This document shows positions 1-64,000 of a stretch of DNA of 64,000 bases, piece by piece. Position 1 is the first letter of the stretch; every line of letters starts with the position of its first letter. The stretch spans positions 2,604,001 through 2,668,000 of the forward strand of contig NZ_CP030033.1 of the NCBI RefSeq assembly GCF_003611035.1, in the 5' to 3' direction. The notes beneath the pieces are model-generated. The model was given only the letters and a program-made list of their open reading frames with translations. It ran no database searches and was not told the origin of the DNA. Source of the stretch: Cryobacterium soli (GTDB lineage: Bacteria > Actinomycetota > Actinomycetes > Actinomycetales > Microbacteriaceae). The position numbers and the translations under genes were made by a program.

Positions 1-263
1 ACCACGAGGTGTTCGGTGTTGACCCCGTATCCAGCCATGGTGGCGCGCACGAAGTCACCGATGGTGTCTTTGCCGATACGGCCGACGGTGGCCACGTCGA
101 CACCGAGCTTGGCCAGGTTCACCGACGGCGCGGCGGCGGTGCCGGCCACGGTGAACTTGATCTGCTCGATGAACTCGAGGTGTTGGCCGGGCGGCACGGC
201 CGTGAATGGCCAGCCGAGCGCATCGGCGATGTGCGCCCCCATGGAAATCACTCGAGACGTCAT
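1..263 (-). CDS. PfkB-family carbohydrate kinase, N-terminal part (runs off window)
   Basis: This is the first 87 codons of a protein that continues beyond the left edge. The start at 263 is supported by a GGAGGA ribosome site a few bases upstream. The N-terminus has the ribokinase/PfkB layout: a first beta strand with MGAHIADAL, then GTAAAPSVNLAKLG and the VATVGRIGKDTIGD segment that forms the sugar pocket and lid. The family phosphorylates sugars, nucleosides or ketoses with ATP in the cytoplasm. It lies 119 bases downstream of the aldolase/dehydrogenase gene on the same strand, so it probably belongs to that catabolic operon. The catalytic GAGD motif is outside the window, so substrate and completeness cannot be judged. 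Confidence 0.85.
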   Translation of the reverse strand, partial: MTSRVISMGAHIADALGWPFTAVPPGQHLEFIEQIKFTVAGTAAAPSVNLAKLGVDVATVGRIGKDTIGDFVRATMAGYGVNTEHLV

Positions 264-382
264 TGTTCCTCCGTTGGATGTGGTGCAGCCATTGCCGCGT
301 TCAGTGAATCTTGCTGGTTCGGATGCCGCACCGCCAACCCCCTGACGGCGGCAGCGGTGTGGCGGATGCTGCTGAGCTCGAG

Positions 383-2368
383 CTAGATGACCCTGTCGTT
401 GCCACCGTCGACGGGTACCTGCGCGCCGGTGGTGGACTGGAAGGTGGCGGTGACCATCGCGCCCACCATGTGGGCCACGTCTAGGCTGGTCACCTCGGTG
501 GAGAGCAGGTTGCGGCGCTTGTACTCGTCGATGCTCACGCCGTACTTCTCGGCCCGCTCGGCTAGCAGCTCTGGCGTCCACAGGGCGGTGTCGAAGACCG
601 CGTCGGGGTGCACGGTGTTCACCCGGATGCCGTCACGCGCCCACTCCAGGGCGGCCACCCGGGCCAGCTGCGTGAGCGCAGCCTTCGACGCGGAGTAGGC
701 GGCGGCGCCGGGTCCGGGGGCGGCGAAGTTCTTCGAGCCGATCACGACCACCCGGCCGTAGCTGGGCGACTCGGCCAGCAGCGGCTGGGCTAGCGCGAAC
801 AGGGTCTGCACCGAGCCCACGTTGATGGCCAGGGTGCGGTCCCAGACGGCGCCATCCAGCGAGGTGATGGGGGCGCTCTCGGCGAAGACTCCGGCAGCGA
901 CCACGAGGATGTCGAGACCGCCGAAGTGTGTGACGGTCTGACTCAACGCGTCGGCCAGCGCGGCCCGGTCCCGCACGTCGGCCGGGATGCCCAGCCAGCC
1001 CGCTCCCGAGAAGCTGTCGGTCACGCCGGGCGAGATGTCGATGCCGACCACGCAGGCGCCGAGGTCGAGCAGGTGTTTCGCGATGCTGCGGCCTATACCG
1101 GACGCCGCCCCGGTGACCAGGGCCACCTGGCCGGTGAGCTCGGCTGGTGCGCCGCCCATGCGCAGCTTGGCCTGCTCGAGGTCCCAGTATTCGATGTCGA
1201 ACAACTCACCCTCCGGCAAGGCCGTGTAGCTGCCGAGCCTTTCGCCGGCTTCGATCACGTCGAAGGTGTGCAACGCGATATCGCGCACGATGTTGGCATC
1301 CTTGATGGTTTTGCCCACCGTGAACATTCCCTGTTCCGGGTCGAGGATGAACCGTGGGGTGGGGTCCAGAATATCCAGCGGCACTGCCGAACGGCCCCGG
1401 TTTCGCTCAAAGTAGGCCCGGTAGTCGGCAACGTAGCCGTCTACTCCGGCGGCATCGACACCTCTACCCACCAGCGGCAGCCGCTTGGTGCGAATGATGT
1501 GGTCGGGGGTGGCCGGCCCGCGGGAGGCGATCTCGGCCAGGTCGGCGCGGCCGACGAAATCCCACACCCTGGTCGCGGTGTGGTGGCCCACGATCATCGG
1601 GCGGCCCGCGTGCGCAGAGATGGCACGGCGTAACCGGGCGGTGGCCAGCGGGTCGGCCGCGGCTGGCTCGACGGATGCGGCCGATGCTGCCGGCTCCGCG
1701 GCGTCGCCCGTGACGGCAGCCTCGGCGGTCGAGATGAACTCGAGGTGCCGGCTGTAGGCCTCGGCCATGGTGTCGCCGAAGGTGAATAGGCCGTGGTTGA
1801 GCAACACCATGCCCCGGGTCTTCTCGGTCGCAAGCTTCGGCCAGAGCTCGTTGGCGAGCCGGGCGAGGTCGAAACCAGGCATGACATAGGGGATGAGCAC
1901 CACCGAGTCGCCGAAGAGCTCGGTGACGGCCGCGGCCGGATCGGGCTGGTTGGTGAGCGAGACGATCACGTCGGCGTGCGAGTGCAGCACCGCCCGGTAG
2001 GGCAGCAGGGCGTGGAGCAGCGACTCGATCGACGGGTCGGGTGCCGACGCATCCAACAGCGCGCAGCGCAGCTCGTTCACCAGCGCGGCGTCGGTGATGG
2101 CGTCGATCGTGAGTAGCTCGCGCAGCCGGGTGAGCCGCAACGGGGCGAACCCCTGCGGCTTGATCGTGGCCATGTCCCAGCCACTGCCCTTGACGTAGAT
2201 CACGTCGAGGTAGGCGCCGGTGACATCGGTGATGGTGTCCTTGATCGAGGAGTTGCCGCCGCCGTGCAACACCAGGGCCTCATGCGCCCCGATAGTGCGC
2301 GACCCTTGCACGCATTCGTCGAGGGCGCTCTGCCCGTCGGATGTGGGCGTCTGCCACAGACTCTTCAC
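383..2368 (-). CDS. Bifunctional class II aldolase / short-chain dehydrogenase (RhaEW/YuxG type)
   Basis: The 661-residue fusion is close to the usual length of about 680. Residues 1-400 are a class II aldolase/adducin domain: the GGGNSSIKD phosphate-binding loop, metal-ligand histidines in LHSHADV, and a later LLNHGLFTFG. Residues 410-661 are a short-chain dehydrogenase: VTGAASGIG for NAD(P), an AAG strand, and the catalytic YSASK. Characterised relatives split L-rhamnulose-1-phosphate into dihydroxyacetone phosphate and lactaldehyde and oxidise the aldehyde. No rhamnose isomerase is in view, so a different ketose phosphate is possible. It is transcribed divergently from the ABC transporter at 2658 and shares its operator-rich intergenic region. 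The family assignment is certain; the substrate is inference. Confidence 0.9.
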   Translation of the reverse strand: MKSLWQTPTSDGQSALDECVQGSRTIGAHEALVLHGGGNSSIKDTITDVTGAYLDVIYVKGSGWDMATIKPQGFAPLRLTRLRELLTIDAITDAALVNELRCALLDASAPDPSIESLLHALLPYRAVLHSHADVIVSLTNQPDPAAAVTELFGDSVVLIPYVMPGFDLARLANELWPKLATEKTRGMVLLNHGLFTFGDTMAEAYSRHLEFISTAEAAVTGDAAEPAASAASVEPAAADPLATARLRRAISAHAGRPMIVGHHTATRVWDFVGRADLAEIASRGPATPDHIIRTKRLPLVGRGVDAAGVDGYVADYRAYFERNRGRSAVPLDILDPTPRFILDPEQGMFTVGKTIKDANIVRDIALHTFDVIEAGERLGSYTALPEGELFDIEYWDLEQAKLRMGGAPAELTGQVALVTGAASGIGRSIAKHLLDLGACVVGIDISPGVTDSFSGAGWLGIPADVRDRAALADALSQTVTHFGGLDILVVAAGVFAESAPITSLDGAVWDRTLAINVGSVQTLFALAQPLLAESPSYGRVVVIGSKNFAAPGPGAAAYSASKAALTQLARVAALEWARDGIRVNTVHPDAVFDTALWTPELLAERAEKYGVSIDEYKRRNLLSTEVTSLDVAHMVGAMVTATFQSTTGAQVPVDGGNDRVI

Positions 2369-2657
2369 TGGAACCCCTTTGTTCGTGTTCGCCGCGCAGG
2401 ATGGTATCTAACCGTTACAAACGGCACGACCGAGGGCGATGTAACGAAACGTACCAGAAATGTCACAATCTGTATTGCCTCGGCTTGGTCGGCATTTCTC
2501 GGTTTTCCTGCACAATGGCGGGTGGTGGGCAGGGATCTGGGCGGAGAAAAGATTTACTCGCTTTCGTGACAATTTGTGCTTTACTGTTACAACCGTCCCG
2601 GCTGTTGCGATTGCCAGGGGTTTCTTGTAACACAGCTACGTTCAAAGGAGAACAGTT
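2369..2657. promoter_or_regulatory. Divergent promoter region with repeated GTTACAA/TTGTAAC operators
   Basis: The 289-bp gap separates the leftward aldolase operon from the rightward transporter operon and is AT-richer than its flanks. It holds a palindrome CCGTTACAAACGG (2412-2424), another GTAACGAAACGTAC (2441-2454), and a perfect inverted pair TGTTACAA (2585-2592) / TTGTAACA (2625-2632) about 40 bp apart. A degenerate TGTCACAA lies near 2461. The rightward gene has AAAGGAG at 2645-2651. Repeated half-sites on both sides fit a single repressor, for example of DeoR type, controlling both operons. No regulator gene for this locus is inside the window. Confidence 0.6.
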
Positions 2658-3710
2658 ATGAAGCGTCCAACCAAGCTTCTCGGCCTCACGGTCACCGCGA
2701 TCGCGGCGACCGCCCTGCTGGCCGGGTGTGGCACCGTCGGAGAGACCGGGGGCGCCACCGTTGCCGGCGGCTCCGACGGTGAAGTCTTCCGCATCGCCAC
2801 AGTGTCCAAGGTCGAGGGAATCTCCTGGTTCGAAGCCATGCGCACCGGCGTCGATCAATTCAATGCCGACAACGGCGATGTCGTCGAGGCCTGGCAGACG
2901 GGCCCGGACACCGGCGACCCTGCCAAGCAGGTGCAGATCGTCGAGGACCTCATCGCCCAGGGCGTGGATGCCCTCGTCGTAGTGCCCAACGACCCGCAGT
3001 CGATCGCGCCGGTGCTCAAGAAGGCCCGCGACGCAGGCATCGTGGTCATCACCCACGAGGCCCCGGCGCTCGCCGCGACCGAGAGCGTCGACTACGACCT
3101 CGAAGCTTTCGACAACGCCGAGTTCGGCGAGAAGATGTTCGAGCAGCTCGCCGGCCAGATGGGCGGCAAGGGCACCTTCGTCGGCGAGGTCGGCTCGCTC
3201 ACCAGTGAGACCCACATGGCCTGGTACAACGCCGGCGTCGCCTACCTCGAGGCCAACTACCCCGACATCACCCCGGTGTCTGCGCAGCCCTACGAAGACG
3301 ACAACGACGACTCCAAGGCCCGCGACAACGCCCTGGAGATCCTCAAGGCGTACCCCGACCTCGGCGGCTTCATCGGCACCTCGGTCTCGGCCGGCGCGAA
3401 CTTCGCCGCCGTGCTCAAGGAGAAGAACCTCACCAACATCGCCACCTCGATGCTGAGCCTGCCCTCGGTGGCCGGCCCCTACCTCGAAGAAGACGTGGTG
3501 GGTTCGGCACAGGCCTGGAACCCCGCAGGCGCCGGCTACGCTGCCAACGCCGTCGCCTTGGCCGTGCTGCAGGACCGGGCCGTGGAGTCGGGTAACGACC
3601 TCAAGTTCGAGGGCTATGACGACGTCACCGTCGACGGCAAGCTCATCACCGGTGCCGCGATCCTGATGATCGAAAAGGGCCAGTACCCCGGCGGCAAGTA
3701 CCCGTTCTAG
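2658..3710 (+). CDS. Sugar ABC transporter substrate-binding lipoprotein (RbsB/RhaS/LsrB-like)
   Basis: A 350-residue secreted lipoprotein. A positively charged, hydrophobic signal ends in the lipobox LLAG-C at residue 23. The mature part is a periplasmic-binding-protein type 1 fold, with FRIATVSKVEGISWF, then DLIAQGVDALVVVPNDPQS and the GFIGTSVSAG hinge region. This matches the branch that binds rhamnose, AI-2 or other pentoses. It is the first gene of the rightward operon and has a good AAAGGAG site. It delivers an unidentified sugar to the RbsA/RbsC-type proteins encoded next. A 12-bp hairpin follows the gene and probably keeps its expression above the membrane components. Confidence 0.9.
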   Translation: MKRPTKLLGLTVTAIAATALLAGCGTVGETGGATVAGGSDGEVFRIATVSKVEGISWFEAMRTGVDQFNADNGDVVEAWQTGPDTGDPAKQVQIVEDLIAQGVDALVVVPNDPQSIAPVLKKARDAGIVVITHEAPALAATESVDYDLEAFDNAEFGEKMFEQLAGQMGGKGTFVGEVGSLTSETHMAWYNAGVAYLEANYPDITPVSAQPYEDDNDDSKARDNALEILKAYPDLGGFIGTSVSAGANFAAVLKEKNLTNIATSMLSLPSVAGPYLEEDVVGSAQAWNPAGAGYAANAVALAVLQDRAVESGNDLKFEGYDDVTVDGKLITGAAILMIEKGQYPGGKYPF

Positions 3711-3743
3711 GCAGCACCACGCACGACCGATTCACCGGATTCC

Positions 3744-3778
3744 GGTGGTGGCGTCCAACTCCCGCTGACGCCACCACC
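3744..3778 (+). terminator. Intercistronic hairpin after binding-protein gene
   Basis: A perfect 12-bp stem (GGTGGTGGCGTC at 3744-3755 pairs with 3767-3778) has an 11-base loop. It lacks a strong U tract. It sits between the binding-protein and ATPase genes of one operon, so partial termination or 3' end protection is more likely than full termination. Confidence 0.6.
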
Positions 3779-3874
3779 CGGCTCCGCACGATTCCCCGCA
3801 GCACGCCCCCTTCTTGCGCGACCGTCCTCCCGTGACGGGGCCGCGCTCCTCTTCTACTCACGAATAGAGCGATC

Positions 3875-5437
3875 ATGGGCAACCCCATCCTCATCGCGGA
3901 AAACCTCTCCATCGCATTCGGTGGGGTGACCGCACTCGACACCATCAACCTCTCGATCGGCGAAGGCGAGATCCTCTGCCTCGCCGGCGAGAACGGCTCG
4001 GGCAAGTCCACCTTCGTCAAGATCGTCTCCGGCGTCTACGCGCCCAGCGCCGGCAGCGTGGCCATCGACGGCAGCCGGGTCGACAGCCAGGGCCCGCGGG
4101 CCGCGATCAGCGCCGGCGTGCAAGTCATCTACCAGGACCTCTCCCTCTTCGACCATCTCTCGGTGGCAGAGAACATCGCGATGAACCGCATGATGCACGA
4201 CGGCTCCCGCCTGGTGAAGCGCTCCACGATGCGCACCATCGCCTCCGAACAGCTCGCCAGGGTGGGCGTCGAGCTTCCCCTGGACGACCGGGTCTCCACC
4301 CTCTCGGTGGCTAACAAGCAGCTCGTGGCCATCGCTCGGGCACTGAGCATGGATGCGCGCATTCTGTTCATGGACGAACCGACCACCGCCCTCACCACCA
4401 ACGAGGTGAAGCGGCTGCTCAAGATCGTGCTCGAACTCAAGAGCCGCGGCCTGTCGATCGTGTTCATCAGCCACAAGCTCGACGAGGTCTTCGCCATCGC
4501 CGACCGCATCATCATCTTCCGCGACGGCCACAAGATGGGCGACTTCACCGCCGCCGAACTCGACGAGGAATCGCTGAGCTTCCACATGACCGGCCGAACG
4601 GTCTCCTACGCCCGCTATCACAGGCAGATCGACGACGAGACGCCGCTGCTGCAGGTGCAGGGCCTCGGCCGCACCGGCAATTACCAAGACATCAGCTTCG
4701 ACGTGCGCAAGGGCGACATCCTCGGCCTCACGGGCCTGCTCGGCGCCGGCCGCACCGAACTGGCCCTCTCGCTGTTCGGCCTCAACACTCCCGACTCCGG
4801 CCGGATCCTGATCGGCGGCAAGCCGGTGTGCATCCGCTCGCCCTTGCAGGCGATGGAGCACGGCATCGCCCTGGTGCCGGAGGACCGCAAGACGCAGGGC
4901 CTGTTCGGCGCCCAGTCCATTCGCAACAATGTGTCGTCGAACGTGATCGACTCGCTGCTGGGCCGCACCCGCCTGATCGACCGCAAGGCCGAGCAGGCGC
5001 TGGCCGTGGCCACGGTTCACGAGATGAACGTGAACAACAAGAACGTCGACACCCTGGTGCAGAACCTCTCCGGCGGCAACCAGCAGAAGGTGGTGATCGG
5101 CAAGTGGATCGCCCGGCACCCCACCATCTTCATCCTGGACAGCCCGACAGTCGGCATCGACATCGGCTCCAAGCAGGAGATCTACGACCGAATCCACACC
5201 CTCGCGGCCAGCGGCATCGGCGTGATCGTGATCTCCGACGAGCCGGAGGAGATCATCGCCAACTGCAACCGAGTGCTGGTCATGCACGAGGGCACAGTGC
5301 TCGACCGGTTTGAAGAAGCCGACCTGCGGGCGCCCGAGTTCAAGGACCGGCTCGCCACCATCATCAGCGACCCGGAGGCGCACGTGAAACACGCCACCGC
5401 AGCGCTCACCACGATCAGCACTGGAGACCAGCGATGA
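3875..5437 (+). CDS. Sugar ABC transporter ATP-binding protein, duplicated RbsA/MglA type
   Basis: At 520 residues it has the normal length for a tandem ATPase of the CUT2 family. The first half has Walker A GENGSGKST near residue 39, signature-like LSVANKQL and Walker B ILFMDEPTTAL. The second half has the usual degenerate Walker A (GLLGAGRTE), signature LSGGNQQKV and Walker B-like FILDSPTVG. It powers sugar uptake together with the two permeases that follow. The stop overlaps the next start by 4 bases, which indicates translational coupling. The ribosome site before 3875 is weak, which fits lower expression than the binding protein. Confidence 0.93.
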   Translation: MGNPILIAENLSIAFGGVTALDTINLSIGEGEILCLAGENGSGKSTFVKIVSGVYAPSAGSVAIDGSRVDSQGPRAAISAGVQVIYQDLSLFDHLSVAENIAMNRMMHDGSRLVKRSTMRTIASEQLARVGVELPLDDRVSTLSVANKQLVAIARALSMDARILFMDEPTTALTTNEVKRLLKIVLELKSRGLSIVFISHKLDEVFAIADRIIIFRDGHKMGDFTAAELDEESLSFHMTGRTVSYARYHRQIDDETPLLQVQGLGRTGNYQDISFDVRKGDILGLTGLLGAGRTELALSLFGLNTPDSGRILIGGKPVCIRSPLQAMEHGIALVPEDRKTQGLFGAQSIRNNVSSNVIDSLLGRTRLIDRKAEQALAVATVHEMNVNNKNVDTLVQNLSGGNQQKVVIGKWIARHPTIFILDSPTVGIDIGSKQEIYDRIHTLAASGIGVIVISDEPEEIIANCNRVLVMHEGTVLDRFEEADLRAPEFKDRLATIISDPEAHVKHATAALTTISTGDQR

Positions 5438-6462
5438 AGACATCCCCGTTCCGCGCCGTCTTCAAGCGGCCCTCCACCGCGATGGAGAAGTACCTGCTGG
5501 CCATCATCATCGGCTACATCGTGATCGTGGCCCTGAAGAACCCGCTGTTCTTCAGCGTCGAGACCCTGTTCGACATGCTGCGTAGCGGCTCCGGCGTGAT
5601 GATCCTCGCCATCGGCGTGCTTATCGTGCTCGTGTCCGGAGGCATCGACGTTTCGTTCACGGCCATCGCCGTGGTCTCCGGCTACACGTCGGTGAAGCTG
5701 ATGCTGGCGCTCGGCATCGACAACATCCTCTTCGCCTTCGTGGTGTCGATCGTGGTCGGCTGCCTGCTCGGAGCAATTAACGCCCTGATCATCCACCGGT
5801 TCAATCTGCCCACCCTGATCGTCACCCTCGGCACCGCCAGCGCCTACCACGGCCTGATGGCCACGGTGCTGGGCACCAAGTCGTTCCCCACCGCGGCAAT
5901 GCCGCAGTCGCTGGTGAACTTCGGCTCCACTGACCTGATCGTGATCGACTCCGACACCGGCCGCTACGGTCTCACCGTGTTCTTGCCGATCGTGATCGCG
6001 GTGCTCGTGCTCACCTGGTTCATCCTCTACCGCACCATGCTCGGCCGGCAGGTCTTTGCCGTGGGGAGCAACGAGGAGTCGGCCTCCCGACTCGGTATCA
6101 ACATCTTCCGCACCAAGCTCTTCGTCTATTCCTACTCCGGCGCACTCTCGGGCCTGATGGGCATCATCTACTTCAGCGAGCTCAAATACGTCAACCCGGT
6201 CTCCCTGGTGGGCACCGAGCTGATGATCATCGCCGCGGTCGTTATCGGCGGGGCCAAGCTCACCGGAGGTGAGGGCACAATCCTCGGCACAATCCTGGGC
6301 ATCGTCGTGGTGCAACTGTTCCAGTCAACCCTGGTCTTCCTCGGCCTCGGCTCCTCCTGGAACGACCTGTTCTTCGGCGCCGTGCTGCTGATCAGCCTGG
6401 GCGTCATGTACTACCGCCAACGCATCCAGGACCGCAAGAACCTCGTCTTCGCGACGGCCTAA
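5434..6462 (+). CDS. Sugar ABC transporter permease (RbsC type) 1
   Basis: The 342-residue polytopic membrane protein has about nine or ten hydrophobic segments. It carries the RbsC-family signatures VLVSGGIDVSF near residue 67 and an EAA-like region around GGAKLTGGEGTILGTILG near the C-terminus. CUT2 transporters form the channel from two RbsC-type subunits. Here two different permease genes follow each other, as in the rhamnose and AI-2 systems, which suggests a heterodimeric channel. It overlaps the ATPase gene by 4 bases and is followed 23 bases later by the second permease. Confidence 0.92.
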   Translation: MKTSPFRAVFKRPSTAMEKYLLAIIIGYIVIVALKNPLFFSVETLFDMLRSGSGVMILAIGVLIVLVSGGIDVSFTAIAVVSGYTSVKLMLALGIDNILFAFVVSIVVGCLLGAINALIIHRFNLPTLIVTLGTASAYHGLMATVLGTKSFPTAAMPQSLVNFGSTDLIVIDSDTGRYGLTVFLPIVIAVLVLTWFILYRTMLGRQVFAVGSNEESASRLGINIFRTKLFVYSYSGALSGLMGIIYFSELKYVNPVSLVGTELMIIAAVVIGGAKLTGGEGTILGTILGIVVVQLFQSTLVFLGLGSSWNDLFFGAVLLISLGVMYYRQRIQDRKNLVFATA

Positions 6463-6485
6463 CCGGGAAGTCAGAGAACCAGACC

Positions 6486-7592
6486 ATGAACTCCATTGCG
6501 CGTCTCGTCGCCCGAGACAAGAACCTCTCCGTGCTGCTCGTGATGACCGCCGTCACCCTCGTCGCGCTCATCACCCTGCTCGGCGGCCGGTTCCTCTCCG
6601 CCGGCAACCTGCAGTCGATGTCCTCTCAGGTGAGCGAATTCGGCTTCCTCGCCCTCGCCATGGGCCTGGCCATGCTCACCGCCGGCATTGACCTGTCGAT
6701 CGTCTCTGCGGCGGTGCTCTCCGGCATCGTGGGGGCCACCGTGATGAGCGGCCAGCTTGTGCCGGTCACCGCTTCGAACTCGAACACCCTGATGCTCGTA
6801 GGCATCCTGGCGGCCCTAGTGACCGGCATGCTCTGCGGCCTGCTCAACGGGCTGCTGATCGCCAAGATCTCGATCCCGCCGATCCTCGCCACCCTCGGCA
6901 CGATGATCTTGTTCACCGGCATCGGCATGGTCATCACCAACGGGCAGAGCGTGCCCATCGCCATCAGCAGCTACTCCGCGCTCGGCGCCGCCACGGTGGC
7001 GAACATTCCGATCATCTTCATCCTCATGGTCGCCGCGTTCCTCGTCGTGGGCTTCATGCTGCGCCGCACCCGCTTCGGCCGCCGCATCTACCTCTTCGGC
7101 GAGAACGATGTGGCGCTGCGCTTCTCCGGGGTGCGCAACGACCGGGTGATCATCCTCACCTACGTCACCATCGGCCTACTGGTGGGCCTGGCCGCCGTGA
7201 TCATGGTCTCCAGGGTGAACTCCGCCCGGGTGGGCTTCGGCGAGAGCTACCTGCTGCAGGCGATCCTCGTGGTGGTGCTCGCTGGCTTCAACCCCTACGG
7301 TGGCCGCGGCCGGGTGGTCAGCGTGGCCCTCGGCCTGATCCTGCTGCAGTCCTTGCAGAGTGCCTTCACCATCCTGCAGTTCAACCCCTACGTGAAGAAC
7401 CTCATCTGGGGCTCCATGCTGCTGCTGGTCATGGTGGTCAACTACTACGTGGCCCGCTGGAACCCCCGCGGCGCCGCGAAGACCAAGGGACCCGGCTCCA
7501 CCCCGGTGATTCCCGCGAAGTCGGCGCCGCTGGCCGCCGCCGAGACGCACCGGGCGACGGACGGCGTGACCCTGGGCGGGCGGGCGCTGTGA
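6486..7592 (+). CDS. Sugar ABC transporter permease (RbsC type) 2
   Basis: A 368-residue second CUT2 permease with the family signature LTAGIDLSIV near residue 60 and repeated hydrophobic helices. About 35 polar, proline/alanine-rich residues follow the last helix and make it longer than its partner. It pairs with the preceding permease. Its TGA stop overlaps the GTG start of the SIS gene, so transport and catabolism genes are translationally coupled. Confidence 0.92.
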   Translation: MNSIARLVARDKNLSVLLVMTAVTLVALITLLGGRFLSAGNLQSMSSQVSEFGFLALAMGLAMLTAGIDLSIVSAAVLSGIVGATVMSGQLVPVTASNSNTLMLVGILAALVTGMLCGLLNGLLIAKISIPPILATLGTMILFTGIGMVITNGQSVPIAISSYSALGAATVANIPIIFILMVAAFLVVGFMLRRTRFGRRIYLFGENDVALRFSGVRNDRVIILTYVTIGLLVGLAAVIMVSRVNSARVGFGESYLLQAILVVVLAGFNPYGGRGRVVSVALGLILLQSLQSAFTILQFNPYVKNLIWGSMLLLVMVVNYYVARWNPRGAAKTKGPGSTPVIPAKSAPLAAAETHRATDGVTLGGRAL

Positions 7593-8176
7593 GTACCGTG
7601 ACGAGCAGCTTCCACGGCGCTGATTTCCACAGCCAAGCCGCCACCATCGTGGCGGAGCTCGCAGGTACGGTGGCGCGGATCGACAGTGGCGAGATAGAGC
7701 GCACGATCGAGGCGCTCCTGGCCGCGGACACCGTCTTCGTAATCGGGGTGGGCCGCGAAGGCCTGGCCGCCCGCGGATTCGCGATGCGACTGGCGCACCT
7801 CGGTCTCACCGTGCACTGGGCCTGGGATGACACCACTCCCGCCGTCACCGCGGAAGACCTGCTCGTGATGGTGAACGGTCCCGGTACCATCGGCCACCTC
7901 GACTACGTCTTCGACCGGGTGCGAGAAGTGGGTGCCACGACCCTCGTGGTGTCCGCCATCGCTAGCGCCCGCACCCCGGCCCTGGCCGACGTTGCCCTGA
8001 TCGTGCCCGCCACCGTCTACCGTGGCGAGGGCGACCTGGTGTCGTCGATCCAGCCGATGGGCAGCCTGTTCGAGCAGGCAACCCAGCTGGTCTTCGACAC
8101 CCTGGTGCTGCAACTGGCCGAACGCCTCGGCCTGGCTTTCGCCGACCTCGCCCCGCGACACCGCAACTTCGAATAA
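7589..8176 (+). CDS. SIS-domain protein, 6-phospho-3-hexuloisomerase-like with altered loops
   Basis: The 195-residue single SIS domain is HxlB-like in size and in the sequence around GVGREGLAARGFAMRLAHLG (residues 53-72). HxlB/PHI enzymes isomerise ketohexose and aldohexose phosphates. Family members normally have Ser in the first loop (GAGRSG) and SGSGET in the second. Here these read GVGREG and VNGPGT, so both phosphate-contacting serines appear to be replaced. It may therefore act on a different phosphosugar or a non-phosphorylated one, or be regulatory. The GTG start overlaps the permease stop (4 bases), and the DhaK-DhaL gene follows after 21 bases. Confidence 0.75.
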   Translation: MSTVTSSFHGADFHSQAATIVAELAGTVARIDSGEIERTIEALLAADTVFVIGVGREGLAARGFAMRLAHLGLTVHWAWDDTTPAVTAEDLLVMVNGPGTIGHLDYVFDRVREVGATTLVVSAIASARTPALADVALIVPATVYRGEGDLVSSIQPMGSLFEQATQLVFDTLVLQLAERLGLAFADLAPRHRNFE

Positions 8177-8197
8177 CTACTCAACGAGGAGTCCCCC

Positions 8198-9934
8198 ATG
8201 ACCCGCATCCACAACGACCCTGCCGACTTCGCCGAAGAGGCGCTCGCCGGGTTCGCGCTGCTGCACGGCCGCTACGTGCGCCCGGTACCTGGCGGGGTCG
8301 TGCGTCGCCACCCCGGCCCCCGGGGGAAGACCGTGGTGATCTTCGGCGGCGGTAGCGGCCACTACCCGGCCTTCGCCGGCCTGGTCGGCCCCGGCTTCGG
8401 CGACGGCTCGGTGGTGGGCAACATCTTCACCTCGCCCTCGGCGCAGTACGCCTACTCGGTGGGCCGGCAGGCCAACCGCGGCGGCGGTGTGATCTTCAGC
8501 TTCGGCAACTACGCCGGTGATGTGATGAACTTCGGCATCGCCTGCGAACAGCTTGCCGCCGAGGGCATCGACGCCCGCAACGTGATCGTCACCGACGATC
8601 TGCTCAGCGCCTCGGTGGAGGAGAGCCACAAACGCCGCGGCATCGCCGGTGACTTCGTGGTCTTCAAGGTGCTCGCCGCGGCCGCCGAGACCGGCGCCGA
8701 CATCGACGAGGTGGAGCGGCTCGGCCGGCTGGCCAACGACCGCACCCGCACCGCCGGCATCGCCTTTGACGGCTGCACCTTCCCTGGAGCGATCGACCCG
8801 CTCTTCACGGTGGAGCGCGGCCAGATGGCGGTGGGCCTGGGTATCCACGGCGAACCCGGCCTGGAGACCGTGCCGCTGCAGTCCGCCGCGGAGATCGGCG
8901 ACCTGCTCGTGCGCACCGTGCTGGCGGAGGCTCCCGCCGACAGCGACGGCCGGGTCGGCGTGATCCTCAACGGCCTCGGCTCCACCAAGTACGAAGAGCT
9001 CTTCCTGCTCTGGGGCGAGATCGCCCCGCGCCTGACCGCTGCCGGGTTGAGTCTTGTGGACCCGGAGGTGGGCGAGCTCGTCACCAGCCTCGACATGGCG
9101 GGCGTCTCGCTCAGCCTGGTCTGGCTCAACGACGCACTCGAACCGCTCTGGACCGCCCCTGCCGACACCCCGGCCTACCGTAAGGGCTCCGCGCTCGCCG
9201 TGGGGACCGATGACGATGATAACGGCGTCGTGGCGGATGCTGTCGCCGAGGCGGTCGAACCCGGCAGCCCGGTCTCCGGGCAGGCCGCCACTGAGGTGGT
9301 GGCGCTCGTGAGGGCGGCGTTCGCCACCGTGCGGGAACACGAAGACACCCTCGCGCAGATGGACGCCATCGCCGGCGACGGCGACCACGGGCGCGGCATG
9401 GTGCGCGGCCTCGACGCCGCACTCACCGCCGCTACCGCAACGGCCGCCCAGGGCGCCGGGGCGGGCACCACTCTCGCCCGGGCGGGCGACGCCTGGGCCG
9501 AACATGCCGGCGGCACCTCCGGAGTGCTCTGGGGTTCGGCGCTGCGCGCGGCTGGCCAGGTGCTCGGCGACGAGAGCGCCATCGACGCCGCGGGCATCCT
9601 CGCTGCCGCCGCCGCGTATGCCGGTACCCTCACCAGGCTGGGCAAGGCCACAGTCGGCGACAAGACAATGGTCGACGCCGTCACCCCGTTCGTGGACGAG
9701 CTGCGCCGCGCGATCGAGGCCGGAGCGACGGCAGCAGATGCACTGACCTCGGCGGCCGAAGCGGCCACAGAAGCCGCCGCTGCGACCGCCGACCTGCTCC
9801 CCAAGCTTGGCCGGGCCCGACCGCACGCCGCCAAGAGCCTGGGCACCGCCGACCCCGGCGCCACCTCCTTCGCCCTCATCGTCACCACCCTGGCCAACGC
9901 TCACGTTCCCGTACGAAAGGCGCACCTCTCATGA
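8198..9934 (+). CDS. ATP-dependent DhaK-DhaL fusion kinase (dihydroxyacetone/erythrulose/apulose kinase family)
   Basis: The 578-residue fusion has the normal DAK length. The N-terminal DhaK domain (to about residue 330) has [20 protein letters not shown] and VGNIFTSPS. In GLGIHGEPG, His217 is positioned as the histidine that binds the carbonyl substrate covalently. The C-terminal DhaL domain (from about residue 360) has the magnesium/ATP motif GDGDHGRGM and VGDKTMVDA. The family phosphorylates dihydroxyacetone, D- or L-erythrulose or apulose. The pairing with an RpiB-type isomerase resembles the tetritol pathways of Mycobacterium smegmatis, in which erythrulose phosphates are isomerised. The start has a GAGGAG site. 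Its stop overlaps the next start by 4 bases. Confidence 0.92.
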
Positions 9935-10407
9935 CTCTTCAGCCCCTCACCATCATCATCGGCGCCGACGATGCCGGCTACGTCTACAAAGAGGTGCTCA
10001 AGGCCGACCTCGAGGCCAGCCCGCTCGTAGCCGCCGTGATCGACATCGGTGTGGATGCCTCCAGCCACACTCCGTACCCCAGCGTGGCCATCGAGGCGGC
10101 CACGCTGGTGGCCGCCGGCACTGCCGACCGGGCGCTGCTCGTCTGCGGTACCGGGTTGGGCATGGCCATCGCGGCCAACAAGGTTCCCGGTATCCGCGCC
10201 GTCACCGCCCACGACGGCTATTCGGTGGAGCGTGGGGTGCTCAGCAACAACGCCCAGGTGCTTGCCTTCGGCCAGCGCGTGATCGGACTCGAGGTCGCTC
10301 GCCGGCTCACCCGGGAGTGGCTGCACTACCGATTCGACACGTCGTCGGCGTCGGCCGAAAAGGTGCGTTTGATCAGCGACTTCGACGAGGCGGCGACGCC
10401 CGTCTGA
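9931..10407 (+). CDS. RpiB/LacAB-family sugar-phosphate isomerase
   Basis: A 158-residue protein of the RpiB/LacA/LacB family. It has the N-terminal GADDAGY loop and the catalytic cysteine in [16 protein letters not shown] (Cys72), followed by [19 protein letters not shown]. The family interconverts aldose and ketose phosphates by an enediol mechanism. Substrates range from ribose 5-phosphate to galactose 6-phosphate and erythrulose 4-phosphate. Coupling to a DAK-family kinase favours a tetrose phosphate product here, but this is inference. It is the last gene of the rightward operon. Confidence 0.88.
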
Positions 10408-10512
10408 CGACCCTCACTGGTCGCGGGAATCGATGGCAGGCACGCCGAGCTGAGCACACGAGCGCGACAGGTCGCCGGTCGCCCGGACGGGGTGCGGTGA
10501 ACCTCCGCGGGC

Positions 10513-10905
10513 TCAGCCCAGCGCGACCACCACGGTGAGCGCCGCGAGCAGCGCGCAGAGCGGGGCCATGGTCCAGCGCTCCGGCCGCGACCGGGAGGCC
10601 GCGTTCATGATGATCCCGAGCGCGAAATATCCCGCCAATACCCAGACCGCCACAGCCACGGCACCCGGCCAGGGCAGCACGGTTGCCAGGCCGGCCCGCT
10701 GCAGCACCAGCACCCCGAAGATGAGGTACAGCCCGATCGAGGTGGCGCTGCCCAGCCGCTTCTGCACGGGCAGCACCCGGTCCTGGCCTCCCCAAGCAAA
10801 GTGGCCGAGCGGGGCTCCGGCGATGAGAGCGGCCTGGAAGATGATCAACCCGGCCATCAGGGCGCTGAAGAGCAGGGCCGCTCCCGTCACCAGGTCCGCG
10901 TTCAT
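10513..10905 (-). CDS. Small four-helix membrane protein
   Basis: A 130-residue protein with about four hydrophobic segments (LLFSALMAGLIIFQAALIAG, GLYLIFGVLVLQ, VAVWVLAGYFALGIIMN, LCALLAALTVVVALG). It has no recognised catalytic motif. The start at 10905 overlaps the stop of the PadR gene by 4 bases, so the two are co-translated and the membrane protein is probably under PadR control. Function is not assignable from sequence; a small transporter or stress membrane protein is possible. Confidence 0.75.
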   Translation of the reverse strand: MNADLVTGAALLFSALMAGLIIFQAALIAGAPLGHFAWGGQDRVLPVQKRLGSATSIGLYLIFGVLVLQRAGLATVLPWPGAVAVAVWVLAGYFALGIIMNAASRSRPERWTMAPLCALLAALTVVVALG

Positions 10906-11456
10906 TGCGACCTCTGGGTGGCTGCGGCCTGGCGCTCGAGAACGTCCAACGCGTCGTGGGCCCAGGCGAGGGTGGCCCGGGCGGCGTGCTCGCCGGCCAT
11001 GACCGTGAGCAGGATGTAGGGGGCATCCGCACTGTCGTCGGCCTCGACCTCGGAGCGGACGGCGCCCAGCCCGGCCAGGTCGGCCTCGGCACGGCTCTGG
11101 GCGTCCAGCACGAGTTGCCGGCACGCGTCCGCGCCCAGCTGACGCCCGAAGAACAGCCGGAGCAGCAGGCCATTGCGGGGTTTTTCCGGCGCAGGAGGTC
11201 CGGCCAGCAGCTCACGCAGCCGCTGCACTCCGCCCGGTGTCACGGCGAAGATCGACGAACCGGAGCGGACCGTCTCCCGGCGCTCGATCAGGCCGTCGCG
11301 TTCCAGGAGTGCCAGTGCGGGGTAGATCTGGCCGAAGCTCTCGGACCAGAACTGCCCGAGTGTGTCGCGGATCTGTTCCCGCAGGGCATACCCGGTCATC
11401 GGAGCAAGGCTGAGCCCACCGAGCACGGCCATCTGGGTCTGGTCTGACACCGCCAT
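10902..11456 (-). CDS. PadR-family transcriptional regulator
   Basis: A 184-residue regulator. The PadR winged helix occupies residues 5-80 (AVLGGLSLAPMTGYALREQI, then SFGQIYPALALLERDGLI and RRETVRSGSSIFAVTPGG). A longer C-terminal dimerisation helix region follows, typical of the Vir/PadR-s2 group. The start at 11456 is chosen because GGAG lies 8 bases upstream; longer in-frame starts lack a site. A perfect 21-bp AT-rich palindrome lies just upstream, so autorepression is likely, with control of the coupled membrane protein. The ligand is unknown. Confidence 0.9.
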   Translation of the reverse strand: MAVSDQTQMAVLGGLSLAPMTGYALREQIRDTLGQFWSESFGQIYPALALLERDGLIERRETVRSGSSIFAVTPGGVQRLRELLAGPPAPEKPRNGLLLRLFFGRQLGADACRQLVLDAQSRAEADLAGLGAVRSEVEADDSADAPYILLTVMAGEHAARATLAWAHDALDVLERQAAATQRSQ

Positions 11457-11477
11457 CGTCAGCTCCGTTCTGTTCCT

Positions 11478-11498
11478 CATATATCTACCAGATATATG
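11478..11498. promoter_or_regulatory. PadR operator palindrome
   Basis: A perfect inverted repeat CATATATCT-ACC-AGATATATG (9-3-9) starts 22 bp upstream of the PadR start codon. It stands out in a GC-rich setting. AT-rich palindromes of this form are usual PadR sites. Confidence 0.75.
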
Positions 11499-11531
11499 CC
11501 TGGGTGGCAACGGGCAACCTGCCGGGGTGGG

Positions 11532-11990
11532 TTAGGGCTGCGCTGAGCGGGTGCGCACCTCGGCGGCGACCGAGGTGAGGGCGGCGGTGAAGTCCGCCAG
11601 CTGGTCGGCGCTCAGGCTCGACGTGGAGGCGGAGAGCATCTCTGCGAAGTCGTGGTGGATCTGGCCCATCACAGCATGGCCCTCCGGCGTGAGCTCCAGG
11701 TAGAGACTGCGTCGATCGCCGGGGTGGTCGGTGCGGGTGACGAAGCCGGCGTCGACGAGACGCCGGGCGATCGCGGTGACGGCGCCGGTCGTGAGGCCCA
11801 GGTGGGCGGCCAGGTCCTTGGGCGTGATGCTCACGGCCTGGGCCACTCGGAACAGCGCGCGAAGCTCGGTTCCGGTCAGGCCTGCGTCCTCGGCGATCCG
11901 GCGCCGGTTGGCCTCGAGGGCGCTGACGAACGCGGAGGCGGCGGCCGGAAAGCCGGTGAGCGTGTGCGACGCCCGATCGGGATTGTGCAT
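11532..11990 (-). CDS. MarR-family transcriptional regulator
   Basis: A 152-residue MarR regulator. The winged helix (about residues 35-105) includes TELRALFRVAQA, ITPKDLAAHLGLTTGAVT, the recognition helix AIARRLVDAGFV and the wing TRTDHPGDRRSLYLELT. The start at 11990 has a GGAGGAG site; an upstream in-frame extension lacks one. It is divergent from the rhodopsin gene. The shared 200-bp gap holds two concentric palindromes, so it probably controls itself and perhaps the rhodopsin. The ligand is unknown. Confidence 0.9.
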   Translation of the reverse strand: MHNPDRASHTLTGFPAAASAFVSALEANRRRIAEDAGLTGTELRALFRVAQAVSITPKDLAAHLGLTTGAVTAIARRLVDAGFVTRTDHPGDRRSLYLELTPEGHAVMGQIHHDFAEMLSASTSSLSADQLADFTAALTSVAAEVRTRSAQP

Positions 11991-12066
11991 GTCTCCTCCG
12001 GCTGGAGCGGCGAGCCGGATGGGTCGCGGCGGGTGAAAACAGTCTATCGACACTCCCGGCAAAGAA

Positions 12067-12113
12067 GTTCATTGAATAGTTGACTTAGTAAGTCACTTAA
12101 CGGTTCAATGAAC
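12067..12113. promoter_or_regulatory. Nested palindromes between marR and rhodopsin
   Basis: An inner 15-bp palindrome TGACTTA-G-TAAGTCA (12081-12095) lies inside an outer perfect 10-bp inverted repeat, GTTCATTGAA (12067-12076) / TTCAATGAAC (12104-12113). The centres differ by only about 2 bp. A TTGACT hexamer at 12080-12085 could be a -35 element for rightward transcription and would be covered by a bound regulator. Confidence 0.7.
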
Positions 12114-12193
12114 CTGCCATCGCGTTTCGCGGGTGGTTCTCACACGTTCCTGCACCCGTTCCACTCACGCCGTTCCTTACAGAGGAGTGCACC

Positions 12194-13009
12194 ATGATTC
12201 CCGACATCCTGTCGCCCGGGCAATACGACACCGTCTACAACTTCCTGTCCCTGGTGATCGCCGCGCAGCTGTTCACCGCGGTTTTCCTGCTCATCTCGCT
12301 GCCGCGCATCCTGCCGCGCTACCGCGCTGCGATCACCGTGGCCATCGTGGTCTGCGGCATCGCCGCGTATCACTACTTCCGCATCTTCGACTCGTTCAAG
12401 GCGGCCTTCGTCACGGATGCGGCCGGCGGGCAGGGCGACTACGCGCAGGCAGCCGGCGTGGGGTTCAACGAGGGCTACCGGTATGTGGACTGGCTTCTCA
12501 CCGTGCCGCTGTTGCTCGTGGAGCTGATCGCGGTGCTGGCGCTCGCGCGTTCGGTGCAGAACCGGCTGCTGCGCGGGCTGGTTCCGGCGGCCGCGCTCAT
12601 GATCATCCTCGGTTACCCGGGCGAGATCAGCTCGGATAACGGGGTGCGCGGGCTGTTCGGCCTGTTGTCCACCATCCCGTTCCTCTACATCCTCTACGTA
12701 CTGTTCGTGCAGCTGAGCAAGTCGCTCGACCGGCAGCCGAAGAGCGTGCGTGCCACCCTGGGACGGCTGCGTTACCTGCTGTTGCTCAGCTGGGGCGTGT
12801 ACCCGATCGCCTATCTGCTGCCGCTGCTCAACATCGCCGGGTCCGACGCCTGGGTCTACAAGCAGGTGGGCTACTCCGTGGCCGATATCCTCGCCAAGGC
12901 CGTCTACGGACTGATCATCTTCCAGGTGGCCCGCATGAAGTCCTTCGACGACGACCCCACCTTTGCCGCCATCGAGCTGTCCCGCGACGAAGAGCCGGCA
13001 CGTAGCTAG
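12194..13009 (+). CDS. Microbial rhodopsin, xanthorhodopsin-like light-driven proton pump
   Basis: A 271-residue seven-helix retinal protein. Helix C reads RYVDWLLTVPLLLVE, giving the pump triad Asp99 (acceptor), Thr103 and Glu110 (donor), the DTE type of proteobacterial and actinobacterial proton pumps. Helix G has DILAK, with Asp231 and Schiff-base Lys235. His60 in AYHYFRI fits the His-Asp pair of XR-like pumps. The position matching the blue/green switch is Leu, so green absorption is expected. Gly156 in GLFGLLSTIPF aligns with bacteriorhodopsin Trp138, the site that is Gly in antenna-binding xanthorhodopsin. It would add to proton motive force in light. No retinal or carotenoid genes lie nearby. 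Confidence 0.95.
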   Translation: MIPDILSPGQYDTVYNFLSLVIAAQLFTAVFLLISLPRILPRYRAAITVAIVVCGIAAYHYFRIFDSFKAAFVTDAAGGQGDYAQAAGVGFNEGYRYVDWLLTVPLLLVELIAVLALARSVQNRLLRGLVPAAALMIILGYPGEISSDNGVRGLFGLLSTIPFLYILYVLFVQLSKSLDRQPKSVRATLGRLRYLLLLSWGVYPIAYLLPLLNIAGSDAWVYKQVGYSVADILAKAVYGLIIFQVARMKSFDDDPTFAAIELSRDEEPARS

Positions 13010-13249
13010 GCGAACGGATGCGCCGTGGGCCGCGCGCACCGACGGGGCACGCGGCATCGCAACCAGCAGCGCACGCTGCAGGGCGGGTGCCGGAGTTCGG
13101 GTCACCGACACCCACCCTGGCACCGGCCGTGGCGAGCCCCACCCGGCGCATCCGCCCCCGGCCTGGTGCTACCGGCGGTCGCCCGTCGGCCCAGGTTTTG
13201 TCCCCTGCTTGGAGTTCGGAGCGCCGCCCGGGGCGGTTTGGTCGGCCGG

Positions 13250-13873
13250 TCAGGCTTCGGTGTCGGTGAAGCTGTCGCGGGGGGCCTTCGCGCTGACGGC
13301 TCCGTCGGTGAGGTAGGTCATGCAGCAGCCGGCGAGCAGCGCCCCGGCGCCGCCCCAGACCAGGTCGCCGATCGAGTCGGTGTAGCCCACGAAGATGGCC
13401 GGGTTGAGGAACGTGTGCCCGATCCACTCGAACACCTCCCAGATCACGCCGAGGCCGAGCCCCAACGCCGTGGTCACCACGACGGTCGACAGCATCGGCC
13501 GGGGTAGGGAGTCCTGGGCGGCGACGATCCGCAGTTGCACCAGCACGATGTAGAGCAGCGCGGCGCAGAGGCCGTTGGTGACGAAGTGCACCGGCAGATC
13601 CCACCAGCGGGTGGTGATGTAGATGTCCAGAACGCTGCTCCATACGGCTACGAGCACAACAATGCCGAATGCGATGTCCACGCTCGCTCGCAGCCCCAGC
13701 AGCCGCGGCACCAGCATCCCCACAGCCACGACGGCCAGGCTCACCCCGGAAAGCGGGCCCCACCCCACGCTCGCCACGATGATGCCCACCACGGCCAGCG
13801 CGCGCAGCACGTCGGCCGCCGTCTCTGCGATTCCCGACGGGCGCCGAAGCAATGTCTGGATCATGCGCAGCAC
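13250..13873 (-). CDS. Polytopic membrane protein, DUF2238/YjdF-like
   Basis: A 207-residue membrane protein with about six hydrophobic helices. The C-terminal half has GVIWEVFEWIGH and YTDSIGDLVWGGAGALLAG, which resembles the WE-FEW and D-D-L motifs of the YjdF/DUF2238 family. The biochemical function of that family is unknown. It starts with GTG at 13873 without a clear ribosome site; an internal ATG at 13864 is an alternative. It lies between the rhodopsin (convergent) and an exonuclease/phosphatase-family gene on the same strand. Confidence 0.7.
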   Translation of the reverse strand: MLRMIQTLLRRPSGIAETAADVLRALAVVGIIVASVGWGPLSGVSLAVVAVGMLVPRLLGLRASVDIAFGIVVLVAVWSSVLDIYITTRWWDLPVHFVTNGLCAALLYIVLVQLRIVAAQDSLPRPMLSTVVVTTALGLGLGVIWEVFEWIGHTFLNPAIFVGYTDSIGDLVWGGAGALLAGCCMTYLTDGAVSAKAPRDSFTDTEA

Positions 13874-13874
13874 A

Positions 13875-14753
13875 TTAGTCGATGTGGGGCCGAACGGGGT
13901 GGGGCCGATCCGGGGTGCCCGCGGCTCGCAGCACGGCCTGAACGGGCTCGTGGTCGGACGCCGCTCGGCCGTCGAACCGAACGGCGTTGATGCCCGCGCT
14001 CAGCACGTCGACGCCGGGACCCACCAGCACGAAGTCGATGCGGGTGCCGCCCGGCTGCGGCCGCCGGTAGTGCGAGAAGGTGCCCCACTCCGGCGTCACG
14101 CGATCGGATGCCGCAGCCCAGCTGTCCCGGAGCCGGCCCGGCGCGGTGAGCCGCCGGTAGACCTCCGAGTTCACCGAGGTGTTGAGGTCGCCGGTCACCG
14201 CCACCGTGGTGGCGGGGTCGCGGCGGTACGCGTCGCGCACCAGGGTGAGGATGAACCCGGCCGAGCGCAGCCGGGAGCGGCGGGAGAGGTGGTCGAAGTG
14301 CGTGTTGACCGCCAGCACGGAGGCCCCGGTGACGGCGTCGGTGAACGAGGCAGCCACCGCGACCCGTCGGGTGAGGTTGCCCCAGGATCGAGAGCCGTGC
14401 TCGTGCGGCGTGTCCGAGAGGGCGTGCTGCCGCCAGTCGGTGAGCCGCAGCCGCGTGGCGTCGTAGAAGATCGGGTTGTGCTCGTCGTGTCCGTCGGGGT
14501 GCCGGCCGCGGCCGACCCAGTCATAGCCGGCCCCGAGGGCGTCGGAGAGGAACTCGACCTGGTCGGGCAGCGCCTCCTGCACGCCGATCAGGCTGGGCTG
14601 CTCGGCCGCGAGCAGGCGCCCCACGAGCGCCTTGCGGGTGTCCCAACGGTCGGGGCTGCCCGGTCGCAGGGTGGGCAACCGGCGTCGGATGTTGAAGGTC
14701 ATCACGTGCAGATCGGGTGCGTTCACCCTGCCGATCAGCGCTGCATCCGCCAT
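13875..14753 (-). CDS. Endonuclease/exonuclease/phosphatase (EEP) family hydrolase
   Basis: A 292-residue metal-dependent hydrolase. EEP signatures appear in order: MTFNIRR, GVQEAL (catalytic Glu), VNTHFDHLS, VAVTGDLNTSVNSE (Asp/Asn), TRIDFVLV and the terminal SDHEP. The family cleaves phosphodiesters in nucleic acids, lipids or sugar phosphates; this soluble form without a signal peptide often acts on small substrates. The start at 14753 is chosen because the upstream extension is low-complexity. It ends 2 bases before the membrane-protein start, suggesting co-transcription. Confidence 0.88.
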   Translation of the reverse strand: MADAALIGRVNAPDLHVMTFNIRRRLPTLRPGSPDRWDTRKALVGRLLAAEQPSLIGVQEALPDQVEFLSDALGAGYDWVGRGRHPDGHDEHNPIFYDATRLRLTDWRQHALSDTPHEHGSRSWGNLTRRVAVAASFTDAVTGASVLAVNTHFDHLSRRSRLRSAGFILTLVRDAYRRDPATTVAVTGDLNTSVNSEVYRRLTAPGRLRDSWAAASDRVTPEWGTFSHYRRPQPGGTRIDFVLVGPGVDVLSAGINAVRFDGRAASDHEPVQAVLRAAGTPDRPHPVRPHID

Positions 14754-14828
14754 GTACTCAGCGTACGCGCGCCCTGCCGCGGCCGCACGGCCGCACGGCC
14801 GCACGACCGCTGGCCGCCGGTTCGGCGG

Positions 14829-15728
14829 TCAGACCCCGGGGCGAGCGGCGTGCCTGAGCGACTCGATGACGGTTGTGATGGCCGGCCGGCGGGCGCTGCC
14901 GGTGCGTACGGCCGCCACGATCTGCCGGTCGGCCAGGCCGATCACCGGGCGGGCCACGATGCCGGTGCGTGGTTCGATCGCGAGCTCGGGCAGCACCGCC
15001 ACCGACAGCCCGGCGGCCACGTGCGAGAGCAGCACTCCGTAGCTGGTGAAGCGGCCGGCGACGACGGGCTCGAACCCGGCCAGCCGGCAGTGCCGGGGCA
15101 CGAGTTCGCCCAGGTAGGTGCCCGGGTCGTCCAGTGCCCAGCGCTCGTGGGCGAGGTCGGCCAGCGCCACGTGGTCACGCTCGGTGATCGGGTGGCCGGT
15201 GGCGGCGACGACCATGAGCGGGTCGGTGGCCAGCGGGACCGTCGTGATGGTGGGGCTCAGCAGGGTGCCGTCGGCCTCGTCCACGGTGACGATGAGGTCG
15301 CAGCGACCCTGATCGAGGGCGGTCGTGGCCGCTTTGGGTTCGATTTCGAGAAGCTCCAGGGTGAGCCGCGGATGCGTACGGGCCAGCTCCACCGCCGCTC
15401 GGATCAGGATCGGTGCCATCGAACTCGCGAAACCGCCCACCCGTACGTGCCCGGCGGGGTGGGTGCTGATCTCCGCGAGTTCCGCCTCGATGGCGTCCAT
15501 GTGGTCGCGCAACTCGCGCGCCCGCTCCACCAGGAGCAGCCCGGGGGCCGTGAGCGTGAGGGTGCGGCCCACCCGGTCGAACAGGGGCACCCCGGCCTCG
15601 CTCTCCAGCGCGGAGAGCTGTTGCGACACCGTCGACGGGCTCAGCAGTACTTCGGCCGCCACGGCTCGCACCGTGCCGACCCGCGCAAAGACGTCGAGCA
15701 ACCGCAGGCGCCACGGGTTCAGGGTCAT
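14829..15728 (-). CDS. dgdR: LysR-family regulator, probable DgdR
   Basis: A 299-residue LysR protein. The N-terminal helix-turn-helix includes RLLDVFARVGTVRAVAAEVL and SPSTVSQQLSALESEAGVPL, and an effector-binding domain follows from about residue 90. It is divergent from a dialkylglycine decarboxylase gene. In Burkholderia cepacia a LysR protein, DgdR, represses dgdA in exactly this arrangement. A TGTTCG-N7-CGAACA palindrome lies 14 bp upstream of the start. The orthology is inferred from synteny plus family. Confidence 0.85.
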   Translation of the reverse strand: MTLNPWRLRLLDVFARVGTVRAVAAEVLLSPSTVSQQLSALESEAGVPLFDRVGRTLTLTAPGLLLVERARELRDHMDAIEAELAEISTHPAGHVRVGGFASSMAPILIRAAVELARTHPRLTLELLEIEPKAATTALDQGRCDLIVTVDEADGTLLSPTITTVPLATDPLMVVAATGHPITERDHVALADLAHERWALDDPGTYLGELVPRHCRLAGFEPVVAGRFTSYGVLLSHVAAGLSVAVLPELAIEPRTGIVARPVIGLADRQIVAAVRTGSARRPAITTVIESLRHAARPGV

Positions 15729-15741
15729 GGCCTCATCCTAT

Positions 15742-15760
15742 TGTTCGGTTTTGTCGAACA
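15742..15760. promoter_or_regulatory. LysR-type operator between dgdR and dgdA
   Basis: Inverted repeat TGTTCG-GTTTTGT-CGAACA in the 88-bp divergent gap. The dyad has the T-N11-A geometry expected for a LysR binding site. Confidence 0.65.
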
Positions 15761-15807
15761 GAGCAGTCGATCACTGGTGCTGGACGCGCACAGGGCGGCA
15801 TCGTTAG

Positions 15808-17163
<1,356 letters not shown>

Positions 17164-17186
17164 AAACAGCCTGCACGGCCCGCTGT

Positions 17187-17255
17187 GGTTAATTTTGATT
17201 AACCGCTTGATCTTTCATTTGTTAACCACTTATGGTTCTGATTAAGCGATTAACC
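17187..17255. promoter_or_regulatory. LacI-type operators upstream of first GH32 locus
   Basis: The gap contains GGTTAAT-TTTG-ATTAACC (17187-17204, perfect 7-bp arms), overlapping GATTAACCGCTTGATC (17197-17212), and GATTAAGCGATTAACC (17240-17255). The last two share a GATTAA-CG-TTNANC pattern with a central CG, typical of LacI-family sites, and are 43 bp apart. They probably bind the LacI protein encoded at the end of this operon. Confidence 0.65.
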
Positions 17256-17270
17256 AAAGGATCAGCGCCG

Positions 17271-18803
17271 ATGCCACAGCACGTCTTCTTCCAGCCGCCA
17301 CACGCGTGGGTCGGCGACATCATCCCCTTCGTAGCGAACGGAGAGTTCCAGCTCTTCTACCTGCACGAGGACCGCAGCACGCCCAAGCCCGGCACCCCGT
17401 GGCACCTGGTCACCACTGCGAATCTTGTCGATTTCGACGACCAGGGGGTGGCGTTCGAGCACGGATCGCCCACGGCGGGGGACTTCAACGTCTACACCGG
17501 CAGCATCGTCGACGACGGTGCCGGAACGCACCACCTGTTCTACACGGGCCAGAATCCCGCGATCGTGGGCCAGGACGGCCTGCCGCTCCAGCTCGTCATG
17601 CACGCCACAAGCACCGACGGCCTGGCGAGCTGGCAGCGGTTCCCCGAGCACACCTTCGGGGCATCCGCGGGGTACGAGACAGGCGATTGGCGCGACCCCT
17701 TCGTCTTCCGCGACGACGAGGCCGGACTCTGGCGGATGCTCATCGCCGCCCGCCACACCGACGGGCCGGAGCGCCGCCGGGGCACCATCGCCCAGTGCGT
17801 CTCCACCGACCTCGTGCACTGGGAGCCCACCGAACCCTTCTGGGACCCGCGCCGCTACGTGGCCCACGAGTGCCCCGACGTCTTCCGCTGGGGTGACTGG
17901 TGGTACCTGGTGTACTCCGAGTTCTCGGAGAACTTCACCACCCGCTACCGCATGGCCCGAAGCCTCGCCGGTCCCTGGCTGGTTCCCGAACACGACAGCA
18001 TCGACGGGCGCGCGTTCTACGCGGCCAAGACCGCCGAGCTGCACGGCCGCCGGTTCTTTTTCGGCTGGATCGCCAGCCGGGAAGACAACCACGACGACGG
18101 CGCCTGGCAGTGGGCCGGAACGATGTCCGTTCTCGAGGCGACCCAGAACGACGACGGCACGCTCGCCTTCGCCTTCGCGCCGGAGACCCTGGCGAGTTTC
18201 ACCGAGAACGTGCCCCTCGGGGCCCTCGGCGCCGAGGCCACCGGCACCTCGAGCCCGCTGCGGCTGGATGCGCCGGACGGCTACTCCGTCCGGCTCTCCG
18301 ACACCGAGACCCCGCGCCGCTTTCGCCTCTCTGTGACCTTCGACATCGCGGCCGGCACGACCGAATGCGGGGTGCTCCTGCGGGCGAGCGACGACGGAGA
18401 CTCCGCCTACATCCTCCGGCTCGAGCCCAAGCGGGGGCGGATGGTGTTCGACCGCTGGCCGCGCCGCCGCACGGGAGACGGCCAGTGGGAGATCTCCGGG
18501 GATTCGCCCTACGTGATCGAGCTCGAACGCCCCTGCGACCTTTCGCCGGGCACGCACACGCTCGAGGTGATCGTCGACGGCGACCTGTGCGTGGCCAACC
18601 TCGACGGCCGCACCACGCTCAGCACCCGCATCTACGACCGGCCGGTCGGCCGGGTGGGTGTCTTCGTCGGAGAGGGCAGCGTCGTCGTCCGCGACCTCAG
18701 CCTGAGCACCGGCACGGCGCCCAGCCGTCCTGACCCGAACGCCCTGGATGGCTCCGCAGCATCCACCGAGACCCTGCCCGAGCGGCAGTACGCACACAAC
18801 TGA
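17271..18803 (+). CDS. GH32-family glycoside hydrolase (fructosidase-like), cytoplasmic
   Basis: A 510-residue enzyme with the five-bladed GH32 fold plus a C-terminal beta-sandwich (from about residue 320). Catalytic elements are present in variant form: WVGDIIPF (Asp16, candidate nucleophile in place of the NDPN motif), WRDPFVF (Asp142, transition-state Asp) and HECPDVF (Glu200, acid/base). No signal peptide is visible, so it would act on imported oligosaccharides. Beta-fructosides are the usual substrates of the family, but the altered first motif makes the exact substrate uncertain. The start at 17271 is preferred over 17232 because AAAGGA is correctly spaced. It heads the operon with ABC transporter and LacI genes. 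Confidence 0.85.
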   Translation: MPQHVFFQPPHAWVGDIIPFVANGEFQLFYLHEDRSTPKPGTPWHLVTTANLVDFDDQGVAFEHGSPTAGDFNVYTGSIVDDGAGTHHLFYTGQNPAIVGQDGLPLQLVMHATSTDGLASWQRFPEHTFGASAGYETGDWRDPFVFRDDEAGLWRMLIAARHTDGPERRRGTIAQCVSTDLVHWEPTEPFWDPRRYVAHECPDVFRWGDWWYLVYSEFSENFTTRYRMARSLAGPWLVPEHDSIDGRAFYAAKTAELHGRRFFFGWIASREDNHDDGAWQWAGTMSVLEATQNDDGTLAFAFAPETLASFTENVPLGALGAEATGTSSPLRLDAPDGYSVRLSDTETPRRFRLSVTFDIAAGTTECGVLLRASDDGDSAYILRLEPKRGRMVFDRWPRRRTGDGQWEISGDSPYVIELERPCDLSPGTHTLEVIVDGDLCVANLDGRTTLSTRIYDRPVGRVGVFVGEGSVVVRDLSLSTGTAPSRPDPNALDGSAASTETLPERQYAHN

Positions 18804-18856
18804 ACGACCCCGACCACTGAACGACTGAACGACTGAACGACTGAACGACTGAACGA
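18800..18856 (+). repeat. 8-bp tandem repeat (CTGAACGA)
   Basis: Five exact head-to-tail copies of CTGAACGA occupy 18817-18856, and a sixth copy sits at 18800-18807 directly after the GH32 gene. They lie in the 104-bp gap before the binding-protein gene. Confidence 0.9.
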
Positions 18857-18907
18857 CCCGATCAAGACAACCCGATCACTCACATTCGATCAACGGAGAT
18901 GGAAACA

Positions 18908-20263
18908 ATGAAAACAACCCGATCACGGCTCGCCGTCGCAGCCGCCGCCACCGCTCTGGCGCTTGGGCTCACGGCGTGTGGCGGTAGCGGAGGTGCCGTC
19001 GGCAACGCCGACTCCACCAACGTCGACCCTGCCGGCGAGATCAAGCCCCGCGAGATCTCCTGGCTGCTCTCCCGGCCGGCCGACGGCGGTGTCATCACGG
19101 CCATGGAACAGATCGCCAAGGAATACGCGACGGATCACCCCGGCTTCGCGCTCAACCTGATCACCACGCCCGATCGCCCGTCCTACATTCAGAAGTACCA
19201 GACCCTCGCGGCGGCGAACAAGCTGCCCGAGCTGTTCGACACCGACGCCACTCCCTACGCCCAGAAACTCGCCAAGCAGGGTCGGATGATGGACGCCGAG
19301 GCGCTGCTCAAGAGCCTGGACCTCTACGACGACTACCGCCCGGCCGCGCTGAACTACCAGCGCTTCGACGACGGGTCGCTCTACATGGTGCCGTTCGAGT
19401 TCCAGCTCGAGTTCTTCTGGTACAACAAGGCCCTGTTCCAGCAGGCCGGCGTGCAGATCCCCACCACGCTCGATGAGATTCCGGCGATGTGCACGCAGCT
19501 GCGCGAGGCGGGCATCACCCCGATCGCCCTGGACGGCCAGGATCAGTGGCCCCTCGAGCGGTACATGGCGTACCACCCGTTCCGCACGGCAGGACCCGGC
19601 TTTGTGCAGGACCTGAAGAAGGGCGACGCGAAGCTCAGCGACGCCGACGGAGCGGCGGCCGTCGACTGGATGAGCCAGCTCGGTTCGTCCGGCTGCTTCC
19701 AGGAGGGCTTCTCGTCAACGGGCTACTCGGATGCGCAGAACCTGTTCACCTCGGGTAAGGCCGCCGTGTACAACATCGGCACCTGGGAGCTGGGCAGCCT
19801 CGCCACGGACGCCCTCGACGCCGGTGTGCGCGACGACGTCGACTACTTCACCCTGCCCGTCACATCCGGCTCGGCGACGGCGGCCAACGAGTACGTCTCA
19901 CCGTCCGGTATCGGCATGGCGGTCAGCACCAAGACCTACGACCCACTGGTGCGCGACTTCCTCGCTTTCGCCCTCAAGCGCTACCCCGAGGTCTACGCCG
20001 CCACCGGTGCGCTCTCGCCCACCACGAACGTCGAAACCACCATCCCCGCCAACGCCACGCCCCTCTACGAGCGGGCCGTGCAGCAGGCGAACGATGTCGG
20101 CGAGACCACGGCCATGCCGTGGGACACCCAGCTTGACCCCACCTCCAACACCCGGCTGCAGCAGGAGCTGACGCTGCTCGTACAGGGCGAGGTCACGCCA
20201 GACGAGTTCATCTCGACGATGGACGGCGTCATCGCGCAAAACGGCCCAGCCGCGTTCAAATAA
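18908..20263 (+). CDS. Sugar ABC transporter substrate-binding lipoprotein (CUT1)
   Basis: A 451-residue extracytoplasmic binding protein of the MalE/MsmE class. A signal ending in GLTAC makes it a lipoprotein. The mature part has PREISWLLSRP, then FEFQLEFFWYNKALFQQAG and the C-terminal SPSGIGMAVSTK and hinge features of family 1 binding proteins. ATG 18908 is chosen over 18899 because GGAG at 18895-18898 is then 9 bases away. It follows the GH32 gene and feeds the two permeases below, probably importing fructo-oligosaccharides or a related sugar. No dedicated ATPase gene is present, so a shared MsmK-like ATPase elsewhere would be needed. Confidence 0.9.
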   Translation: MKTTRSRLAVAAAATALALGLTACGGSGGAVGNADSTNVDPAGEIKPREISWLLSRPADGGVITAMEQIAKEYATDHPGFALNLITTPDRPSYIQKYQTLAAANKLPELFDTDATPYAQKLAKQGRMMDAEALLKSLDLYDDYRPAALNYQRFDDGSLYMVPFEFQLEFFWYNKALFQQAGVQIPTTLDEIPAMCTQLREAGITPIALDGQDQWPLERYMAYHPFRTAGPGFVQDLKKGDAKLSDADGAAAVDWMSQLGSSGCFQEGFSSTGYSDAQNLFTSGKAAVYNIGTWELGSLATDALDAGVRDDVDYFTLPVTSGSATAANEYVSPSGIGMAVSTKTYDPLVRDFLAFALKRYPEVYAATGALSPTTNVETTIPANATPLYERAVQQANDVGETTAMPWDTQLDPTSNTRLQQELTLLVQGEVTPDEFISTMDGVIAQNGPAAFK

Positions 20264-20287
20264 CCCGCTTCATCACACACATCCGCA

Positions 20288-20311
20288 CGTGGGGGCCCGA
20301 GGGCCCCCACG
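20288..20311 (+). terminator. Intercistronic hairpin after binding-protein gene
   Basis: A perfect 11-bp stem, CGTGGGGGCCC (20288-20298) with its complement 20301-20311 and a nominal GA loop, lies 24 bases after the binding-protein stop and 13 before the permease start. It is very GC-rich with no U run, so partial termination or RNA processing is likely. Confidence 0.65.
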
Positions 20312-20324
20312 GGAAGGCGCACTG

Positions 20325-21206
20325 ATGCTCCCCAACCGGTCACGACTCTCGGTCTTGATCTTCCTCGTGCCGCCGCTGCTGCTCTACGCAGTGGCCGTGC
20401 TGCTGCCCATCCTGCAGTCCCTGTTCCTCAGCTTCTTCCAGTGGGACGGTGTCACGGACATGCAGTTCGTGGGCCTGGGAAACTACATTTACATGCTCAC
20501 CGGGGACACGGTCTTCTGGACGGCATTCCTGAACACCCTCGGCTACCTCGCGATCTGCCTGATCCTGCAGTTGGGTGGCGCACTGCTCGTGGCCAGCCTG
20601 CTGACCATGCTGCGCCGCGGCCGGGAGCTCGTGAAGACGCTCTACCTCCTGCCGGCGGTCATCTCCACGGTCGCCATCGCGTTCCTGTTCCAGCGCATCT
20701 ACTCGTTGGAGCCGGCGGGCCTGCTCAACCGGGCGCTCGAACTGATCGGTCTGGGAGGGCTGCAGACCGCCTGGCTTTCCGATGTGGGCACCGTGCTCGC
20801 GGCCGTGTCGGTGCCAGAGGGGTGGCGGTTCACCGGTCTCTACATGCTCATCATCTACGCCGCGCTGCTGGCCGTGCCGCAGGAACTCGAGGAAGCGGCC
20901 AAGCTCGACGGCGCCTCGTGGTGGCAGACGTTCTGGCGGATCAAGTTTCCGCACATCCGCCCGGTCTGGATCACCACGACCATCATCGCTACTACGTATG
21001 CGCTGCGCGGGTTCGACATCCCGTACCTGCTGACCAACGGCGGGCCAGGGCAGGCCTCCGAGCTGCTGACCACCTATATGTACAAGACGGCCTTCACGAG
21101 CACCGATTACGGATACGCGAGCACCATCGCCGTCTTCGTGGTCATCGAATGCCTCGTGGCTGTGGGCCTCATTCTTCTCCTCCTCCGACGGAAGGCCGAC
21201 GCATGA
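20325..21206 (+). CDS. Sugar ABC transporter permease (MalF/UgpA type)
   Basis: A 293-residue CUT1 permease with six membrane helices. The cytoplasmic EAA loop reads EELEEAAKLDGASWWQTFWR near residue 187. Start 20325 has GGAAGG upstream and gives a sensible short N-terminus. Its stop overlaps the partner permease start by 4 bases. It forms the channel with that partner. Confidence 0.92.
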   Translation: MLPNRSRLSVLIFLVPPLLLYAVAVLLPILQSLFLSFFQWDGVTDMQFVGLGNYIYMLTGDTVFWTAFLNTLGYLAICLILQLGGALLVASLLTMLRRGRELVKTLYLLPAVISTVAIAFLFQRIYSLEPAGLLNRALELIGLGGLQTAWLSDVGTVLAAVSVPEGWRFTGLYMLIIYAALLAVPQELEEAAKLDGASWWQTFWRIKFPHIRPVWITTTIIATTYALRGFDIPYLLTNGGPGQASELLTTYMYKTAFTSTDYGYASTIAVFVVIECLVAVGLILLLLRRKADA

Positions 21207-22114
21207 CCACCACCACGGCGCCCCGGCGTCCGGCCCAGCGACGTTCGGTATCACGGCTGTCGCCGCCACCCCTGCGCCAGCACCGCCGCCTGAACGTGCA
21301 CCGCACCCTCACCAGCATCGTCGTCGCGCTCATCGTCGTGGTGCAGGTGTACCCGCTGGCCTGGCTCTTCCTCACCAGTGTGCGCACCGAGCAGGACTTC
21401 GCCAACGGCGACCCGTTCGGTCTGCCCACCGGATTCACGCTGGAGAACTACTCCCGCGCGTTCTCCACCGGCAACCTGGCCCTCAACATTCTGAACAGCT
21501 TCATCGTCACCTCGGGAGCGATCGTGCTGATCGTCGTGCTGGGCATGATGGCGGCCTACGCTCTGCAGGTGCTGGGCTTCCGCGGCAGCAAGTTCGTGCG
21601 CGGCCTGTTCCTCATCGGCATTGTCGTGCCGGTGCAGATCGCCTTGGTGCCGCTCTTCATCGACTACGCCGCCGTGAACCTGCTCGACACCTATCAGTCG
21701 ATCATCATCCCGCTGGCCGGCTTCTCGCTGCCGATGTCGATCTTCTTGTTTTCGTCGTTCTACGAGTACATCCCGCGAGAGACTTATGAGGCTGCATCGC
21801 TCGATGGCGCGGGTCCTTATCGGATCTTCGCCCAGATCACCTTTCCACTGTCGCTCAACACGATCGTGACCGTGGTCATGGTGAACAGCATCTTCATTTG
21901 GAACGACTTCATCTTCGCCAACACCTTCGTGCTGTCGGACGGCCTGAAGACGATCCCGCTGGGGCTGCAGAACTACATCGGCGCAATGGGCAAGGTCGAC
22001 TGGACCGCGACATTCGCGGCCGTCTGTGTGAGCATCACCCCTCTGCTGCTCGCATTCCTGGTACTGAACAAGGCCATGATCTACGGCCTCTCGAGCGGGG
22101 GATCGAAGGGATGA
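21203..22114 (+). CDS. Sugar ABC transporter permease (MalG/UgpE type)
   Basis: A 303-residue CUT1 permease. An approximately 30-residue basic N-terminal tail precedes the first helix, and the EAA loop is ETYEAASLDGAGPYRIF followed by ITFPLS. ATG at 21203 overlaps the preceding stop. The stop (22112-22114) overlaps a possible ATGA restart for the LacI gene, so the regulator is in the same operon. Confidence 0.92.
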   Translation: MTTTTAPRRPAQRRSVSRLSPPPLRQHRRLNVHRTLTSIVVALIVVVQVYPLAWLFLTSVRTEQDFANGDPFGLPTGFTLENYSRAFSTGNLALNILNSFIVTSGAIVLIVVLGMMAAYALQVLGFRGSKFVRGLFLIGIVVPVQIALVPLFIDYAAVNLLDTYQSIIIPLAGFSLPMSIFLFSSFYEYIPRETYEAASLDGAGPYRIFAQITFPLSLNTIVTVVMVNSIFIWNDFIFANTFVLSDGLKTIPLGLQNYIGAMGKVDWTATFAAVCVSITPLLLAFLVLNKAMIYGLSSGGSKG

Positions 22115-22143
22115 CGCATGACGAGTCCGTGCAGGAGGGCACC

Positions 22144-23190
22144 ATGACGACGAAGCGAAAGCGTGGATCCACCGCTGCGGCCGAATCCGGTCACTCCGGG
22201 CATCCGGTCACGATGCGCGATGTGGCGGAGGCGGCCGGGGTGTCGGTCGCGACGGTGTCGAACGTGGTCAACGACAAGAAGAGCGCACGAATCGGGGCGG
22301 ATGCGCGCCAACGCGTGCACGACGCCGTGAGCGATCTGGGCTACCGGCCCAACGCGCTCGCGAAGACGCTGTCCAGCGGCAGCTCGAAGTTCATCGGGCT
22401 GGTCGCCGACGCGATCGCCACGACCCCCTTCGCCGGTCAGATCATTCACGGCGCCCAGGACGAGGCCTGGAAGCACGGCTTCGTGCTGCTGGTGGCCAAC
22501 ACCGAGGGCGACCCGGCGGCCGAAGAGGCGGCCATAGCGATGATGCTGGAGCACAAGGTGCGCGGCGTGCTCTACTCCACCTGGTACCACCGGGCCGTCG
22601 TGCCGCCCCAAGCCCTGCGGGAAACCGACTACGTGCTCGTGGACTGCTTCGAGGCCAACGCCGCATCGCCCGCCGTGGTGCCCGATGAAGTGCAGGGCGG
22701 GTACACCGCCACCGGGCTGCTGCTGGAAGCCGGCCACCGTCGCATCGCGTTCATCAACACCACCTCGTCGTCTCCGGCTCGGTCGGGTCGGCTCAAGGGT
22801 TACCGCCGGGCGCTCGCCGAGGCCGGAATCGAGTTCGATCCGGCGCTGGTCTTGGAGGCGCATCCCGACCAGGAGGGCGGCTACGCGGCCACGGACCGGC
22901 TGCTCGAGCAGAAGGTCACCGCGGTGTTCTGCCACAACGACCGGGTCGCCATGGGACTGTACGACGGAGTGCGTGAGCGCGGGCTGACGATCCCGCGCGA
23001 CATCGCCATCGCCGGCTTCGACAACCAGGAGGTCATCGCGGCCCACCTTCGTCCGCCGTTGTCCACCGTCGCGCTTCCGCACTACGAGCTGGGTGCCGCC
23101 GGGGTGCGCGTGCTGCTCGGGATCGACACCGTCCCGAAGAATTCCCCGATGCTCATCTCCTGCCCGGCGGTCTCCCGAGCATCCATCTGA
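22144..23190 (+). CDS. LacI-family transcriptional regulator 1
   Basis: A 348-residue LacI/GalR regulator. The helix-turn-helix is VTMRDVAEAAGVSVATVSNV (about residues 21-40), with hinge helix RPNALAKTLSSGSS, followed by a sugar-binding domain including GLVADAIATTPFAGQ and the C-terminal GFDNQEVIAAHLRPPLSTV. ATG 22144 is preferred because AGGAGG lies 5 bases upstream, but an ATG at 22111 overlapping the permease stop is possible. Its likely targets are the GATTAA-CG-type dyads before the GH32 gene at 17271. Confidence 0.92.
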   Translation: MTTKRKRGSTAAAESGHSGHPVTMRDVAEAAGVSVATVSNVVNDKKSARIGADARQRVHDAVSDLGYRPNALAKTLSSGSSKFIGLVADAIATTPFAGQIIHGAQDEAWKHGFVLLVANTEGDPAAEEAAIAMMLEHKVRGVLYSTWYHRAVVPPQALRETDYVLVDCFEANAASPAVVPDEVQGGYTATGLLLEAGHRRIAFINTTSSSPARSGRLKGYRRALAEAGIEFDPALVLEAHPDQEGGYAATDRLLEQKVTAVFCHNDRVAMGLYDGVRERGLTIPRDIAIAGFDNQEVIAAHLRPPLSTVALPHYELGAAGVRVLLGIDTVPKNSPMLISCPAVSRASI

Positions 23191-23217
23191 GTGACCCGGC
23201 CTCGGGGGCCCCGAGTC

Positions 23218-23487
23218 GTCGGTCGAGCCTGTCGAGACCTGGCACCCTGGTCTCGGATACGTCCAAATCCCGTCGGTCGAGCTTGTCGAGACCTCGCACC
23301 CAGGTCTCGGGTTCGTCCCCATCCCGTCGGTCGAGCTTGTCGAGACCTGGTGACCAGGCCTGACCGACGGATGCAGCGCACGGGATCTCGACAGGCTCGA
23401 TCAGCGAGACGCGGCTCGATCAGCGAGATGCGGCTCAATCGGCGAGATGCGGCGCGATCGCCGAGTTGGTCGCTCGATCAGCGAGTC
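23218..23487. repeat. Two adjacent tandem repeat arrays built on REP-like palindromes
   Basis: Three units with a 54-bp period start at 23218, 23272 and 23326. Each begins GTCGGTCGAGC(C/T)TGTCGAGACCT, and units contain a GAGACCT-N7-AGGTCTC stem. Directly after, five units with a 19-bp period start at 23394, 23413, 23432, 23451 and about 23471, with core GGCTCGATCAGCGAGA. The two arrays together fill the convergent gap after the LacI gene. The core resembles REP elements of Microbacteriaceae. No coding sequence is seen here. Confidence 0.85.
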
Positions 23488-23505
23488 CCGTGCTCGCGTG
23501 ACCGC

Positions 23506-24546
23506 CTACTTCGCGGCGAGCAGCCGGGCCACGCGGGGCTTCACCTCGGTGGCGAGCAGCGTGAGCGACTCCAGCAGGTGCTCGTGCGGCAGGCCGCCCA
23601 GGTCGCCCTGCAGGAAGTGCCGCATGTGGCCGAGGTAGCCGTGCAGGTGCACAATGCGCTCGGCCACATCGTCGGGGTCGCCCACGTAGTACGCACCCGG
23701 TGCGTGGCTCTGGGCCAGGTACTGCCGACGGTCGGGAGCGCCCCAACCGCGCAGGCGACCCATCTCCACATTGAGGTTGTGCCAGCCCGGGTAGAACCGG
23801 TCCAGTGCCTCCTGCTTCGTCGGCGCGACCAGGCCGAACGTGGCGACCGACACCTTGATGTTCTCGGTGTGCCCGGCCTGCGCGGCCGACCGGCGGTACA
23901 ACTCGGTGAGCGGGGCGAACCGGTGCGGCTCGCCGCCGATGATGCCGTAGGACACCGGTAGGCCGAGCTTGCCGGCCCGCGCCGACGACGCCGCGTTGCC
24001 GCCGGTGGCCAGCCAGATCGGCAGCCGACCGGCGACCGGTCGGGGCACCACGGCCAGCTCGTCGAGCGTGGGGCGCACGGTGCCCGACCAGCTCACGGTC
24101 TCGGTGGGGCTCTCGTTGATGGTCATCAGCAGGTCAAGCTTCTCCGCGTAGAGCCGGTCGTAGTCGGCCAGGTCGTAGCCGAACAGTGGGAAGGTCTCGA
24201 CCGAGGAGCCCCGGCCCGCGGTGATCTCCACCCGGCCGCCGCCGGAGATGGCGTCGGCGGTGGCGAGCTGCTGGAACACCCGCACCGGGTCATCCGTGCT
24301 GATGATGCTGGCCGCGCTGCCCAGGATGATCTGGCTGGTGGCCGCGGCTGCCGCGGCGATCAGGGCGCCGGGGGAGGACGCCGGCATGCTCACGGTATGG
24401 TGCTCGCCGATGCCGAAGTAGTCCAGTCCGGCCCGGTCGGCCGCCACGATGGCGTCGAAAAGGTTGCGGATGCCCTCTGCCGTGCTGCGCGGGCTCCCGT
24501 CGGGGTTCAACGGGGTGTCGCCGAAGCTGTAGGCGCCGATTTCCAT
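23506..24546 (-). CDS. LLM-class flavin-dependent oxidoreductase
   Basis: A 346-residue luciferase-like TIM barrel. It has MEIGAYSFGDTP at the N-terminus, FGIGEHHT near residue 52, TSQIILGSAASIISTDDPVRV (flavin site) and GGRVEITAGRGS. It probably uses FMN or F420 as a monooxygenase or reductase; the substrate is unknown. Start 24546 has GAGGA at good spacing, and the longer upstream frame is not supported. A neighbouring F420/NADP-reductase-like gene lies on the same strand, 198 bases upstream, which suggests a joint redox role. Confidence 0.88.
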   Translation of the reverse strand: MEIGAYSFGDTPLNPDGSPRSTAEGIRNLFDAIVAADRAGLDYFGIGEHHTVSMPASSPGALIAAAAAATSQIILGSAASIISTDDPVRVFQQLATADAISGGGRVEITAGRGSSVETFPLFGYDLADYDRLYAEKLDLLMTINESPTETVSWSGTVRPTLDELAVVPRPVAGRLPIWLATGGNAASSARAGKLGLPVSYGIIGGEPHRFAPLTELYRRSAAQAGHTENIKVSVATFGLVAPTKQEALDRFYPGWHNLNVEMGRLRGWGAPDRRQYLAQSHAPGAYYVGDPDDVAERIVHLHGYLGHMRHFLQGDLGGLPHEHLLESLTLLATEVKPRVARLLAAK

Positions 24547-24744
24547 GGGTCTGTCCTCTGTCTGCGGTGGAGCGGGTCTGAAGCGGAGTGGATATGTGGT
24601 GGACCGGGTGGCGGATGCCTGCGTAACTGTTCCCGAAGCGGACTTCTGCGGCCGGCGTACCGGCCGCACTTGTCCGCGCGGGCAACAGTTCCGCCCGGGT
24701 CCCGGCCCGGTCGCGGGCGCGGGCGCGGGCCCGTGGGGGCGGGG
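24547..24744. other. GC-rich intergenic stretch, no gene seen
   Basis: The 198-bp gap between two leftward redox genes contains low-complexity GGGCGCGGGC runs around 24710-24745. No supported gene or clear operator was found. Confidence 0.5.
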
Positions 24745-25395
24745 CTACGCCGCTTCGCTCTCCTGCGCGGCCCGCTCCAGCTCGGTGGTGAGTTCGGCCG
24801 CGGTGTGCCGGCCGCCGAACACCGGCGAGCCCGGTTCGAACGCCACGCCGGCCTCGAGCGGGCCGGCATAGACGGCGTCGAAGCCGAAGCGCTCGATGAC
24901 CTCGGCCACGACGGATGCGGCATCCGCGTCACCGGCGATGGCCAGCGCGTGCCGGTCGGCCGCGCCGGCGGGCCGGGCATCGGTCTCCAGGTCGTGGTAG
25001 CCGATGTGGTTGAGGGTCTTCACCAGGCGGGCGCCGGCGAAGTACTCGGCCACGACCTCGCTGCTGCCGCGCTGGTCGCCCGCGAACTCGTCGAGCTGGC
25101 CGTCGATGGGCTGCCAGTAGTTCATAGTGTCGAGCACAAGGCGGCCGGCCAGGGAGGTCGGGTCGACCGAGCGGAACTTGTGCATCGGCACGGCGAGCAC
25201 CACCAGGTCGGAGGTGGCGGCCACCTCGGCGGCGGTCATCGCCACGGCGCCGGGGGTGACGATGTCGACGATCAGCTGGATGTCTTCGGCCGGGCCGGAA
25301 CCGGCGATGTGCACGGCGTAGCCGGAGGCCAGGGCGGTGCGGGCGATGGCGGAGCCGACGCGGCCCGCTCCGAGGATGCCGATCGTGGTGACCAT
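24745..25395 (-). CDS. NADP oxidoreductase, coenzyme F420-dependent family
   Basis: A 216-residue Rossmann protein. The N-terminus TIGILGAGRVGSAIARTAL binds NAD(P), and DLVVLAVPMHKF, LDTMNYWQPIDG and VKTLNHIGYHDLE follow, as in the F420-dependent NADP reductase (FNO)/NADP-oxidoreductase family. The start at 25395 has an AAAGG site. It is divergent from an HxlR regulator; HxlR proteins commonly control an adjacent oxidoreductase, so redox or electrophile induction is likely. Cofactor use (F420 versus NADPH only) cannot be decided. Confidence 0.85.
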   Translation of the reverse strand: MVTTIGILGAGRVGSAIARTALASGYAVHIAGSGPAEDIQLIVDIVTPGAVAMTAAEVAATSDLVVLAVPMHKFRSVDPTSLAGRLVLDTMNYWQPIDGQLDEFAGDQRGSSEVVAEYFAGARLVKTLNHIGYHDLETDARPAGAADRHALAIAGDADAASVVAEVIERFGFDAVYAGPLEAGVAFEPGSPVFGGRHTAAELTTELERAAQESEAA

Positions 25396-25490
25396 GGGGA
25401 CCTTTCTGCAGGAACGCTGGCGCCCGAGTGCGAACGCCGATATCCAACGATGGCAAACCTCGCGGCCAAGCGCCAACCGGTGGTAAGCTG

Positions 25491-25505
25491 CTAATAAATA
25501 GTTAG
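25491..25505. promoter_or_regulatory. Candidate HxlR operator
   Basis: An AT-rich dyad CTAA-N7-TTAG (25491-25505) lies 17 bp before the HxlR start and inside the divergent promoter of the reductase gene. HxlR regulators commonly bind such sites. The arms are only 4 bp, so support is moderate. Confidence 0.45.
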
Positions 25506-25521
25506 TGAGCAAGGGATCAAA

Positions 25522-25944
25522 ATGAGCCAGACCGTAAGCCACTCCGTCGAAGGCAGTGTTCTCAACGACAGTGTTCTCAACGACAGTGTTCTCAACGACA
25601 GTGTCAGCGACTCGACCTTCGCCCTCGACGAGGAAGAGTGCCGCCGGTTCCAGATCTCGGTGGAGCTGGCCGGCCGCAAGTGGAGTGCCGCGATCCTCAT
25701 GGCCGGAGCCCGCGGCGCCCGTCGGTTCTCCGAGTACCGCGTCCTCGTGGAGGGCATCTCCGACCGGTTGCTCGCCGCCCGGCTCAAGGAGCTGGAGCAG
25801 GAGGGCCTGATCGAACGCGATGTTCAGCCCACCACCCCGGTGTCGATCAGCTACAACCTGACCCCGTCTGGCCTCCAGCTGATCTCGCTGCTGCATCCGC
25901 TGGTCACCTGGAGCCGCACCCGGCAGGGCGTCGAGGCGCCATAG
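25522..25944 (+). CDS. HxlR-family transcriptional regulator
   Basis: A 140-residue regulator. The winged helix is at residues 45-125: RKWSAAILMAGARGARRFSE, then ISDRLLAARLKELEQEGLI and the wing SISYNLTPSG. In HxlR proteins a reactive Cys is usual near the helix start; here the only Cys (in EEECRRF) sits just before the core and could sense aldehydes or oxidants. The N-terminus is unusual: VLNDS is repeated three times (residues 13-27) by a 15-bp DNA repeat. It is divergent from the F420-type reductase. Confidence 0.88.
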   Translation: MSQTVSHSVEGSVLNDSVLNDSVLNDSVSDSTFALDEEECRRFQISVELAGRKWSAAILMAGARGARRFSEYRVLVEGISDRLLAARLKELEQEGLIERDVQPTTPVSISYNLTPSGLQLISLLHPLVTWSRTRQGVEAP

Positions 25945-25973
25945 CCGACCGCGATTCGCAGGTTGGGTCGCTT

Positions 25974-26008
25974 GATTTCGACAAGCTCAACCAGCGTGCG
26001 GTTGAGCC
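25974..26008. repeat. REP-type palindrome in convergent gap
   Basis: TTTCGACAAGCTCAACC is followed by a stem GCTCAACC (25985-25992) / GGTTGAGC (26000-26007) with a 7-base loop. The core matches the REP sequence type seen at 23218 onward. It lies between converging genes and could terminate transcription from both sides. Confidence 0.7.
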
Positions 26009-26009
26009 G

Positions 26010-26432
26010 CTATTTGGTGCGGCGCACCAGGGCCGCGGTGCTCCACAGCGCCCAGGCCACCAGTAGCGGCTGGCCGAACAAACGGCCGATCCGCTTGGCG
26101 TCGGTGTCCAGCCCGAACGCATCCTTGTGGTGCACGGCCTGGGCGATGTTGCCGGGAAAGATCGCGGTGAAGAAGGTTGCCGCGAGCAGCCCCACCTTGC
26201 CGCGCAGGCCGGCCGGGGCGAACAGCAGCGCGCTGCCGAGCGAGATCTCGGCCACGCCGGAGAGCAACACCGTGGTGTCTTCCTTCAGCGGCACGAACTC
26301 AGGTACCTGGGCGCGAAAGTCATCCCGCGCAAAGGTGAGGTGACTCGTGCCCGCCAAGACGAGGATCGCGCCGAGTGCGATCCGGCCCGCGGTGCGTGCC
26401 TTGGATGCGGGCGGGGTGCGTCGGTTCGTCAT
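26010..26432 (-). CDS. DoxX-like membrane protein
   Basis: A 140-residue membrane protein with four hydrophobic segments (ALGAILVLAGTSHLTFA, VLLSGVAEISLGSALLFAPA, LLAATFFTAIFPGNIA, PLLVAWALWSTAALV). The GxxHLTFARDDF start and GIAEI-like second helix are typical of the DoxX/DUF417-like family. These proteins are linked to thiol/redox complexes in some actinobacteria, but direct activity is unclear. Start 26432 has AAGGAG upstream. Confidence 0.8.
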   Translation of the reverse strand: MTNRRTPPASKARTAGRIALGAILVLAGTSHLTFARDDFRAQVPEFVPLKEDTTVLLSGVAEISLGSALLFAPAGLRGKVGLLAATFFTAIFPGNIAQAVHHKDAFGLDTDAKRIGRLFGQPLLVAWALWSTAALVRRTK

Positions 26433-26485
26433 GGGGGCTCCTTGTCGATAGGGCGGAACGGGTCGATGAACGGAACGGGATGCGG

Positions 26486-27253
26486 CTAGCGGATGCCCGC
26501 GATGCGCTCCAGGCCGGCCCGCAGGATGAGTTCCTCGGGGTCGGCGAGCAGGTGGTGGTTGAGGTAGAGGCCTTCCAGCCACTCGAGCACCTCGGCCTCG
26601 GGCAGTCCGACGGCGTCCCAATCCACCCCGGGCCGGGCGAGCACGGCCGGCTGGCCGCTGGTCGGGTCGGTCCAGGCGGAGGCCAGGGGCAGGTCGGGCT
26701 CATCGTGCTCGGCGTTCCAGAGCAGCGCGATCGGGTGGTTGGGCCCGTCGATATGGTCGTGGCCCACGTGCCCGGCGCCGAGCCACGGCAGCATCAGCTG
26801 CTCGCCCTCGAGCTCCAGGTCCACGACCTCCAGCTGCACGGGTTCTTCAGGGCTGGTCGCATAGACGGTGAGGCCCAGGGCGCTCCACTCGGCGGCCTCA
26901 GCGGCATCCATCGTGAGTTCTTCGAGCAGTTCGCTCACGTGGTTCACGAACGGCACGGCCCAGGCCAGCAGCTTCGCGGTGTCGGCGCGCGGCCACGGGC
27001 TGATGTCGCTGTCGACGCCGTCGGCGTTGTGGAAGTGGTGCTCGATGCCGCGCTCGGTGACGTCGAAGTGCAGCTCGCCCTCTTCGAAGCCGATGTAGAC
27101 CGCGGCGCCGTCTTCCAGCCACTGCGCATCCAGCACCGGGTACGCGAAGCGGGGCGGCAGGGGAGGTGCCACCAGGGGAAGCACGCCCAGGTTGAGCACC
27201 GCGCAGAACTGCGTGTTGGGCAGGCGAAGGCTGGGGTCTGACACCGGTCTCAT
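26486..27253 (-). CDS. Uncharacterised soluble actinobacterial protein
   Basis: A roughly 255-residue protein that I do not recognise. It is acidic and rich in Trp, His and Leu, with no signal peptide or membrane segment. There is a paired acidic/hydrophobic pattern around GEEGELHFDVTERGIEHHF. The start is uncertain: ATG 27253 touches the GGAG site, GTG 27244 would be better spaced, and ATG 27283 is also in frame. It is downstream of nothing obviously related; the DoxX gene follows on the same strand. Confidence 0.65.
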   Translation of the reverse strand: MRPVSDPSLRLPNTQFCAVLNLGVLPLVAPPLPPRFAYPVLDAQWLEDGAAVYIGFEEGELHFDVTERGIEHHFHNADGVDSDISPWPRADTAKLLAWAVPFVNHVSELLEELTMDAAEAAEWSALGLTVYATSPEEPVQLEVVDLELEGEQLMLPWLGAGHVGHDHIDGPNHPIALLWNAEHDEPDLPLASAWTDPTSGQPAVLARPGVDWDAVGLPEAEVLEWLEGLYLNHHLLADPEELILRAGLERIAGIR

Positions 27254-27560
27254 CTCCGTGAATCGTGGCGGGCGGATGCCCATCCATCCAAGTATGGAGC
27301 AGGTCGCCGACGCCGCAGGATGCGCGGTGCAGGCAATCCATGACCTCCCGCCTGTAGCGGCCGTCGCACCATTGGTCGAATTCGCGTCGCCGCCGCGAGC
27401 CTGACTACGGTTGCACAGGTCGAAATGGCCAACACAGCTAGGACGCGAGTGCAGGACGGGGCCTCACAGCCCGCGCCTGAACGCGTACGGTGCGGTGGCA
27501 ATCGGGGCCATTCGGGCTCCGAATCGGGACCCTCCCCACGGCGCGGGCCTGACCAAGATG
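27254..27560. other. Non-coding or decayed stretch
   Basis: About 300 bp between the uncharacterised gene and the betaine-binding-protein remnant. Short open frames exist on both strands, but none has a ribosome site or recognisable content. Confidence 0.4.
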
Positions 27561-27574
27561 ACCGAGCCGAGTGG

Positions 27575-27718
27575 CTCTCGAACTTCGAGATCGACCTGCC
27601 GACGCTGACCTCGCTCGAGTCCGCCCTGCTTGTGGACTACACCGGTGACGACTACGACAAGCCCGTCGCCGCCTGGATCGAGGAGAACCGCGAGTGGGTC
27701 GACAGCCTCACGGAGTAG
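27575..27718 (+). pseudogene. C-terminal remnant of a glycine-betaine-type substrate-binding protein
   Basis: The last ~48 codons of an open frame read WLSNFEIDLPTLTSLESALL then VAAWIEENREWVDSLTE. This resembles the C-terminal end of ProX/OpuAC-type betaine-binding proteins (a helix pair ending in a W-I-E-E-N-x-x-W/V-D pattern). The residues before it (from the frame start near 27425) have no relation to such proteins. An 8-bp terminator hairpin follows 12 bases after the stop, as expected for the end of an operon. Identification rests on a short motif. Confidence 0.45.
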
Positions 27719-27730
27719 TCCCTTCAGAGC

Positions 27731-27753
27731 GGCCGTCCCTCAGTCGGACGGCC
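27731..27753 (+). terminator. Rho-independent-like hairpin
   Basis: Perfect 8-bp stem GGCCGTCC / GGACGGCC with a 7-base loop, right after the binding-protein remnant. The U tract is poor, as is usual in this GC range. Confidence 0.65.
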
Positions 27754-27838
27754 CCGCTGGCGTCACTGCACCCCGTATGGCCCAATGAACCCTCTATAGA
27801 GGGTGCACCGAGTGGGCCCGCGCGGCTCGCTGCCCGAG

Positions 27839-28627
27839 CTACCCGAGCTCGACGGTCCCGCCCACAACCGCTCGGTCCCCGATCGGCTGGGTGGGACGGG
27901 CGTTGTGGCTGTGCGCCGCCTCGAGAGTGTCGATCTGCTCGGCGGACATCGAGATCGGCGTACCAAGCACCACCCACTGCACGTCCTCGGTGCACGGCGG
28001 CGTGGTCAGGCTGCCCGAGTACTCGTAGTTCTCCAGCGACGCAGGCAGTACCGCCGAGACATCCAGTGTCACGTCTTCTTCGTCGGCCACGTGGGTGGCC
28101 TCCTCGATGAACGGCGCCAGCGCTTCGGATGCGTCGCCCTCGGCGACGAGGATGCCGAGCACCAGCAGCTTGCTGTCGGCATCCGCGTTCACCAGGTGCA
28201 ACTCGGCCGCGGCCGGCTGGCCGTTCACGGTGTGCTCCGACGGCACGTGCGCGTGCATCTGCTGCAGACTGTACTCGTCGTCGGCGAAGGTGAGGGTCTC
28301 GCCCTCGCCGTCGGACTCGAACTCCACCGCGTGCCCGGTGTCGAACACGTCGCCCTCCGCGGTCTCCGCGCTCAGCTGGATGCTGGTGCTCGCCGCGGGC
28401 ACGGACGCCGGAAGGTCGATCGGGGACTGGTCGGTACCCACGGCGCAGGTCTCGAAGTCGGCGTCCACGTCGCCCCACGACTCCGGGCCGGTGTCGCCGT
28501 CATAGGACCAGTGTGCAGGCGCCGCCGCCGGGGTGGCGCTCGGCTCTGGTGCGGCTTGGCCGCAGCCGACAAGGGTGACGGCGGTCACCGCGAGGGCTGA
28601 GGAAATGAGCCGGGTTCGTGCGGACAT
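27839..28627 (-). CDS. Alpha-class carbonic anhydrase, lipoprotein
   Basis: A 262-residue protein. A signal peptide ends in VTLVGC (lipid Cys22), so it is anchored outside the membrane. The alpha-CA core begins HWSYDGDTGPESWG. Zinc ligands are His125 and His127 in QQMHAHVPSEH and His144 in AAELHLVN, with the accompanying Glu131 and Glu142. Cys61 and the Cys in TTPPCTED can form the usual disulfide, and TTPPC forms the substrate pocket. It hydrates CO2 at the cell surface. The start has AGGAG upstream. It appears to be a stand-alone gene. Confidence 0.93.
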   Translation of the reverse strand: MSARTRLISSALAVTAVTLVGCGQAAPEPSATPAAAPAHWSYDGDTGPESWGDVDADFETCAVGTDQSPIDLPASVPAASTSIQLSAETAEGDVFDTGHAVEFESDGEGETLTFADDEYSLQQMHAHVPSEHTVNGQPAAAELHLVNADADSKLLVLGILVAEGDASEALAPFIEEATHVADEEDVTLDVSAVLPASLENYEYSGSLTTPPCTEDVQWVVLGTPISMSAEQIDTLEAAHSHNARPTQPIGDRAVVGGTVELG

Positions 28628-28744
28628 GGGAACTCCTAGAACTGCAGAGGCGACGCCGCATCTATCGTGCGGCGTGACCACTCTCCGGAGAGAGCCGCCT
28701 TCCCGAATCATCCTCCGTGTCACCGGGCGAACTGCAGTGGTTGC

Positions 28745-28760
28745 AGGGCCGAAGGGCCCC
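28745..28760 (-). terminator. Weak hairpin after fructokinase gene
   Basis: A 5-bp GGGCC/GGCCC stem with a four-base loop lies about 40 bases beyond the fructokinase stop. It is short, and the surrounding sequence is very GC-rich. Confidence 0.3.
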
Positions 28761-28801
28761 CCCGGAAGCGGTGTAGCGCGCGCCCGCGCCCGCGCGGCGC
28801 G

Positions 28802-29812
28802 TTAGGCTGCCGCCAGCTCCGCCCGGGTGGGCGGGTCGGCGCCGGGGCGGGAGACCGTGATGGCCGCGGCATCCGCGCTTCGTCGCATGATCTGCTCGAG
28901 CAGCCCCAGGGGCAGCTCGCGCAGGGCGTCGCGGCGGTCGGCGCCCACGAGGTCGGCCTCGAGCAGCCCGTCGATCAGCGCACCCATGAAGGTGTCGCCG
29001 GCGCCGACGGTGTCGACCACGGTCACGAGCGGGGCCACGATCGACACCCGGCCCGCGGCGGTGAGCGCGAACGCACCGCTGCCGCCGAGGGTGACCACCA
29101 CAACGGATGGCCCGGCCGCCAGCCAGTCCGCCGCCGCCTCCGCCAGGCTCAGGTCGGGCTGCAGCCAGCGCAGGTCCTCATCGCTGACCTTCACCACATC
29201 GGCCAGGCGCACGAGCTGCTCCACCCGCGCCCGGGCCGCGTCAGCGTCGTCGATCAGCGCCGGGCGCACGTTCGGGTCGAAGCTGATCGTCGCCGTCGCG
29301 CGCCGGTCCGACACGAGACGGGCCACCTCGGAGGCGCCGGGCTCGATCACCGTGGCAATCGACCCGATGTGCACCAGATCGGCCGCGCCCACCAGCGACG
29401 CATCCACCGACCAGGCCAAGTCGAACTCGTAGCTGGCGGCTCCGGTCGCATCCAGCACGGCGGTGGCCGTGGACGTCGACCCGGCGGCGCTCGCCGTGAC
29501 CCGCACGTGCGACTCCTCCAGCCAGCCGCGCACCAGTCGGCCGCGGTCGTCGTCGCCCAGGTGCGTGAGCAGCTGCGGATGCCGCCCCAACCGCCCCAGC
29601 GTCAGGGCAACGTTGGCCGGGCTGCCGCCGGGCGCCTCGTGCCGGGAGCCGTCGGCCCGCTGCACGAGATCCACCAGTGCTTCGCCCACCACGAGCACCT
29701 GGCGCTCGGCCGGATCGGCGCCGGTCGCCGCGGAGCTGCTGTTGTCGGGCACAGCGCTGCCGCCCGCCCCTCCACCGGCACCGCCGCCGGTCACCGCATC
29801 GCCCCCGCTCAC
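28802..29812 (-). CDS. PfkB-family fructokinase-like sugar kinase
   Basis: A 336-residue kinase. After a glycine-rich tail of about 30 residues it has VLVVGEALVDLV, then APGGSPANVALTLGRLG, FDPNVRPAL and VVDTVGAGDTFMGAL with the catalytic Asp. The GEALVDL and DTVGAGDTF pattern fits bacterial fructokinases. It starts with GTG overlapping the GH32 stop by 4 bases, so hydrolase and kinase are coupled: imported sucrose or fructan would be cleaved and the fructose phosphorylated. It is the last gene of the leftward operon. Confidence 0.9.
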   Translation of the reverse strand: MSGGDAVTGGGAGGGAGGSAVPDNSSSAATGADPAERQVLVVGEALVDLVQRADGSRHEAPGGSPANVALTLGRLGRHPQLLTHLGDDDRGRLVRGWLEESHVRVTASAAGSTSTATAVLDATGAASYEFDLAWSVDASLVGAADLVHIGSIATVIEPGASEVARLVSDRRATATISFDPNVRPALIDDADAARARVEQLVRLADVVKVSDEDLRWLQPDLSLAEAAADWLAAGPSVVVVTLGGSGAFALTAAGRVSIVAPLVTVVDTVGAGDTFMGALIDGLLEADLVGADRRDALRELPLGLLEQIMRRSADAAAITVSRPGADPPTRAELAAA

Positions 29813-30822
29813 AGCGCTGCGGCGGCGAGAGCGTCGTCGGCGACGGCGGTACCAGGAGCGGCGGCACCGGCGACCGGCCGGTGCACCAACCCGAGCACCG
29901 GATCCGCCGTGACCGGGATCGGGTCGCTCAGCGTGCCGACGAACTCGCCGTCGACGATGTTGATGAAGCCGAGCAGCACCCAGCCGCCGTCGGCATCCCG
30001 CAGCAGCCGGGAGGCGTATAGGTCGGTGCGGTCGAACAGCACCGAGCCGGTGAAGTCCACCTGCTCCAGCCGAGCATCCACCGGCACGCTGTACACGCCG
30101 CCCGCCTCGCCCGAAGCCTGGCGTTCGGGGGAGAGCTCGGAGACGCCGCAGCAGAACAGCAGCACAGGCACGCCGTCGACGACCTCGAACTGGAACACCT
30201 CGAGCTGACCGAAGCCCTGCCCGGGCTGGCTGAGCGGCGGCTGCACCGTCCAGTTGCGCAGGTCGGGGCTGGTGGCGTGACCGAGCACGCCGCGCACCCG
30301 CGGGTCGCCGGAAGAAGAACGGGCGGTGATCAGCATCTGCCAGGTGCTCTCGCCGGGGAAGCGGAACACCCACGGGTCGCGCCAGGCTTCGTCGTGCCAG
30401 ACCGACAGGTCGAGCTTCTCGTAATACGCGGGGTCGGCTTCCACGAGCGGTTCGGTCGACACCTTGGTCCAGGAGAGCAGGTCGGACGAGGTGGCCGCAC
30501 CCACCCGCTGCACCATGGTGTCTTCCGCGCGGGAGGTGCCGGTGTAGAACATCCACCAGAGGCCGTCGTCGTCCCGCACGACCGAGCCGGTCCAGGTGGT
30601 GCCATCGTCGAAGGCGGGCGCATCCGAGATGATGATCGCGTCCTGCACGACCGTCCAGTTGGTGAGGTCGGTGCTGACAGCGTGGCCGACGATCGGATGC
30701 CGGTGCCGGCGGTCCGGGTCACCCAGGGCCTTGCTGGCGTGCAGGTAGAAGGCGTGCGTGACGCCGTCGACCTGCACGTACCAGGAGTCCCAGATCCACT
30801 TATCGGGCAATTGGAGCGACAT
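29809..30822 (-). CDS. GH32/GH68-clan fructosidase, catalytic domain only
   Basis: A 337-residue five-bladed propeller enzyme without the C-terminal beta-sandwich of typical GH32 proteins. Catalytic motifs are WIWDSW (Asp12), AWRDPWVF (Asp149) and GFGQLEVFQF (Glu208). The first and third differ from the classic NDPN and ECP, as in the small GH32/43-like enzymes next to CUT1 transporters. No signal peptide is present, so it acts on imported saccharide. It lies between permease and fructokinase genes, which points to sucrose or short fructans. Confidence 0.85.
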   Translation of the reverse strand: MSLQLPDKWIWDSWYVQVDGVTHAFYLHASKALGDPDRRHRHPIVGHAVSTDLTNWTVVQDAIIISDAPAFDDGTTWTGSVVRDDDGLWWMFYTGTSRAEDTMVQRVGAATSSDLLSWTKVSTEPLVEADPAYYEKLDLSVWHDEAWRDPWVFRFPGESTWQMLITARSSSGDPRVRGVLGHATSPDLRNWTVQPPLSQPGQGFGQLEVFQFEVVDGVPVLLFCCGVSELSPERQASGEAGGVYSVPVDARLEQVDFTGSVLFDRTDLYASRLLRDADGGWVLLGFINIVDGEFVGTLSDPIPVTADPVLGLVHRPVAGAAAPGTAVADDALAAAAL

Positions 30823-30830
30823 AACCGGGC

Positions 30831-31781
30831 CTAACCTTTCACACCGCTGGACGCGATGCTGTTGACGAATGAGCGTTGGAACGCGATGAACAGGGCCACC
30901 ACGGGCAGGGTGATCAGCGTGGAGTACGCCATCACCTCACCCCAGGAGACGTTGAGTTGGAAGAAGTACTGCACGCCCACCATCACCGGGCGCAGCTCCT
31001 CGGTTTGCACCACCATGAGTGGCCAGAGGTAGGAGTTCCAGGCGGGCAGGAACGTGAGGATGGCGACGGTGGCGATGGCCGGGCCGGAGAGCGGCATGAC
31101 CACCTGCCGGTAGATGCGGAACCAGCCGGCGCCGTCCATGCGGGCGGCCTCGTCGAGCTCCTTGGGGATCGACTCGAAGTACTGGTGGAACAGGTAGATC
31201 GAGAAGGCGTTGGCGATGAAGGGGATGATCTGCACCTGATAGGTGTCGATCCAGCCCTTGGTGAAGAGGAAGCCGAACTCGGTCAGTTCGAACGAGGGCA
31301 GCTGGTTCACCCACCACACCAGCGGCAGCGCGAGGGTCTCGAACGGCACGATGAGGGTGGCGATGATGAGGGTGAGGATGACGGTCTTGCCGCGCACGCG
31401 CATCCGGCTGAGCGCGAAGGCGGCGAGGCTGTTCACCAGGATGCCGGCGACTACGGTGATCGCCGAGATGCCGATGGAGTTGACCAGGAACCGGGCGGCG
31501 GGCACCCGGTCGAACACGGCCGCGTAGTTGTCCATCGAGATGTTGCCGATGGGCAGGAACGCCGCGATCGAGGAGAGGTCGCCGAAGATCTGCTGGTCGG
31601 GCTTGAGCGACGAGACGAACATGAACAGGATCGGGAAGAGGAACAGCACGGTGAGGCCGATGCGGAGGATCCAGCCGCCGACACCGATCACACGCTTCTT
31701 CTTGGCCGTCTTGCGGCCCACCACCACATGCGGGGCGGATGCCGGCGTGACTTCGGGAATCGCTGCTTGTGAGATCGCCAT
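30831..31781 (-). CDS. Sugar ABC transporter permease (MalG type)
   Basis: A 316-residue CUT1 permease. A basic cytoplasmic N-terminus of ~30 residues precedes six helices, and the EAA loop is KELDEAARMDGAGWFRIYRQ. It ends 2 bases after the partner gene's stop region in tight operon spacing and is followed 8 bases later by the GH32 gene. Confidence 0.92.
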   Translation of the reverse strand: MAISQAAIPEVTPASAPHVVVGRKTAKKKRVIGVGGWILRIGLTVLFLFPILFMFVSSLKPDQQIFGDLSSIAAFLPIGNISMDNYAAVFDRVPAARFLVNSIGISAITVVAGILVNSLAAFALSRMRVRGKTVILTLIIATLIVPFETLALPLVWWVNQLPSFELTEFGFLFTKGWIDTYQVQIIPFIANAFSIYLFHQYFESIPKELDEAARMDGAGWFRIYRQVVMPLSGPAIATVAILTFLPAWNSYLWPLMVVQTEELRPVMVGVQYFFQLNVSWGEVMAYSTLITLPVVALFIAFQRSFVNSIASSGVKG

Positions 31782-31783
31782 GA

Positions 31784-32737
31784 TCAGGCCTTCTCTCTGC
31801 TGAGGAAGCGCTGCACGACCGAGATCAGCAGCACGATGACGAAGAACACGAGGGAGATCGCCGAGGCGTAGCCGGTCTCCTGCTGGGCGAAGCCGCTGCG
31901 CACGGCTTCGTAGACCACGGTGGTGGTGGAGTTGAGCGGGCCGCCCTGGGTCATCACGCTGATCTGGGTGAACAGGCTGAGCGCCTGGATGGTGATGGTC
32001 ACCAAGATGAGGCTGCGGGTGGCCGAGAGGCCGGGCCAGGTGATGTACCGGAACCGCTGCCAGGCGGTGACGCCGTCGAGGTCGGCGGCTTCGTAGAGGT
32101 CGGCGGGGATGGTCTGCAGGCCGGAGAGCCAGATGATCATGTGGAAGCCCACGCCCTGCCAGACCGACATGAGGATGATCGCGGGCATCGAGGTGGAGGT
32201 GTCGTTGAGCCAGTCGGGGCCGGTGACCAGGCCCAGGGTGACGCGTTCGATGATCACGTTGATGAGGCCGTCTTGCCGGTACATGAACAGCCAGAGCAGC
32301 GACACGACGACCATGGAGGTGACCACCGGGAGGAAGTACACCGTGCGGAAGAAGGTGGTGCCGCGCACCTTCTTATTCACCAGGATGGCCATCACCAGGG
32401 CGAGGCCGGCCTGGAGCGGAACGACGACCACGGCGAAGTAGGCGACGTTGAGCAGCGCGCGGAAGAACGCGGCATCCGCGAACAGGCGCACGAAGTTGTC
32501 GAGACCCACGAACACCGCCGGGTAGGGCGAGATGAGCCGGGCGTTGGTGAAGGCGAGCCCGAAGGCGAGGATCGCCGGGACGAAGATGAACAGGGCCAGC
32601 AGCAGCACCGCGGGGGCCAGCATGGCCAGTCCGGTGATGTTCTCGGTCTTGCTGGTGCGGTCCCGTTTGGGCCGGCGGGGCCGGGCCGGGCCGCCGGCGG
32701 TGGGGGCCGCCGGGGGTCGTTCGATCGTGCTGGTCAT
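31784..32737 (-). CDS. Sugar ABC transporter permease (MalF type)
   Basis: A 317-residue CUT1 permease. The EAA loop is ADLYEAADLDGVTAWQRF. Start 32737 has GGGAG upstream; the longer frame overlaps the hairpin after the binding-protein gene and is unlikely. It pairs with the MalG-type gene that follows. As in the first GH32 locus, no ATPase gene is present. Confidence 0.92.
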   Translation of the reverse strand: MTSTIERPPAAPTAGGPARPRRPKRDRTSKTENITGLAMLAPAVLLLALFIFVPAILAFGLAFTNARLISPYPAVFVGLDNFVRLFADAAFFRALLNVAYFAVVVVPLQAGLALVMAILVNKKVRGTTFFRTVYFLPVVTSMVVVSLLWLFMYRQDGLINVIIERVTLGLVTGPDWLNDTSTSMPAIILMSVWQGVGFHMIIWLSGLQTIPADLYEAADLDGVTAWQRFRYITWPGLSATRSLILVTITIQALSLFTQISVMTQGGPLNSTTTVVYEAVRSGFAQQETGYASAISLVFFVIVLLISVVQRFLSREKA

Positions 32738-32757
32738 GAGAGTCTCCCTGAGCGAGG

Positions 32758-32788
32758 GCGGGGGTGCGGCGGCGAGCCGCACCCCCGC
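32758..32788 (-). terminator. Intercistronic hairpin after binding-protein gene
   Basis: Perfect 13-bp GC-rich stem (32758-32770 with 32776-32788) and a 5-base loop, placed between the binding-protein stop and the MalF-type permease start. Confidence 0.7.
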
Positions 32789-32794
32789 GGTCGA

Positions 32795-34093
32795 CTACTT
32801 CTGCGTGTAGCCGCCGTTGGACTTGATGTTGGCGTCGATGGCCTTGACCGCCGAGTCGAGGGTGCCCTGCGGGTCACCGCCGTTGATGATGTCCTGCGTG
32901 GCCTTGGTGAACTCCGTTGCGATGAACGGGTAGGCCGGGGTCTCCGGGCGGAGTACCGCGCTCGTGGCTGAGAACTCGCGGAAGATGGCGAGGTTGCCGC
33001 CCTCCTCGAAGCCGGGCACCAGGGCGGCGGCGGCATCCGTGGCGGGGATGGTGGCGGTGGCCACCGCGACCGCGGCGATGTTCTCGGGGGAGAGCGAGTA
33101 GGAGAGGTAGTCCATGGCTGCTTCGGGGTTGGCGCAGCCGGTGGTCACGCCCCACTGCCAGGAGCCGCCACCGATCTTGGTGCCCTCGCCGAGGTCGACG
33201 GAGGGCATCACGGCCAGGTCGTCGCCGAGCGCGGCGGCGTTGTTGGCCGCGGCCCAGCTGCCGCCGTACTGGATGGCGGTGACGTTGTTCTGGAAGTCGA
33301 GGGCGGAGTCTGCGCCGCTCTTGGTGGCGATGTAGCCGTCGGTGGCGAGGGACTGCATCCACTCGGCCCACTTCAGTGCTTCGGGTCCGTTGAGCGCGCC
33401 GTCGGCCGACTGGTAGTCGTCGCGGTTGATCAGGTCGCCGCCGAAGGACTGCAGCAGCGGGGAGAACGCGTAGGGGTACCACTCGCCCACGTCGCCGGTG
33501 CCGATGTCGAGCGGGTTCTTCCAGGTGCCGGTGGCCTTGAGCTTCGCGAGTGCGTCGTCGAACTCCTCCTGTGTCCAGGGCTGGTCGATGGTGGCCTGGC
33601 GGATGCCGTTCTCGGCGAGCACGGACTTGCGGGCGAACATCGCCAGCGCGACGTCGTAGTAGCCCACCGAGTAGGTCTCGCCGTTCCAGATGCCCAGCGT
33701 GCTGGGCAGGTTCTCGTCCAGGTCCACGCTGAGGTCGAGCGGGGTGAGGTACTTGGCCCAGGCCCAGTTGGGCACGTTGGGGCCGTCGATGTCGACGATG
33801 CAGGGCAGCTTGCCGGATGCGGCGGCCGCGATCACCGAGTCGTTGTAGGAGGCCTGCGGGAACGCCTGCAGCTTCACCGTGGTCTCGTCCTGGCTCTTGT
33901 TGTAGCCGTCCACGATGGCCTGCACGGCGGCGAGTTCTTCGGTGTTGCCGCCGTTGTGCGTCCAGATGGTCAGTTCGCCGTTCTTGCCGTCGGAGCCGCT
34001 TGCGGCGGTGCCGTTTGCACAGCCGGCCATGCTGGCAACGAGACTCGTGGCAAGTAAACTCGCAACGATCAGGCGCTTCTTTGCGTGTCTCAT
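32795..34093 (-). CDS. Sugar ABC transporter substrate-binding lipoprotein (CUT1)
   Basis: A 432-residue lipoprotein with a signal ending in VASMAGC. The mature region starts GELTIWTHNGGNTEELAAVQ and includes FARKSVLAENGIRQATID, ALKWAEWMQSL and VTTGCANPEAAMDYL, as in MalE/UgpB-type proteins. ATG 34093 is preferred because AAGGA lies 6 bases upstream. It receives sugar for the two permeases downstream; the GH32 and fructokinase genes suggest sucrose or fructo-oligosaccharides. Confidence 0.92.
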   Translation of the reverse strand: MRHAKKRLIVASLLATSLVASMAGCANGTAASGSDGKNGELTIWTHNGGNTEELAAVQAIVDGYNKSQDETTVKLQAFPQASYNDSVIAAAASGKLPCIVDIDGPNVPNWAWAKYLTPLDLSVDLDENLPSTLGIWNGETYSVGYYDVALAMFARKSVLAENGIRQATIDQPWTQEEFDDALAKLKATGTWKNPLDIGTGDVGEWYPYAFSPLLQSFGGDLINRDDYQSADGALNGPEALKWAEWMQSLATDGYIATKSGADSALDFQNNVTAIQYGGSWAAANNAAALGDDLAVMPSVDLGEGTKIGGGSWQWGVTTGCANPEAAMDYLSYSLSPENIAAVAVATATIPATDAAAALVPGFEEGGNLAIFREFSATSAVLRPETPAYPFIATEFTKATQDIINGGDPQGTLDSAVKAIDANIKSNGGYTQK

Positions 34094-34197
34094 CTTCATT
34101 CCTTCTTTATCGGTTGGGTGGGGTGTCTCGGCGAGGGGTGCCGATCGTCGTGACCGTTCCAGCGGTCGCGAAGTGTGGAGGTGGGCTCGTCGCCGCG

Positions 34198-35220
34198 TTA
34201 GCGCGGAGGCGGGCCGACTGACTGCCGCAAAACGAGCGGGCACGGCATCTGAATCTGTTGCGGCTCCGAGTCGCCGTCGCCGGCGAGTTCGGCGGCGAGC
34301 CGTTCCACGGCCCAGCGGCCCATCTCGTAGTGCGGCAGGGCGATGGACGTCAGCCCGGGCAGCAGCGCGTCGGCCACGAGCTCGAAGTTGTCGATGCTCA
34401 CGATGCTCAGGTCGTCGGGGATGCTCAGGCCCGCCAGCTGTGCCGCCTGGTACGCGCCCATCGCCATCCGGTCGTTGAAGCAGAACAGGGCCGTGGGTCG
34501 GTCGGTCAGCGCGAGAAGCTGGCCGGCGGCCTCCCGGCCGACCCCGGTGGTGGACTCGGTGGCGGTGACCAGGGTCGCGTCGAAGGCGATGCCGTTCTCG
34601 GCGAGCACGGCCTTGTATCCGGCGAGACGGCCGTGGGTGGCGGGGATGTCGTCGATGTTGCCCAGGTAGCCGATGCGGCGGTGTCCGGCGGCGATGAGGT
34701 GCTCCATCGCGGTGCGGGCGGCGCCTTCTTCGTCGGGAACCACCGAAGAGAGGTCGGCCCGGTCACTGTAGGCGTCGAGCAGCACGATGGGTACGCCGGT
34801 GAGGGCCTCGGGCAGCTTGACCGCCTGGTGGTACATGCGGGCGTAGATGATGCCGTCGACGCTGTGCTGCAGCAGGGCGTCGATGCCGCGGCTCTCGAGG
34901 CGGTCGTCGCGGCTGGTGTTGACGATCATCAGCACCTGGTCGTTGGCGGCAGCGGCTTCCTGCGCCCCGAGCAGAACGCGGCCGGCGTAGGGAGTGGTGG
35001 AGATCTCGTCGCTGATGAAGCCGATGATCTGCGAGCGCTTGCTGCGGAGTCCGCTGGCGAGGCGGTTGGGCGTGTAGTTGAGGCCCTCGGCCACTGACTT
35101 CACACGTTCCCGAGTGGCGTCGCTGAGCTGTCCGCCGCCGCTGAGCGAGTGCGACACGGTCGTCACAGAGACGCCGGCCGCGGCCGCGACCTCTCGAATA
35201 CCCACACGCTTGCTCATCAT
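34198..35220 (-). CDS. LacI-family transcriptional regulator 2
   Basis: A 340-residue LacI/GalR regulator. The helix-turn-helix is VGIREVAAAAGVSVTTVSHS, the hinge YTPNRLASGLRSKRS, and the ligand domain includes GFISDEISTTPYAGRV and SIVSIDNFELVADALLPG. It is the first gene of the leftward sucrose/fructan operon. Two CG-centred palindromes lie upstream of the start. The start is either 35220 or 35217; both follow a weak GGG site. Confidence 0.92.
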   Translation of the reverse strand: MMSKRVGIREVAAAAGVSVTTVSHSLSGGGQLSDATRERVKSVAEGLNYTPNRLASGLRSKRSQIIGFISDEISTTPYAGRVLLGAQEAAAANDQVLMIVNTSRDDRLESRGIDALLQHSVDGIIYARMYHQAVKLPEALTGVPIVLLDAYSDRADLSSVVPDEEGAARTAMEHLIAAGHRRIGYLGNIDDIPATHGRLAGYKAVLAENGIAFDATLVTATESTTGVGREAAGQLLALTDRPTALFCFNDRMAMGAYQAAQLAGLSIPDDLSIVSIDNFELVADALLPGLTSIALPHYEMGRWAVERLAAELAGDGDSEPQQIQMPCPLVLRQSVGPPPR

Positions 35221-35232
35221 TGAACCCATTCC

Positions 35233-35278
35233 CAAAAACGTTTTTGTTGATGGGTGAGAGCTTACATAAACGTTTTTG
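35233..35278. promoter_or_regulatory. Pair of LacI-type operators
   Basis: CAAAAACGTTTTTG (35233-35246) is a perfect palindrome, and CATAAACGTTTTTG (35265-35278) is a near copy. Their centres are 32 bp apart, about three helical turns, which suits cooperative binding of a LacI dimer pair. They lie directly before the LacI gene. Confidence 0.85.
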
Positions 35279-35408
35279 TGGATGTCAAGAGCTCTATGTT
35301 CCTTGCCTCGAGCCCTTGTCGCACCGTCTGAGCTCTGGTCGATGTATTTTCACTTACGGCGTGCTCCTTGGGGCAAGCCGTGGTCACTCGTGGCGGGTCC
35401 AGGGCGGG

Positions 35409-36452
35409 CTACGGAGCGTCCACTGCGGGTGCGAGCGCTGCCTTGCTGTGGCACAGCGCCCCTGGCGCGTGACGGGCCATGAAAGCGTCATGTCTGCTGG
35501 TGTCACGATGAACACGTATGCCGTCGCTACTCGTAAGGCGGATGGTGCCTGCACAGCTAAACCCAGATTCCTGACCCTGAGCGTAGGGAGAGGCAGACGA
35601 GGGGTCCGTTGGGCCGGGCAATGCACCGCAGCGAGTCGACAATTGCGCACACGCGATACGAGCCAGTGGAATCGTCTGTCGCACCGTCCCTACGACCACG
35701 GGTTGAGGGTTATGAGAGCCCCCACGTCCGTTCGAAATGAACACCTCTTTCGGGCCGACCGCCAAGCACAGTGCCTCCAGAGCAAGAATGGTCTTGCTTG
35801 AAGTCCCCATGAAGCCGCCATGGTGCGGAAGAACGAGGTAGTCAGCACTCAGATCAATCTTGGAATCAAGGAGGTGGTCGCAACCCACGGAATCAATGTC
35901 ACCCGTAAATAGGAGCAAGGGGTACTCAGAGACGCGGATCATAGCCACCACGCTCATGGTGTTGGACTTGATCAGTTTGTGCTCAAGATCGGTGCCGCCG
36001 GCTCCGATCTTGGTCAGGCGGAGTCGAGGGGCAAGAAGCTCAATCTTTACCGAAGGTGCGACTGTGTCGATTCTCACACCCTCCACCGCCTCGATTACTT
36101 CCAAAAGCTTCCCACTACGCTTCAAATCGTCCACGGAGTAAACAAATGCGGTCCAAAGCTTGCTTGACTTCGCTGCATCGCTGTTGAACACAATCCGCTT
36201 CACGGGGAATCCCGCATCAAGCATGGCGATTAAACCTCGAATGTGGTCACTGTCTGCGTGAGACAGGATGACAGTGTCAATCTCCTGTATACCCTCGACG
36301 CGCAGGTACTCGAGGATCGGTCCTCCCGGCCCGCTATCGATCATCGTGCCTCTGTTGCCATCTGTGAGAACTATCGCACTGCCGTGACCGACATCGACAC
36401 AGTCAATGCGGAATCCGAAAGGTAGAGCGGAGGGCGTTGTCAGCGCGTTCAC
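35409..36452 (-). CDS. ComEC-type metallo-beta-lactamase-fold hydrolase
   Basis: A 347-residue soluble MBL protein. It begins FRIDCVDVGHGSAIVLTDG, has MIDSGPGG, and the metal motif SHADSDHIRGL (the HxDxDH form of ComEC-like domains rather than HxHxDH). LLLFTGDIDS and VLPHHGGFMGTS supply the later Asp and His ligands. No membrane helices are present. ComEC-like MBL domains act as nucleases or phosphodiesterases. The GTG start at 36452 overlaps the receiver stop by 4 bases, so it is translationally coupled; ATG 36464 is an alternative. It is the last gene of a four-gene operon and could be its effector. Confidence 0.85.
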   Translation of the reverse strand: MNALTTPSALPFGFRIDCVDVGHGSAIVLTDGNRGTMIDSGPGGPILEYLRVEGIQEIDTVILSHADSDHIRGLIAMLDAGFPVKRIVFNSDAAKSSKLWTAFVYSVDDLKRSGKLLEVIEAVEGVRIDTVAPSVKIELLAPRLRLTKIGAGGTDLEHKLIKSNTMSVVAMIRVSEYPLLLFTGDIDSVGCDHLLDSKIDLSADYLVLPHHGGFMGTSSKTILALEALCLAVGPKEVFISNGRGGSHNPQPVVVGTVRQTIPLARIACAQLSTRCGALPGPTDPSSASPYAQGQESGFSCAGTIRLTSSDGIRVHRDTSRHDAFMARHAPGALCHSKAALAPAVDAP

Positions 36453-37111
36453 CGCACTTCCCATTCGCACAGGTAGATCTCGTCAATGTCTTCAGAGCCC
36501 AGGTTTGCTTGGGCGTAGCAACGGAAGCCAGGTTTGACCGATCGTCCCAGAGCTGCGGGTAGGTCTTTTATCTTCACTGCAAAGACTTCGTCGCGTTGCC
36601 ACGCTGGCAGCTCCACGAAGAATGATCCTGCGTATTCAGGATCCTCTTCGACAAAATGCACCTGCGCTCTCCAAGGTCTGCGAACCGGACGGAAATTGCC
36701 CTCAAGCTCGAAAAGGCATGCTTCGAGTCCCTCCATGAGGCTGTCCGGATTCAAGTCATCCGGAGCCATCAGGACTGGTATCCACCGAAGGTGGGGGCGG
36801 ATCCTGGCGATTTCCGCACGATCGTACCGAGTGCAAAGCAGGGCGGGGAAATTGTCGCGGTGCCATGCCGATACAAGCTCCGCGCCGTTGAAAGCAGCGT
36901 AGCCTCCAGGGCTCAGCTTGTAGTCGCTGATGGCTGCGTCGGCATGTCGAGGCAGCTTGAGGAAATCCGGCAGCGTACCTAGTTGGGGGCCAATCTCTTC
37001 CACCGACTCTAGGTCGGCGAATTCGACCTGGTAACGAAGGCTCTGACGAACGAAAGGGTCATCATCAACCAACATGACTCGCCTGATCCCCTGAATCCCG
37101 CTACTCATCAT
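36449..37111 (-). CDS. Response-regulator-like receiver protein with unknown C-terminal domain
   Basis: A 220-residue protein. The N-terminal receiver has VMLVDDDPFV (acidic pocket), ISDYKLSPGG with the phospho-acceptor Asp near residue 63, and LLCTRYD (Thr). The usual Lys of the KP switch is replaced (IPVLMAPDDL), so signalling may differ. Residues 125-220 have no recognisable helix-turn-helix or enzyme motif. It overlaps the upstream kinase gene by 11 bases and the downstream MBL gene by 4, which argues for a fixed stoichiometric complex or pathway. Confidence 0.75.
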   Translation of the reverse strand: MMSSGIQGIRRVMLVDDDPFVRQSLRYQVEFADLESVEEIGPQLGTLPDFLKLPRHADAAISDYKLSPGGYAAFNGAELVSAWHRDNFPALLCTRYDRAEIARIRPHLRWIPVLMAPDDLNPDSLMEGLEACLFELEGNFRPVRRPWRAQVHFVEEDPEYAGSFFVELPAWQRDEVFAVKIKDLPAALGRSVKPGFRCYAQANLGSEDIDEIYLCEWEVR

Positions 37112-39167
37112 CGACCCCAAGCAGGGTTAGGCGGACAACAAACGTTGCGCCCCCCAACTGACCGTGCGCGGAAGCCTCAACGGTTCCGCCGAGATCCGAT
37201 ACAGCATCCCGAACGATTGTGAGCCCCAATCCCGTACCTCCATCCCGCCTGGTTTCACCTGGCAGCCAGATGTCTTTTACCGCAATGCCTTCGATGCCGG
37301 GCCCGTTGTCCGCAACTGTAAGCTCCCACATGCCGTCAAGGACACGAGATGAGATGCCAATCATCCTTTTTGGTATGTTGATGCGCTCGAAAGCAGAAAG
37401 GCTGTTGTTGATCAGGTTCGTGATCACAGACTCCAGGGCGGCATCAGTCCCGCGCACAAAAGGGCGGCCAGGAGCTAACTCCAAACTCACGGTGACCGAG
37501 CGGCCCGTCAGAAATGGCTGGTAGGTGGCGACGACGCTTTCGATGACACTGTGAAGCCCAACCTTTGCGACCCGACGTTTGTCGGGATTGATCAGACTCA
37601 GAGTCGCGGCGGAAAGCACATTTAGGGACGCTGTTGCGTTAAGGATGCTATCGATTGGTGCAGCGTACTTCGCCTCGTAAGCTGGTTTGATGTCCCTTTG
37701 GAGCCCGAACCGAATTGCGTTCGTTGAGTACGCGATGACTTTGAGCGGATTTCCATTGCTCTCATGAGCAAATGTCGCGCTTGTAATTCCTGCGGTGCTT
37801 AGGGTGCGGTAGAGCTGAACTTCTCGACGCAGACTGTCGGTCTCCTTCTCCCTAGCTTTGTCGTACTTCGCAAAAGCTGTTTCAACTTCGCGTTTCTTTT
37901 GCTTGTCGGAGATCTCGGCGATTTGTTGTCGAACGTCCTGTCGAGTGCCCTGAGCGGCAGTCGCATTCTCTTTGACCGCGGTCCGGCGTCGTTGCTCGGC
38001 CGTATTCAGCCGCTGTCGCGCCATCCAATCCATCGCGTCCGTAGCGGCTTCCCTGATCGCGTCGAACTCAGCGCTCTCGATGAAGCCCGATCTGTTCGTA
38101 TTTTGGACCAGAACTCCTTCCACGTCGTCCACTTTTACTCGGCCAATAGAGTTATTGGTGGAAGGGCGGAACTCCGGGTTTCTCGCTCTGGCCAGGTTCA
38201 TTTCGAGCCAATCGTTGCCCGCATTCCCGTACGGAGAAACTCGTAGCCCATTGGAGTAAACATGGACGCCACCGAAGCTTCGGAGCCACTCTTTGACCTC
38301 GCCCAGGCTGGCCGATCGAGTGCTGAAGGTCGCGCCGTCGAGGCTAAAGGCCCACAAGTCAAAGTGCAGGTTTGGGGCGTCGTACAACGACCCGTTGGCC
38401 TTTACGCGCAGCTCCGCGTGCTCAGCCTTGTAAAGCGCGTTTCCCCGCCAGTCGGAAACCTGAGCAGTCAGCTTTCCCTCTGAAAGCACAGCGGAGAGGT
38501 GATAGTCGGCCTCACTGAAATAGTGATCTTCGACGACCCGAGTGAGGTCTGCGAATTCTGGCGCGTATAGATGTGGGCGGAAGGAATTTTGGTCTTCACC
38601 GAAAGGATCGGATAACAAGACGAGCGAGCGCACGAGTCGCTTGACCTCAACTCGCCCGATCGGCTTTCGCAGGTCGCCAATTTCAATCAACGTACCCCTG
38701 AAATCTGTGTGATCGGTGTTCTCAGCAACCACGACGGTTGTCTCGTCGACTGTTGAGGCGCGATCGAAAGCGTCCCAGTCGAAATGAACCTCGAACCGAC
38801 TGTTGCTGGAGGACGGTCTTGATGTCATGTGCGCTTGCCGACCAAGCCTGAGCGCTGCAAGTCGACCAAGGCCTTTGTTACCTGCCGGCCTGCGTCCGAG
38901 TGCTGTCACCTGACCAGTCGTCTTTTTCGAGCTGCCCAGAACTAGCCAGCCGTCAACAATGTCTGCCGAATTCATGCCTTCCCCATCATCAGAGACCGTG
39001 ATGCGCGGCAAGTTATTCTCGTCGCGTATTAGCGACACAGTGCACTCGAGGGCGTCTGCGTCGTAGGCATTTTTGACGAGCTCGAGAATCCCTTGATCGA
39101 TATTGGGATTAAGTTCTTCACCAAGGCGACTCAGGATGCTGGTGGCGAAGCGGATGTGACCGTCCAC
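37101..39167 (-). CDS. Histidine kinase with two GHKL ATPase domains
   Basis: A 688-residue soluble protein. Residues 1-200 form an Hsp90/MutL/MORC-type ATPase: ELVKNAYDADA (Glu29, Asn33), VSDDGEGM (59-66) and AGNKGLGRLA (95-104). A middle region (210-370) and a coiled coil (385-450) follow. Residues 455-688 are a histidine-kinase core: TFAHESNGNPLKV with His468, ITNLINNSLSAFE (N box), VADNGPGI (G1) and GGTGLGLTIV (G2). It has no membrane segment. The natural partner is the receiver gene it overlaps. The N-terminal ATPase could be a gate or sensor, as in MORC-like proteins. The start is GTG, 1 base after the methyltransferase stop. Confidence 0.88.
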   Translation of the reverse strand: MDGHIRFATSILSRLGEELNPNIDQGILELVKNAYDADALECTVSLIRDENNLPRITVSDDGEGMNSADIVDGWLVLGSSKKTTGQVTALGRRPAGNKGLGRLAALRLGRQAHMTSRPSSSNSRFEVHFDWDAFDRASTVDETTVVVAENTDHTDFRGTLIEIGDLRKPIGRVEVKRLVRSLVLLSDPFGEDQNSFRPHLYAPEFADLTRVVEDHYFSEADYHLSAVLSEGKLTAQVSDWRGNALYKAEHAELRVKANGSLYDAPNLHFDLWAFSLDGATFSTRSASLGEVKEWLRSFGGVHVYSNGLRVSPYGNAGNDWLEMNLARARNPEFRPSTNNSIGRVKVDDVEGVLVQNTNRSGFIESAEFDAIREAATDAMDWMARQRLNTAEQRRRTAVKENATAAQGTRQDVRQQIAEISDKQKKREVETAFAKYDKAREKETDSLRREVQLYRTLSTAGITSATFAHESNGNPLKVIAYSTNAIRFGLQRDIKPAYEAKYAAPIDSILNATASLNVLSAATLSLINPDKRRVAKVGLHSVIESVVATYQPFLTGRSVTVSLELAPGRPFVRGTDAALESVITNLINNSLSAFERINIPKRMIGISSRVLDGMWELTVADNGPGIEGIAVKDIWLPGETRRDGGTGLGLTIVRDAVSDLGGTVEASAHGQLGGATFVVRLTLLGVDDE

Positions 39168-39168
39168 T

Positions 39169-40452
39169 TCAAGCCGCCGCTTCTAGCCACGGGATTTCAC
39201 GAACGGAACCAACCGTAAGGTGGCGACATCGAATTCTCTCGTCGAGGTAGTCGCTGGTCCGTTGATCCGATAGAACATCACGCAGACGCAAGCAGGTGGC
39301 CACCTCTTGGTCGAGTGGCATGAGAAGAATGAGATGGTTTTCTACTGCGACTGGTGCTGCGTCGAGCCACAGAGTTGCTCGAGCTCTAGGGAGCTGACCT
39401 GGACGCGACGTCCTACTGACTAGGACCATCGGTCCGTTGTATAGTTTTCCGTTGTACTGACGCCTCTGGTGGGGGTGACTTCTCGAAGCGAGATTTTTGG
39501 TGGTCAGATAGAGGGACGATGGGCCGCTTTCAGGGTCGCGGTGCGGGACAACTGGGCCTACTCTAACCTCGAACAAATCGGATACCTTCACGGGCGATGA
39601 GGCAGATGCCATCCACTTTGCAGCAGTAACGCCATCAAAGTTGGGCGCACCAATGATCATCTCGAGAACGAAGACGTGCACGTCAGTCTGCTGATCAAAC
39701 TGCCCGAGCGCCTGAACTCGAATCAACTGGCCAAGGCCGGAGAGTCGGCTTCGCCATTTCGCGTATCGGGCTCCGCTGCGAAGGACATCGGGGAGAATCG
39801 CAAGCAGTCTCGACCCAGGGGCCATGGACTCGGCAGCTTGCATCGCGAAAAGCGCAGCGCTGTTCACTTTTCCCGCTGCCCAATCACAAGTGTCGGGCGC
39901 CGTCGTTGCGAAAAACGGGGGGTTCATGACAACGTGTGAGGCGTCGCGCACAACATCCGGGCTGTGAAGAAAGTCTCGAAGTATGAAATGACTGAAGTCT
40001 TCATTTCTGTGCACGCTCCTCAGGCGGGCGCGCGCAGTTCTGAGAAATGAGTCTTCAAGATCCGCGCCACGAATCTGGTTTGTAATCGATGCCCGGGGGT
40101 GCATCCTTGACAGGTGCGCCGCAGGCAGAAACAGGAGGTCCCCAGCGCCGCATGCGGGATCCACTACGATCGACGTTTCCGTCAGACTGCTTAGAGTCGG
40201 CGACCAAAGCCTTTCAGCGAGTTCTGGGCCAGTGAAGAACACGCCGGCAGCGCGTAAGTCTTTCACCGGGATAAGCGCTCTAAGCGCCTCATAGGGGGCG
40301 GGTCCGTCGAAGTGGCCACTCGCGTTTTCTGGCGCGTCGTCGTACCCGAGACTCGCGTCTACGAAGGCCTCGAACTCAGAAGCATAGGGCGCAAACAACT
40401 TCACTTGAAGAACCACCGAACGTGATAGCAACAGCCCATCCGACTTTGACAT
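39169..40452 (-). CDS. Class I DNA N6-adenine methyltransferase (N-6 DNA methylase)
   Basis: A ~427-residue SAM-dependent methyltransferase. FFTGPELAERLW precedes motif I VVDPACGAGDLLF (about residues 98-110), GADLEDS is motif II-like, and VVMNPPFFAT (motif IV, NPPF) is near residue 177, in the order of gamma-class N6-adenine enzymes. The C-terminal ~200 residues may be a target-recognition domain. No restriction nuclease is fused. The start is uncertain: ATG 40452 is preferred; a TTG at 40587 is in frame. It heads the operon with kinase, receiver and MBL protein, all lower in GC than the flanking genes. Confidence 0.85.
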   Translation of the reverse strand: MSKSDGLLLSRSVVLQVKLFAPYASEFEAFVDASLGYDDAPENASGHFDGPAPYEALRALIPVKDLRAAGVFFTGPELAERLWSPTLSSLTETSIVVDPACGAGDLLFLPAAHLSRMHPRASITNQIRGADLEDSFLRTARARLRSVHRNEDFSHFILRDFLHSPDVVRDASHVVMNPPFFATTAPDTCDWAAGKVNSAALFAMQAAESMAPGSRLLAILPDVLRSGARYAKWRSRLSGLGQLIRVQALGQFDQQTDVHVFVLEMIIGAPNFDGVTAAKWMASASSPVKVSDLFEVRVGPVVPHRDPESGPSSLYLTTKNLASRSHPHQRRQYNGKLYNGPMVLVSRTSRPGQLPRARATLWLDAAPVAVENHLILLMPLDQEVATCLRLRDVLSDQRTSDYLDERIRCRHLTVGSVREIPWLEAAA

Positions 40453-41071
40453 CGATGGAGCTGTAATTGGGCTAATACATGCTGTAGAAAGCGCTCTACC
40501 GGCGCAGTTGGTGAACACTCGCAAGCGCAACGGTGTAAGTCCTCTGACGTTAGAACAGAATCGAAGCCTAGTGTGTGCGACGTTCAATCAGCGGTCTCCG
40601 GGGACTTGTCTCAGCCGCAACTGTCATCTCTTTCTCAGCTAGTGCTTGATCGCAACTTTACGCCTTGAAGGACTGATCGATCGCTTGTGCTGATCGCTGC
40701 CCTCTCTCACTCTTCGCCCCCGACCTGCGGGTCGCCCCGGGCAGCATGGTCGGCCTGCCCGATCGGGGCTTGCGGCGAAGAGCGAGCTCACCATCGTGCT
40801 GCACGCGGTGTCCGCGCGACTCGGCTTATATCACCACGGATCCATCCGGCGCCTTCAGCACGCAGGACACAGTCCAGAGAGGCACCAAAGCGGTCCAGCA
40901 TCGCATCGTGGACACAGGCGCGATCGCTCGGAACGTGAGCACGCCGCCGACGCCAGAGCGGCCCTGTCCAAAACCGAATTCGGCTTGCTTGCCCCAATGG
41001 CCGCACCTGCCGCTGGGCGAGCTCGTTGAGGCCGCACGATCCGGCCCTTGAGGACGAATCACGGGATCCGT
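40453..41071. other. 620-bp stretch without a supported gene
   Basis: It contains the probable promoter of the methyltransferase operon at its left end. From 40690 to 41050 there is a more GC-rich block with several overlapping short frames on both strands, none with a recognised domain or ribosome site. It could be a decayed gene. Confidence 0.4.
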
Positions 41072-41518
41072 TCAGCTCGGCCGTCGTTGATGATCCCGCT
41101 GTACCTCAACCAAGTGGGCGGGTGAGACCCAGAAGACCCAAATCCCAATCGATCGAAGGGCAGGGGCAATGCGCTCGACTTCGAGGCGGTGGAACTCGGA
41201 AGCGGGCAAGGCCACCGCCGCAAAAGCCAGCCCTGTCGATGCGACTTGCATGGCTCGGACGACCGCGACGGACACGTGAGTCTTGACCTGATTGCGGGTA
41301 AATGGCTTGCCGAATCGAGCCGAATTGCTTTTCGAGCTGCCGTCACCCTTTGCTTCGATAATCAGGTGCTGCGCGCCACGACTGGCAACGATGTCGTCCC
41401 CATGCTGATGGCTTAACGCGAACGAATCGATTGTCCACCCGTCAGCCGCAAGGTACTCGATCACCGCTCGCACAACGTCATCCTCGTAGAGGAAAGGACT
41501 GGGCCCGGTGTGCGTCAC
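41072..41518 (-). CDS. PD-(D/E)XK nuclease-fold protein, stand-alone
   Basis: A 148-residue protein. The N-terminus VVRAVIEYLAADGWTI is the first helix of restriction-endonuclease-like folds. DDIVASRG (Asp42) and LIIEAKG (Glu55, Lys57) give the D-x(n)-ExK metal site. FTRNQVKTHVSVAVV matches the Q/H-containing helix that follows in these families. It is probably an active metal-dependent DNA nuclease or a Mrr/very-short-patch-like component. It starts with GTG at 41518. It lies 620 bp upstream of the methyltransferase operon on the same strand, so it could be the missing nuclease of a restriction-like system. Confidence 0.7.
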   Translation of the reverse strand: MTHTGPSPFLYEDDVVRAVIEYLAADGWTIDSFALSHQHGDDIVASRGAQHLIIEAKGDGSSKSNSARFGKPFTRNQVKTHVSVAVVRAMQVASTGLAFAAVALPASEFHRLEVERIAPALRSIGIWVFWVSPAHLVEVQRDHQRRPS

Positions 41519-41610
41519 GTCATCAACCTACATTGGTGTGGCCGGGCCCTCGCACCCACAGTCAGAGCACCCATTATCATGAGCGCAGGACCGAGATTTT
41601 GGGGGGCGTA

Positions 41611-42123
41611 ATGGCCGACGAGGACGAAGAGCCGCAGCTCGACGAGGAGCCCGCAGCGGCTATTGAGTCGGAAGAGCAGGAGCGGCGTGCGGAGCCTTCT
41701 CTAGAAGAAGCAGAGAAGCTGATCAAGAATGCTGAACCAGTCTTGCGAAAGCTTCGACTGGACCCGGATATGGCCGAGCGCGCAGGCGAAGGATTTCGCG
41801 CGCTCAGGGAGGGCCTAAGTGACTTTCTTGTAGCGAGCGACCGAGGCGCAGGACGACACAAAGACACGGCAGACAAGATCATCGATCTGGTCAAGCGTGA
41901 GCTCGACCGGGAGGGGTTGACCCCGCAGGAGCGGCTGGAGTTCATGCAGGCCGGTGAGCGGATGGTCGGTCAGGTCGGTGATGTCGAGAAGGACGTGCGG
42001 GAGTCAAACGCGCGCACCCTCACGAAGGTTGTCGCCATCGCAGCCGGAGCCGTCGTGGGCGCTGCACTGCTCGGTTATCTGGCGAAGGAGGGGAAATTGC
42101 CGACTGCGCCCCCTATCGCCTGA
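41611..42123 (+). CDS. Acidic protein with C-terminal membrane anchor, unknown function
   Basis: A 170-residue protein I do not recognise. Residues 1-35 are strongly acidic, the middle (about 35-130) is charged and helix-rich, and near the C-terminus VVAIAAGAVVGAALLGYLA forms one hydrophobic segment with a short tail. This is a tail-anchored-like layout. ATG 41611 follows GGGGGG. It is divergent from the PD-(D/E)XK gene with a 92-bp gap, so the two may be co-regulated. Confidence 0.6.
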   Translation: MADEDEEPQLDEEPAAAIESEEQERRAEPSLEEAEKLIKNAEPVLRKLRLDPDMAERAGEGFRALREGLSDFLVASDRGAGRHKDTADKIIDLVKRELDREGLTPQERLEFMQAGERMVGQVGDVEKDVRESNARTLTKVVAIAAGAVVGAALLGYLAKEGKLPTAPPIA

Positions 42124-42439
42124 CACATAATCAGAGCTGCTCCCGTCCAACTAGACACTGGACCCAATGCGCCCGGTAGGGGATCCCTTGTCGGACGCTT
42201 ACTGCCACCGGGCCCTGCCACGCCACAGGCGACGACTGTTGAGGCCCTTCGCGCCGAGTTCGCCCGCCAGGCCGAGCAGAAGCGTGAACGGCTGGGCCGC
42301 GGCGGCCTGAACGTCAAGGCCGCGAGGCTACTGATATGCGTAACCGACCCAACGAGCTTGAGAGATGAAGGCCGAGAACGCTAGCTCTATCAACGCTCCG
42401 GCGCCCTTCTTCGTAGATCGAGAGCCAGGATCTGCCACT
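42124..42439. other. 315-bp stretch, possible gene remnant
   Basis: A GC-rich stretch at 42235-42345 translates to a charged helical segment (LRAEFARQAEQKRERLG) without start or stop context. It looks like a fragment of a lost gene. Nothing else is supported. Confidence 0.3.
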
Positions 42440-42994
42440 ATGCGCAGTATGGAGTTAGAAACAGTAAAGAAACTTACGGCAGCCGACCAAAGAATCTTCT
42501 TGCTAGGCAGAGTAGTGGCGCAGACGTCCAGTCTTGATATCGCGCTTAGGTTTGTGAATTCGGCGCTGCATGGACATCACAACGTAGACGCCTATCTGGA
42601 TGCGCCGGACAACTTCAGTAAAAATGTGCGCTCTTGCTCTCAGCTCGCTAGAGCACATGTCGACTTAGAGGAGAGCACTCGGTTAGCGGTCCTGGACGCG
42701 ATAGCTGCAGCGGAAACCGTGTACAAACAGCGAAATCGGTACATGCATGACTTCCTACGGGAAGACCTTTTAAGCCAAGGATGGGAACTCGCGCGGCTGA
42801 CGCGCCAGCCCGACGAAATGGCAGAATCCATGCCAGTAAGTTTCGACGACATGGTGACTCTCGTTCTTGAACTGACTACCGTGACATGGCGGCTGCGGGG
42901 CTGCGGGCTATACGTTCTCGGCGGCCAATGGGAAGCAATGGCTCTCGGCACCGTGCAAGGTCTCTGGGATGGCAAGGCTACGACATCGCGCTAG
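42440..42994 (+). CDS. HEPN-like protein (RNxxxH motif)
   Basis: A ~184-residue all-helical protein. It contains KQRNRYMHDFL, i.e. R-N-x-x-x-H (Arg98, His103), the R[N/D/H]-x3-H signature of HEPN ribonuclease domains, at the start of a late helix. The codon use is markedly AT-richer than the flanking sugar genes, indicating transfer. HEPN proteins are common toxins or antiviral RNases, but many RNxxxH proteins are uncharacterised. The start could be 42440, 42449 or 42365. No antitoxin-like partner is evident next to it. Confidence 0.55.
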   Translation: MRSMELETVKKLTAADQRIFLLGRVVAQTSSLDIALRFVNSALHGHHNVDAYLDAPDNFSKNVRSCSQLARAHVDLEESTRLAVLDAIAAAETVYKQRNRYMHDFLREDLLSQGWELARLTRQPDEMAESMPVSFDDMVTLVLELTTVTWRLRGCGLYVLGGQWEAMALGTVQGLWDGKATTSR

Positions 42995-43390
42995 AGATTC
43001 CATTGCTGGTTTCCCGGTCCCTACGAGTCCCTAGGCCGAACACTTCCACATTGTCGGGCCACGGCCGAGACGGTGCCCTTAGTTTCGAAGAGGTGTCTTC
43101 GGGCGCGGTCACAGAACCGGAACGGGCCATTCGCGCCGTCGAGTAGAACGGCCGAGTGACGGTCCCAATCGTTGGTCCACCAGGCCGACATCGCGCTGAG
43201 ATCATCGTCCAGCTCGGCGGCCACGTGAGCTGCGACGAAGCTGGTCGTCGACCAGGGCAGCCCGGAAATCTGCCTAGCCGGCGTGCTGCGCAGGAAGTTT
43301 CCGGTCTTCACCTATTCCCGCTGCCCTGCCCCGCATGTGATGGCGCCATCACCAACGGATCCACATGCGTGCTGCAGGTACGGGATGGTG
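42995..43390. other. ~400-bp stretch, no confident gene
   Basis: A leftward frame at 43021-43311 is open, but it lacks a ribosome site and a recognisable domain. This is the right edge of the low-GC island before the AraC gene. Confidence 0.35.
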
Positions 43391-44257
43391 CTACCCCTTC
43401 CGCTGCCCCCGGTACCCAAACGGCGTCACCCCGTGCACCTTCTTGAACTGGCGGGCGAAGTAGAAGCTGTCGGGGTAGCCGGTGGCGGCGGCGACCGCGG
43501 CGATGGATTGGTCGGTGGTGTCCAGGAGTTCGCGGGCCCGGGCCATCCGTAGCTGGGCTTGGTATTGCAGGGCGGGGTAGCCGATGCGGCTCTTGAAGAG
43601 GGCGGCGAAGTGGGAGCCGCTCAGACGCGACATGGCGGCGAGCTCGGCGACGCTCACGTGGTCGTCGATGTGGGTGCGCAGGTACTCGGCGGCGCGGTCG
43701 ATGGCGGCGTAGCGGCCGTCGCCCGTGGAGCGATCGGAGGCGAGCAGGGCCATCAGGTGCCAGGCGGCTCCGGCGGCCGCGAGCAGGCTCGCGGTGGTGG
43801 TGTCGCGCTCCATCGACTGCAGCACCTCGGCGATCAGCGCCACCACCCGGTACACGTCTGACGGGGTGCGGATCGGCGCGTCCGGGGTCATGCCGGCGGC
43901 GGTGAGGAACTCCGGCAGGTCGCGGCCGGTCACGTGCAGCCACCACAGCGTCCACGGGGTGTCTTCGTTCGAGCCGTACGAGTGAGGATGCCCCGGCGGC
44001 AGGATGATCACCTGCCCGGCGGTGACCGGGAAGCGGCCGGCCGGTGTTTCGCACCAGCCGCTGCCCTTGGCGCACACGATGATCACGGCCTGCGAGATCG
44101 GGGTGGCACGCGCCCGGCCGTGCGAGTGCGCCTCGGGGAAGTAGCCGCAGTCGGTCACTACCAGGTGCGAGGTGCCGGGCTGCTGCAGGGCCTCCCGCAC
44201 CCGGGGGCGGGGGAGCACGAGCATGCGCTGGCCTGGGAAACCGTCGGCGATCGTCAT
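43391..44257 (-). CDS. AraC-family transcriptional regulator
   Basis: A 288-residue regulator. An N-terminal cupin ligand domain (VIIVCAKGSGWCETPAG, ILPPGHPHSYGSN) precedes a C-terminal double helix-turn-helix (VSVAELAAMSRLSGSHFAALF and IAAVAAATGYPDSFYFARQF, ending GVTPFGYR). This is the classic sugar-sensing AraC/RhaS layout. It is divergent from the DUF5107-AraFGH-like operon and probably activates it. The 90-bp gap has a small GGAGA-AA-TCTCC dyad at 44301-44312. Confidence 0.92.
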   Translation of the reverse strand: MTIADGFPGQRMLVLPRPRVREALQQPGTSHLVVTDCGYFPEAHSHGRARATPISQAVIIVCAKGSGWCETPAGRFPVTAGQVIILPPGHPHSYGSNEDTPWTLWWLHVTGRDLPEFLTAAGMTPDAPIRTPSDVYRVVALIAEVLQSMERDTTTASLLAAAGAAWHLMALLASDRSTGDGRYAAIDRAAEYLRTHIDDHVSVAELAAMSRLSGSHFAALFKSRIGYPALQYQAQLRMARARELLDTTDQSIAAVAAATGYPDSFYFARQFKKVHGVTPFGYRGQRKG

Positions 44258-44300
44258 CCGCTCAGTGTGACGGCAAATCAGCGTTTCGTCCAGAAAGCCC

Positions 44301-44312
44301 GGAGAAATCTCC
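44301..44312. promoter_or_regulatory. Small dyad in araC/DUF5107 gap
   Basis: GGAGA-AA-TCTCC lies 36 bp before the DUF5107 start. It is short and may be chance. Confidence 0.3.
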
Positions 44313-44347
44313 TACGTATCCGTGAAAGTGCCTCGTAATGTTGCACC

Positions 44348-47300
44348 ATGCTCAAAGCCGAGAACGACTTCCCCGCCACGCCTGACCGCGTGATTCCGCC
44401 GATTGACGGCGAAACCCCGGTCACCGATGGGGAGTCGACGATTGAGCTTCCGCCCGTTCCGGCCGAGTTCGCCGGCGACAAGGTCGCGGCCTGGTCCGAG
44501 CCCCTGATCATCGATACCTACCTCCCGGTGGAACCGGAGGACTACCCCGCCTTCCTGGAGAACCGCGTCTACCAGGGCTCCTCGGGCAAGGTCTACCCGC
44601 TGCCCTTCCACGAGCGCATCGAGCAGGAGAAGCGCCCCTACGCCTGGGACGCCATCCACCTCGAGAACGAGTGGGTGCGCCTGGTGATCTTGCCGCAGCT
44701 CGGTGGCCGCATCCACATCGGCTACGACAAGGTGGCCGACTACGACTTCTTCTACCGCAATAACGTGATCAAGCCCGCCCTGGTGGGCCTGGCCGGCCCG
44801 TGGATCTCGGGAGGCGTCGAGTTCAACTGGCCCCAGCACCACCGGCCCGGAACGTTCCTGCCCACCGACTGGGAGATCGAACGCGAGGCCGACGGCGCCA
44901 TCACCGTGTGGTGCAGCGACCACGACCCGATGAACCGGATGAAGGGCATGCACGGCATCCGCCTGCGCCCCGAGAGCTCGGTGGTCGAGGCCCGCGTGCG
45001 CCTCTACAACCGCACCGATGCCACCCAGACCTTCCTCTGGTGGGCCAACGTGGCCGCCGCCGTGAACGACGACTACCAGTCGTTCTTCCCCACCGACGTG
45101 GAGTTCGTCGCCGACCACGCCAAGCGCGCCGTCGCCACCTTCCCCGCCGTCGACGGCCACTACTACGGCGTCGACTATCCCGCCCAGGTCACCGCCGACC
45201 GTCCCGACGGCGACCGGCTCGACTGGTACCGCAACATCCCGGTGCCTACCTCTTATATGGTCGTGGCCACCCAGGACGACTTCTTCGGCGGCTACGACCA
45301 CGGCCTCGAGGCCGGCTTCGTGTACTGGGCCGACCACACCATGGCACCGGGCAAGAAGCAGTGGACCTGGGGCAACGCCGAATTCGGCTGGGCCTGGGAC
45401 CGCAACCTCACCGACGGCGATGGCCCCTACGTGGAGCTGATGGCCGGCGCGTTCACCGACAACCAGCCCGACTTCAGCTTCATCGCCCCCGGCGAGACCA
45501 AGACCTTCAGCCAGTTCTGGTACCCGATCACCCGCATCGGCGCCGCCCACCAGGCCTCCCGCGACGCCGCCGTGCGCCTCGACGTCACCGCAAGTGCGGA
45601 CGCTGGCACGACGGTGGTGATCGGGGTGGCCGCCACCCGGGTCGTCTCCGGCGCCACCATCGAGCTGACGGATGCCGGCGGTCGCGTCGTCTTCACCGCC
45701 ACCGCCGATCTCGCCCCCGGCCAGGCCTACCGGCACGAGCTGAGCCTTGATGGCGCGTACCGTGCCAGCGAACTGACCCTCACCGTGCGTGACGGCGGCA
45801 CCGTGCTCGTCACCTGGACCCCGCGTGATCCCGCCGAGGACACCGTGACCCCCGCCCCGGCCACCGAGCCGGCCGATCCGGCGAGCATCGCCTCGATCGA
45901 CGAACTCTTCTACACCGGGCAGTACCTCGACCAGTACCGGCACGCCACCCGCGCCCCCGAGCCGTACTGGGAGGAGGCCCTGCGCCGCGACCCCGGCGAC
46001 GTGCGCTGCAACGTGGCCCTGGCCGCCCGGCGGGAACGCGCCGGCCGGCACGCCGATGCCGAGGCGCACCTGCGCACTGCCATCGACCGGTTGCTCGCCC
46101 GGGTGCCCAACCCCGCCGACGGTGAGGCGCACTACCGGCTCGGCATCACGCTCGTGCACCAGGGGCGTGACGCCGAGGCGAAGGACTACCTGGCCAAGGC
46201 CACCTGGAACGACGCCTGGCGGGTTCCCGCCGGCCACGCCCTGGCCCGGCTGCACGCCCGCGCCGGCGACCTGACCGCCAGCCGCGACGCGCTGCTCGAA
46301 CTGCTGCGCCACAACCCGGAACACCTGCAGGCCAACGCGCTCCTCGCCCTCACCCTGCGGGGCAGCGGTGCCGTCGCCGAGGCAGACCGAGTGTTGGCCG
46401 AGCAGCTGGCCCGCGACCCGCTCGACCAGTGGACCCGACACCTCGCCGGCCTCGAGCTGTCCACCGACGCGCCCACCCTTCTCGACGTGGCCCTGGAGTA
46501 CGCCGAGACCGGGCACACCGACACTGCGATCGAGCTGCTGGCGACCGCCGTGAGCGCCTCCACCGACACCGCGCTCGGCCAGGTGCAGGTGGCGCCGCTC
46601 GCGCACTACCACCGGGCCCGGCTGCTCGACGCGGCCGGCCGCCCTGCCGAGGCCGCCGCCGCCCGGCAGGATGCCCGTGCCGCCGACGCCCGGCACTGCC
46701 TGCCCTCCCGGCTCGCCGATGTTGCCGCACTCGAGGCGGCCCTCGTCGCCGACGGCACCGACGCCCGCGCCGCCACGCTGCTGGGCTCCTGGTACTACGA
46801 CAAGAAGCGCTACACCGACGCCATCACCGTGTGGCAGGCCGCCGCCGAGCACGCCCCGGATGCCGCCACCGCCGCGCTCGTGCACCGCAACCTGGGTATC
46901 GCCGCCTACAACGTGCAGCGCGACCCGGCCGCCGCCCTCAAGCACTTCCAGACCGCCGTGGGCCATGCGCCGCAGGACGCCAAGCTGCTCTACGAATACG
47001 ACCAGCTGCTCGCCCGCACCGGTGCCGCCCCCGCCGACCGGCTCGACCGGCTCGAGGCGCACCGGCAGCTGGCCGGCCGCCGCGACGACCTCACCGTCGT
47101 GCACGCCGGCCTGCTCACCGCCGTCGACCGGGCCGGCGAGGCGCGTGAGCTCATGCTCGGCCGGGTGTTCCAGCCCTGGGAGGGCGGCGAAGGCCAGGTG
47201 CTCCTGGCCTGGCAGAACGCCTGCACCGCCCTGGCCGAGAAGGCCCTCGCCGACGGGGACCCGGCCGCCGCGCTGGAGCACGTGCACGCCGCGATCACGC

Positions 47301-47752
47301 CGCCGGAATCGCTCGGCGAGGCCCGGCATCCGCTCGCCAACTCGGCCGATCTGCACTGGCTGCTCGGCGAGGCCCTGCTGGCCGCGGGCGACGACAAGGG
47401 CGCTCGCGCGGCCTGGACCTTGGCCGCACACGCCACCGGTGACTTCATCGACATGAGCACCCGTCGCTTCAGCGAGCAGACCCTGTTCTCGATTCGTGCC
47501 CTGCGCCGGCTCGGCGACCACGGTGCGGCGGTTACGCTCGTTGACGAATTCGACGACTACCTCGTCGAGCTCGCGGTGACGCCCGCCCGCGTCGACTACT
47601 TCGCGACATCGCTGCCAGCGATGCTGCTCTTCCACGACGATCCCCAGAGCGTGCACGACACCTACGTGCACACCCTGCGCACCAAATTGGGCGAACTCAC
47701 CGCGAGTTCAACCGCTTCGGCCGCTTCGGCGGCCGCCCCTCACCGGCAGTGA
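44348..47752 (+). CDS. DUF5107/TPR protein, unknown enzyme or scaffold
   Basis: A 1134-residue protein. Residues 50-420 match the DUF5107 type (WVRLVILPQLGGRIHIGYDK, WISGGVEFNWPQHH, VYWADHTMAPGKK), which has a mutarotase-like beta-sandwich look. Residues 530-1100 are tetratricopeptide repeats (e.g. GEAHYRLGITLVHQGRDAEA, LLGSWYYDKKRYTDAITVWQ). No signal peptide is visible. The family sits next to sugar transporters in many actinobacteria; a role in glycoside handling is likely but unproven. Its stop overlaps a frame leading into the binding-protein gene, whose start is 35 bases on. Confidence 0.82.
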   Translation: MLKAENDFPATPDRVIPPIDGETPVTDGESTIELPPVPAEFAGDKVAAWSEPLIIDTYLPVEPEDYPAFLENRVYQGSSGKVYPLPFHERIEQEKRPYAWDAIHLENEWVRLVILPQLGGRIHIGYDKVADYDFFYRNNVIKPALVGLAGPWISGGVEFNWPQHHRPGTFLPTDWEIEREADGAITVWCSDHDPMNRMKGMHGIRLRPESSVVEARVRLYNRTDATQTFLWWANVAAAVNDDYQSFFPTDVEFVADHAKRAVATFPAVDGHYYGVDYPAQVTADRPDGDRLDWYRNIPVPTSYMVVATQDDFFGGYDHGLEAGFVYWADHTMAPGKKQWTWGNAEFGWAWDRNLTDGDGPYVELMAGAFTDNQPDFSFIAPGETKTFSQFWYPITRIGAAHQASRDAAVRLDVTASADAGTTVVIGVAATRVVSGATIELTDAGGRVVFTATADLAPGQAYRHELSLDGAYRASELTLTVRDGGTVLVTWTPRDPAEDTVTPAPATEPADPASIASIDELFYTGQYLDQYRHATRAPEPYWEEALRRDPGDVRCNVALAARRERAGRHADAEAHLRTAIDRLLARVPNPADGEAHYRLGITLVHQGRDAEAKDYLAKATWNDAWRVPAGHALARLHARAGDLTASRDALLELLRHNPEHLQANALLALTLRGSGAVAEADRVLAEQLARDPLDQWTRHLAGLELSTDAPTLLDVALEYAETGHTDTAIELLATAVSASTDTALGQVQVAPLAHYHRARLLDAAGRPAEAAAARQDARAADARHCLPSRLADVAALEAALVADGTDARAATLLGSWYYDKKRYTDAITVWQAAAEHAPDAATAALVHRNLGIAAYNVQRDPAAALKHFQTAVGHAPQDAKLLYEYDQLLARTGAAPADRLDRLEAHRQLAGRRDDLTVVHAGLLTAVDRAGEARELMLGRVFQPWEGGEGQVLLAWQNACTALAEKALADGDPAAALEHVHAAITPPESLGEARHPLANSADLHWLLGEALLAAGDDKGARAAWTLAAHATGDFIDMSTRRFSEQTLFSIRALRRLGDHGAAVTLVDEFDDYLVELAVTPARVDYFATSLPAMLLFHDDPQSVHDTYVHTLRTKLGELTASSTASAASAAAPHRQ

Positions 47753-47787
47753 CGCTGATGAGCAACCTAGGGAAGAAGGAACACAGC

Positions 47788-48831
47788 ATGAATGTAATCA
47801 GTAGGAGCTCGACCCGGCAGCGCCGCCGCATGGGCGCTCTCGCCGTCGCGATGATCGCGATCGTGGGACTCAGCGCCTGTTCGTCGGGCATGGAGACCAC
47901 CGAGGGACCGGCCGCGGCCGGACCCAAGAGCGGCAAGCTCACCATCGCGTACCTGCAGAAGCAGGGCGACCAGCAGTACTTCGTCGACCAGGCCGACGGC
48001 GCCAAGGCTGCCGCAGCCGAACTCGGCGACGTGGACATCAAGGTGGTGAACCTCGGCACCGACTCGAACAAGGCCATCAGCGAGCTCGACTCCGTGATCG
48101 CCCAGAAGGTGGACGGCATCGTCATCGTGGTGCCCGACCAGCAGATCGGCCCGCAGGTGATCGAGGCCGCCAAGGCCGCCGGCATCCCGCTGATGGCGTC
48201 GGACGACATCATCGCCGACGCCAGCGGCGCCGAGGCCCCGTTCTCCGGCTTCGACGGCACCTCGATGGGTGAACTCGTCGGTGGCGAGGCTGCCCGCCTC
48301 TACGCCGAGGCCGGCTGGAACGCCGCCGACACCCGCATCATCTCCGCGTACAAGCAGGACCTCACCGCGTGCACCCAGCGCGTCGAGGGCGCCGCTGCGT
48401 CGTTCGGCGAGGCCGTGTCTGACATGCCCGAGGTCGTCGACATCGGTACCGACAACTCCGCCACGGATGCCCAGAACAAGGCTGGCGCCATCATCACCGC
48501 CAACGCCGGCGTGAAGAACTGGGTCGTCTGGGGTTGCAACGACGAGAGCGAGACCGGCGTCGTCACCGCGCTGCAGAACTCCGGTGTGGCTCCGGCCAAC
48601 ATCATCGGCGTGGGCCTGGGCGCGTACCTCACCTGCAAGGACTGGGCCGCTGGCCAGGACACCGGCAACAAGGCGTCGCTGTTCATCTCCGGCGCCGAGG
48701 TGGGCAAGGCCGCCATCAACTCGATGGTGGGCCTGCTGCGCGACGGCACCGCACTGCCGCCCGTGTCGATCGCCAACACCGAGATCGTGAACGCCGACAA
48801 CTGGGAAGAGAAGGGCGTGGTCTGCACCTAG
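47788..48831 (+). CDS. Sugar-binding lipoprotein, AraF-like (L-arabinose type)
   Basis: A 347-residue lipoprotein; the signal ends in VGLSAC. The mature protein begins KLTIAYLQKQGDQQYFVDQ and has KVDGIVIVVPDQQIGPQVIEAAK, then NWVVWGCNDESETGVVTAL and IIGVGLGAYLTC. This order and spacing follow E. coli AraF. Start 47788 has AGGA 8 bases upstream. It is followed by a 9-bp hairpin and then the ATPase and permease genes. L-arabinose or a related pentose/galactose is the likely ligand. Confidence 0.88.
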   Translation: MNVISRSSTRQRRRMGALAVAMIAIVGLSACSSGMETTEGPAAAGPKSGKLTIAYLQKQGDQQYFVDQADGAKAAAAELGDVDIKVVNLGTDSNKAISELDSVIAQKVDGIVIVVPDQQIGPQVIEAAKAAGIPLMASDDIIADASGAEAPFSGFDGTSMGELVGGEAARLYAEAGWNAADTRIISAYKQDLTACTQRVEGAAASFGEAVSDMPEVVDIGTDNSATDAQNKAGAIITANAGVKNWVVWGCNDESETGVVTALQNSGVAPANIIGVGLGAYLTCKDWAAGQDTGNKASLFISGAEVGKAAINSMVGLLRDGTALPPVSIANTEIVNADNWEEKGVVCT

Positions 48832-48860
48832 GCCGACCTGCTCCGCTCGATTGACTGACC

Positions 48861-48890
48861 GGGGCGGGGACGACCCTGTCGCCCCGCCCC
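48861..48890 (+). terminator. Intercistronic hairpin after binding-protein gene
   Basis: GGGGCGGGG (48861-48869) pairs with CCCCGCCCC (48882-48890). CGA/TCG extend the stem after a one-base bulge. It lies 30 bases after the stop of the binding-protein gene. Confidence 0.65.
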
Positions 48891-48971
48891 GCGCACCACG
48901 ATCAACCCCCCGCTTCACCCCAGTTTTCCCCGCACCTCAGCCACCCGGCCACCCGAAAGGCACATCCAGCC

Positions 48972-50543
48972 ATGGTCAAGACAATCGCACCGGCGGCATC
49001 CGGCATCGATCCGGCGCCGCCCGGCACCGTGATGCTCAGCGCCGCGGGCATCGAGAAGAGCTTCGGCCCGGTGCGCGCGCTGCAGGGCGTGCAACTTGAG
49101 CTGCGCGCCGGCGAGGTCACCGCCCTGATGGGCGAGAACGGCGCCGGCAAGTCCACGCTGCTCAAGATCCTCACCGGCGACCTGCAGCCGGATGCCGGCA
49201 CGCTCACCCTTGCCGGCACCGAGGTGCGGTTCACCGATCCCCGGCAGTCCCGGCTCGCCGGCCTGCGAGTCATCGCCCAGGAACCCGAGGTGCTGCTGCA
49301 CGTCTCCGTGGCCGAGAACATCTACGTGGGCGCGCTCGGCCGGCAGGGCCTGATCTTCAACCGGGCGGCCCTGTTCGCCCGCGCCGACGAGGACCTCCGC
49401 CGCTACGGCTTCGAGAAAGTGATCCGCCCGGAGACCCTGGGCAGCGCCCTCTCGCCCGCGCAACGCCAGATCGTGGAGATCATGCGGGCCCTGGTAGATA
49501 GCCCCTCGGTGATCTGCTTCGACGAACCCACCTCCTCCCTCGGCGACGAAGAGGTCGTGATCCTGTTCAAGCTCATCCGCCAGCTGCGCGCCGAGGGCGT
49601 GGCCATCGGCTACGTCTCGCACCGCATGCAGGAGATCTTCGAACTCTCCGACAACATCACCGTGCTGCGCGACGGCAAGTTCGTGGGCACCAAGACCACC
49701 GCCGACACCAACCACGACGACCTGGTGCGCATGATGGTGGGCCGCGACCTCTCCCAGTTCTTCCACCGCGACCCCGTCGTACCGGGGGAGACCGTGCTCG
49801 AGCTCCGCGGCGTCACCAACAGCCACGTCACCGACATCCACCTCGAGGTGAAGGCCGGCGAGGTCGTCGGCGTCTCCGGGCTCGTCGGCGCCGGCCGCAG
49901 CGAACTGATGAAGACCATCGTCGGCGACCTCCGCGTCGACAGCGGCGAGCTGCTCATGGGCGGCACCATTATGAGCTTCAAGGCGCCGGCGGATGCGATC
50001 GCCGCCGGCATCGGCTTCGCCCCCGAGGAGCGCAAAGCCGAGGCCCTGCTGCTCAAGCGGTCGGTGCGCGACAACGTGGCGCTCGCCCGGTTGCGCAGCC
50101 TCAGCCGCTGGATCTTCGTGAAAGCCGCCGACGAGAAGGCTCTCGCCGCCGAGTACATCGCACGGTTGGGCATCCGCACCCCCTCCAGCGAACAGCTGGT
50201 GGGTAATCTCTCGGGCGGTAACCAGCAGAAGGTGGTGCTGGCACGGTGGCTGGCCACGCATCCGCGTCTGCTGGTGCTCGACGAACCCACCCGCGGGGTG
50301 GACGTGGGCGCCAAGTCGGAGATCTACGCGATCATCGACGAACTCGCCCAGGCCGGTGTGGCCGTGCTCGTGGTCTCCAGCGAGCTGCCCGAGGTGATCG
50401 GGCTCTCCGACCGCATCTATGTGATGGCGGGCGGCCGCATCACCGGCGAACTCGCCCGCGACCACGTCACCGAAGAGCAGATCCTGGCGCTCGCCATGGA
50501 CGAATCTGCCGCCGACCCCGATCTCAGCACCTCCCTCTCATGA
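48972..50543 (+). CDS. Sugar ABC transporter ATP-binding protein (AraG/MglA type)
   Basis: A 523-residue tandem ATPase. Half one has GENGAGKST, LSPAQRQIVEIMRAL and VICFDEPTSSL. Half two has GLVGAGRSE, LSGGNQQKVVLARWLA and LLVLDEPTRGVDVGAK. Its stop overlaps an upstream ATG of the permease gene. It energises uptake with the single permease downstream, unlike the two-permease system at 5434. Confidence 0.93.
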   Translation: MVKTIAPAASGIDPAPPGTVMLSAAGIEKSFGPVRALQGVQLELRAGEVTALMGENGAGKSTLLKILTGDLQPDAGTLTLAGTEVRFTDPRQSRLAGLRVIAQEPEVLLHVSVAENIYVGALGRQGLIFNRAALFARADEDLRRYGFEKVIRPETLGSALSPAQRQIVEIMRALVDSPSVICFDEPTSSLGDEEVVILFKLIRQLRAEGVAIGYVSHRMQEIFELSDNITVLRDGKFVGTKTTADTNHDDLVRMMVGRDLSQFFHRDPVVPGETVLELRGVTNSHVTDIHLEVKAGEVVGVSGLVGAGRSELMKTIVGDLRVDSGELLMGGTIMSFKAPADAIAAGIGFAPEERKAEALLLKRSVRDNVALARLRSLSRWIFVKAADEKALAAEYIARLGIRTPSSEQLVGNLSGGNQQKVVLARWLATHPRLLVLDEPTRGVDVGAKSEIYAIIDELAQAGVAVLVVSSELPEVIGLSDRIYVMAGGRITGELARDHVTEEQILALAMDESAADPDLSTSLS

Positions 50544-50569
50544 GCCGCCCCCTGGAAAGGAGCACTCCG

Positions 50570-51607
50570 GTGCCCACAACACAGTCCACCGCGACACTGC
50601 GGTCGCAGCCTCCCATCGAGACCGGTGCCCGACCGGGCGTCTTCCGGCGGGTGCTGGAGGTCGTGGGAGTGCAGAACATCTCCCTGCTCATGGCCATCGC
50701 CTTGGTCGTGGCCGTCATCGGCAGCCAGAACGCGCTCTTCTTCACCGTCGGCAACCTGCGCGTGATCGGCACTGCCATCGCCATCTCGGGGCTGCTCGCC
50801 GTGGTGCAGACCATCGTGATCATCATGGGCGCCCTCGACATCTCGGTCGGGTCGATCGCCGGCCTCACCTCGGTGTCGTCGGCCATGATCTTCACCGCCA
50901 CCGGGCCGTTCCTCGGCGTGGTCGGGGCGGTGGGCATCGGGATGCTCTGCGGCCTGCTCAACGGCTGCATCATCGTGTTCGGCCGGGTCAACCCGGTGAT
51001 CGCGACGCTGGCCACCCTCGCCGCCTACAAGGGTGTGGCGCAGCTCATCTCCGACGGCCGCGCCCAGGGCTACACCGGTGCCGACGGCTTCTTTGTCTTC
51101 CTCGCCCGCGGCTCCATCCTGGGTGTGCCGACGCTGATCCTGGTGCTCGTGATCATCGCCCTGCTCGCTCACGTGGTGCTGCGGTACACGAGCATCGGCC
51201 GCAATATCTACGCCGTCGGCGGCAACGACATCGCCTCCCGTCTGGCCGGTATCAACATCAACCGCTACCTCATCGGTGTGTACGTGGCCACGGGCGCCGT
51301 TGCGGCCATCGCCGGGGTGCTCATCACTGCGCGCACCGGGTCGGGGCAGCCGGTCTCCGGCTCGGAGGGACTTGAGCTCGAGGCCATCACGGCGGCCGCT
51401 TTGGGTGGTGCGGCCCTGAAGGGCGGCAAGGGCACTATCGCCGGCACCATCCTCGCGGTGATCCTGCTTGGCATCCTCACCAACGGTATGACGCTGCTTG
51501 GCGTCAACTCGTTCTGGCAGAACGTGGCCAAGGGCGCCCTGCTGGTGCTGGCCGTGGTCATCCAGCAGCTGCGCTCGGGCGAACGTCGCATCGGCCTGCC
51601 CGGTTGA
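50570..51607 (+). CDS. Sugar ABC transporter permease (AraH/RbsC type)
   Basis: A 345-residue CUT2 permease. It has VIIMGALDISVGSIAGLTS near residue 90 and AAALGGAALKGGKGTIAGTI near the C-terminus. GTG 50570 is preferred because AAGGAG lies 8 bases upstream; ATG 50540, overlapping the ATPase stop, is in frame too. As the only permease in the operon it would form a homodimer. Confidence 0.92.
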   Translation: MPTTQSTATLRSQPPIETGARPGVFRRVLEVVGVQNISLLMAIALVVAVIGSQNALFFTVGNLRVIGTAIAISGLLAVVQTIVIIMGALDISVGSIAGLTSVSSAMIFTATGPFLGVVGAVGIGMLCGLLNGCIIVFGRVNPVIATLATLAAYKGVAQLISDGRAQGYTGADGFFVFLARGSILGVPTLILVLVIIALLAHVVLRYTSIGRNIYAVGGNDIASRLAGININRYLIGVYVATGAVAAIAGVLITARTGSGQPVSGSEGLELEAITAAALGGAALKGGKGTIAGTILAVILLGILTNGMTLLGVNSFWQNVAKGALLVLAVVIQQLRSGERRIGLPG

Positions 51608-51617
51608 TGCCCGCTTG

Positions 51618-52469
51618 ATGTTTACGGTGCAGGGCGGCGGCGGCATCACCGTTCGGGTGGATGTCGCCGATGGCGCCCGCCTCACCAGTCTCACCTCCGG
51701 CGGTCGGGAGTGGCTCGCCCCCGGCGGCCCCCGGTCGCCGGGGGTGTTCGTGCAGCCCGGCAGCGGCGGGTGGGACGATGTGGTTCCCACCGTCGCGGCA
51801 TGCACACTGCCCGGCGGCACTGCATTTGCCGGCACTGCATTCGCCGGCACAGCTCTTGCCGGCAGAGTGCTCGCCGACCACGGTGACGCCTGGCAGACCG
51901 AGTGGACGCTCGACTCCAGCGACGACACCCACCTGCAGACCAGTGTGCGGCTGGCCAGCCTGCCGATCAGCCTCACCCGGCGCATCGAGGCCGTCGCGTC
52001 GGGCCTCCGGCTGTCGTGGGAGGCGAGCACCGATGGGCCAGGGCCGGTGCCGCTGGCCTGGTGCGCGCATCCGCTCTTCGCCGCGGATGCCGACACCCGG
52101 ATCGTGCTGCCAACGCCGGCACCCGCGCTCATCGAGGACTACCCGCGCGACCGGGTACCCCGGGACTGGCCAGAAGCCGTGGGGTCTGCGGCGGTCAAGG
52201 CCTTCGCCGCGGAACCGCAGTCGAGCGCGTCGGTCGTGCACGGCAACGGCGACGCCCTCACCCTCAGCTGGGACCCGGCGCTGCTGCCCTATCTCGGGCT
52301 GTACTGGGACGGCGGGGAGTTCACCGACACCCCGGTCGTGGCGATCGAACCGTCCACGGCGTTCGGCGACTCAGCGGCTCGGGCGGTGGCCGAGGGGCGC
52401 ATCCGGATGCTCGAGCCCGGCCGGCCGTTCAGCTGGTGGCTGCAGCTCTCCGCGACCCCGGGGCCCTGA
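51618..52469 (+). CDS. Aldose 1-epimerase family protein (mutarotase-like)
   Basis: A 283-residue galactose-mutarotase-like protein. It has VDVADGARLTSLTSGGREWL at the N-terminus, LAWCAHPLFAAD (a catalytic-type His), and FTDTPVVAIEPSTAFGDS near the C-terminus with the Glu expected for GalM enzymes. A four-copy 15-bp repeat encodes TAFAG-like units around residue 67-86. It follows the permease by 10 bases and would convert sugar anomers after uptake. Confidence 0.85.
   Translation: MFTVQGGGGITVRVDVADGARLTSLTSGGREWLAPGGPRSPGVFVQPGSGGWDDVVPTVAACTLPGGTAFAGTAFAGTALAGRVLADHGDAWQTEWTLDSSDDTHLQTSVRLASLPISLTRRIEAVASGLRLSWEASTDGPGPVPLAWCAHPLFAADADTRIVLPTPAPALIEDYPRDRVPRDWPEAVGSAAVKAFAAEPQSSASVVHGNGDALTLSWDPALLPYLGLYWDGGEFTDTPVVAIEPSTAFGDSAARAVAEGRIRMLEPGRPFSWWLQLSATPGP
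51816..51875 (+). repeat. In-frame 15-bp tandem repeat in the epimerase gene
   Basis: Four units of 15 bp (starts 51816, 51831, 51846, 51861). The first two differ by one base and the last two are more diverged. They encode GTAFA, GTAFA, GTALA, GRVLA. Confidence 0.85.
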
Positions 52470-52483
52470 TCCGACACCCGGAC

Positions 52484-53302
52484 TCAGGCCCAGAACACCA
52501 CCTTGCGGCGTGCCATACGCACGAGGGTGTTGAGTACGATCCCGAGCGCCGACAGGATGATCAGCAAGGCGAACACCGCAGCAGTCTGCATGCTCCCTTG
52601 CGCCTGCAGAATGAGCACACCCAACCCGTGTTGAGCACCCACGAACTCCGCCACGATGGCGCCGATCATCGAGTTGGCCACCGCCAGTTCCAGCCCGCTG
52701 AAGATACTGGGCAGGGCCGCGGGCAGGAGCAGCTTCATCCGGATCTGGCCGGGGCTGGCTCCATTGGCTTCGAACAGCTCGATCTGGTCGCGGTCGACCC
52801 CGCGAATGCCGTGAATGGTGTTCACCAGGACGGGGAAGAAGGCGAGGAGCACCACCACAACGATCTTGGAGGGCAGATCGAAGCCGAACCAGATGATGAA
52901 CAGCGGCGCCACGGCCACCTTGGGGATCGACTCGATGGCCACGATGTAGGGGAAGACGATCTCGTACACCGTGCGGAACTCGGCGAGCGCGATGCCGCCG
53001 AGCAGTCCGATCGCCACACCGATGCCGAGGCCCACCAGCACTTCGGTGAGGGTGGTGCCGGCGTTCGAGATGTAACGCGGCAGCGCGGTCGGGTCGGTGA
53101 GCGCCGCGAGTACATCCGACAGCGCGGGCACGACATAGCTCGGCGTCCCCGTGAGCCCGGGCAGAACCTGCCACGCTGCCAGCAACACGACTCCCAGCAG
53201 CACACTGCCCGCGATCGTCTTCATGCGCGCCCGCGAAGGCCGGCGCGACCGGATGGCTCGTTGTCCCGTCGACGGCGGTGTCACGATGGTCTGGGTGGTC
53301 AT
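52484..53302 (-). CDS. ABC transporter permease (SsuC/TauC/ThiX type)
   Basis: A 272-residue inner-membrane permease with six helices and the BPD motif FEANGASPGQIRMKLLLPAALP. This is the nitrate/sulfonate/taurine/pyrimidine-precursor class. The ATG overlaps the ATPase stop by 4 bases. It is the last gene of the operon, and its substrate follows from the NMT1-type binding protein upstream, which is unknown. Confidence 0.92.
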   Translation of the reverse strand: MTTQTIVTPPSTGQRAIRSRRPSRARMKTIAGSVLLGVVLLAAWQVLPGLTGTPSYVVPALSDVLAALTDPTALPRYISNAGTTLTEVLVGLGIGVAIGLLGGIALAEFRTVYEIVFPYIVAIESIPKVAVAPLFIIWFGFDLPSKIVVVVLLAFFPVLVNTIHGIRGVDRDQIELFEANGASPGQIRMKLLLPAALPSIFSGLELAVANSMIGAIVAEFVGAQHGLGVLILQAQGSMQTAAVFALLIILSALGIVLNTLVRMARRKVVFWA

Positions 53303-54069
53303 GCGGTCACCTCGAAGTAGCTGCGGATGCGGGCGTTGAGATCGGCGAACTCGGGCGAGCCGAGCAGGTCGAGGGTGCGGGTCGGGCCGAAGGGCACGTC
53401 GATGACGTCGATGATGCGGCCCGGCCGCGGGCTCATCACGATCACCCGCTGCGCCAGGAACACCGCTTCAGGAATGCTGTGCGTGATGAGCACGGCGGTC
53501 TTGGAGGTCTCCCGCCAGATGCGGTTCACCTCTACGTTCAGCAAGTCGCGGGTCATGGCATCAAGCGCTCCGAACGGCTCGTCCATCAGCAGCACCGCGG
53601 GATCGTGAACCAGCGCCCGGCAGATCGCGGCGCGCTGCTGCATGCCACCGGACAACTCCTTCGGGTACTTCGACGCGAAGTCGCCCAGTCCCACCATCTC
53701 GAGCAGGTTCTGCGCGGCCGCCTTCTCGGCGCGCCCCACCTTGCGGTGCAGCTCGAGCGGAAGCAGCACGTTCTGGCCGATCGTGCGCCACGGCAGCAGC
53801 ACGGGTTTCTGGAACACCATGCCCACGTCGCCGCGGGGCTTGGAGATCGGCGCGCCGGCGATGGTGGCGGTGCCGCCGGTGTGCGTCTCCAGACCGGCCA
53901 GAATCTTCAGCAGGGTGGTCTTGCCGCATCCGCTGGGCCCGACGATGGCGACGAACTCGCCGTCGGCGATGGAGAGACTCACATCGGACAGGGCATGGAT
54001 CTCACCGCTGGAGGTCGGGTAGATCTTCTCCAGGTGGTCGATGCGGATCAACGGTTCCACGGCGCTCAC
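53299..54069 (-). CDS. ABC transporter ATP-binding protein (SsuB/TauB type)
   Basis: A 256-residue single ATPase. Walker A is GPSGCGKTT, the Q loop is GMVFQKPVLLPW, the signature is LSGGMQQRAAICRAL, and Walker B is VLLMDEPFGALD. The GTG start overlaps the amidohydrolase stop (GTGA). It works with the adjacent permease. Confidence 0.93.
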   Translation of the reverse strand: MSAVEPLIRIDHLEKIYPTSSGEIHALSDVSLSIADGEFVAIVGPSGCGKTTLLKILAGLETHTGGTATIAGAPISKPRGDVGMVFQKPVLLPWRTIGQNVLLPLELHRKVGRAEKAAAQNLLEMVGLGDFASKYPKELSGGMQQRAAICRALVHDPAVLLMDEPFGALDAMTRDLLNVEVNRIWRETSKTAVLITHSIPEAVFLAQRVIVMSPRPGRIIDVIDVPFGPTRTLDLLGSPEFADLNARIRSYFEVTA

Positions 54070-55460
54070 CGCTCGAACCCATAGACGTCGCGCAGGTTCT
54101 GATGCATCACCCGTTCGGCGAGCCAGGCAGCCTGGCGGGAGCTCCACAGCCCGGATGCCCGCCCACTGGACAGCGCAGAGTCCAGCGCGACCCGGCCGCG
54201 TCGGGTGCCGGAGACGTGGAATTCGGGTGAACCGGTGTCGGTGCCGAACATCACCTTGTTGGCCGGCAGCAGCTCCAGCCACTCCTCGAGCAGGCGGTGC
54301 AGGGAGTGTTCTTGCAGATAGGTCATCCAGGAGAAGTCGACGAACACATTGCCCCGCGCCTGCGACATCGCCGCGAGGTAGGAACCGTAGGGGTAGCCGC
54401 CGTGAATCAGGATCACCCGCAGCCGGTTGAGCGCGGGAGTATCGAGAAACTGCTCGAGCAGGATCGGGTTCGCCCCGGCGAGCTTCAGGCCGGGTTCCGA
54501 ATGGCCCATTCCGGTGTGGATCTGCAACGGCAGGTCGAGCTGCACGGCGTGCTCGGCGATGGCGTAGACGAGGTGGTCGGCCAGGGCCTTGTGCTGCGCT
54601 CCCGGCAGATCGGATCCGGTCTGCGCCGCCGTTCGCAGCGTTGTGTAGGCGAGGCGCGCGTCGATGAGCGGGGTGCGCACGAATTCGAGCGAACGCACAT
54701 AGGCCGACGCGATCTTCAGGCCGACGAATCCTTCCTGCCGGCGCCGGGTGATCGAGGCGCGCACCACATCGAGGTACTCGTCGAGGGTGGTGGGCGGTTC
54801 TGCCAGACCGGCGAGGCGCAGCTGGTCGTCGAGGATCGAGCCGAAGATGCGGCGGAATCGCGGCGCATCCGCCCCTCTCTCGGTGAAGACCGGATGCCCG
54901 AACGGGTACAGGTAGGGATCGATGCGGGCGATCGGCCTGTAGCGGCTGTGCGGCCAGATCGACGAGTCGATGGCGGGGATGTCGGTGAGCACCGCCTCGG
55001 TGTCCGAGAGCACGAGCGCCTTGTCGTAGAGACCCAGGAAGTCGTTGCGTCGGCCGTCGGCGCTGGCCACCGCGAGGTCGGCCGGGCTCCGGTCGCCGAA
55101 GAGGGCGACGGTTCCTTCGGCCAGCGACGCGGCGTGCACGGTCGTGGACTGGAAGAGCACGCTCTGGTCGATCAGCGCGGTGATGTTCCACTCCGTTTCC
55201 AGCCGGCCGAGTGTGTCGGCATCGTGCGCGAACGTGGCCCGGGTGTACTGCGCGTAGACGTCATGGGGCAGATTGGCCTCGACGTGACCCATGGCGTTTT
55301 CGCGCTCGTAGCCGTCGTAACCGTGGATGTGCTCGCCGGGACGCACGTAGCCGGCATGGGAGTGGTGGTCGATGGCCGGCACGCCTTCTGACCAAGTCAG
55401 CGGTGTGTGAGCGGCGCGTCGGGCGAGGGACGGGGTCGGGGTCGGCAGGGGAGCGCTCAT
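54066..55460 (-). CDS. Amidohydrolase (amidohydrolase-2 type), substrate unknown
   Basis: A 464-residue TIM-barrel metal hydrolase. The N-terminus has AIDHHSHAGY (HxH metal pair), the middle GLKIASAY and LQIHTGMGH (His), LIHGGYPYG (His) and a terminal FGTDTGSPEF (metal Asp). This is close to PF04909 decarboxylase/hydrolases. It lies between binding protein and ATPase with 4-base overlaps on both sides, so it surely processes the transported compound. The chemistry could be hydrolysis or decarboxylation of a cyclic amide or aromatic acid. Confidence 0.87.
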   Translation of the reverse strand: MSAPLPTPTPSLARRAAHTPLTWSEGVPAIDHHSHAGYVRPGEHIHGYDGYERENAMGHVEANLPHDVYAQYTRATFAHDADTLGRLETEWNITALIDQSVLFQSTTVHAASLAEGTVALFGDRSPADLAVASADGRRNDFLGLYDKALVLSDTEAVLTDIPAIDSSIWPHSRYRPIARIDPYLYPFGHPVFTERGADAPRFRRIFGSILDDQLRLAGLAEPPTTLDEYLDVVRASITRRRQEGFVGLKIASAYVRSLEFVRTPLIDARLAYTTLRTAAQTGSDLPGAQHKALADHLVYAIAEHAVQLDLPLQIHTGMGHSEPGLKLAGANPILLEQFLDTPALNRLRVILIHGGYPYGSYLAAMSQARGNVFVDFSWMTYLQEHSLHRLLEEWLELLPANKVMFGTDTGSPEFHVSGTRRGRVALDSALSSGRASGLWSSRQAAWLAERVMHQNLRDVYGFER

Positions 55461-56596
55461 TTCGCGGCCGTCCAGTCCTTGGCGGCGGTGATGACGGCGT
55501 CGGTGTCGAAGTCGTTGTACTCGCTCACGAGTGTGTCGCTGTAGAGCGTCGTGGCATCGACGGGGGCGGTGATGATGCCCGCAGAGGTAGCGAAGTCGAC
55601 CCAGGCCGTGGCCGCGGAGGGCTCGTACGAACCGAAGTCCTTATTCGCTACGGGGTCGCCGGCCGTCAGCAACACGATCCGGCGTTCGAGGGCGACCAGG
55701 TCGGTGGCGAGCTGCTCGTCTTTAGAGGTGCCGGCGATGAGCGTCTCGGGGTAGTCCTCGTACATCATCGTCAGCGCCGCAGTGGGGTTGGTGGCCGCGA
55801 ACAGGGTGGCCTTGGCCATCGCCCGGCCGAAGCCTGCGGCCTTGTCCGCATCGTTGTCGAGGAAGCTGGTGGTCGTGAAGTAGCTGGTGGAGAAGAGCTT
55901 CTCCACCTCGGGGATCGTGAAATAGCGCAGTTTCACGCCGGTGGCTTCCATCGCCGCGTATTCGGTATCCCAGAGCGAGAGGCCGTCGACCTGACCGGAT
56001 TCGAGGGCCTGCCTGGCCGCGGCGCCGGTTCCGACCGCCAGGTTGGAGAAGTCGGTGTCGGCCTCGAGTCCGGCAGTGTGCAGGATGCCGTTGGAGAGCA
56101 GCATATTGCTCGTGCCCAGGCTGGCCTGGCCGATGGTGGCGCCCGTGAAATCGTCGAGCGACCGGATGGGGCTGTCGGCGAGCACGGCGATCGAGCCCGT
56201 TTGCTGGCGGATGTAGTTGTACATGAGCACGAGGTCGTCACCGTTGCCGTTGGCCTTGGCCTGCAGAATCGGCTCGGGCGGCGTGCTGCCGATATCGAGA
56301 GAGCCGGAGTCGACCCCGGAGATGATCGACGCAGAGTCCTTGGTGATCACGATCTTCACATTCAGACCCTCGTCGGCGAAGTATCCGAGGTGCTGGGCGA
56401 CGGCCATGGGCGAGTTGTTGGCGCCCATCTGCGTGGGCAGGCCGAATTCGATCGTGGTGAGGGCGGTGCCATCGGAGCTCTGGGCGGGAGCGCTGCAGCC
56501 GGTGAGAACAAGGCTGGCCGCGGCCACCAGGCCGAGGGTGAGGCGACGGATGGCTGCACCGCTTTTGGGCGCACTGAAGGAGGGGATGGTGTTCAT
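55457..56596 (-). CDS. ABC transporter substrate-binding lipoprotein (NMT1/SsuA type)
   Basis: A 379-residue lipoprotein, signal ending LVLTGC. The mature part has FGLPTQMGANNSPMAVAQHL, KDSASIISGVDSGSLDIGS and LDDFTGATIGQASLGTS, in the fashion of NMT1/THI5-like proteins for thiamine precursors, sulfonates or aromatic acids. The gene overlaps the amidohydrolase start by 4 bases. Unlike the four sugar systems in this window, no hairpin separates it from the next gene. Confidence 0.88.
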   Translation of the reverse strand: MNTIPSFSAPKSGAAIRRLTLGLVAAASLVLTGCSAPAQSSDGTALTTIEFGLPTQMGANNSPMAVAQHLGYFADEGLNVKIVITKDSASIISGVDSGSLDIGSTPPEPILQAKANGNGDDLVLMYNYIRQQTGSIAVLADSPIRSLDDFTGATIGQASLGTSNMLLSNGILHTAGLEADTDFSNLAVGTGAAARQALESGQVDGLSLWDTEYAAMEATGVKLRYFTIPEVEKLFSTSYFTTTSFLDNDADKAAGFGRAMAKATLFAATNPTAALTMMYEDYPETLIAGTSKDEQLATDLVALERRIVLLTAGDPVANKDFGSYEPSAATAWVDFATSAGIITAPVDATTLYSDTLVSEYNDFDTDAVITAAKDWTAAK

Positions 56597-56625
56597 GGGG
56601 GTGTCCTGTTCGAGGTGTGACTGGG

Positions 56626-57207
56626 TCAGGCAGGAGGGTCGGTCGAGGGGTGACCGGAGGGAGGAGTGACGACCCAGAGGGCCTCACCCGCTGTATCGCC
56701 GATGTTTGTGATCATGTGGGGCGTGGAGGTGCGGTAGTCCAGGCTGTCGCCTTCGTGCAGTTCGAACTCCTGGTCGAGGAGACGGAACAGGAAGGTGCCC
56801 TTGAGGATCACAACGATCTCGTGAGAGTCGCCGTGGGTGTAGTTTTCGTCGCCGACGGCCATGCCTGGCTCATATTCAGACACGAGTACTTCAACGTCGG
56901 TGACCGGGGGTTTGGTGATGCCGAAGTGCCGAACGGTGGTGGTGGCAGACAGCTTCGGGCGATCCGCTTTGCGCAGGATCTCGCCGTGCCGGGGCTGGGC
57001 TTCGAAAAGCTCGATCCACTGCACGCCGAAGGCGTCGGCAATGGCGCGCACGGTCTGCAGACTCGCGTTCGCCTTGCCGGTCTCGATCTGGCTGATGTAC
57101 CCGGCACTCACTCCGGCCCTGCCCGCAAGATCGCGGGTGGAGATCTTCCGGAGGGTGCGCAGTTCTCTCACTCTGCGACCGAGCGTCACTCCATCGGTGT
57201 CGTCCAT
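56626..57207 (-). CDS. XRE-family regulator with C-terminal cupin domain
   Basis: A 193-residue regulator. The helix-turn-helix is RELRTLRKISTRDLAGRAGV and SAGYISQIETGKANASLQTV. The cupin (residues ~105-185) includes THGDSHEIVVILKGTFLF and HEGDSLDYRTSTPHMITN. It is the first gene of the amidohydrolase operon and probably senses its substrate. Start 57207 has AAGGGCGG upstream. A perfect 17-bp palindrome lies 16 bases upstream. Confidence 0.9.
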   Translation of the reverse strand: MDDTDGVTLGRRVRELRTLRKISTRDLAGRAGVSAGYISQIETGKANASLQTVRAIADAFGVQWIELFEAQPRHGEILRKADRPKLSATTTVRHFGITKPPVTDVEVLVSEYEPGMAVGDENYTHGDSHEIVVILKGTFLFRLLDQEFELHEGDSLDYRTSTPHMITNIGDTAGEALWVVTPPSGHPSTDPPA

Positions 57208-57223
57208 GTCCGCCCTTCGGGGT

Positions 57224-57240
57224 GTAAGCACTTTGCTTAC
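57224..57240. promoter_or_regulatory. Operator palindrome before XRE-cupin gene
   Basis: Perfect inverted repeat GTAAGCA-CTT-TGCTTAC (7-3-7), 16 bp upstream of the regulator start, consistent with autoregulation of the whole operon. Confidence 0.75.
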
Positions 57241-57333
57241 TCCCAATAATCAAAACGTATAGCGTTGAGTGTTCCCCAATGATTCATCTTTATTACGGAT
57301 TTGTAAATGAATCGCGGGAAGTCCGTGGTGAAC

Positions 57334-57378
57334 CGGCGCATCCGGATGTTCGAGCCGGGCCGGTCGGTCAGATGGTGG
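57334..57378 (+). pseudogene. Possible remnant of an aldose-epimerase C-terminus
   Basis: Fifteen codons read RRIRMFEPGRSVRWW, close to the end of the epimerase encoded at 51618 (GRIRMLEPGRPFSWW). No open frame or gene context surrounds it. The rest of the 57208-57546 gap holds only the operator at 57224 and a REP-like variant at 57498-57525. Confidence 0.35.
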
Positions 57379-57497
57379 ATGACGGCATCGGTGAGCAGCC
57401 CCTGCTGACGAAGCCGGGGCGGAGGCTCTTGCCGACGAGGCCTGCTTGGTGCGAATGTAAGCGTGTGATGGGCGCGACGTGCAGGCGCGGTCACCAG

Positions 57498-57525
57498 GTT
57501 TCGACAAGGTCAATCAACGAAATTT
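57498..57525. repeat. REP-like element (diverged)
   Basis: GGTTTCGACAAGGTCAATCA followed by ACGAAATTTC shares the TTTCGACAAG core with the REP element at 25974 and has TTTCG/CGAAA arms. It lies just before the RibD-like gene and may affect its transcript. Confidence 0.55.
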
Positions 57526-57546
57526 CTCAGATGTGGAGAATCCGTT

Positions 57547-58098
57547 ATGCGCACACTCACTGCGGGCCTCTTCTACTCCGTTGACGGAGTGGTGGAGTCG
57601 CCCAACCTCTGGCAGTTCGACAGCTTCGATGCCGAGATGGGCGAGGAGATGGGCGCGGTGATGAGTCGCGTCGACACGGTGCTGCTCGGGCGAACGGGCT
57701 ATCAGGAGTGGTCGGGCTACTGGCCGAACGCCGGCGCCGACGATCCGTTCGGCGGCTTCATCAACCCGGTGCAGAAGTTCGTCGCCTCCCGCACGCTCAC
57801 CGGCGATCTCGAGTGGCAGAACTCGAAGCTGATGGATGCGCCGCTGGAGGACTTCGTCACCGCGCTCAAGCAGACCGAGGGCGGCGAGATCAGCGTCATG
57901 GCCAGCATCTCGCTGGTGCGCCAACTGCTGTTCGCTGGGCTGCTGGACTCGCTGACCCTCATGATGCACCCGGTGATCGCGGGGCAGGGGCGGCACCTCT
58001 TCGAACCCACCGACCCCGTGACCCGGCTCAGCCTGCAGAACTCCCGGGTGACCAGCGCGGGCAACACCATCCTGAGTTACGGGCTGCGCTCCGAGTAG
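57547..58098 (+). CDS. Dihydrofolate-reductase/RibD C-terminal-like reductase
   Basis: A 183-residue protein of the bacterial RibD-C/DHFR-like family. It has LFYSVDGVVESP, DTVLLGRTGYQEW, FVASRTL, and MASISLVRQLLFAGLLDSLTL then PVIAGQGRHLFE. These proteins bind NADPH; the in vivo substrate is unknown. GGAG lies 7 bases before the ATG. Confidence 0.85.
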   Translation: MRTLTAGLFYSVDGVVESPNLWQFDSFDAEMGEEMGAVMSRVDTVLLGRTGYQEWSGYWPNAGADDPFGGFINPVQKFVASRTLTGDLEWQNSKLMDAPLEDFVTALKQTEGGEISVMASISLVRQLLFAGLLDSLTLMMHPVIAGQGRHLFEPTDPVTRLSLQNSRVTSAGNTILSYGLRSE

Positions 58099-58142
58099 CG
58101 CGCCGGCGGGGCGTGGTTGGATGGGACCGAGAGGCGGTGCCC

Positions 58143-58676
58143 ATGATCGAAGCCCTGTCAACGCGGGAGGCTTACCGCAATGCCTGGATGACCGTGCGCG
58201 AGGACGTCGTGCGCCGGGAGGACGGCTCGACCGGCCTCTACGGAGTGGTCGACAAGCCCGACTTCGCCATTGTCGTGCCGTATGCCGACGGGGGCTTCTG
58301 GTTGGTGGAGCAGTTCCGCTACCCGGTGGGGCGCCGGGCGTGGGAGTTTCCGCAGGGCTCGTGGCCGGCCGACAAGGGCGGCAGCCAGGAGGACCTGGCC
58401 CGGGCCGAGCTGCAGGAGGAGACCGGGTTGCGGGCCGCCGACGTGCGCCATCTCGCGCACTTCTACAGCGCCTACGGCCACAGCAGCCAGGGCTGCGACC
58501 TCTACCTGGCCACCGCACTCGCCGAGGGGGCTCCCGAACGCGAAAGCACCGAGCAGGACATGGTGCACCGCTGGTTCAGTGAGGCCGACTTCGTGCGCAT
58601 GATCCGCGAAGGCGAGATCGTGGATGCGGCGACCATTGCCGCGTACACCTACGTGGTGCTCGACCGGCAGGCCTGA
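58143..58676 (+). CDS. Nudix hydrolase (ADP-ribose pyrophosphatase-like)
   Basis: A 177-residue Nudix protein. The Nudix box is within GGSQEDLARAELQEETGL; the metal-binding EExxEE-like Glu residues are present, but the usual Arg before the first Glu is replaced by Ala, a variation seen in the family. Segments VEQFRYPVGRRAWEFPQGS and SSQGCDLYLAT match ADP-sugar or NDP-sugar hydrolases. It follows the RibD-like gene by 44 bases. Confidence 0.88.
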   Translation: MIEALSTREAYRNAWMTVREDVVRREDGSTGLYGVVDKPDFAIVVPYADGGFWLVEQFRYPVGRRAWEFPQGSWPADKGGSQEDLARAELQEETGLRAADVRHLAHFYSAYGHSSQGCDLYLATALAEGAPERESTEQDMVHRWFSEADFVRMIREGEIVDAATIAAYTYVVLDRQA

Positions 58677-58680
58677 ACCC

Positions 58681-59793
58681 ATGGGGCTGAGCGCCGCCGC
58701 CCTGCTGGCCGGCCCCCGCGGGCGGCGGCTGTGCCTCGAGCTGGCGCTCAGCCAGCGCACCACCGAGAGTGCGGCCACCGAGGCGCTGCGGACGGCCGCG
58801 TTCTACGCCGCCTACGACCTCGACCCGGGGCGCGGGACGTCGCGGGTGCTGTTCGGGCCGGGAGTGGATGAGCGGTCCGGGCCGCCGCCAGCGCCGTCGC
58901 CACAGGAGGTGGCGCGGTTGCTCGATGACGTGCCGTTGCCCTCCTGTGACGAACGCACCCTGTTGCTCGCGCTCCAGGCTGCCGTCGACCGGGCGATGTA
59001 CTGGCAGGAGCCGGACGGGGAGGATGTGCTTGCCGGTTCGCCGGAGATGCGCGCGGGGCTCGCGCGAGTGGCCGCATCCGTTGCCGCTCTGCCCGCAGCC
59101 GCCTGGTGGGCGGAGCCCGTGGACCGGCGCGAGGAGTGGGTGGTCAGCTTCGTGGACACGACCGGCTCGGCTCCGGTGCCTCCGCGGACCGCCCGGGAGG
59201 CGCTCGGAGCGTGGGAGACCGCCCAGATTGAGGAGGAAGCGCTGGCACAGCGGGACTGGCCGGCCGATCCCGCGGCGCGGTTCGGCGGGCCTTGGTGGTC
59301 GAAACCGCCTAACGCCCTGACGAAATCGACCCGGATGCTGCCCGGCGGTGTTCCCGTGGGACTGTCGTTCGTGGAGGACGGGCTTGGCTGGGAAGACGCC
59401 ACAACCGAGCGGGTGGGTGTGCCCGACGGCGCCCGGGTTTACGAAATCGACGGTCCCGACGCGTGGGCAGAGCTGAACCGTCGCTATCCACTGCAGGTCA
59501 CGGCGGCCCGACGGCAGGTCTGGTACCTCACGACGGGGCGTGCGGGCACATGGGTTCTCCCCAATTGGGCGCAGGTGCAGCGCGACTTCGACGCCGTTCA
59601 CCTGTCGGTCGCCGGTTACCTCGCCACGGCCGGCGTCGCCATTCCCCTCGACGACGAGCGGTCAACCGTGCTCGCCGGGTGGGACCCGGATGCCACTCAT
59701 TGGCTGTGTGAGGTCACTCACGACGAGGCAACCCGTCAGCAGTGGCGCCACCCACGGAATGCTGACAAGTGGGAACTCTCCAGGAGCGAGTAA
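58681..59793 (+). CDS. Uncharacterised actinobacterial protein
   Basis: A 370-residue soluble protein that I do not recognise by family. It begins LSAAALLAGPRGRRLCLELAL and has no signal peptide. Trp-rich segments (AAWWAEPV, FGGPWWSKPPNALTKSTR, WDPDATHWLCEV) are spread through it. It starts 4 bases after the Nudix stop, so it is co-transcribed. Similar proteins of this length and N-terminus are known only from actinobacteria to my knowledge. Confidence 0.7.
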   Translation: MGLSAAALLAGPRGRRLCLELALSQRTTESAATEALRTAAFYAAYDLDPGRGTSRVLFGPGVDERSGPPPAPSPQEVARLLDDVPLPSCDERTLLLALQAAVDRAMYWQEPDGEDVLAGSPEMRAGLARVAASVAALPAAAWWAEPVDRREEWVVSFVDTTGSAPVPPRTAREALGAWETAQIEEEALAQRDWPADPAARFGGPWWSKPPNALTKSTRMLPGGVPVGLSFVEDGLGWEDATTERVGVPDGARVYEIDGPDAWAELNRRYPLQVTAARRQVWYLTTGRAGTWVLPNWAQVQRDFDAVHLSVAGYLATAGVAIPLDDERSTVLAGWDPDATHWLCEVTHDEATRQQWRHPRNADKWELSRSE

Positions 59794-59917
59794 TCGCACC
59801 GCACACTCTCTCGAAAGCGGTCTTTCGGTCACCTCACGATTCTGAGCTGACCACTTGGCCGCTCTCGCGGTTGTGCTCTCTTGCTCACGTTTACGTCCTC
59901 ACTTTCAGTCCCTCACG

Positions 59918-61705
59918 TTAGAACGGTGGGTTTTCGGGGACCGGGGCTGCGGGGCGGCGCGTGGGTTGGTGTCGGGGCTGTAGGTAGCTGTCGTCGGCGG
60001 GGCGGGTCCGGGTTTTCGGGCCGGTGGTCGGCGGCAGGGGCCGCGGTGGTGCCACGGGGTTGGCGGGGTCGGTGCGGTAGCTGCGTTGTCCGGGCGAGGT
60101 CCAGAGCAGAATTCCACCGGGCTCCTGGGTGACCCGCCACCGGGACAGGTGCTTGAGCCGGTGGTGGGCTTCACAGAGGTGCGCGAGGTTGTCGCTGTCG
60201 GTGGTGCCGCCGCCGGCCCAGGGGTCGGTGTGGTCGACGTCGCTCTTGACGGCGGGGCGGGAGCAGCCGGGAAAACGGCAGGTTTCATCGCGCATCCGCA
60301 GCCATTTGCCCATGGCTTTGGTCTTCTTGTACTGGGTTTTGCCCAGGGAAAGCACCACCCCGGATTCCGGGTGGGTTAGCAGCCGGGTGAAGCCTGGTGC
60401 GTTTCCGGCGATCTCGCGGGCGGTTTCGGGGGAGATCGGTCCGTAGCCTTCGAGGGTGGCGGGTTCATCGTCCAGGCCCAGGAGGGTGAGGACGGGAACG
60501 GTGATCATGACCTTGCCGCGGATTCCGACGCCCATCCCGTCAGGGGTGACGCCGTCCAACAGCAGGGCGCGGGTGATGTCGGCGCGCAACTGGTCGAGCG
60601 TGCGCCGCTTCTCCTCCTCGTCCCTCATCGCGGCCGTGCCCAACCCGAAGCCCGTGCCGGCACCCGGGCCGAAGCTCTCGCCAGCTCCGGCGGCTGCTGT
60701 CGCTGTCGCCTCCGCCGCGGTCGAGGCGTCGGTCTTCTTCAGGCGCACGGCCATCGAGTCGATGCGGTCGAAGGCGGCTTTGGTGTCGTGGGCGGTGCCG
60801 TACCAGTGCAGCCACCCCATCCCGTCCGGTGCGGCCTCCCAGCAGCTGCGGCGGTCAGCGAAAGCGTTCTTGTTACGCGTCGCGATCGATTCCGGGTGCG
60901 TGCGTTCCCGCACCCGGCGGGCCTTGTCGTTGAAGCGGCCCACGGGCAGGACCTTCGCGGCCGGGAGGACCGCTTCCACGAACGCGGCCTGGTCCTCGTC
61001 CGGGAGGGTGCGCACCTGGTCCAGGAGCACGGTCGCGTGACGGTAACTGATCTCACCGGCGGAGAGAGCCTGAAACGCGGCGGGGGTCGAGAGCAACCAC
61101 AGGGACTGGTCCAGCAGCCGTTCCACGGCCCGTTCGGCGAGCTTGAGCAGGCAGGCCAGTTCGCTCACGATGGTGCGGCGGGCCACTTCCCCGTCCTCCC
61201 ACCGGGAGTACGCGGCGGCGCGGGCTTGGTACGTGGTCATGGTCGCCGTGTTCCGGTCGGCCGTTCGGATGGCGTCCGGGTCGTTGTGCAGGCGGGACGA
61301 CACGTGCGGGTCCTGACTCCAGCACTGCAGGTCAGCGAGGTGCTCGGCCTGCCGGGCCTGCGCCTGGGCGATCAGGCGGGCGTCGGCCGCGACCAGTTCG
61401 GTGCGGCGGGCCAACTCGCTGCGCACGAACTCGTCCCGAGCCTCGTTGGGCATGTAGGGGTCGTCCTCGTCGGGCTCAGCTGGTTCGTTGGGTGGCGTGG
61501 GCTCGACGGGCTCGGCTGGGTCGGTGGCCCCGGCGGACTCGGCGGGCGGGGCCGAAGTGGTGCCGTGACCCAGCGCGTCGGGTGGTGTTGGTGTGACGTT
61601 GTCGGTCGGGGTTGCAGCGGTGGGGGTGGTGCCAGGTGGAGCGGACTCCGGAGAGTAGTCGTCATCGTCCGGAGTGGGCGGTGGTGCCTGGTCTGGGCTA
61701 CTCAT
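59918..61705 (-). CDS. DUF222 HNH endonuclease-signature protein
   Basis: A 595-residue protein with an acidic, proline-rich N-terminus (~100 residues), a long helical DUF222 domain (residues ~150-430) and a C-terminal HNH domain. In the latter, CRFPGCSRPAVKSDVDHTD and NLAHLCEAHHRLKHLSRW provide the Cys pairs and HNH residues. Such proteins are very abundant, often repeated, in actinobacteria, including as group-specific mobile families. Cleavage activity has not been shown for most. Its start codon follows an RNA hairpin (61708-61722). Confidence 0.9.
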   Translation of the reverse strand: MSSPDQAPPPTPDDDDYSPESAPPGTTPTAATPTDNVTPTPPDALGHGTTSAPPAESAGATDPAEPVEPTPPNEPAEPDEDDPYMPNEARDEFVRSELARRTELVAADARLIAQAQARQAEHLADLQCWSQDPHVSSRLHNDPDAIRTADRNTATMTTYQARAAAYSRWEDGEVARRTIVSELACLLKLAERAVERLLDQSLWLLSTPAAFQALSAGEISYRHATVLLDQVRTLPDEDQAAFVEAVLPAAKVLPVGRFNDKARRVRERTHPESIATRNKNAFADRRSCWEAAPDGMGWLHWYGTAHDTKAAFDRIDSMAVRLKKTDASTAAEATATAAAGAGESFGPGAGTGFGLGTAAMRDEEEKRRTLDQLRADITRALLLDGVTPDGMGVGIRGKVMITVPVLTLLGLDDEPATLEGYGPISPETAREIAGNAPGFTRLLTHPESGVVLSLGKTQYKKTKAMGKWLRMRDETCRFPGCSRPAVKSDVDHTDPWAGGGTTDSDNLAHLCEAHHRLKHLSRWRVTQEPGGILLWTSPGQRSYRTDPANPVAPPRPLPPTTGPKTRTRPADDSYLQPRHQPTRRPAAPVPENPPF

Positions 61706-61707
61706 AG

Positions 61708-61722
61708 TGAGATCGTCTCACC
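61708..61722 (-). promoter_or_regulatory. Palindrome over the HNH gene ribosome-binding region
   Basis: GTGAGA-TCG-TCTCAC (perfect 6-3-6) ends 3 bases upstream of the HNH start codon. On the mRNA it would place the GGTGAG ribosome-site-like sequence in a stem. Confidence 0.55.
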
Positions 61723-61817
61723 TACCACTGACATTCCAGCGGCCCACACACGCCCCCGTCACACCCCTCCGCGAACCGTGAGAAAAGCCCCGAAAACGCG
61801 AGATTCCGGTGCCTAAT

Positions 61818-62363
61818 TCACAATTCGCGGGAGGTGCCGAGGGGGAGGGAGGTGGTCAGCAGGCTCTGGGTTGGGAGTCGGCCGGACGGCAGGGCGAGGG
61901 CGCCCGAGACGGTGGCTCCGGGGTAGCCGAGGGAGATCGCGTGCCGGGGCAGCCATCCGCTGTCGAGGTGCAGAAGCCGGGCCGCCGCCGCCACATTGGG
62001 GTCGGGGTAGAGCGTGGCCAGGCAGCTCCCCAGGCCCAACGCCGTTGCCGCCAGGATGACGGTCTGGGTCACTTTGCCGAGGTCGAACTCGGTGTCTTGA
62101 AAGCCGTTGTCGGCCGAGAGCAGCACCAGTGCGCAGGGCGCCGACGCCAGGTGCTGGGCGTACGCGCCGCGGCGGCCGAGCTCCTCCAACGTGGGGCGGT
62201 CGAAGACGGCAACAAATCGCCACGGCTGCCGGTTGCGAGCCGAACCGGTCCAGCGAGCTACCTCGACGATCTGCTCCACGAGCTCGGGTTCCACCGGGTG
62301 ATCGGAAAACGATCGCACCGAGGCCTGGGCGGTCAGGGAGCGGAGCAGCGCCAAGGAGTCCAT
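61818..62363 (-). CDS. Nitroreductase-family protein
   Basis: A 181-residue FMN nitroreductase-like protein. SVRSFSDHPVEPELVEQIVE and ARNRQPWRFVAVFD provide the FMN phosphate/substrate region, and TQTVILAATALGLGSC and ISLGYPG follow. It probably reduces nitro or quinone compounds or acts as FMN-dependent oxidoreductase. Start 62363 is in a suitable context; longer frames run through the terminator palindrome of the ADH gene. Confidence 0.88.
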   Translation of the reverse strand: MDSLALLRSLTAQASVRSFSDHPVEPELVEQIVEVARWTGSARNRQPWRFVAVFDRPTLEELGRRGAYAQHLASAPCALVLLSADNGFQDTEFDLGKVTQTVILAATALGLGSCLATLYPDPNVAAAARLLHLDSGWLPRHAISLGYPGATVSGALALPSGRLPTQSLLTTSLPLGTSREL

Positions 62364-62415
62364 GCTCCCAGCCTTCCATCCCGTGCGCCTAGCGGATGCG
62401 CCCGATCGCACCAGA

Positions 62416-62453
62416 ATGCCGAGCGGTCCCGGAATTCCGGGACCGCTCGGCAT
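62416..62453. terminator. 38-bp perfect palindrome, terminator of the ADH gene
   Basis: A perfectly self-complementary 38-bp sequence is centred between 62434 and 62435. It has a 17-bp GC-rich stem with central AATT. It lies 16 bases after the ADH stop and 53 before the nitroreductase start. It can form a strong hairpin on either strand. Confidence 0.75.
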
Positions 62454-62469
62454 GAGGGGAAACGCGCCG

Positions 62470-63645
62470 TTAGGGCTTCAGCACGACCTTGATGCAGCCG
62501 TCGTCCTTGGCGCTGAAGGTCTCGTACATCTCCGGCGCCCGGTCCAGCGGCACCTTGTGGGTGACGAGGTCTTCGACGCCGAGCGGGTCGGTGGGGTCCT
62601 CCACAAGGGGGAGCAGGTCGTCGATCCAGCGCTGCACGTTGCACTGGCCCATCCGCAGCTGGATCTGCTTGTCGAACATGTTCATCAGCGGCATCGGGTC
62701 GGCTACCCCCGAGTACACGCCGCTCACCGAGACGGTGCCGCCGCGGCGCACGAGGTCGAGCGCCATGTGCAGGGCGGCCAGGCGGTCGACGCCTACCGTG
62801 GTGAACACCTTCTTGGCCACCTTGTCGGGCAGGAGTCCCGCGGCGTACTGGGTGAAGGCCGCACCGGGGTTGCCGTGCGCTTCCATGCCCACAGCGTCGA
62901 CCACGGAGTCGGGGCCGCGGCCATCGGTTGCGTCGCGCAGGGTGGTGACGAGGTCGTCGGCCAGGTCGAAAACCTCCACGCCGTACCGCGCCGCCATCTC
63001 ACGGCGCTCCGGCACCGGGTCGATGCCGAGCACCCGGAAGCCCAGGTGACGGCCGATGCGGCTGGCGAACTGGCCGACCGGCCCGAGGCCGATCACGGCG
63101 AGAGTGCCGCCCGCCGGCACATCCGCGTACTGCACACCCTGCCAAGCGGTGGGCAGGATGTCGCTGAGGAAGAGGTAGCGCTCGTCCGGAAGGTCGGCAC
63201 CGACCTTGACCGCGTTGAAGTCCGCGAACGGCACCCGCAGCATCTCGGCCTGGCCGCCAGGAACCGAGCCGTAGAGCTCGCTGAAGCCGTAGAGGCTCGC
63301 GCCCGTGCCGGAGTCGCGGTTCTGGGTGGTCTCGCACTGGGTGGTGAGGCCCTGGTTGCACATGAAGCAGTCGCCGCAGGCGATCACGAAGGGGATGACG
63401 ACCCGGTCGCCCACGCTCAGCTTGCTGACATCGCTGCCGACCTGCTCCACGACACCCATGGTCTCGTGGCCGAGCACGTCATCCTGAGCCAGGAACGGTC
63501 CCATCACGTTGAACAGGTGCAGGTCTGAGCCACAGATGGCCGCCGACGTGACGCGGATGACCACATCCGTGGGCTTCTGGATGACGGGATCGGCGACGGT
63601 CTTGACCTCGACCTTTTTGGTGTTCTGCCAGGTGAGTGCTTTCAC
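62470..63645 (-). CDS. Zinc-dependent alcohol dehydrogenase (formaldehyde-dehydrogenase-like)
   Basis: A 391-residue medium-chain dehydrogenase. Catalytic zinc ligands are in ICGSDLHLF (Cys38) and GHETMGVVEQVG (His60/Glu61). The structural zinc loop is ACGDCFMCNQGLTTQCE (Cys90, 93, 96, 104), and the NAD(P) fold VIGLGPVGQFASRIG is near residue 180. The sequence resembles the glutathione-independent formaldehyde dehydrogenase group. It is probably monocistronic, ended by the 38-bp palindrome. Confidence 0.9.
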   Translation of the reverse strand: MKALTWQNTKKVEVKTVADPVIQKPTDVVIRVTSAAICGSDLHLFNVMGPFLAQDDVLGHETMGVVEQVGSDVSKLSVGDRVVIPFVIACGDCFMCNQGLTTQCETTQNRDSGTGASLYGFSELYGSVPGGQAEMLRVPFADFNAVKVGADLPDERYLFLSDILPTAWQGVQYADVPAGGTLAVIGLGPVGQFASRIGRHLGFRVLGIDPVPERREMAARYGVEVFDLADDLVTTLRDATDGRGPDSVVDAVGMEAHGNPGAAFTQYAAGLLPDKVAKKVFTTVGVDRLAALHMALDLVRRGGTVSVSGVYSGVADPMPLMNMFDKQIQLRMGQCNVQRWIDDLLPLVEDPTDPLGVEDLVTHKVPLDRAPEMYETFSAKDDGCIKVVLKP

Positions 63646-63822
63646 GGGGTCCTCTTCTTGGTGCGTTCGGGCCGGATTGTCAGACGTGCCCGGATGGGGC
63701 GAATCTGACCAGCCTTATGCAGCAGAAGATGGATTTCAAGCAACCTGGACGTATCTCCAGGCTTGCGTCGGAGGCGTGACGAATCCCGGATTTCTCCGTC
63801 TCACCAGCGCCGCAGCGTCGTT

Positions 63823-64000
63823 CTAGAAGTGCGTCAGGCAGTGCGCCGGGCGCTCCACCGCGAAGAGCCTGGCGGCCAGGAACGCCGCGCCCTCGGTGTG
63901 CTCATGCACCCGGCCGGCCGCCGCCAGCGAGACCGGGTTCACCGCACCCAGGTAGATGGACGAGAGCGCGGCGATGTCCAGCTCGAGGTCGGCCGCAGTA
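63823..64000 (-). CDS. C-terminal part of an Eis-like GNAT acetyltransferase (runs off window)
   Basis: The final ~58 codons read LELDIAALSSIYLGAVN, LAAAGRVHEH, ALF-like FLAARLFAVERPAHC and a terminal LTHF. This is the C-terminal layout of Eis (enhanced intracellular survival) N-acetyltransferases, in which the free C-terminal Phe carboxylate takes part in catalysis. The rest lies outside the window. Confidence 0.7.
   Translation of the reverse strand, partial: TAADLELDIAALSSIYLGAVNPVSLAAAGRVHEHTEGAAFLAARLFAVERPAHCLTHF

Follow-up and report, generated by a model that had tools for sequence, protein, structure and literature searches.

Pairs of a HEF_HK kinase and a Response_reg_2 regulator linked to R-M genes have been predicted from genomes (Bellieny-Rabelo et al. 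2021, PMC8011034), and the same work speculates on a signalling role of these pairs over R-M systems and describes bacterial MORC relatives as biochemically poorly understood. GHKL ATPases of the paraMORC type have likewise been described from the surroundings of R-M genes (Iyer et al. 2008, PMC2292703). Detocs is a three-gene two-component defence family whose best-described effector, in the available part of its description, is a PNP that cleaves ATP (PMC11249213). The MBL domain of ComEC, according to the available parts of two reports, is a Mn-dependent DNA nuclease (PMC8579336, PMC12455585).

The window analysed here is a stretch of 64,000 nt from Cryobacterium soli (NZ_CP030033.1, 2,604,001-2,668,000), and all coordinates below are positions within it. 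A sequence-only reading had proposed a defence-type operon in this stretch, made of four tightly packed minus-strand genes for an N6-adenine DNA methyltransferase (MTase), a dual-GHKL kinase, a receiver and a ComEC-like MBL, separated by a 1-base gap, an 11-base overlap and a 4-base overlap. The four genes were confirmed, and the spacing between them was as described. The operon claim was also borne out by conservation: when gene order was checked elsewhere, the order MTase-kinase-receiver-MBL was found to be kept in 8 loci from several phyla, i.e., the window and 7 other genomes or plasmids, and kinase-receiver-MBL occurs in 3 further loci without that MTase beside the kinase. The pairwise distances computed for each of the four proteins over the 8 loci are correlated with one another (r 0.86-0.96, Mantel p ≤ 0.0018). 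A point against a defence role is that the annotations and ORF lists of the other four-gene loci showed no conspicuous known defence gene, a minority of the neighbours having been scanned.

The gene set is rare. The receiver family (E ≤ 1e-5) is present in 3 of 72,556 plasmid records, always beside the kinase and the MBL; besides the genomes of origin, the receiver occurs in 0 of 395 own-phylum genomes and in 2 of 395 own-order genomes (G069 and G599), the two samples overlapping. In the order of Massilia, a full-length receiver was found in 0 of 299 genomes besides the genome of origin, and at E ≤ 1e-6 the sample gave 5 of 300, four of which are partial (31-36 bits) and lie within larger reading frames. 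Kinase matches at E ≤ 0.001 were retrieved from 98 of 100 relatives, mostly as partial matches, and the only close full-length one besides the window's own was in G069, among the matches listed. Kinase similarity was seen in 241 plasmid records; of the 40 that were listed, 12 were inspected (H1-H8, H10, H35, H38 and H40), and in 10 of these 12 the inspected stretch includes a gene annotated as DNA methyltransferase. Phage records yielded 2 distant, partial kinase matches; the window receiver family was not found in a pattern-limited scan of viral_contigs, and viral carriage of the MBL version was rejected on that scan. The short matches L031-L033 were left out of a set of 9 loci. One triad of G599 (L088) adjoins genes that by eye are of housekeeping type, and a second is split over contig ends (L090 and L089), the pieces of which presumably belong together.

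The operon lies in a variable cassette (35290..43386) with a GC content of 55-61% vs 64-75% in the flanks, and by blastn L073 and L074, the nearest relatives compared, lack this cassette at the corresponding position. It is bordered on the left by a LacI-type regulator (34198..35235, minus strand), in a flank conserved in L073 and L074, and on the right by an AraC-type regulator (43391..44257, minus strand), with orthologues in G002 and G004 that are 98% identical, both types being assigned by eye from the ORF list. The flanking AraC gene was searched in 40 relatives, and the two compared at the site carry there OLD with retron III-A and TIR with PDC-M03. There is no tRNA within the window and no Rfam match in 34-45 kb, and a tRNA- or RNA-linked island was rejected on these grounds; direct repeats of at least 10 bases at the cassette ends were likewise absent from the two 250-base stretches compared.

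The sensor kinase (37101..39167, minus strand) consists of an N-terminal MORC/MutL-type GHKL clamp, a coiled coil, a helix carrying His468 and a HATPase_c domain, i.e., it pairs an N-terminal HATPase_c_3 with a C-terminal HATPase_c and has no membrane span. Its only Pfam matches at E ≤ 0.1 are PF13589 (a MORC/MutL-type GHKL ATPase module, 75.4 bits), PF02518 and PF14501. Across the H, N and G boxes, His468, N584, N588, G622, G644, G646 and G648 are present in 22/22 sequences of alignment A8, and D620 in 21/22. The predicted model (pLDDT 82, pTM 0.70) matches histidine kinase cores and MORC2/SMCHD1/Hsp90 modules in the structure search, with 462 columns aligned to MORC2 9cdj (E 5.6e-11, TMt 0.47, rmsd 6.8). 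As modelled, the sensor half resembles the ATPase modules of MORC2 and SMCHD1, which at pTM 0.70 is a likeness of fold rather than an assignment to a subfamily.

The response regulator (36449..37111, minus strand) is a CheY-like receiver with Asp63 followed by a C-terminal beta domain that matched no known fold here; structure matches to the AF2 model cover mainly residues 6-138. In an alignment of 68 sequences, the acid pair, the phospho-acceptor Asp and the Thr/Ser are conserved and the beta5 Lys is not. Of the 121 P-numbered receiver proteins, 62 went into alignment A5. The earlier description of the receiver as degenerate needs qualifying, in that the receiver does not look inactive by sequence, the beta5 Lys apart, and the kinase-receiver pair as a whole appears intact by its motifs. 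The regulator has no Pfam match at E ≤ 0.1 and no DNA-binding domain recognised in the Pfam scan. In one database protein, P0179, the receiver is fused to the MBL, and this fusion supports a coupling of the two as read from sequence. We would like to note that P0179, being one protein, could be an assembly error.

The MBL-fold hydrolase (35409..36452, minus strand) matches PF00753, contains an HxDxDH site and has ComEC structures as its best PDB matches, and its metal-ligand residues are kept in 128/128 sequences. Alignment A3 excludes the MBL of L023, into which an IS982 element is annotated, and contains that of L002 in truncated form because the locus ends within it. Other ComEC-like MBLs, at 27-28% identity, are found on Geobacillus and Exiguobacterium plasmids; 23 plasmid records show MBL similarity, of which 15 were listed and the three that belong to the window MBL family were opened. 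The suggestion that this protein destroys nucleic acid or a nucleotide can be narrowed to a probable ComEC-type nuclease effector, a role that its ligands, its structure matches and the P0179 fusion point to.

The MTase (39169..40452, minus strand) carries the motifs DPACGAG and NPPF, matches PF02384 at 23.6 bits in the Pfam scan, and has the BseCI MTase (43.7 bits), followed by HsdM proteins, as nearest solved structures. Orthologues are present in the 7 other four-gene loci, such that the MTase adjoins the kinase in 8 of 11 kinase-receiver-MBL loci; none was found in G599 or the Pseudanabaena plasmid. Since the MTase is absent from some loci, its sensing or marking of DNA cannot be the entire trigger, and the role first assigned to it survives as that of a frequent, not universal, partner. 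The target domains of R-M systems are usually variable. The putative target-recognition region at the C-terminus of this MTase, by contrast, is as well conserved as the catalytic part, with a mean pairwise identity of 0.41 vs 0.40, given region borders that we drew ourselves, and this speaks against the restriction reading. Set beside type II R-M, the window offers an N6_Mtase domain with a conserved C-terminal region and, as a candidate for the cognate endonuclease, the MBL. The MORC/MutL-type N-terminal ATPase of the kinase is the likelier DNA sensor of the two.

Relatives with the same MTase family have an HNH nuclease where the window has the MBL. All four plasmid records with this MTase family (E ≤ 1e-10) hold a dual-GHKL kinase, a receiver and a nuclease candidate adjacent to it, the candidate being an MBL in 2 and an HNH protein in 2, and a fifth locus, on a viral contig, has HNH. 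The MBL-type and HNH-type receivers can be aligned in the receiver part only. There were 23 viral loci, 17 of them listed by ORF and 3 with HNH checked by Pfam. A Klebsiella relative adjoins an annotated anti-phage Ppl.

This mobile, conserved gene set is probably an anti-phage defence system, and we favour, with some reserve, a horizontally mobile module in which a MORC-like clamp drives a phosphorelay that activates a nuclease. The clamp, fused to the histidine kinase, would detect invading DNA; the kinase, whose motifs are intact, would autophosphorylate on His468 and transfer its phosphoryl group to Asp63 in the receiver, whose C-terminal domain would in turn activate the ComEC-type MBL, consistent with the fusion protein, to cut nucleic acid, most likely DNA. 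In the loci that have it, the MTase would probably label the host's own DNA, which either keeps the clamp silent or protects this DNA from the nuclease. The whole would amount to phosphorelay-gated restriction with an exchangeable nuclease slot, filled by an MBL here and by HNH in the sister systems.

Detocs works as a relay from kinase to receiver to a non-transcriptional effector, and MBL folds also act on substrates other than DNA. Abortive infection along such lines, with infection triggering the relay, the MBL destroying RNA, a nucleotide or a signal so as to kill or arrest the cell, and the MTase a passenger or regulator, would share this kinase-receiver-effector logic (PMC11249213, in its available part), could draw on that breadth of substrates, and fits the 3 of 11 triads that lack an MTase beside them. 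We nevertheless think it unlikely, as the nearest solved relatives of the MBL are ComEC proteins, the sister systems, whose MTase belongs to the same family, have HNH proteins, and the sensor half of the kinase is MORC-like in its model. We give less credence still to an R-M system whose restriction enzyme is an unusual MBL protein and whose kinase-receiver pair only regulates expression of the restriction gene, a reading that accords with the published association of such pairs with R-M genes and the signalling role speculated for them (PMC8011034), and with the composition of an MTase plus a nuclease. Against it, no DNA-binding domain was recognised in the receiver, which has no Pfam match, one receiver homologue is fused straight to the MBL, and the triads without MTase would under such a scheme be unprotected restriction enzymes.

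R-M systems can act as addiction modules, and three named records place the set on plasmids, so a selfish module of plasmids or islands could be imagined, in which the nuclease would be switched on in daughter cells that have lost the cassette, with defence secondary; the chromosomal site, common to known and candidate defence cassettes, makes this very improbable. Hardly credible is a physiological regulator of DNA damage or DNA uptake, unrelated to parasites: ComEC is a DNA-uptake protein and L088 has its housekeeping-type neighbours, but the distribution is sporadic, the GC low and the site exchanged with defence cassettes.

If phosphorelay-gated restriction is the correct reading, two-component signalling would be joined to restriction with a defined input, the MORC-like clamp, and a defined output, the nuclease. 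It would offer a tractable model for how a MORC-like ATPase reports DNA state, and could explain how a nuclease is tolerated without a matching methyltransferase, namely by staying off until the phosphorylated receiver arrives. More tentatively, and with doubt slightly outweighing conviction, we propose that bacteria use a MORC-type clamp as histidine kinase input to read whether DNA is foreign, unmethylated or wrongly coiled, the output being an interchangeable nuclease that is activated directly and allosterically; this would define a separate class of phosphorelay-gated restriction, served by MBL, HNH and possibly further effectors, and would be an ancestral counterpart of eukaryotic MORC/SMCHD1 silencing.

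Several named families were compared with the window. Among the mad models, only mad2 matched, partially, at 37.3 bits, so the mad gene set is incomplete and MADS membership was rejected. By library name, RTasMBL, LmuA, Avs1a and 6A-MBL (PADLOC/NCBIfam) are MBL-fold defence components; similarity of the window MBL to the first three is weak (43.7, 37.8 and 13.7 bits), and 6A-MBL (NF058524) was rejected at 22.7 bits, far under its curated cut-off of 220 bits. A search on family NF058524 gave no lead, and the term "6A-MBL" was not found in the literature searched. ComEC/Rec2 proteins, the closest solved structures, share with the window MBL the ligand pattern H-x-D-x-D-H, then D and H, in the available parts of their descriptions, whereas the window MBL is free-standing, has a Cys-containing C-terminal extension and is tied to a receiver. 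We know of no Detocs system with an MTase or a MORC clamp. Detocs has the relay logic in common with the window set but comprises three genes and, in the available part of its description, has a PNP as best-described effector; neither Detocs nor PNP matched in the PADLOC-DB or Pfam scans, with a PADLOC copy assumed to include the Detocs models, and membership with a PNP-type effector was rejected on that basis. In the paraMORC proteins, too, a MORC/MutL-type ATPase is associated with methylases and nucleases, but the words "receiver" and "lactamase" never occur in that text (PMC2292703), whereas the window clamp is part of a histidine kinase and has a receiver as partner.

Among published systems, the nearest is the predicted HEF_HK/Response_reg_2 pair with R-M genes (PMC8011034), which has the same N-terminal HATPase_c_3 and C-terminal HATPase_c in a kinase predicted to be soluble, the same adjacency of this kinase to a receiver-like gene and a DNA methyltransferase, and the nucleases Vsr and HNH nearby. 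That work stresses C5 MTases, whereas the window MTase is of the N6-adenine type, and the effector slot of the window holds a ComEC-like MBL, while "metallo" and "lactamase" are absent from the main text of PMC8011034. Membership was rejected, as PF19191 was not found in the kinase nor PF19192 in the regulator (Pfam, E ≤ 0.1, with a library copy assumed to include both). The earlier remark that the gene set is unnamed holds insofar as the set was not found described in the literature, as far as that could be searched, and gives way insofar as PMC8011034 has already put forward, in general terms, the linkage of two-component-like pairs to R-M genes.

The four genes under study lie on the minus strand of the window, whose host genome measures 4.39 Mb, and the ORF coordinates confirmed the tight packing described in the sequence-only reading. 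The N6-adenine methyltransferase (MTase) gene (40452-39169), with a weak Pfam N6 MTase match, is separated by 1 base from the kinase gene (39167-37101), in whose product Pfam recognized two GHKL ATPase domains. The kinase gene overlaps the receiver gene (37111-36449) by 11 bases, and the receiver gene in turn overlaps that of the metallo-beta-lactamase-fold protein (MBL; 36452-35409; Pfam MBL) by 4 bases. The Pfam scan returned no match for the receiver. None of the four proteins reached a curated NCBIfam cut-off among the matches listed (for the kinase, the best 25 of 66 families), and a PADLOC scan of the four yielded partial, weak matches only.

To find other loci, we searched with the kinase and then checked the gene order protein by protein. 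The full four-gene order proved to be conserved at 7 loci beyond the window, i.e., 8 in total: in G069, a genome of a different family in the same order (kinase identity 54%), on plasmids of Hymenobacter volaticus and Burkholderia aenigmatica, in Massilia mucilaginosa, and in three metagenome-assembled genomes (Acidobacteria, Candidatus Multivorans, and Thermoanaerobaculia). The Massilia set is directly followed by a phage-type integrase gene (L027:8615-9208, minus strand; PF00589, 106 bits). Pairwise distances among the 8 loci correlated at r 0.86-0.96 for every protein pair (Mantel p<=0.0018), values that the close pair L026 and L028 helps to raise; the four proteins appear to evolve together.

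Kinase, receiver, and MBL without an adjoining MTase of the window's family were found at 3 loci, one on a Pseudanabaena plasmid, where the MBL gene is broken by an annotated IS982 transposase (L023:8830-10783), and two in G599, another genome of the window's order, where one triad is divided between contig ends. A search with the MTase found no orthologue in G599 or on the Pseudanabaena plasmid (best other match 27.8 bits). Thus, kinase-receiver-MBL is the core: it is present at 11/11 loci of the window's kinase family, counting the split triad, whose pieces presumably belong together. The MTase is a frequent partner (8/11). Upstream of the kinase in the contig-split G599 triad, where the MTase is missing, lies a gene for a CHAT-domain protein (L090:2550-4706, minus strand; PF12770, 143 bits), a possible alternative partner.

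The system is rare in the sampled genomes. With the starting genomes excluded, the receiver was found in 2/395 genomes of its own order and 0/395 of its own phylum, and a full-length match in 0/299 genomes of the Massilia order. The receiver family occurs in 3 of 72,556 plasmid records, with kinase and MBL adjoining in all 3. Profile searches of a protein database retrieved 193 receiver homologues and, with 8000 candidates scored, at least 235 MBL homologues.

GC content is 55-61% at 35-43 kb of the window versus 64-75% around it. We compared this site in two relatives, G002 and G004, in both of which the flanking AraC-type gene is 98% identical; both match the window as far as 35289 and again from 43387 or 43392. 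The G002 cassette (L073:9466-14465) encodes an OLD-like protein, a retron III-A PRTase, and a reverse transcriptase, and that of G004 (L074:10063-13533) a TIR protein and PDC-M03A/B. One site thus holds three different cassettes in three related genomes, 2 of the 3 matching known or candidate PADLOC defence models. Lying between AraC- and LacI-type genes, it is a small defence hotspot. The window's cassette also holds a gene for a 148-residue protein (41072-41518, minus strand) with a PD-(D/E)xK-like pattern by eye and two plus-strand genes, 41431-42123, with a hydrophobic stretch near the protein end by eye, and the ORF 42365-42994; Pfam, PADLOC, and NCBIfam gave no match for any of the three proteins. 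The operon is a putative defence system, and the defence role proposed in the sequence-only reading has good support from context.

In alignments across the window's kinase family and distant relatives, His468 is present in 22/22 sequences, as are the Asn residues of the N box and the counted glycines of both ATP sites; D620 is present in 21/22. The receiver retains Asp17, Asp63, the Thr/Ser, and an acidic position 16 in 68/68 sequences each; its beta5 Lys is not conserved. The MBL HxDxDH motif, the later Asp and His, and two Cys are each present in 128/128. The closest solved relative of the MBL is the MBL domain of ComEC, a Mn-dependent DNA nuclease that becomes virtually inactive when most of its metal-coordinating residues, which follow the same pattern as those of the operon's MBL, are mutated (PMC8579336, PMC12455585). 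For the MTase, mean identity is 0.41 in the C-terminal region versus 0.40 in the catalytic part (28 pairs, across phyla), a hint that these enzymes share a single target.

In the receiver model (pLDDT 96), residues 6-138 are CheY-like, and structure matches hardly extend into the beta domain that comes after them. The kinase model (pLDDT 82, but <50 in the stretches either side of His468; pTM 0.70) best matches histidine-kinase cores, e.g., ZraS, CpxA, and HK853. From rank 27 downwards (target-normalized TM-scores 0.31-0.48), it also matches, over >=430 columns, the ATPase modules of MORC2 (bound to DNA), SMCHD1, and Hsp90 proteins. In this model the kinase looks to have a MORC-like clamp where a sensor domain would sit, and we infer that the clamp senses DNA.

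A 574-residue database protein, P0179 (source ena, one 42 kb contig), fuses a receiver (1-228, 220 bits) to an MBL (240-563, 383 bits). This fusion, a single example in which an assembly error is possible, argues for the receiver acting directly on the MBL rather than via transcription control. Elsewhere, an HNH protein stands in place of the MBL. On viral contig L050, an MTase (35% identical to the window's over 395 aligned positions) is followed by a distantly related kinase, then a receiver and an HNH protein. Four plasmid records were found with the window's MTase family, two with the MBL system and two with HNH: that of Klebsiella variicola (L098:6384-11253) has an MTase of this family, a fragmented kinase gene, a receiver, and an HNH protein, the set neighbouring the annotated anti-phage protein Ppl, and that of Rhizobium phaseoli has the kinase in two pieces and the MTase downstream. 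Kinase-receiver-HNH sets with other MTases are present on a plasmid of Deinococcus gobiensis and in one metagenome-assembled genome of the Anaerolineae. MBL- and HNH-type receivers are related in the receiver part only (hhalign probability 95.5, 93 columns), so a different effector seems to go with a different C-terminal domain of the receiver. Because kinase-receiver-HNH versions are present on IMG/VR viral contigs (L050, L043, and L045), viruses or prophages may serve as vehicles for these sister systems. On a conjugative plasmid of Campylobacter armoricus (L037:4986-9436), a C5 methyltransferase accompanies a receiver protein and a distant kinase of the dual-GHKL type; Campylobacter contributes 41/241 plasmid records with kinase similarity.

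No description of the MTase-kinase-receiver-MBL set was found by title and abstract opening, in a search with most subscription journals and preprints outside its coverage, which is weak evidence for novelty. ParaMORCs occur in R-M neighbourhoods (PMC2292703). Soluble HATPase_c_3 kinases (HEF_HK) have been predicted to pair, in the manner of two-component systems, with receiver-like Response_reg_2 proteins. The predicted pairs are associated with R-M genes, among which C5 methylases are conspicuous, and with nucleases of the Vsr and HNH types; the parts of that study covered here contain neither a function test nor an MBL (PMC8011034). We regard the present gene set as a variant of this kind, kinase-receiver pairs with R-M genes, known so far by prediction, and the strongest new element that we propose is the kinase's MORC-type clamp, which would drive a phosphorelay to an exchangeable nuclease (MBL or HNH).
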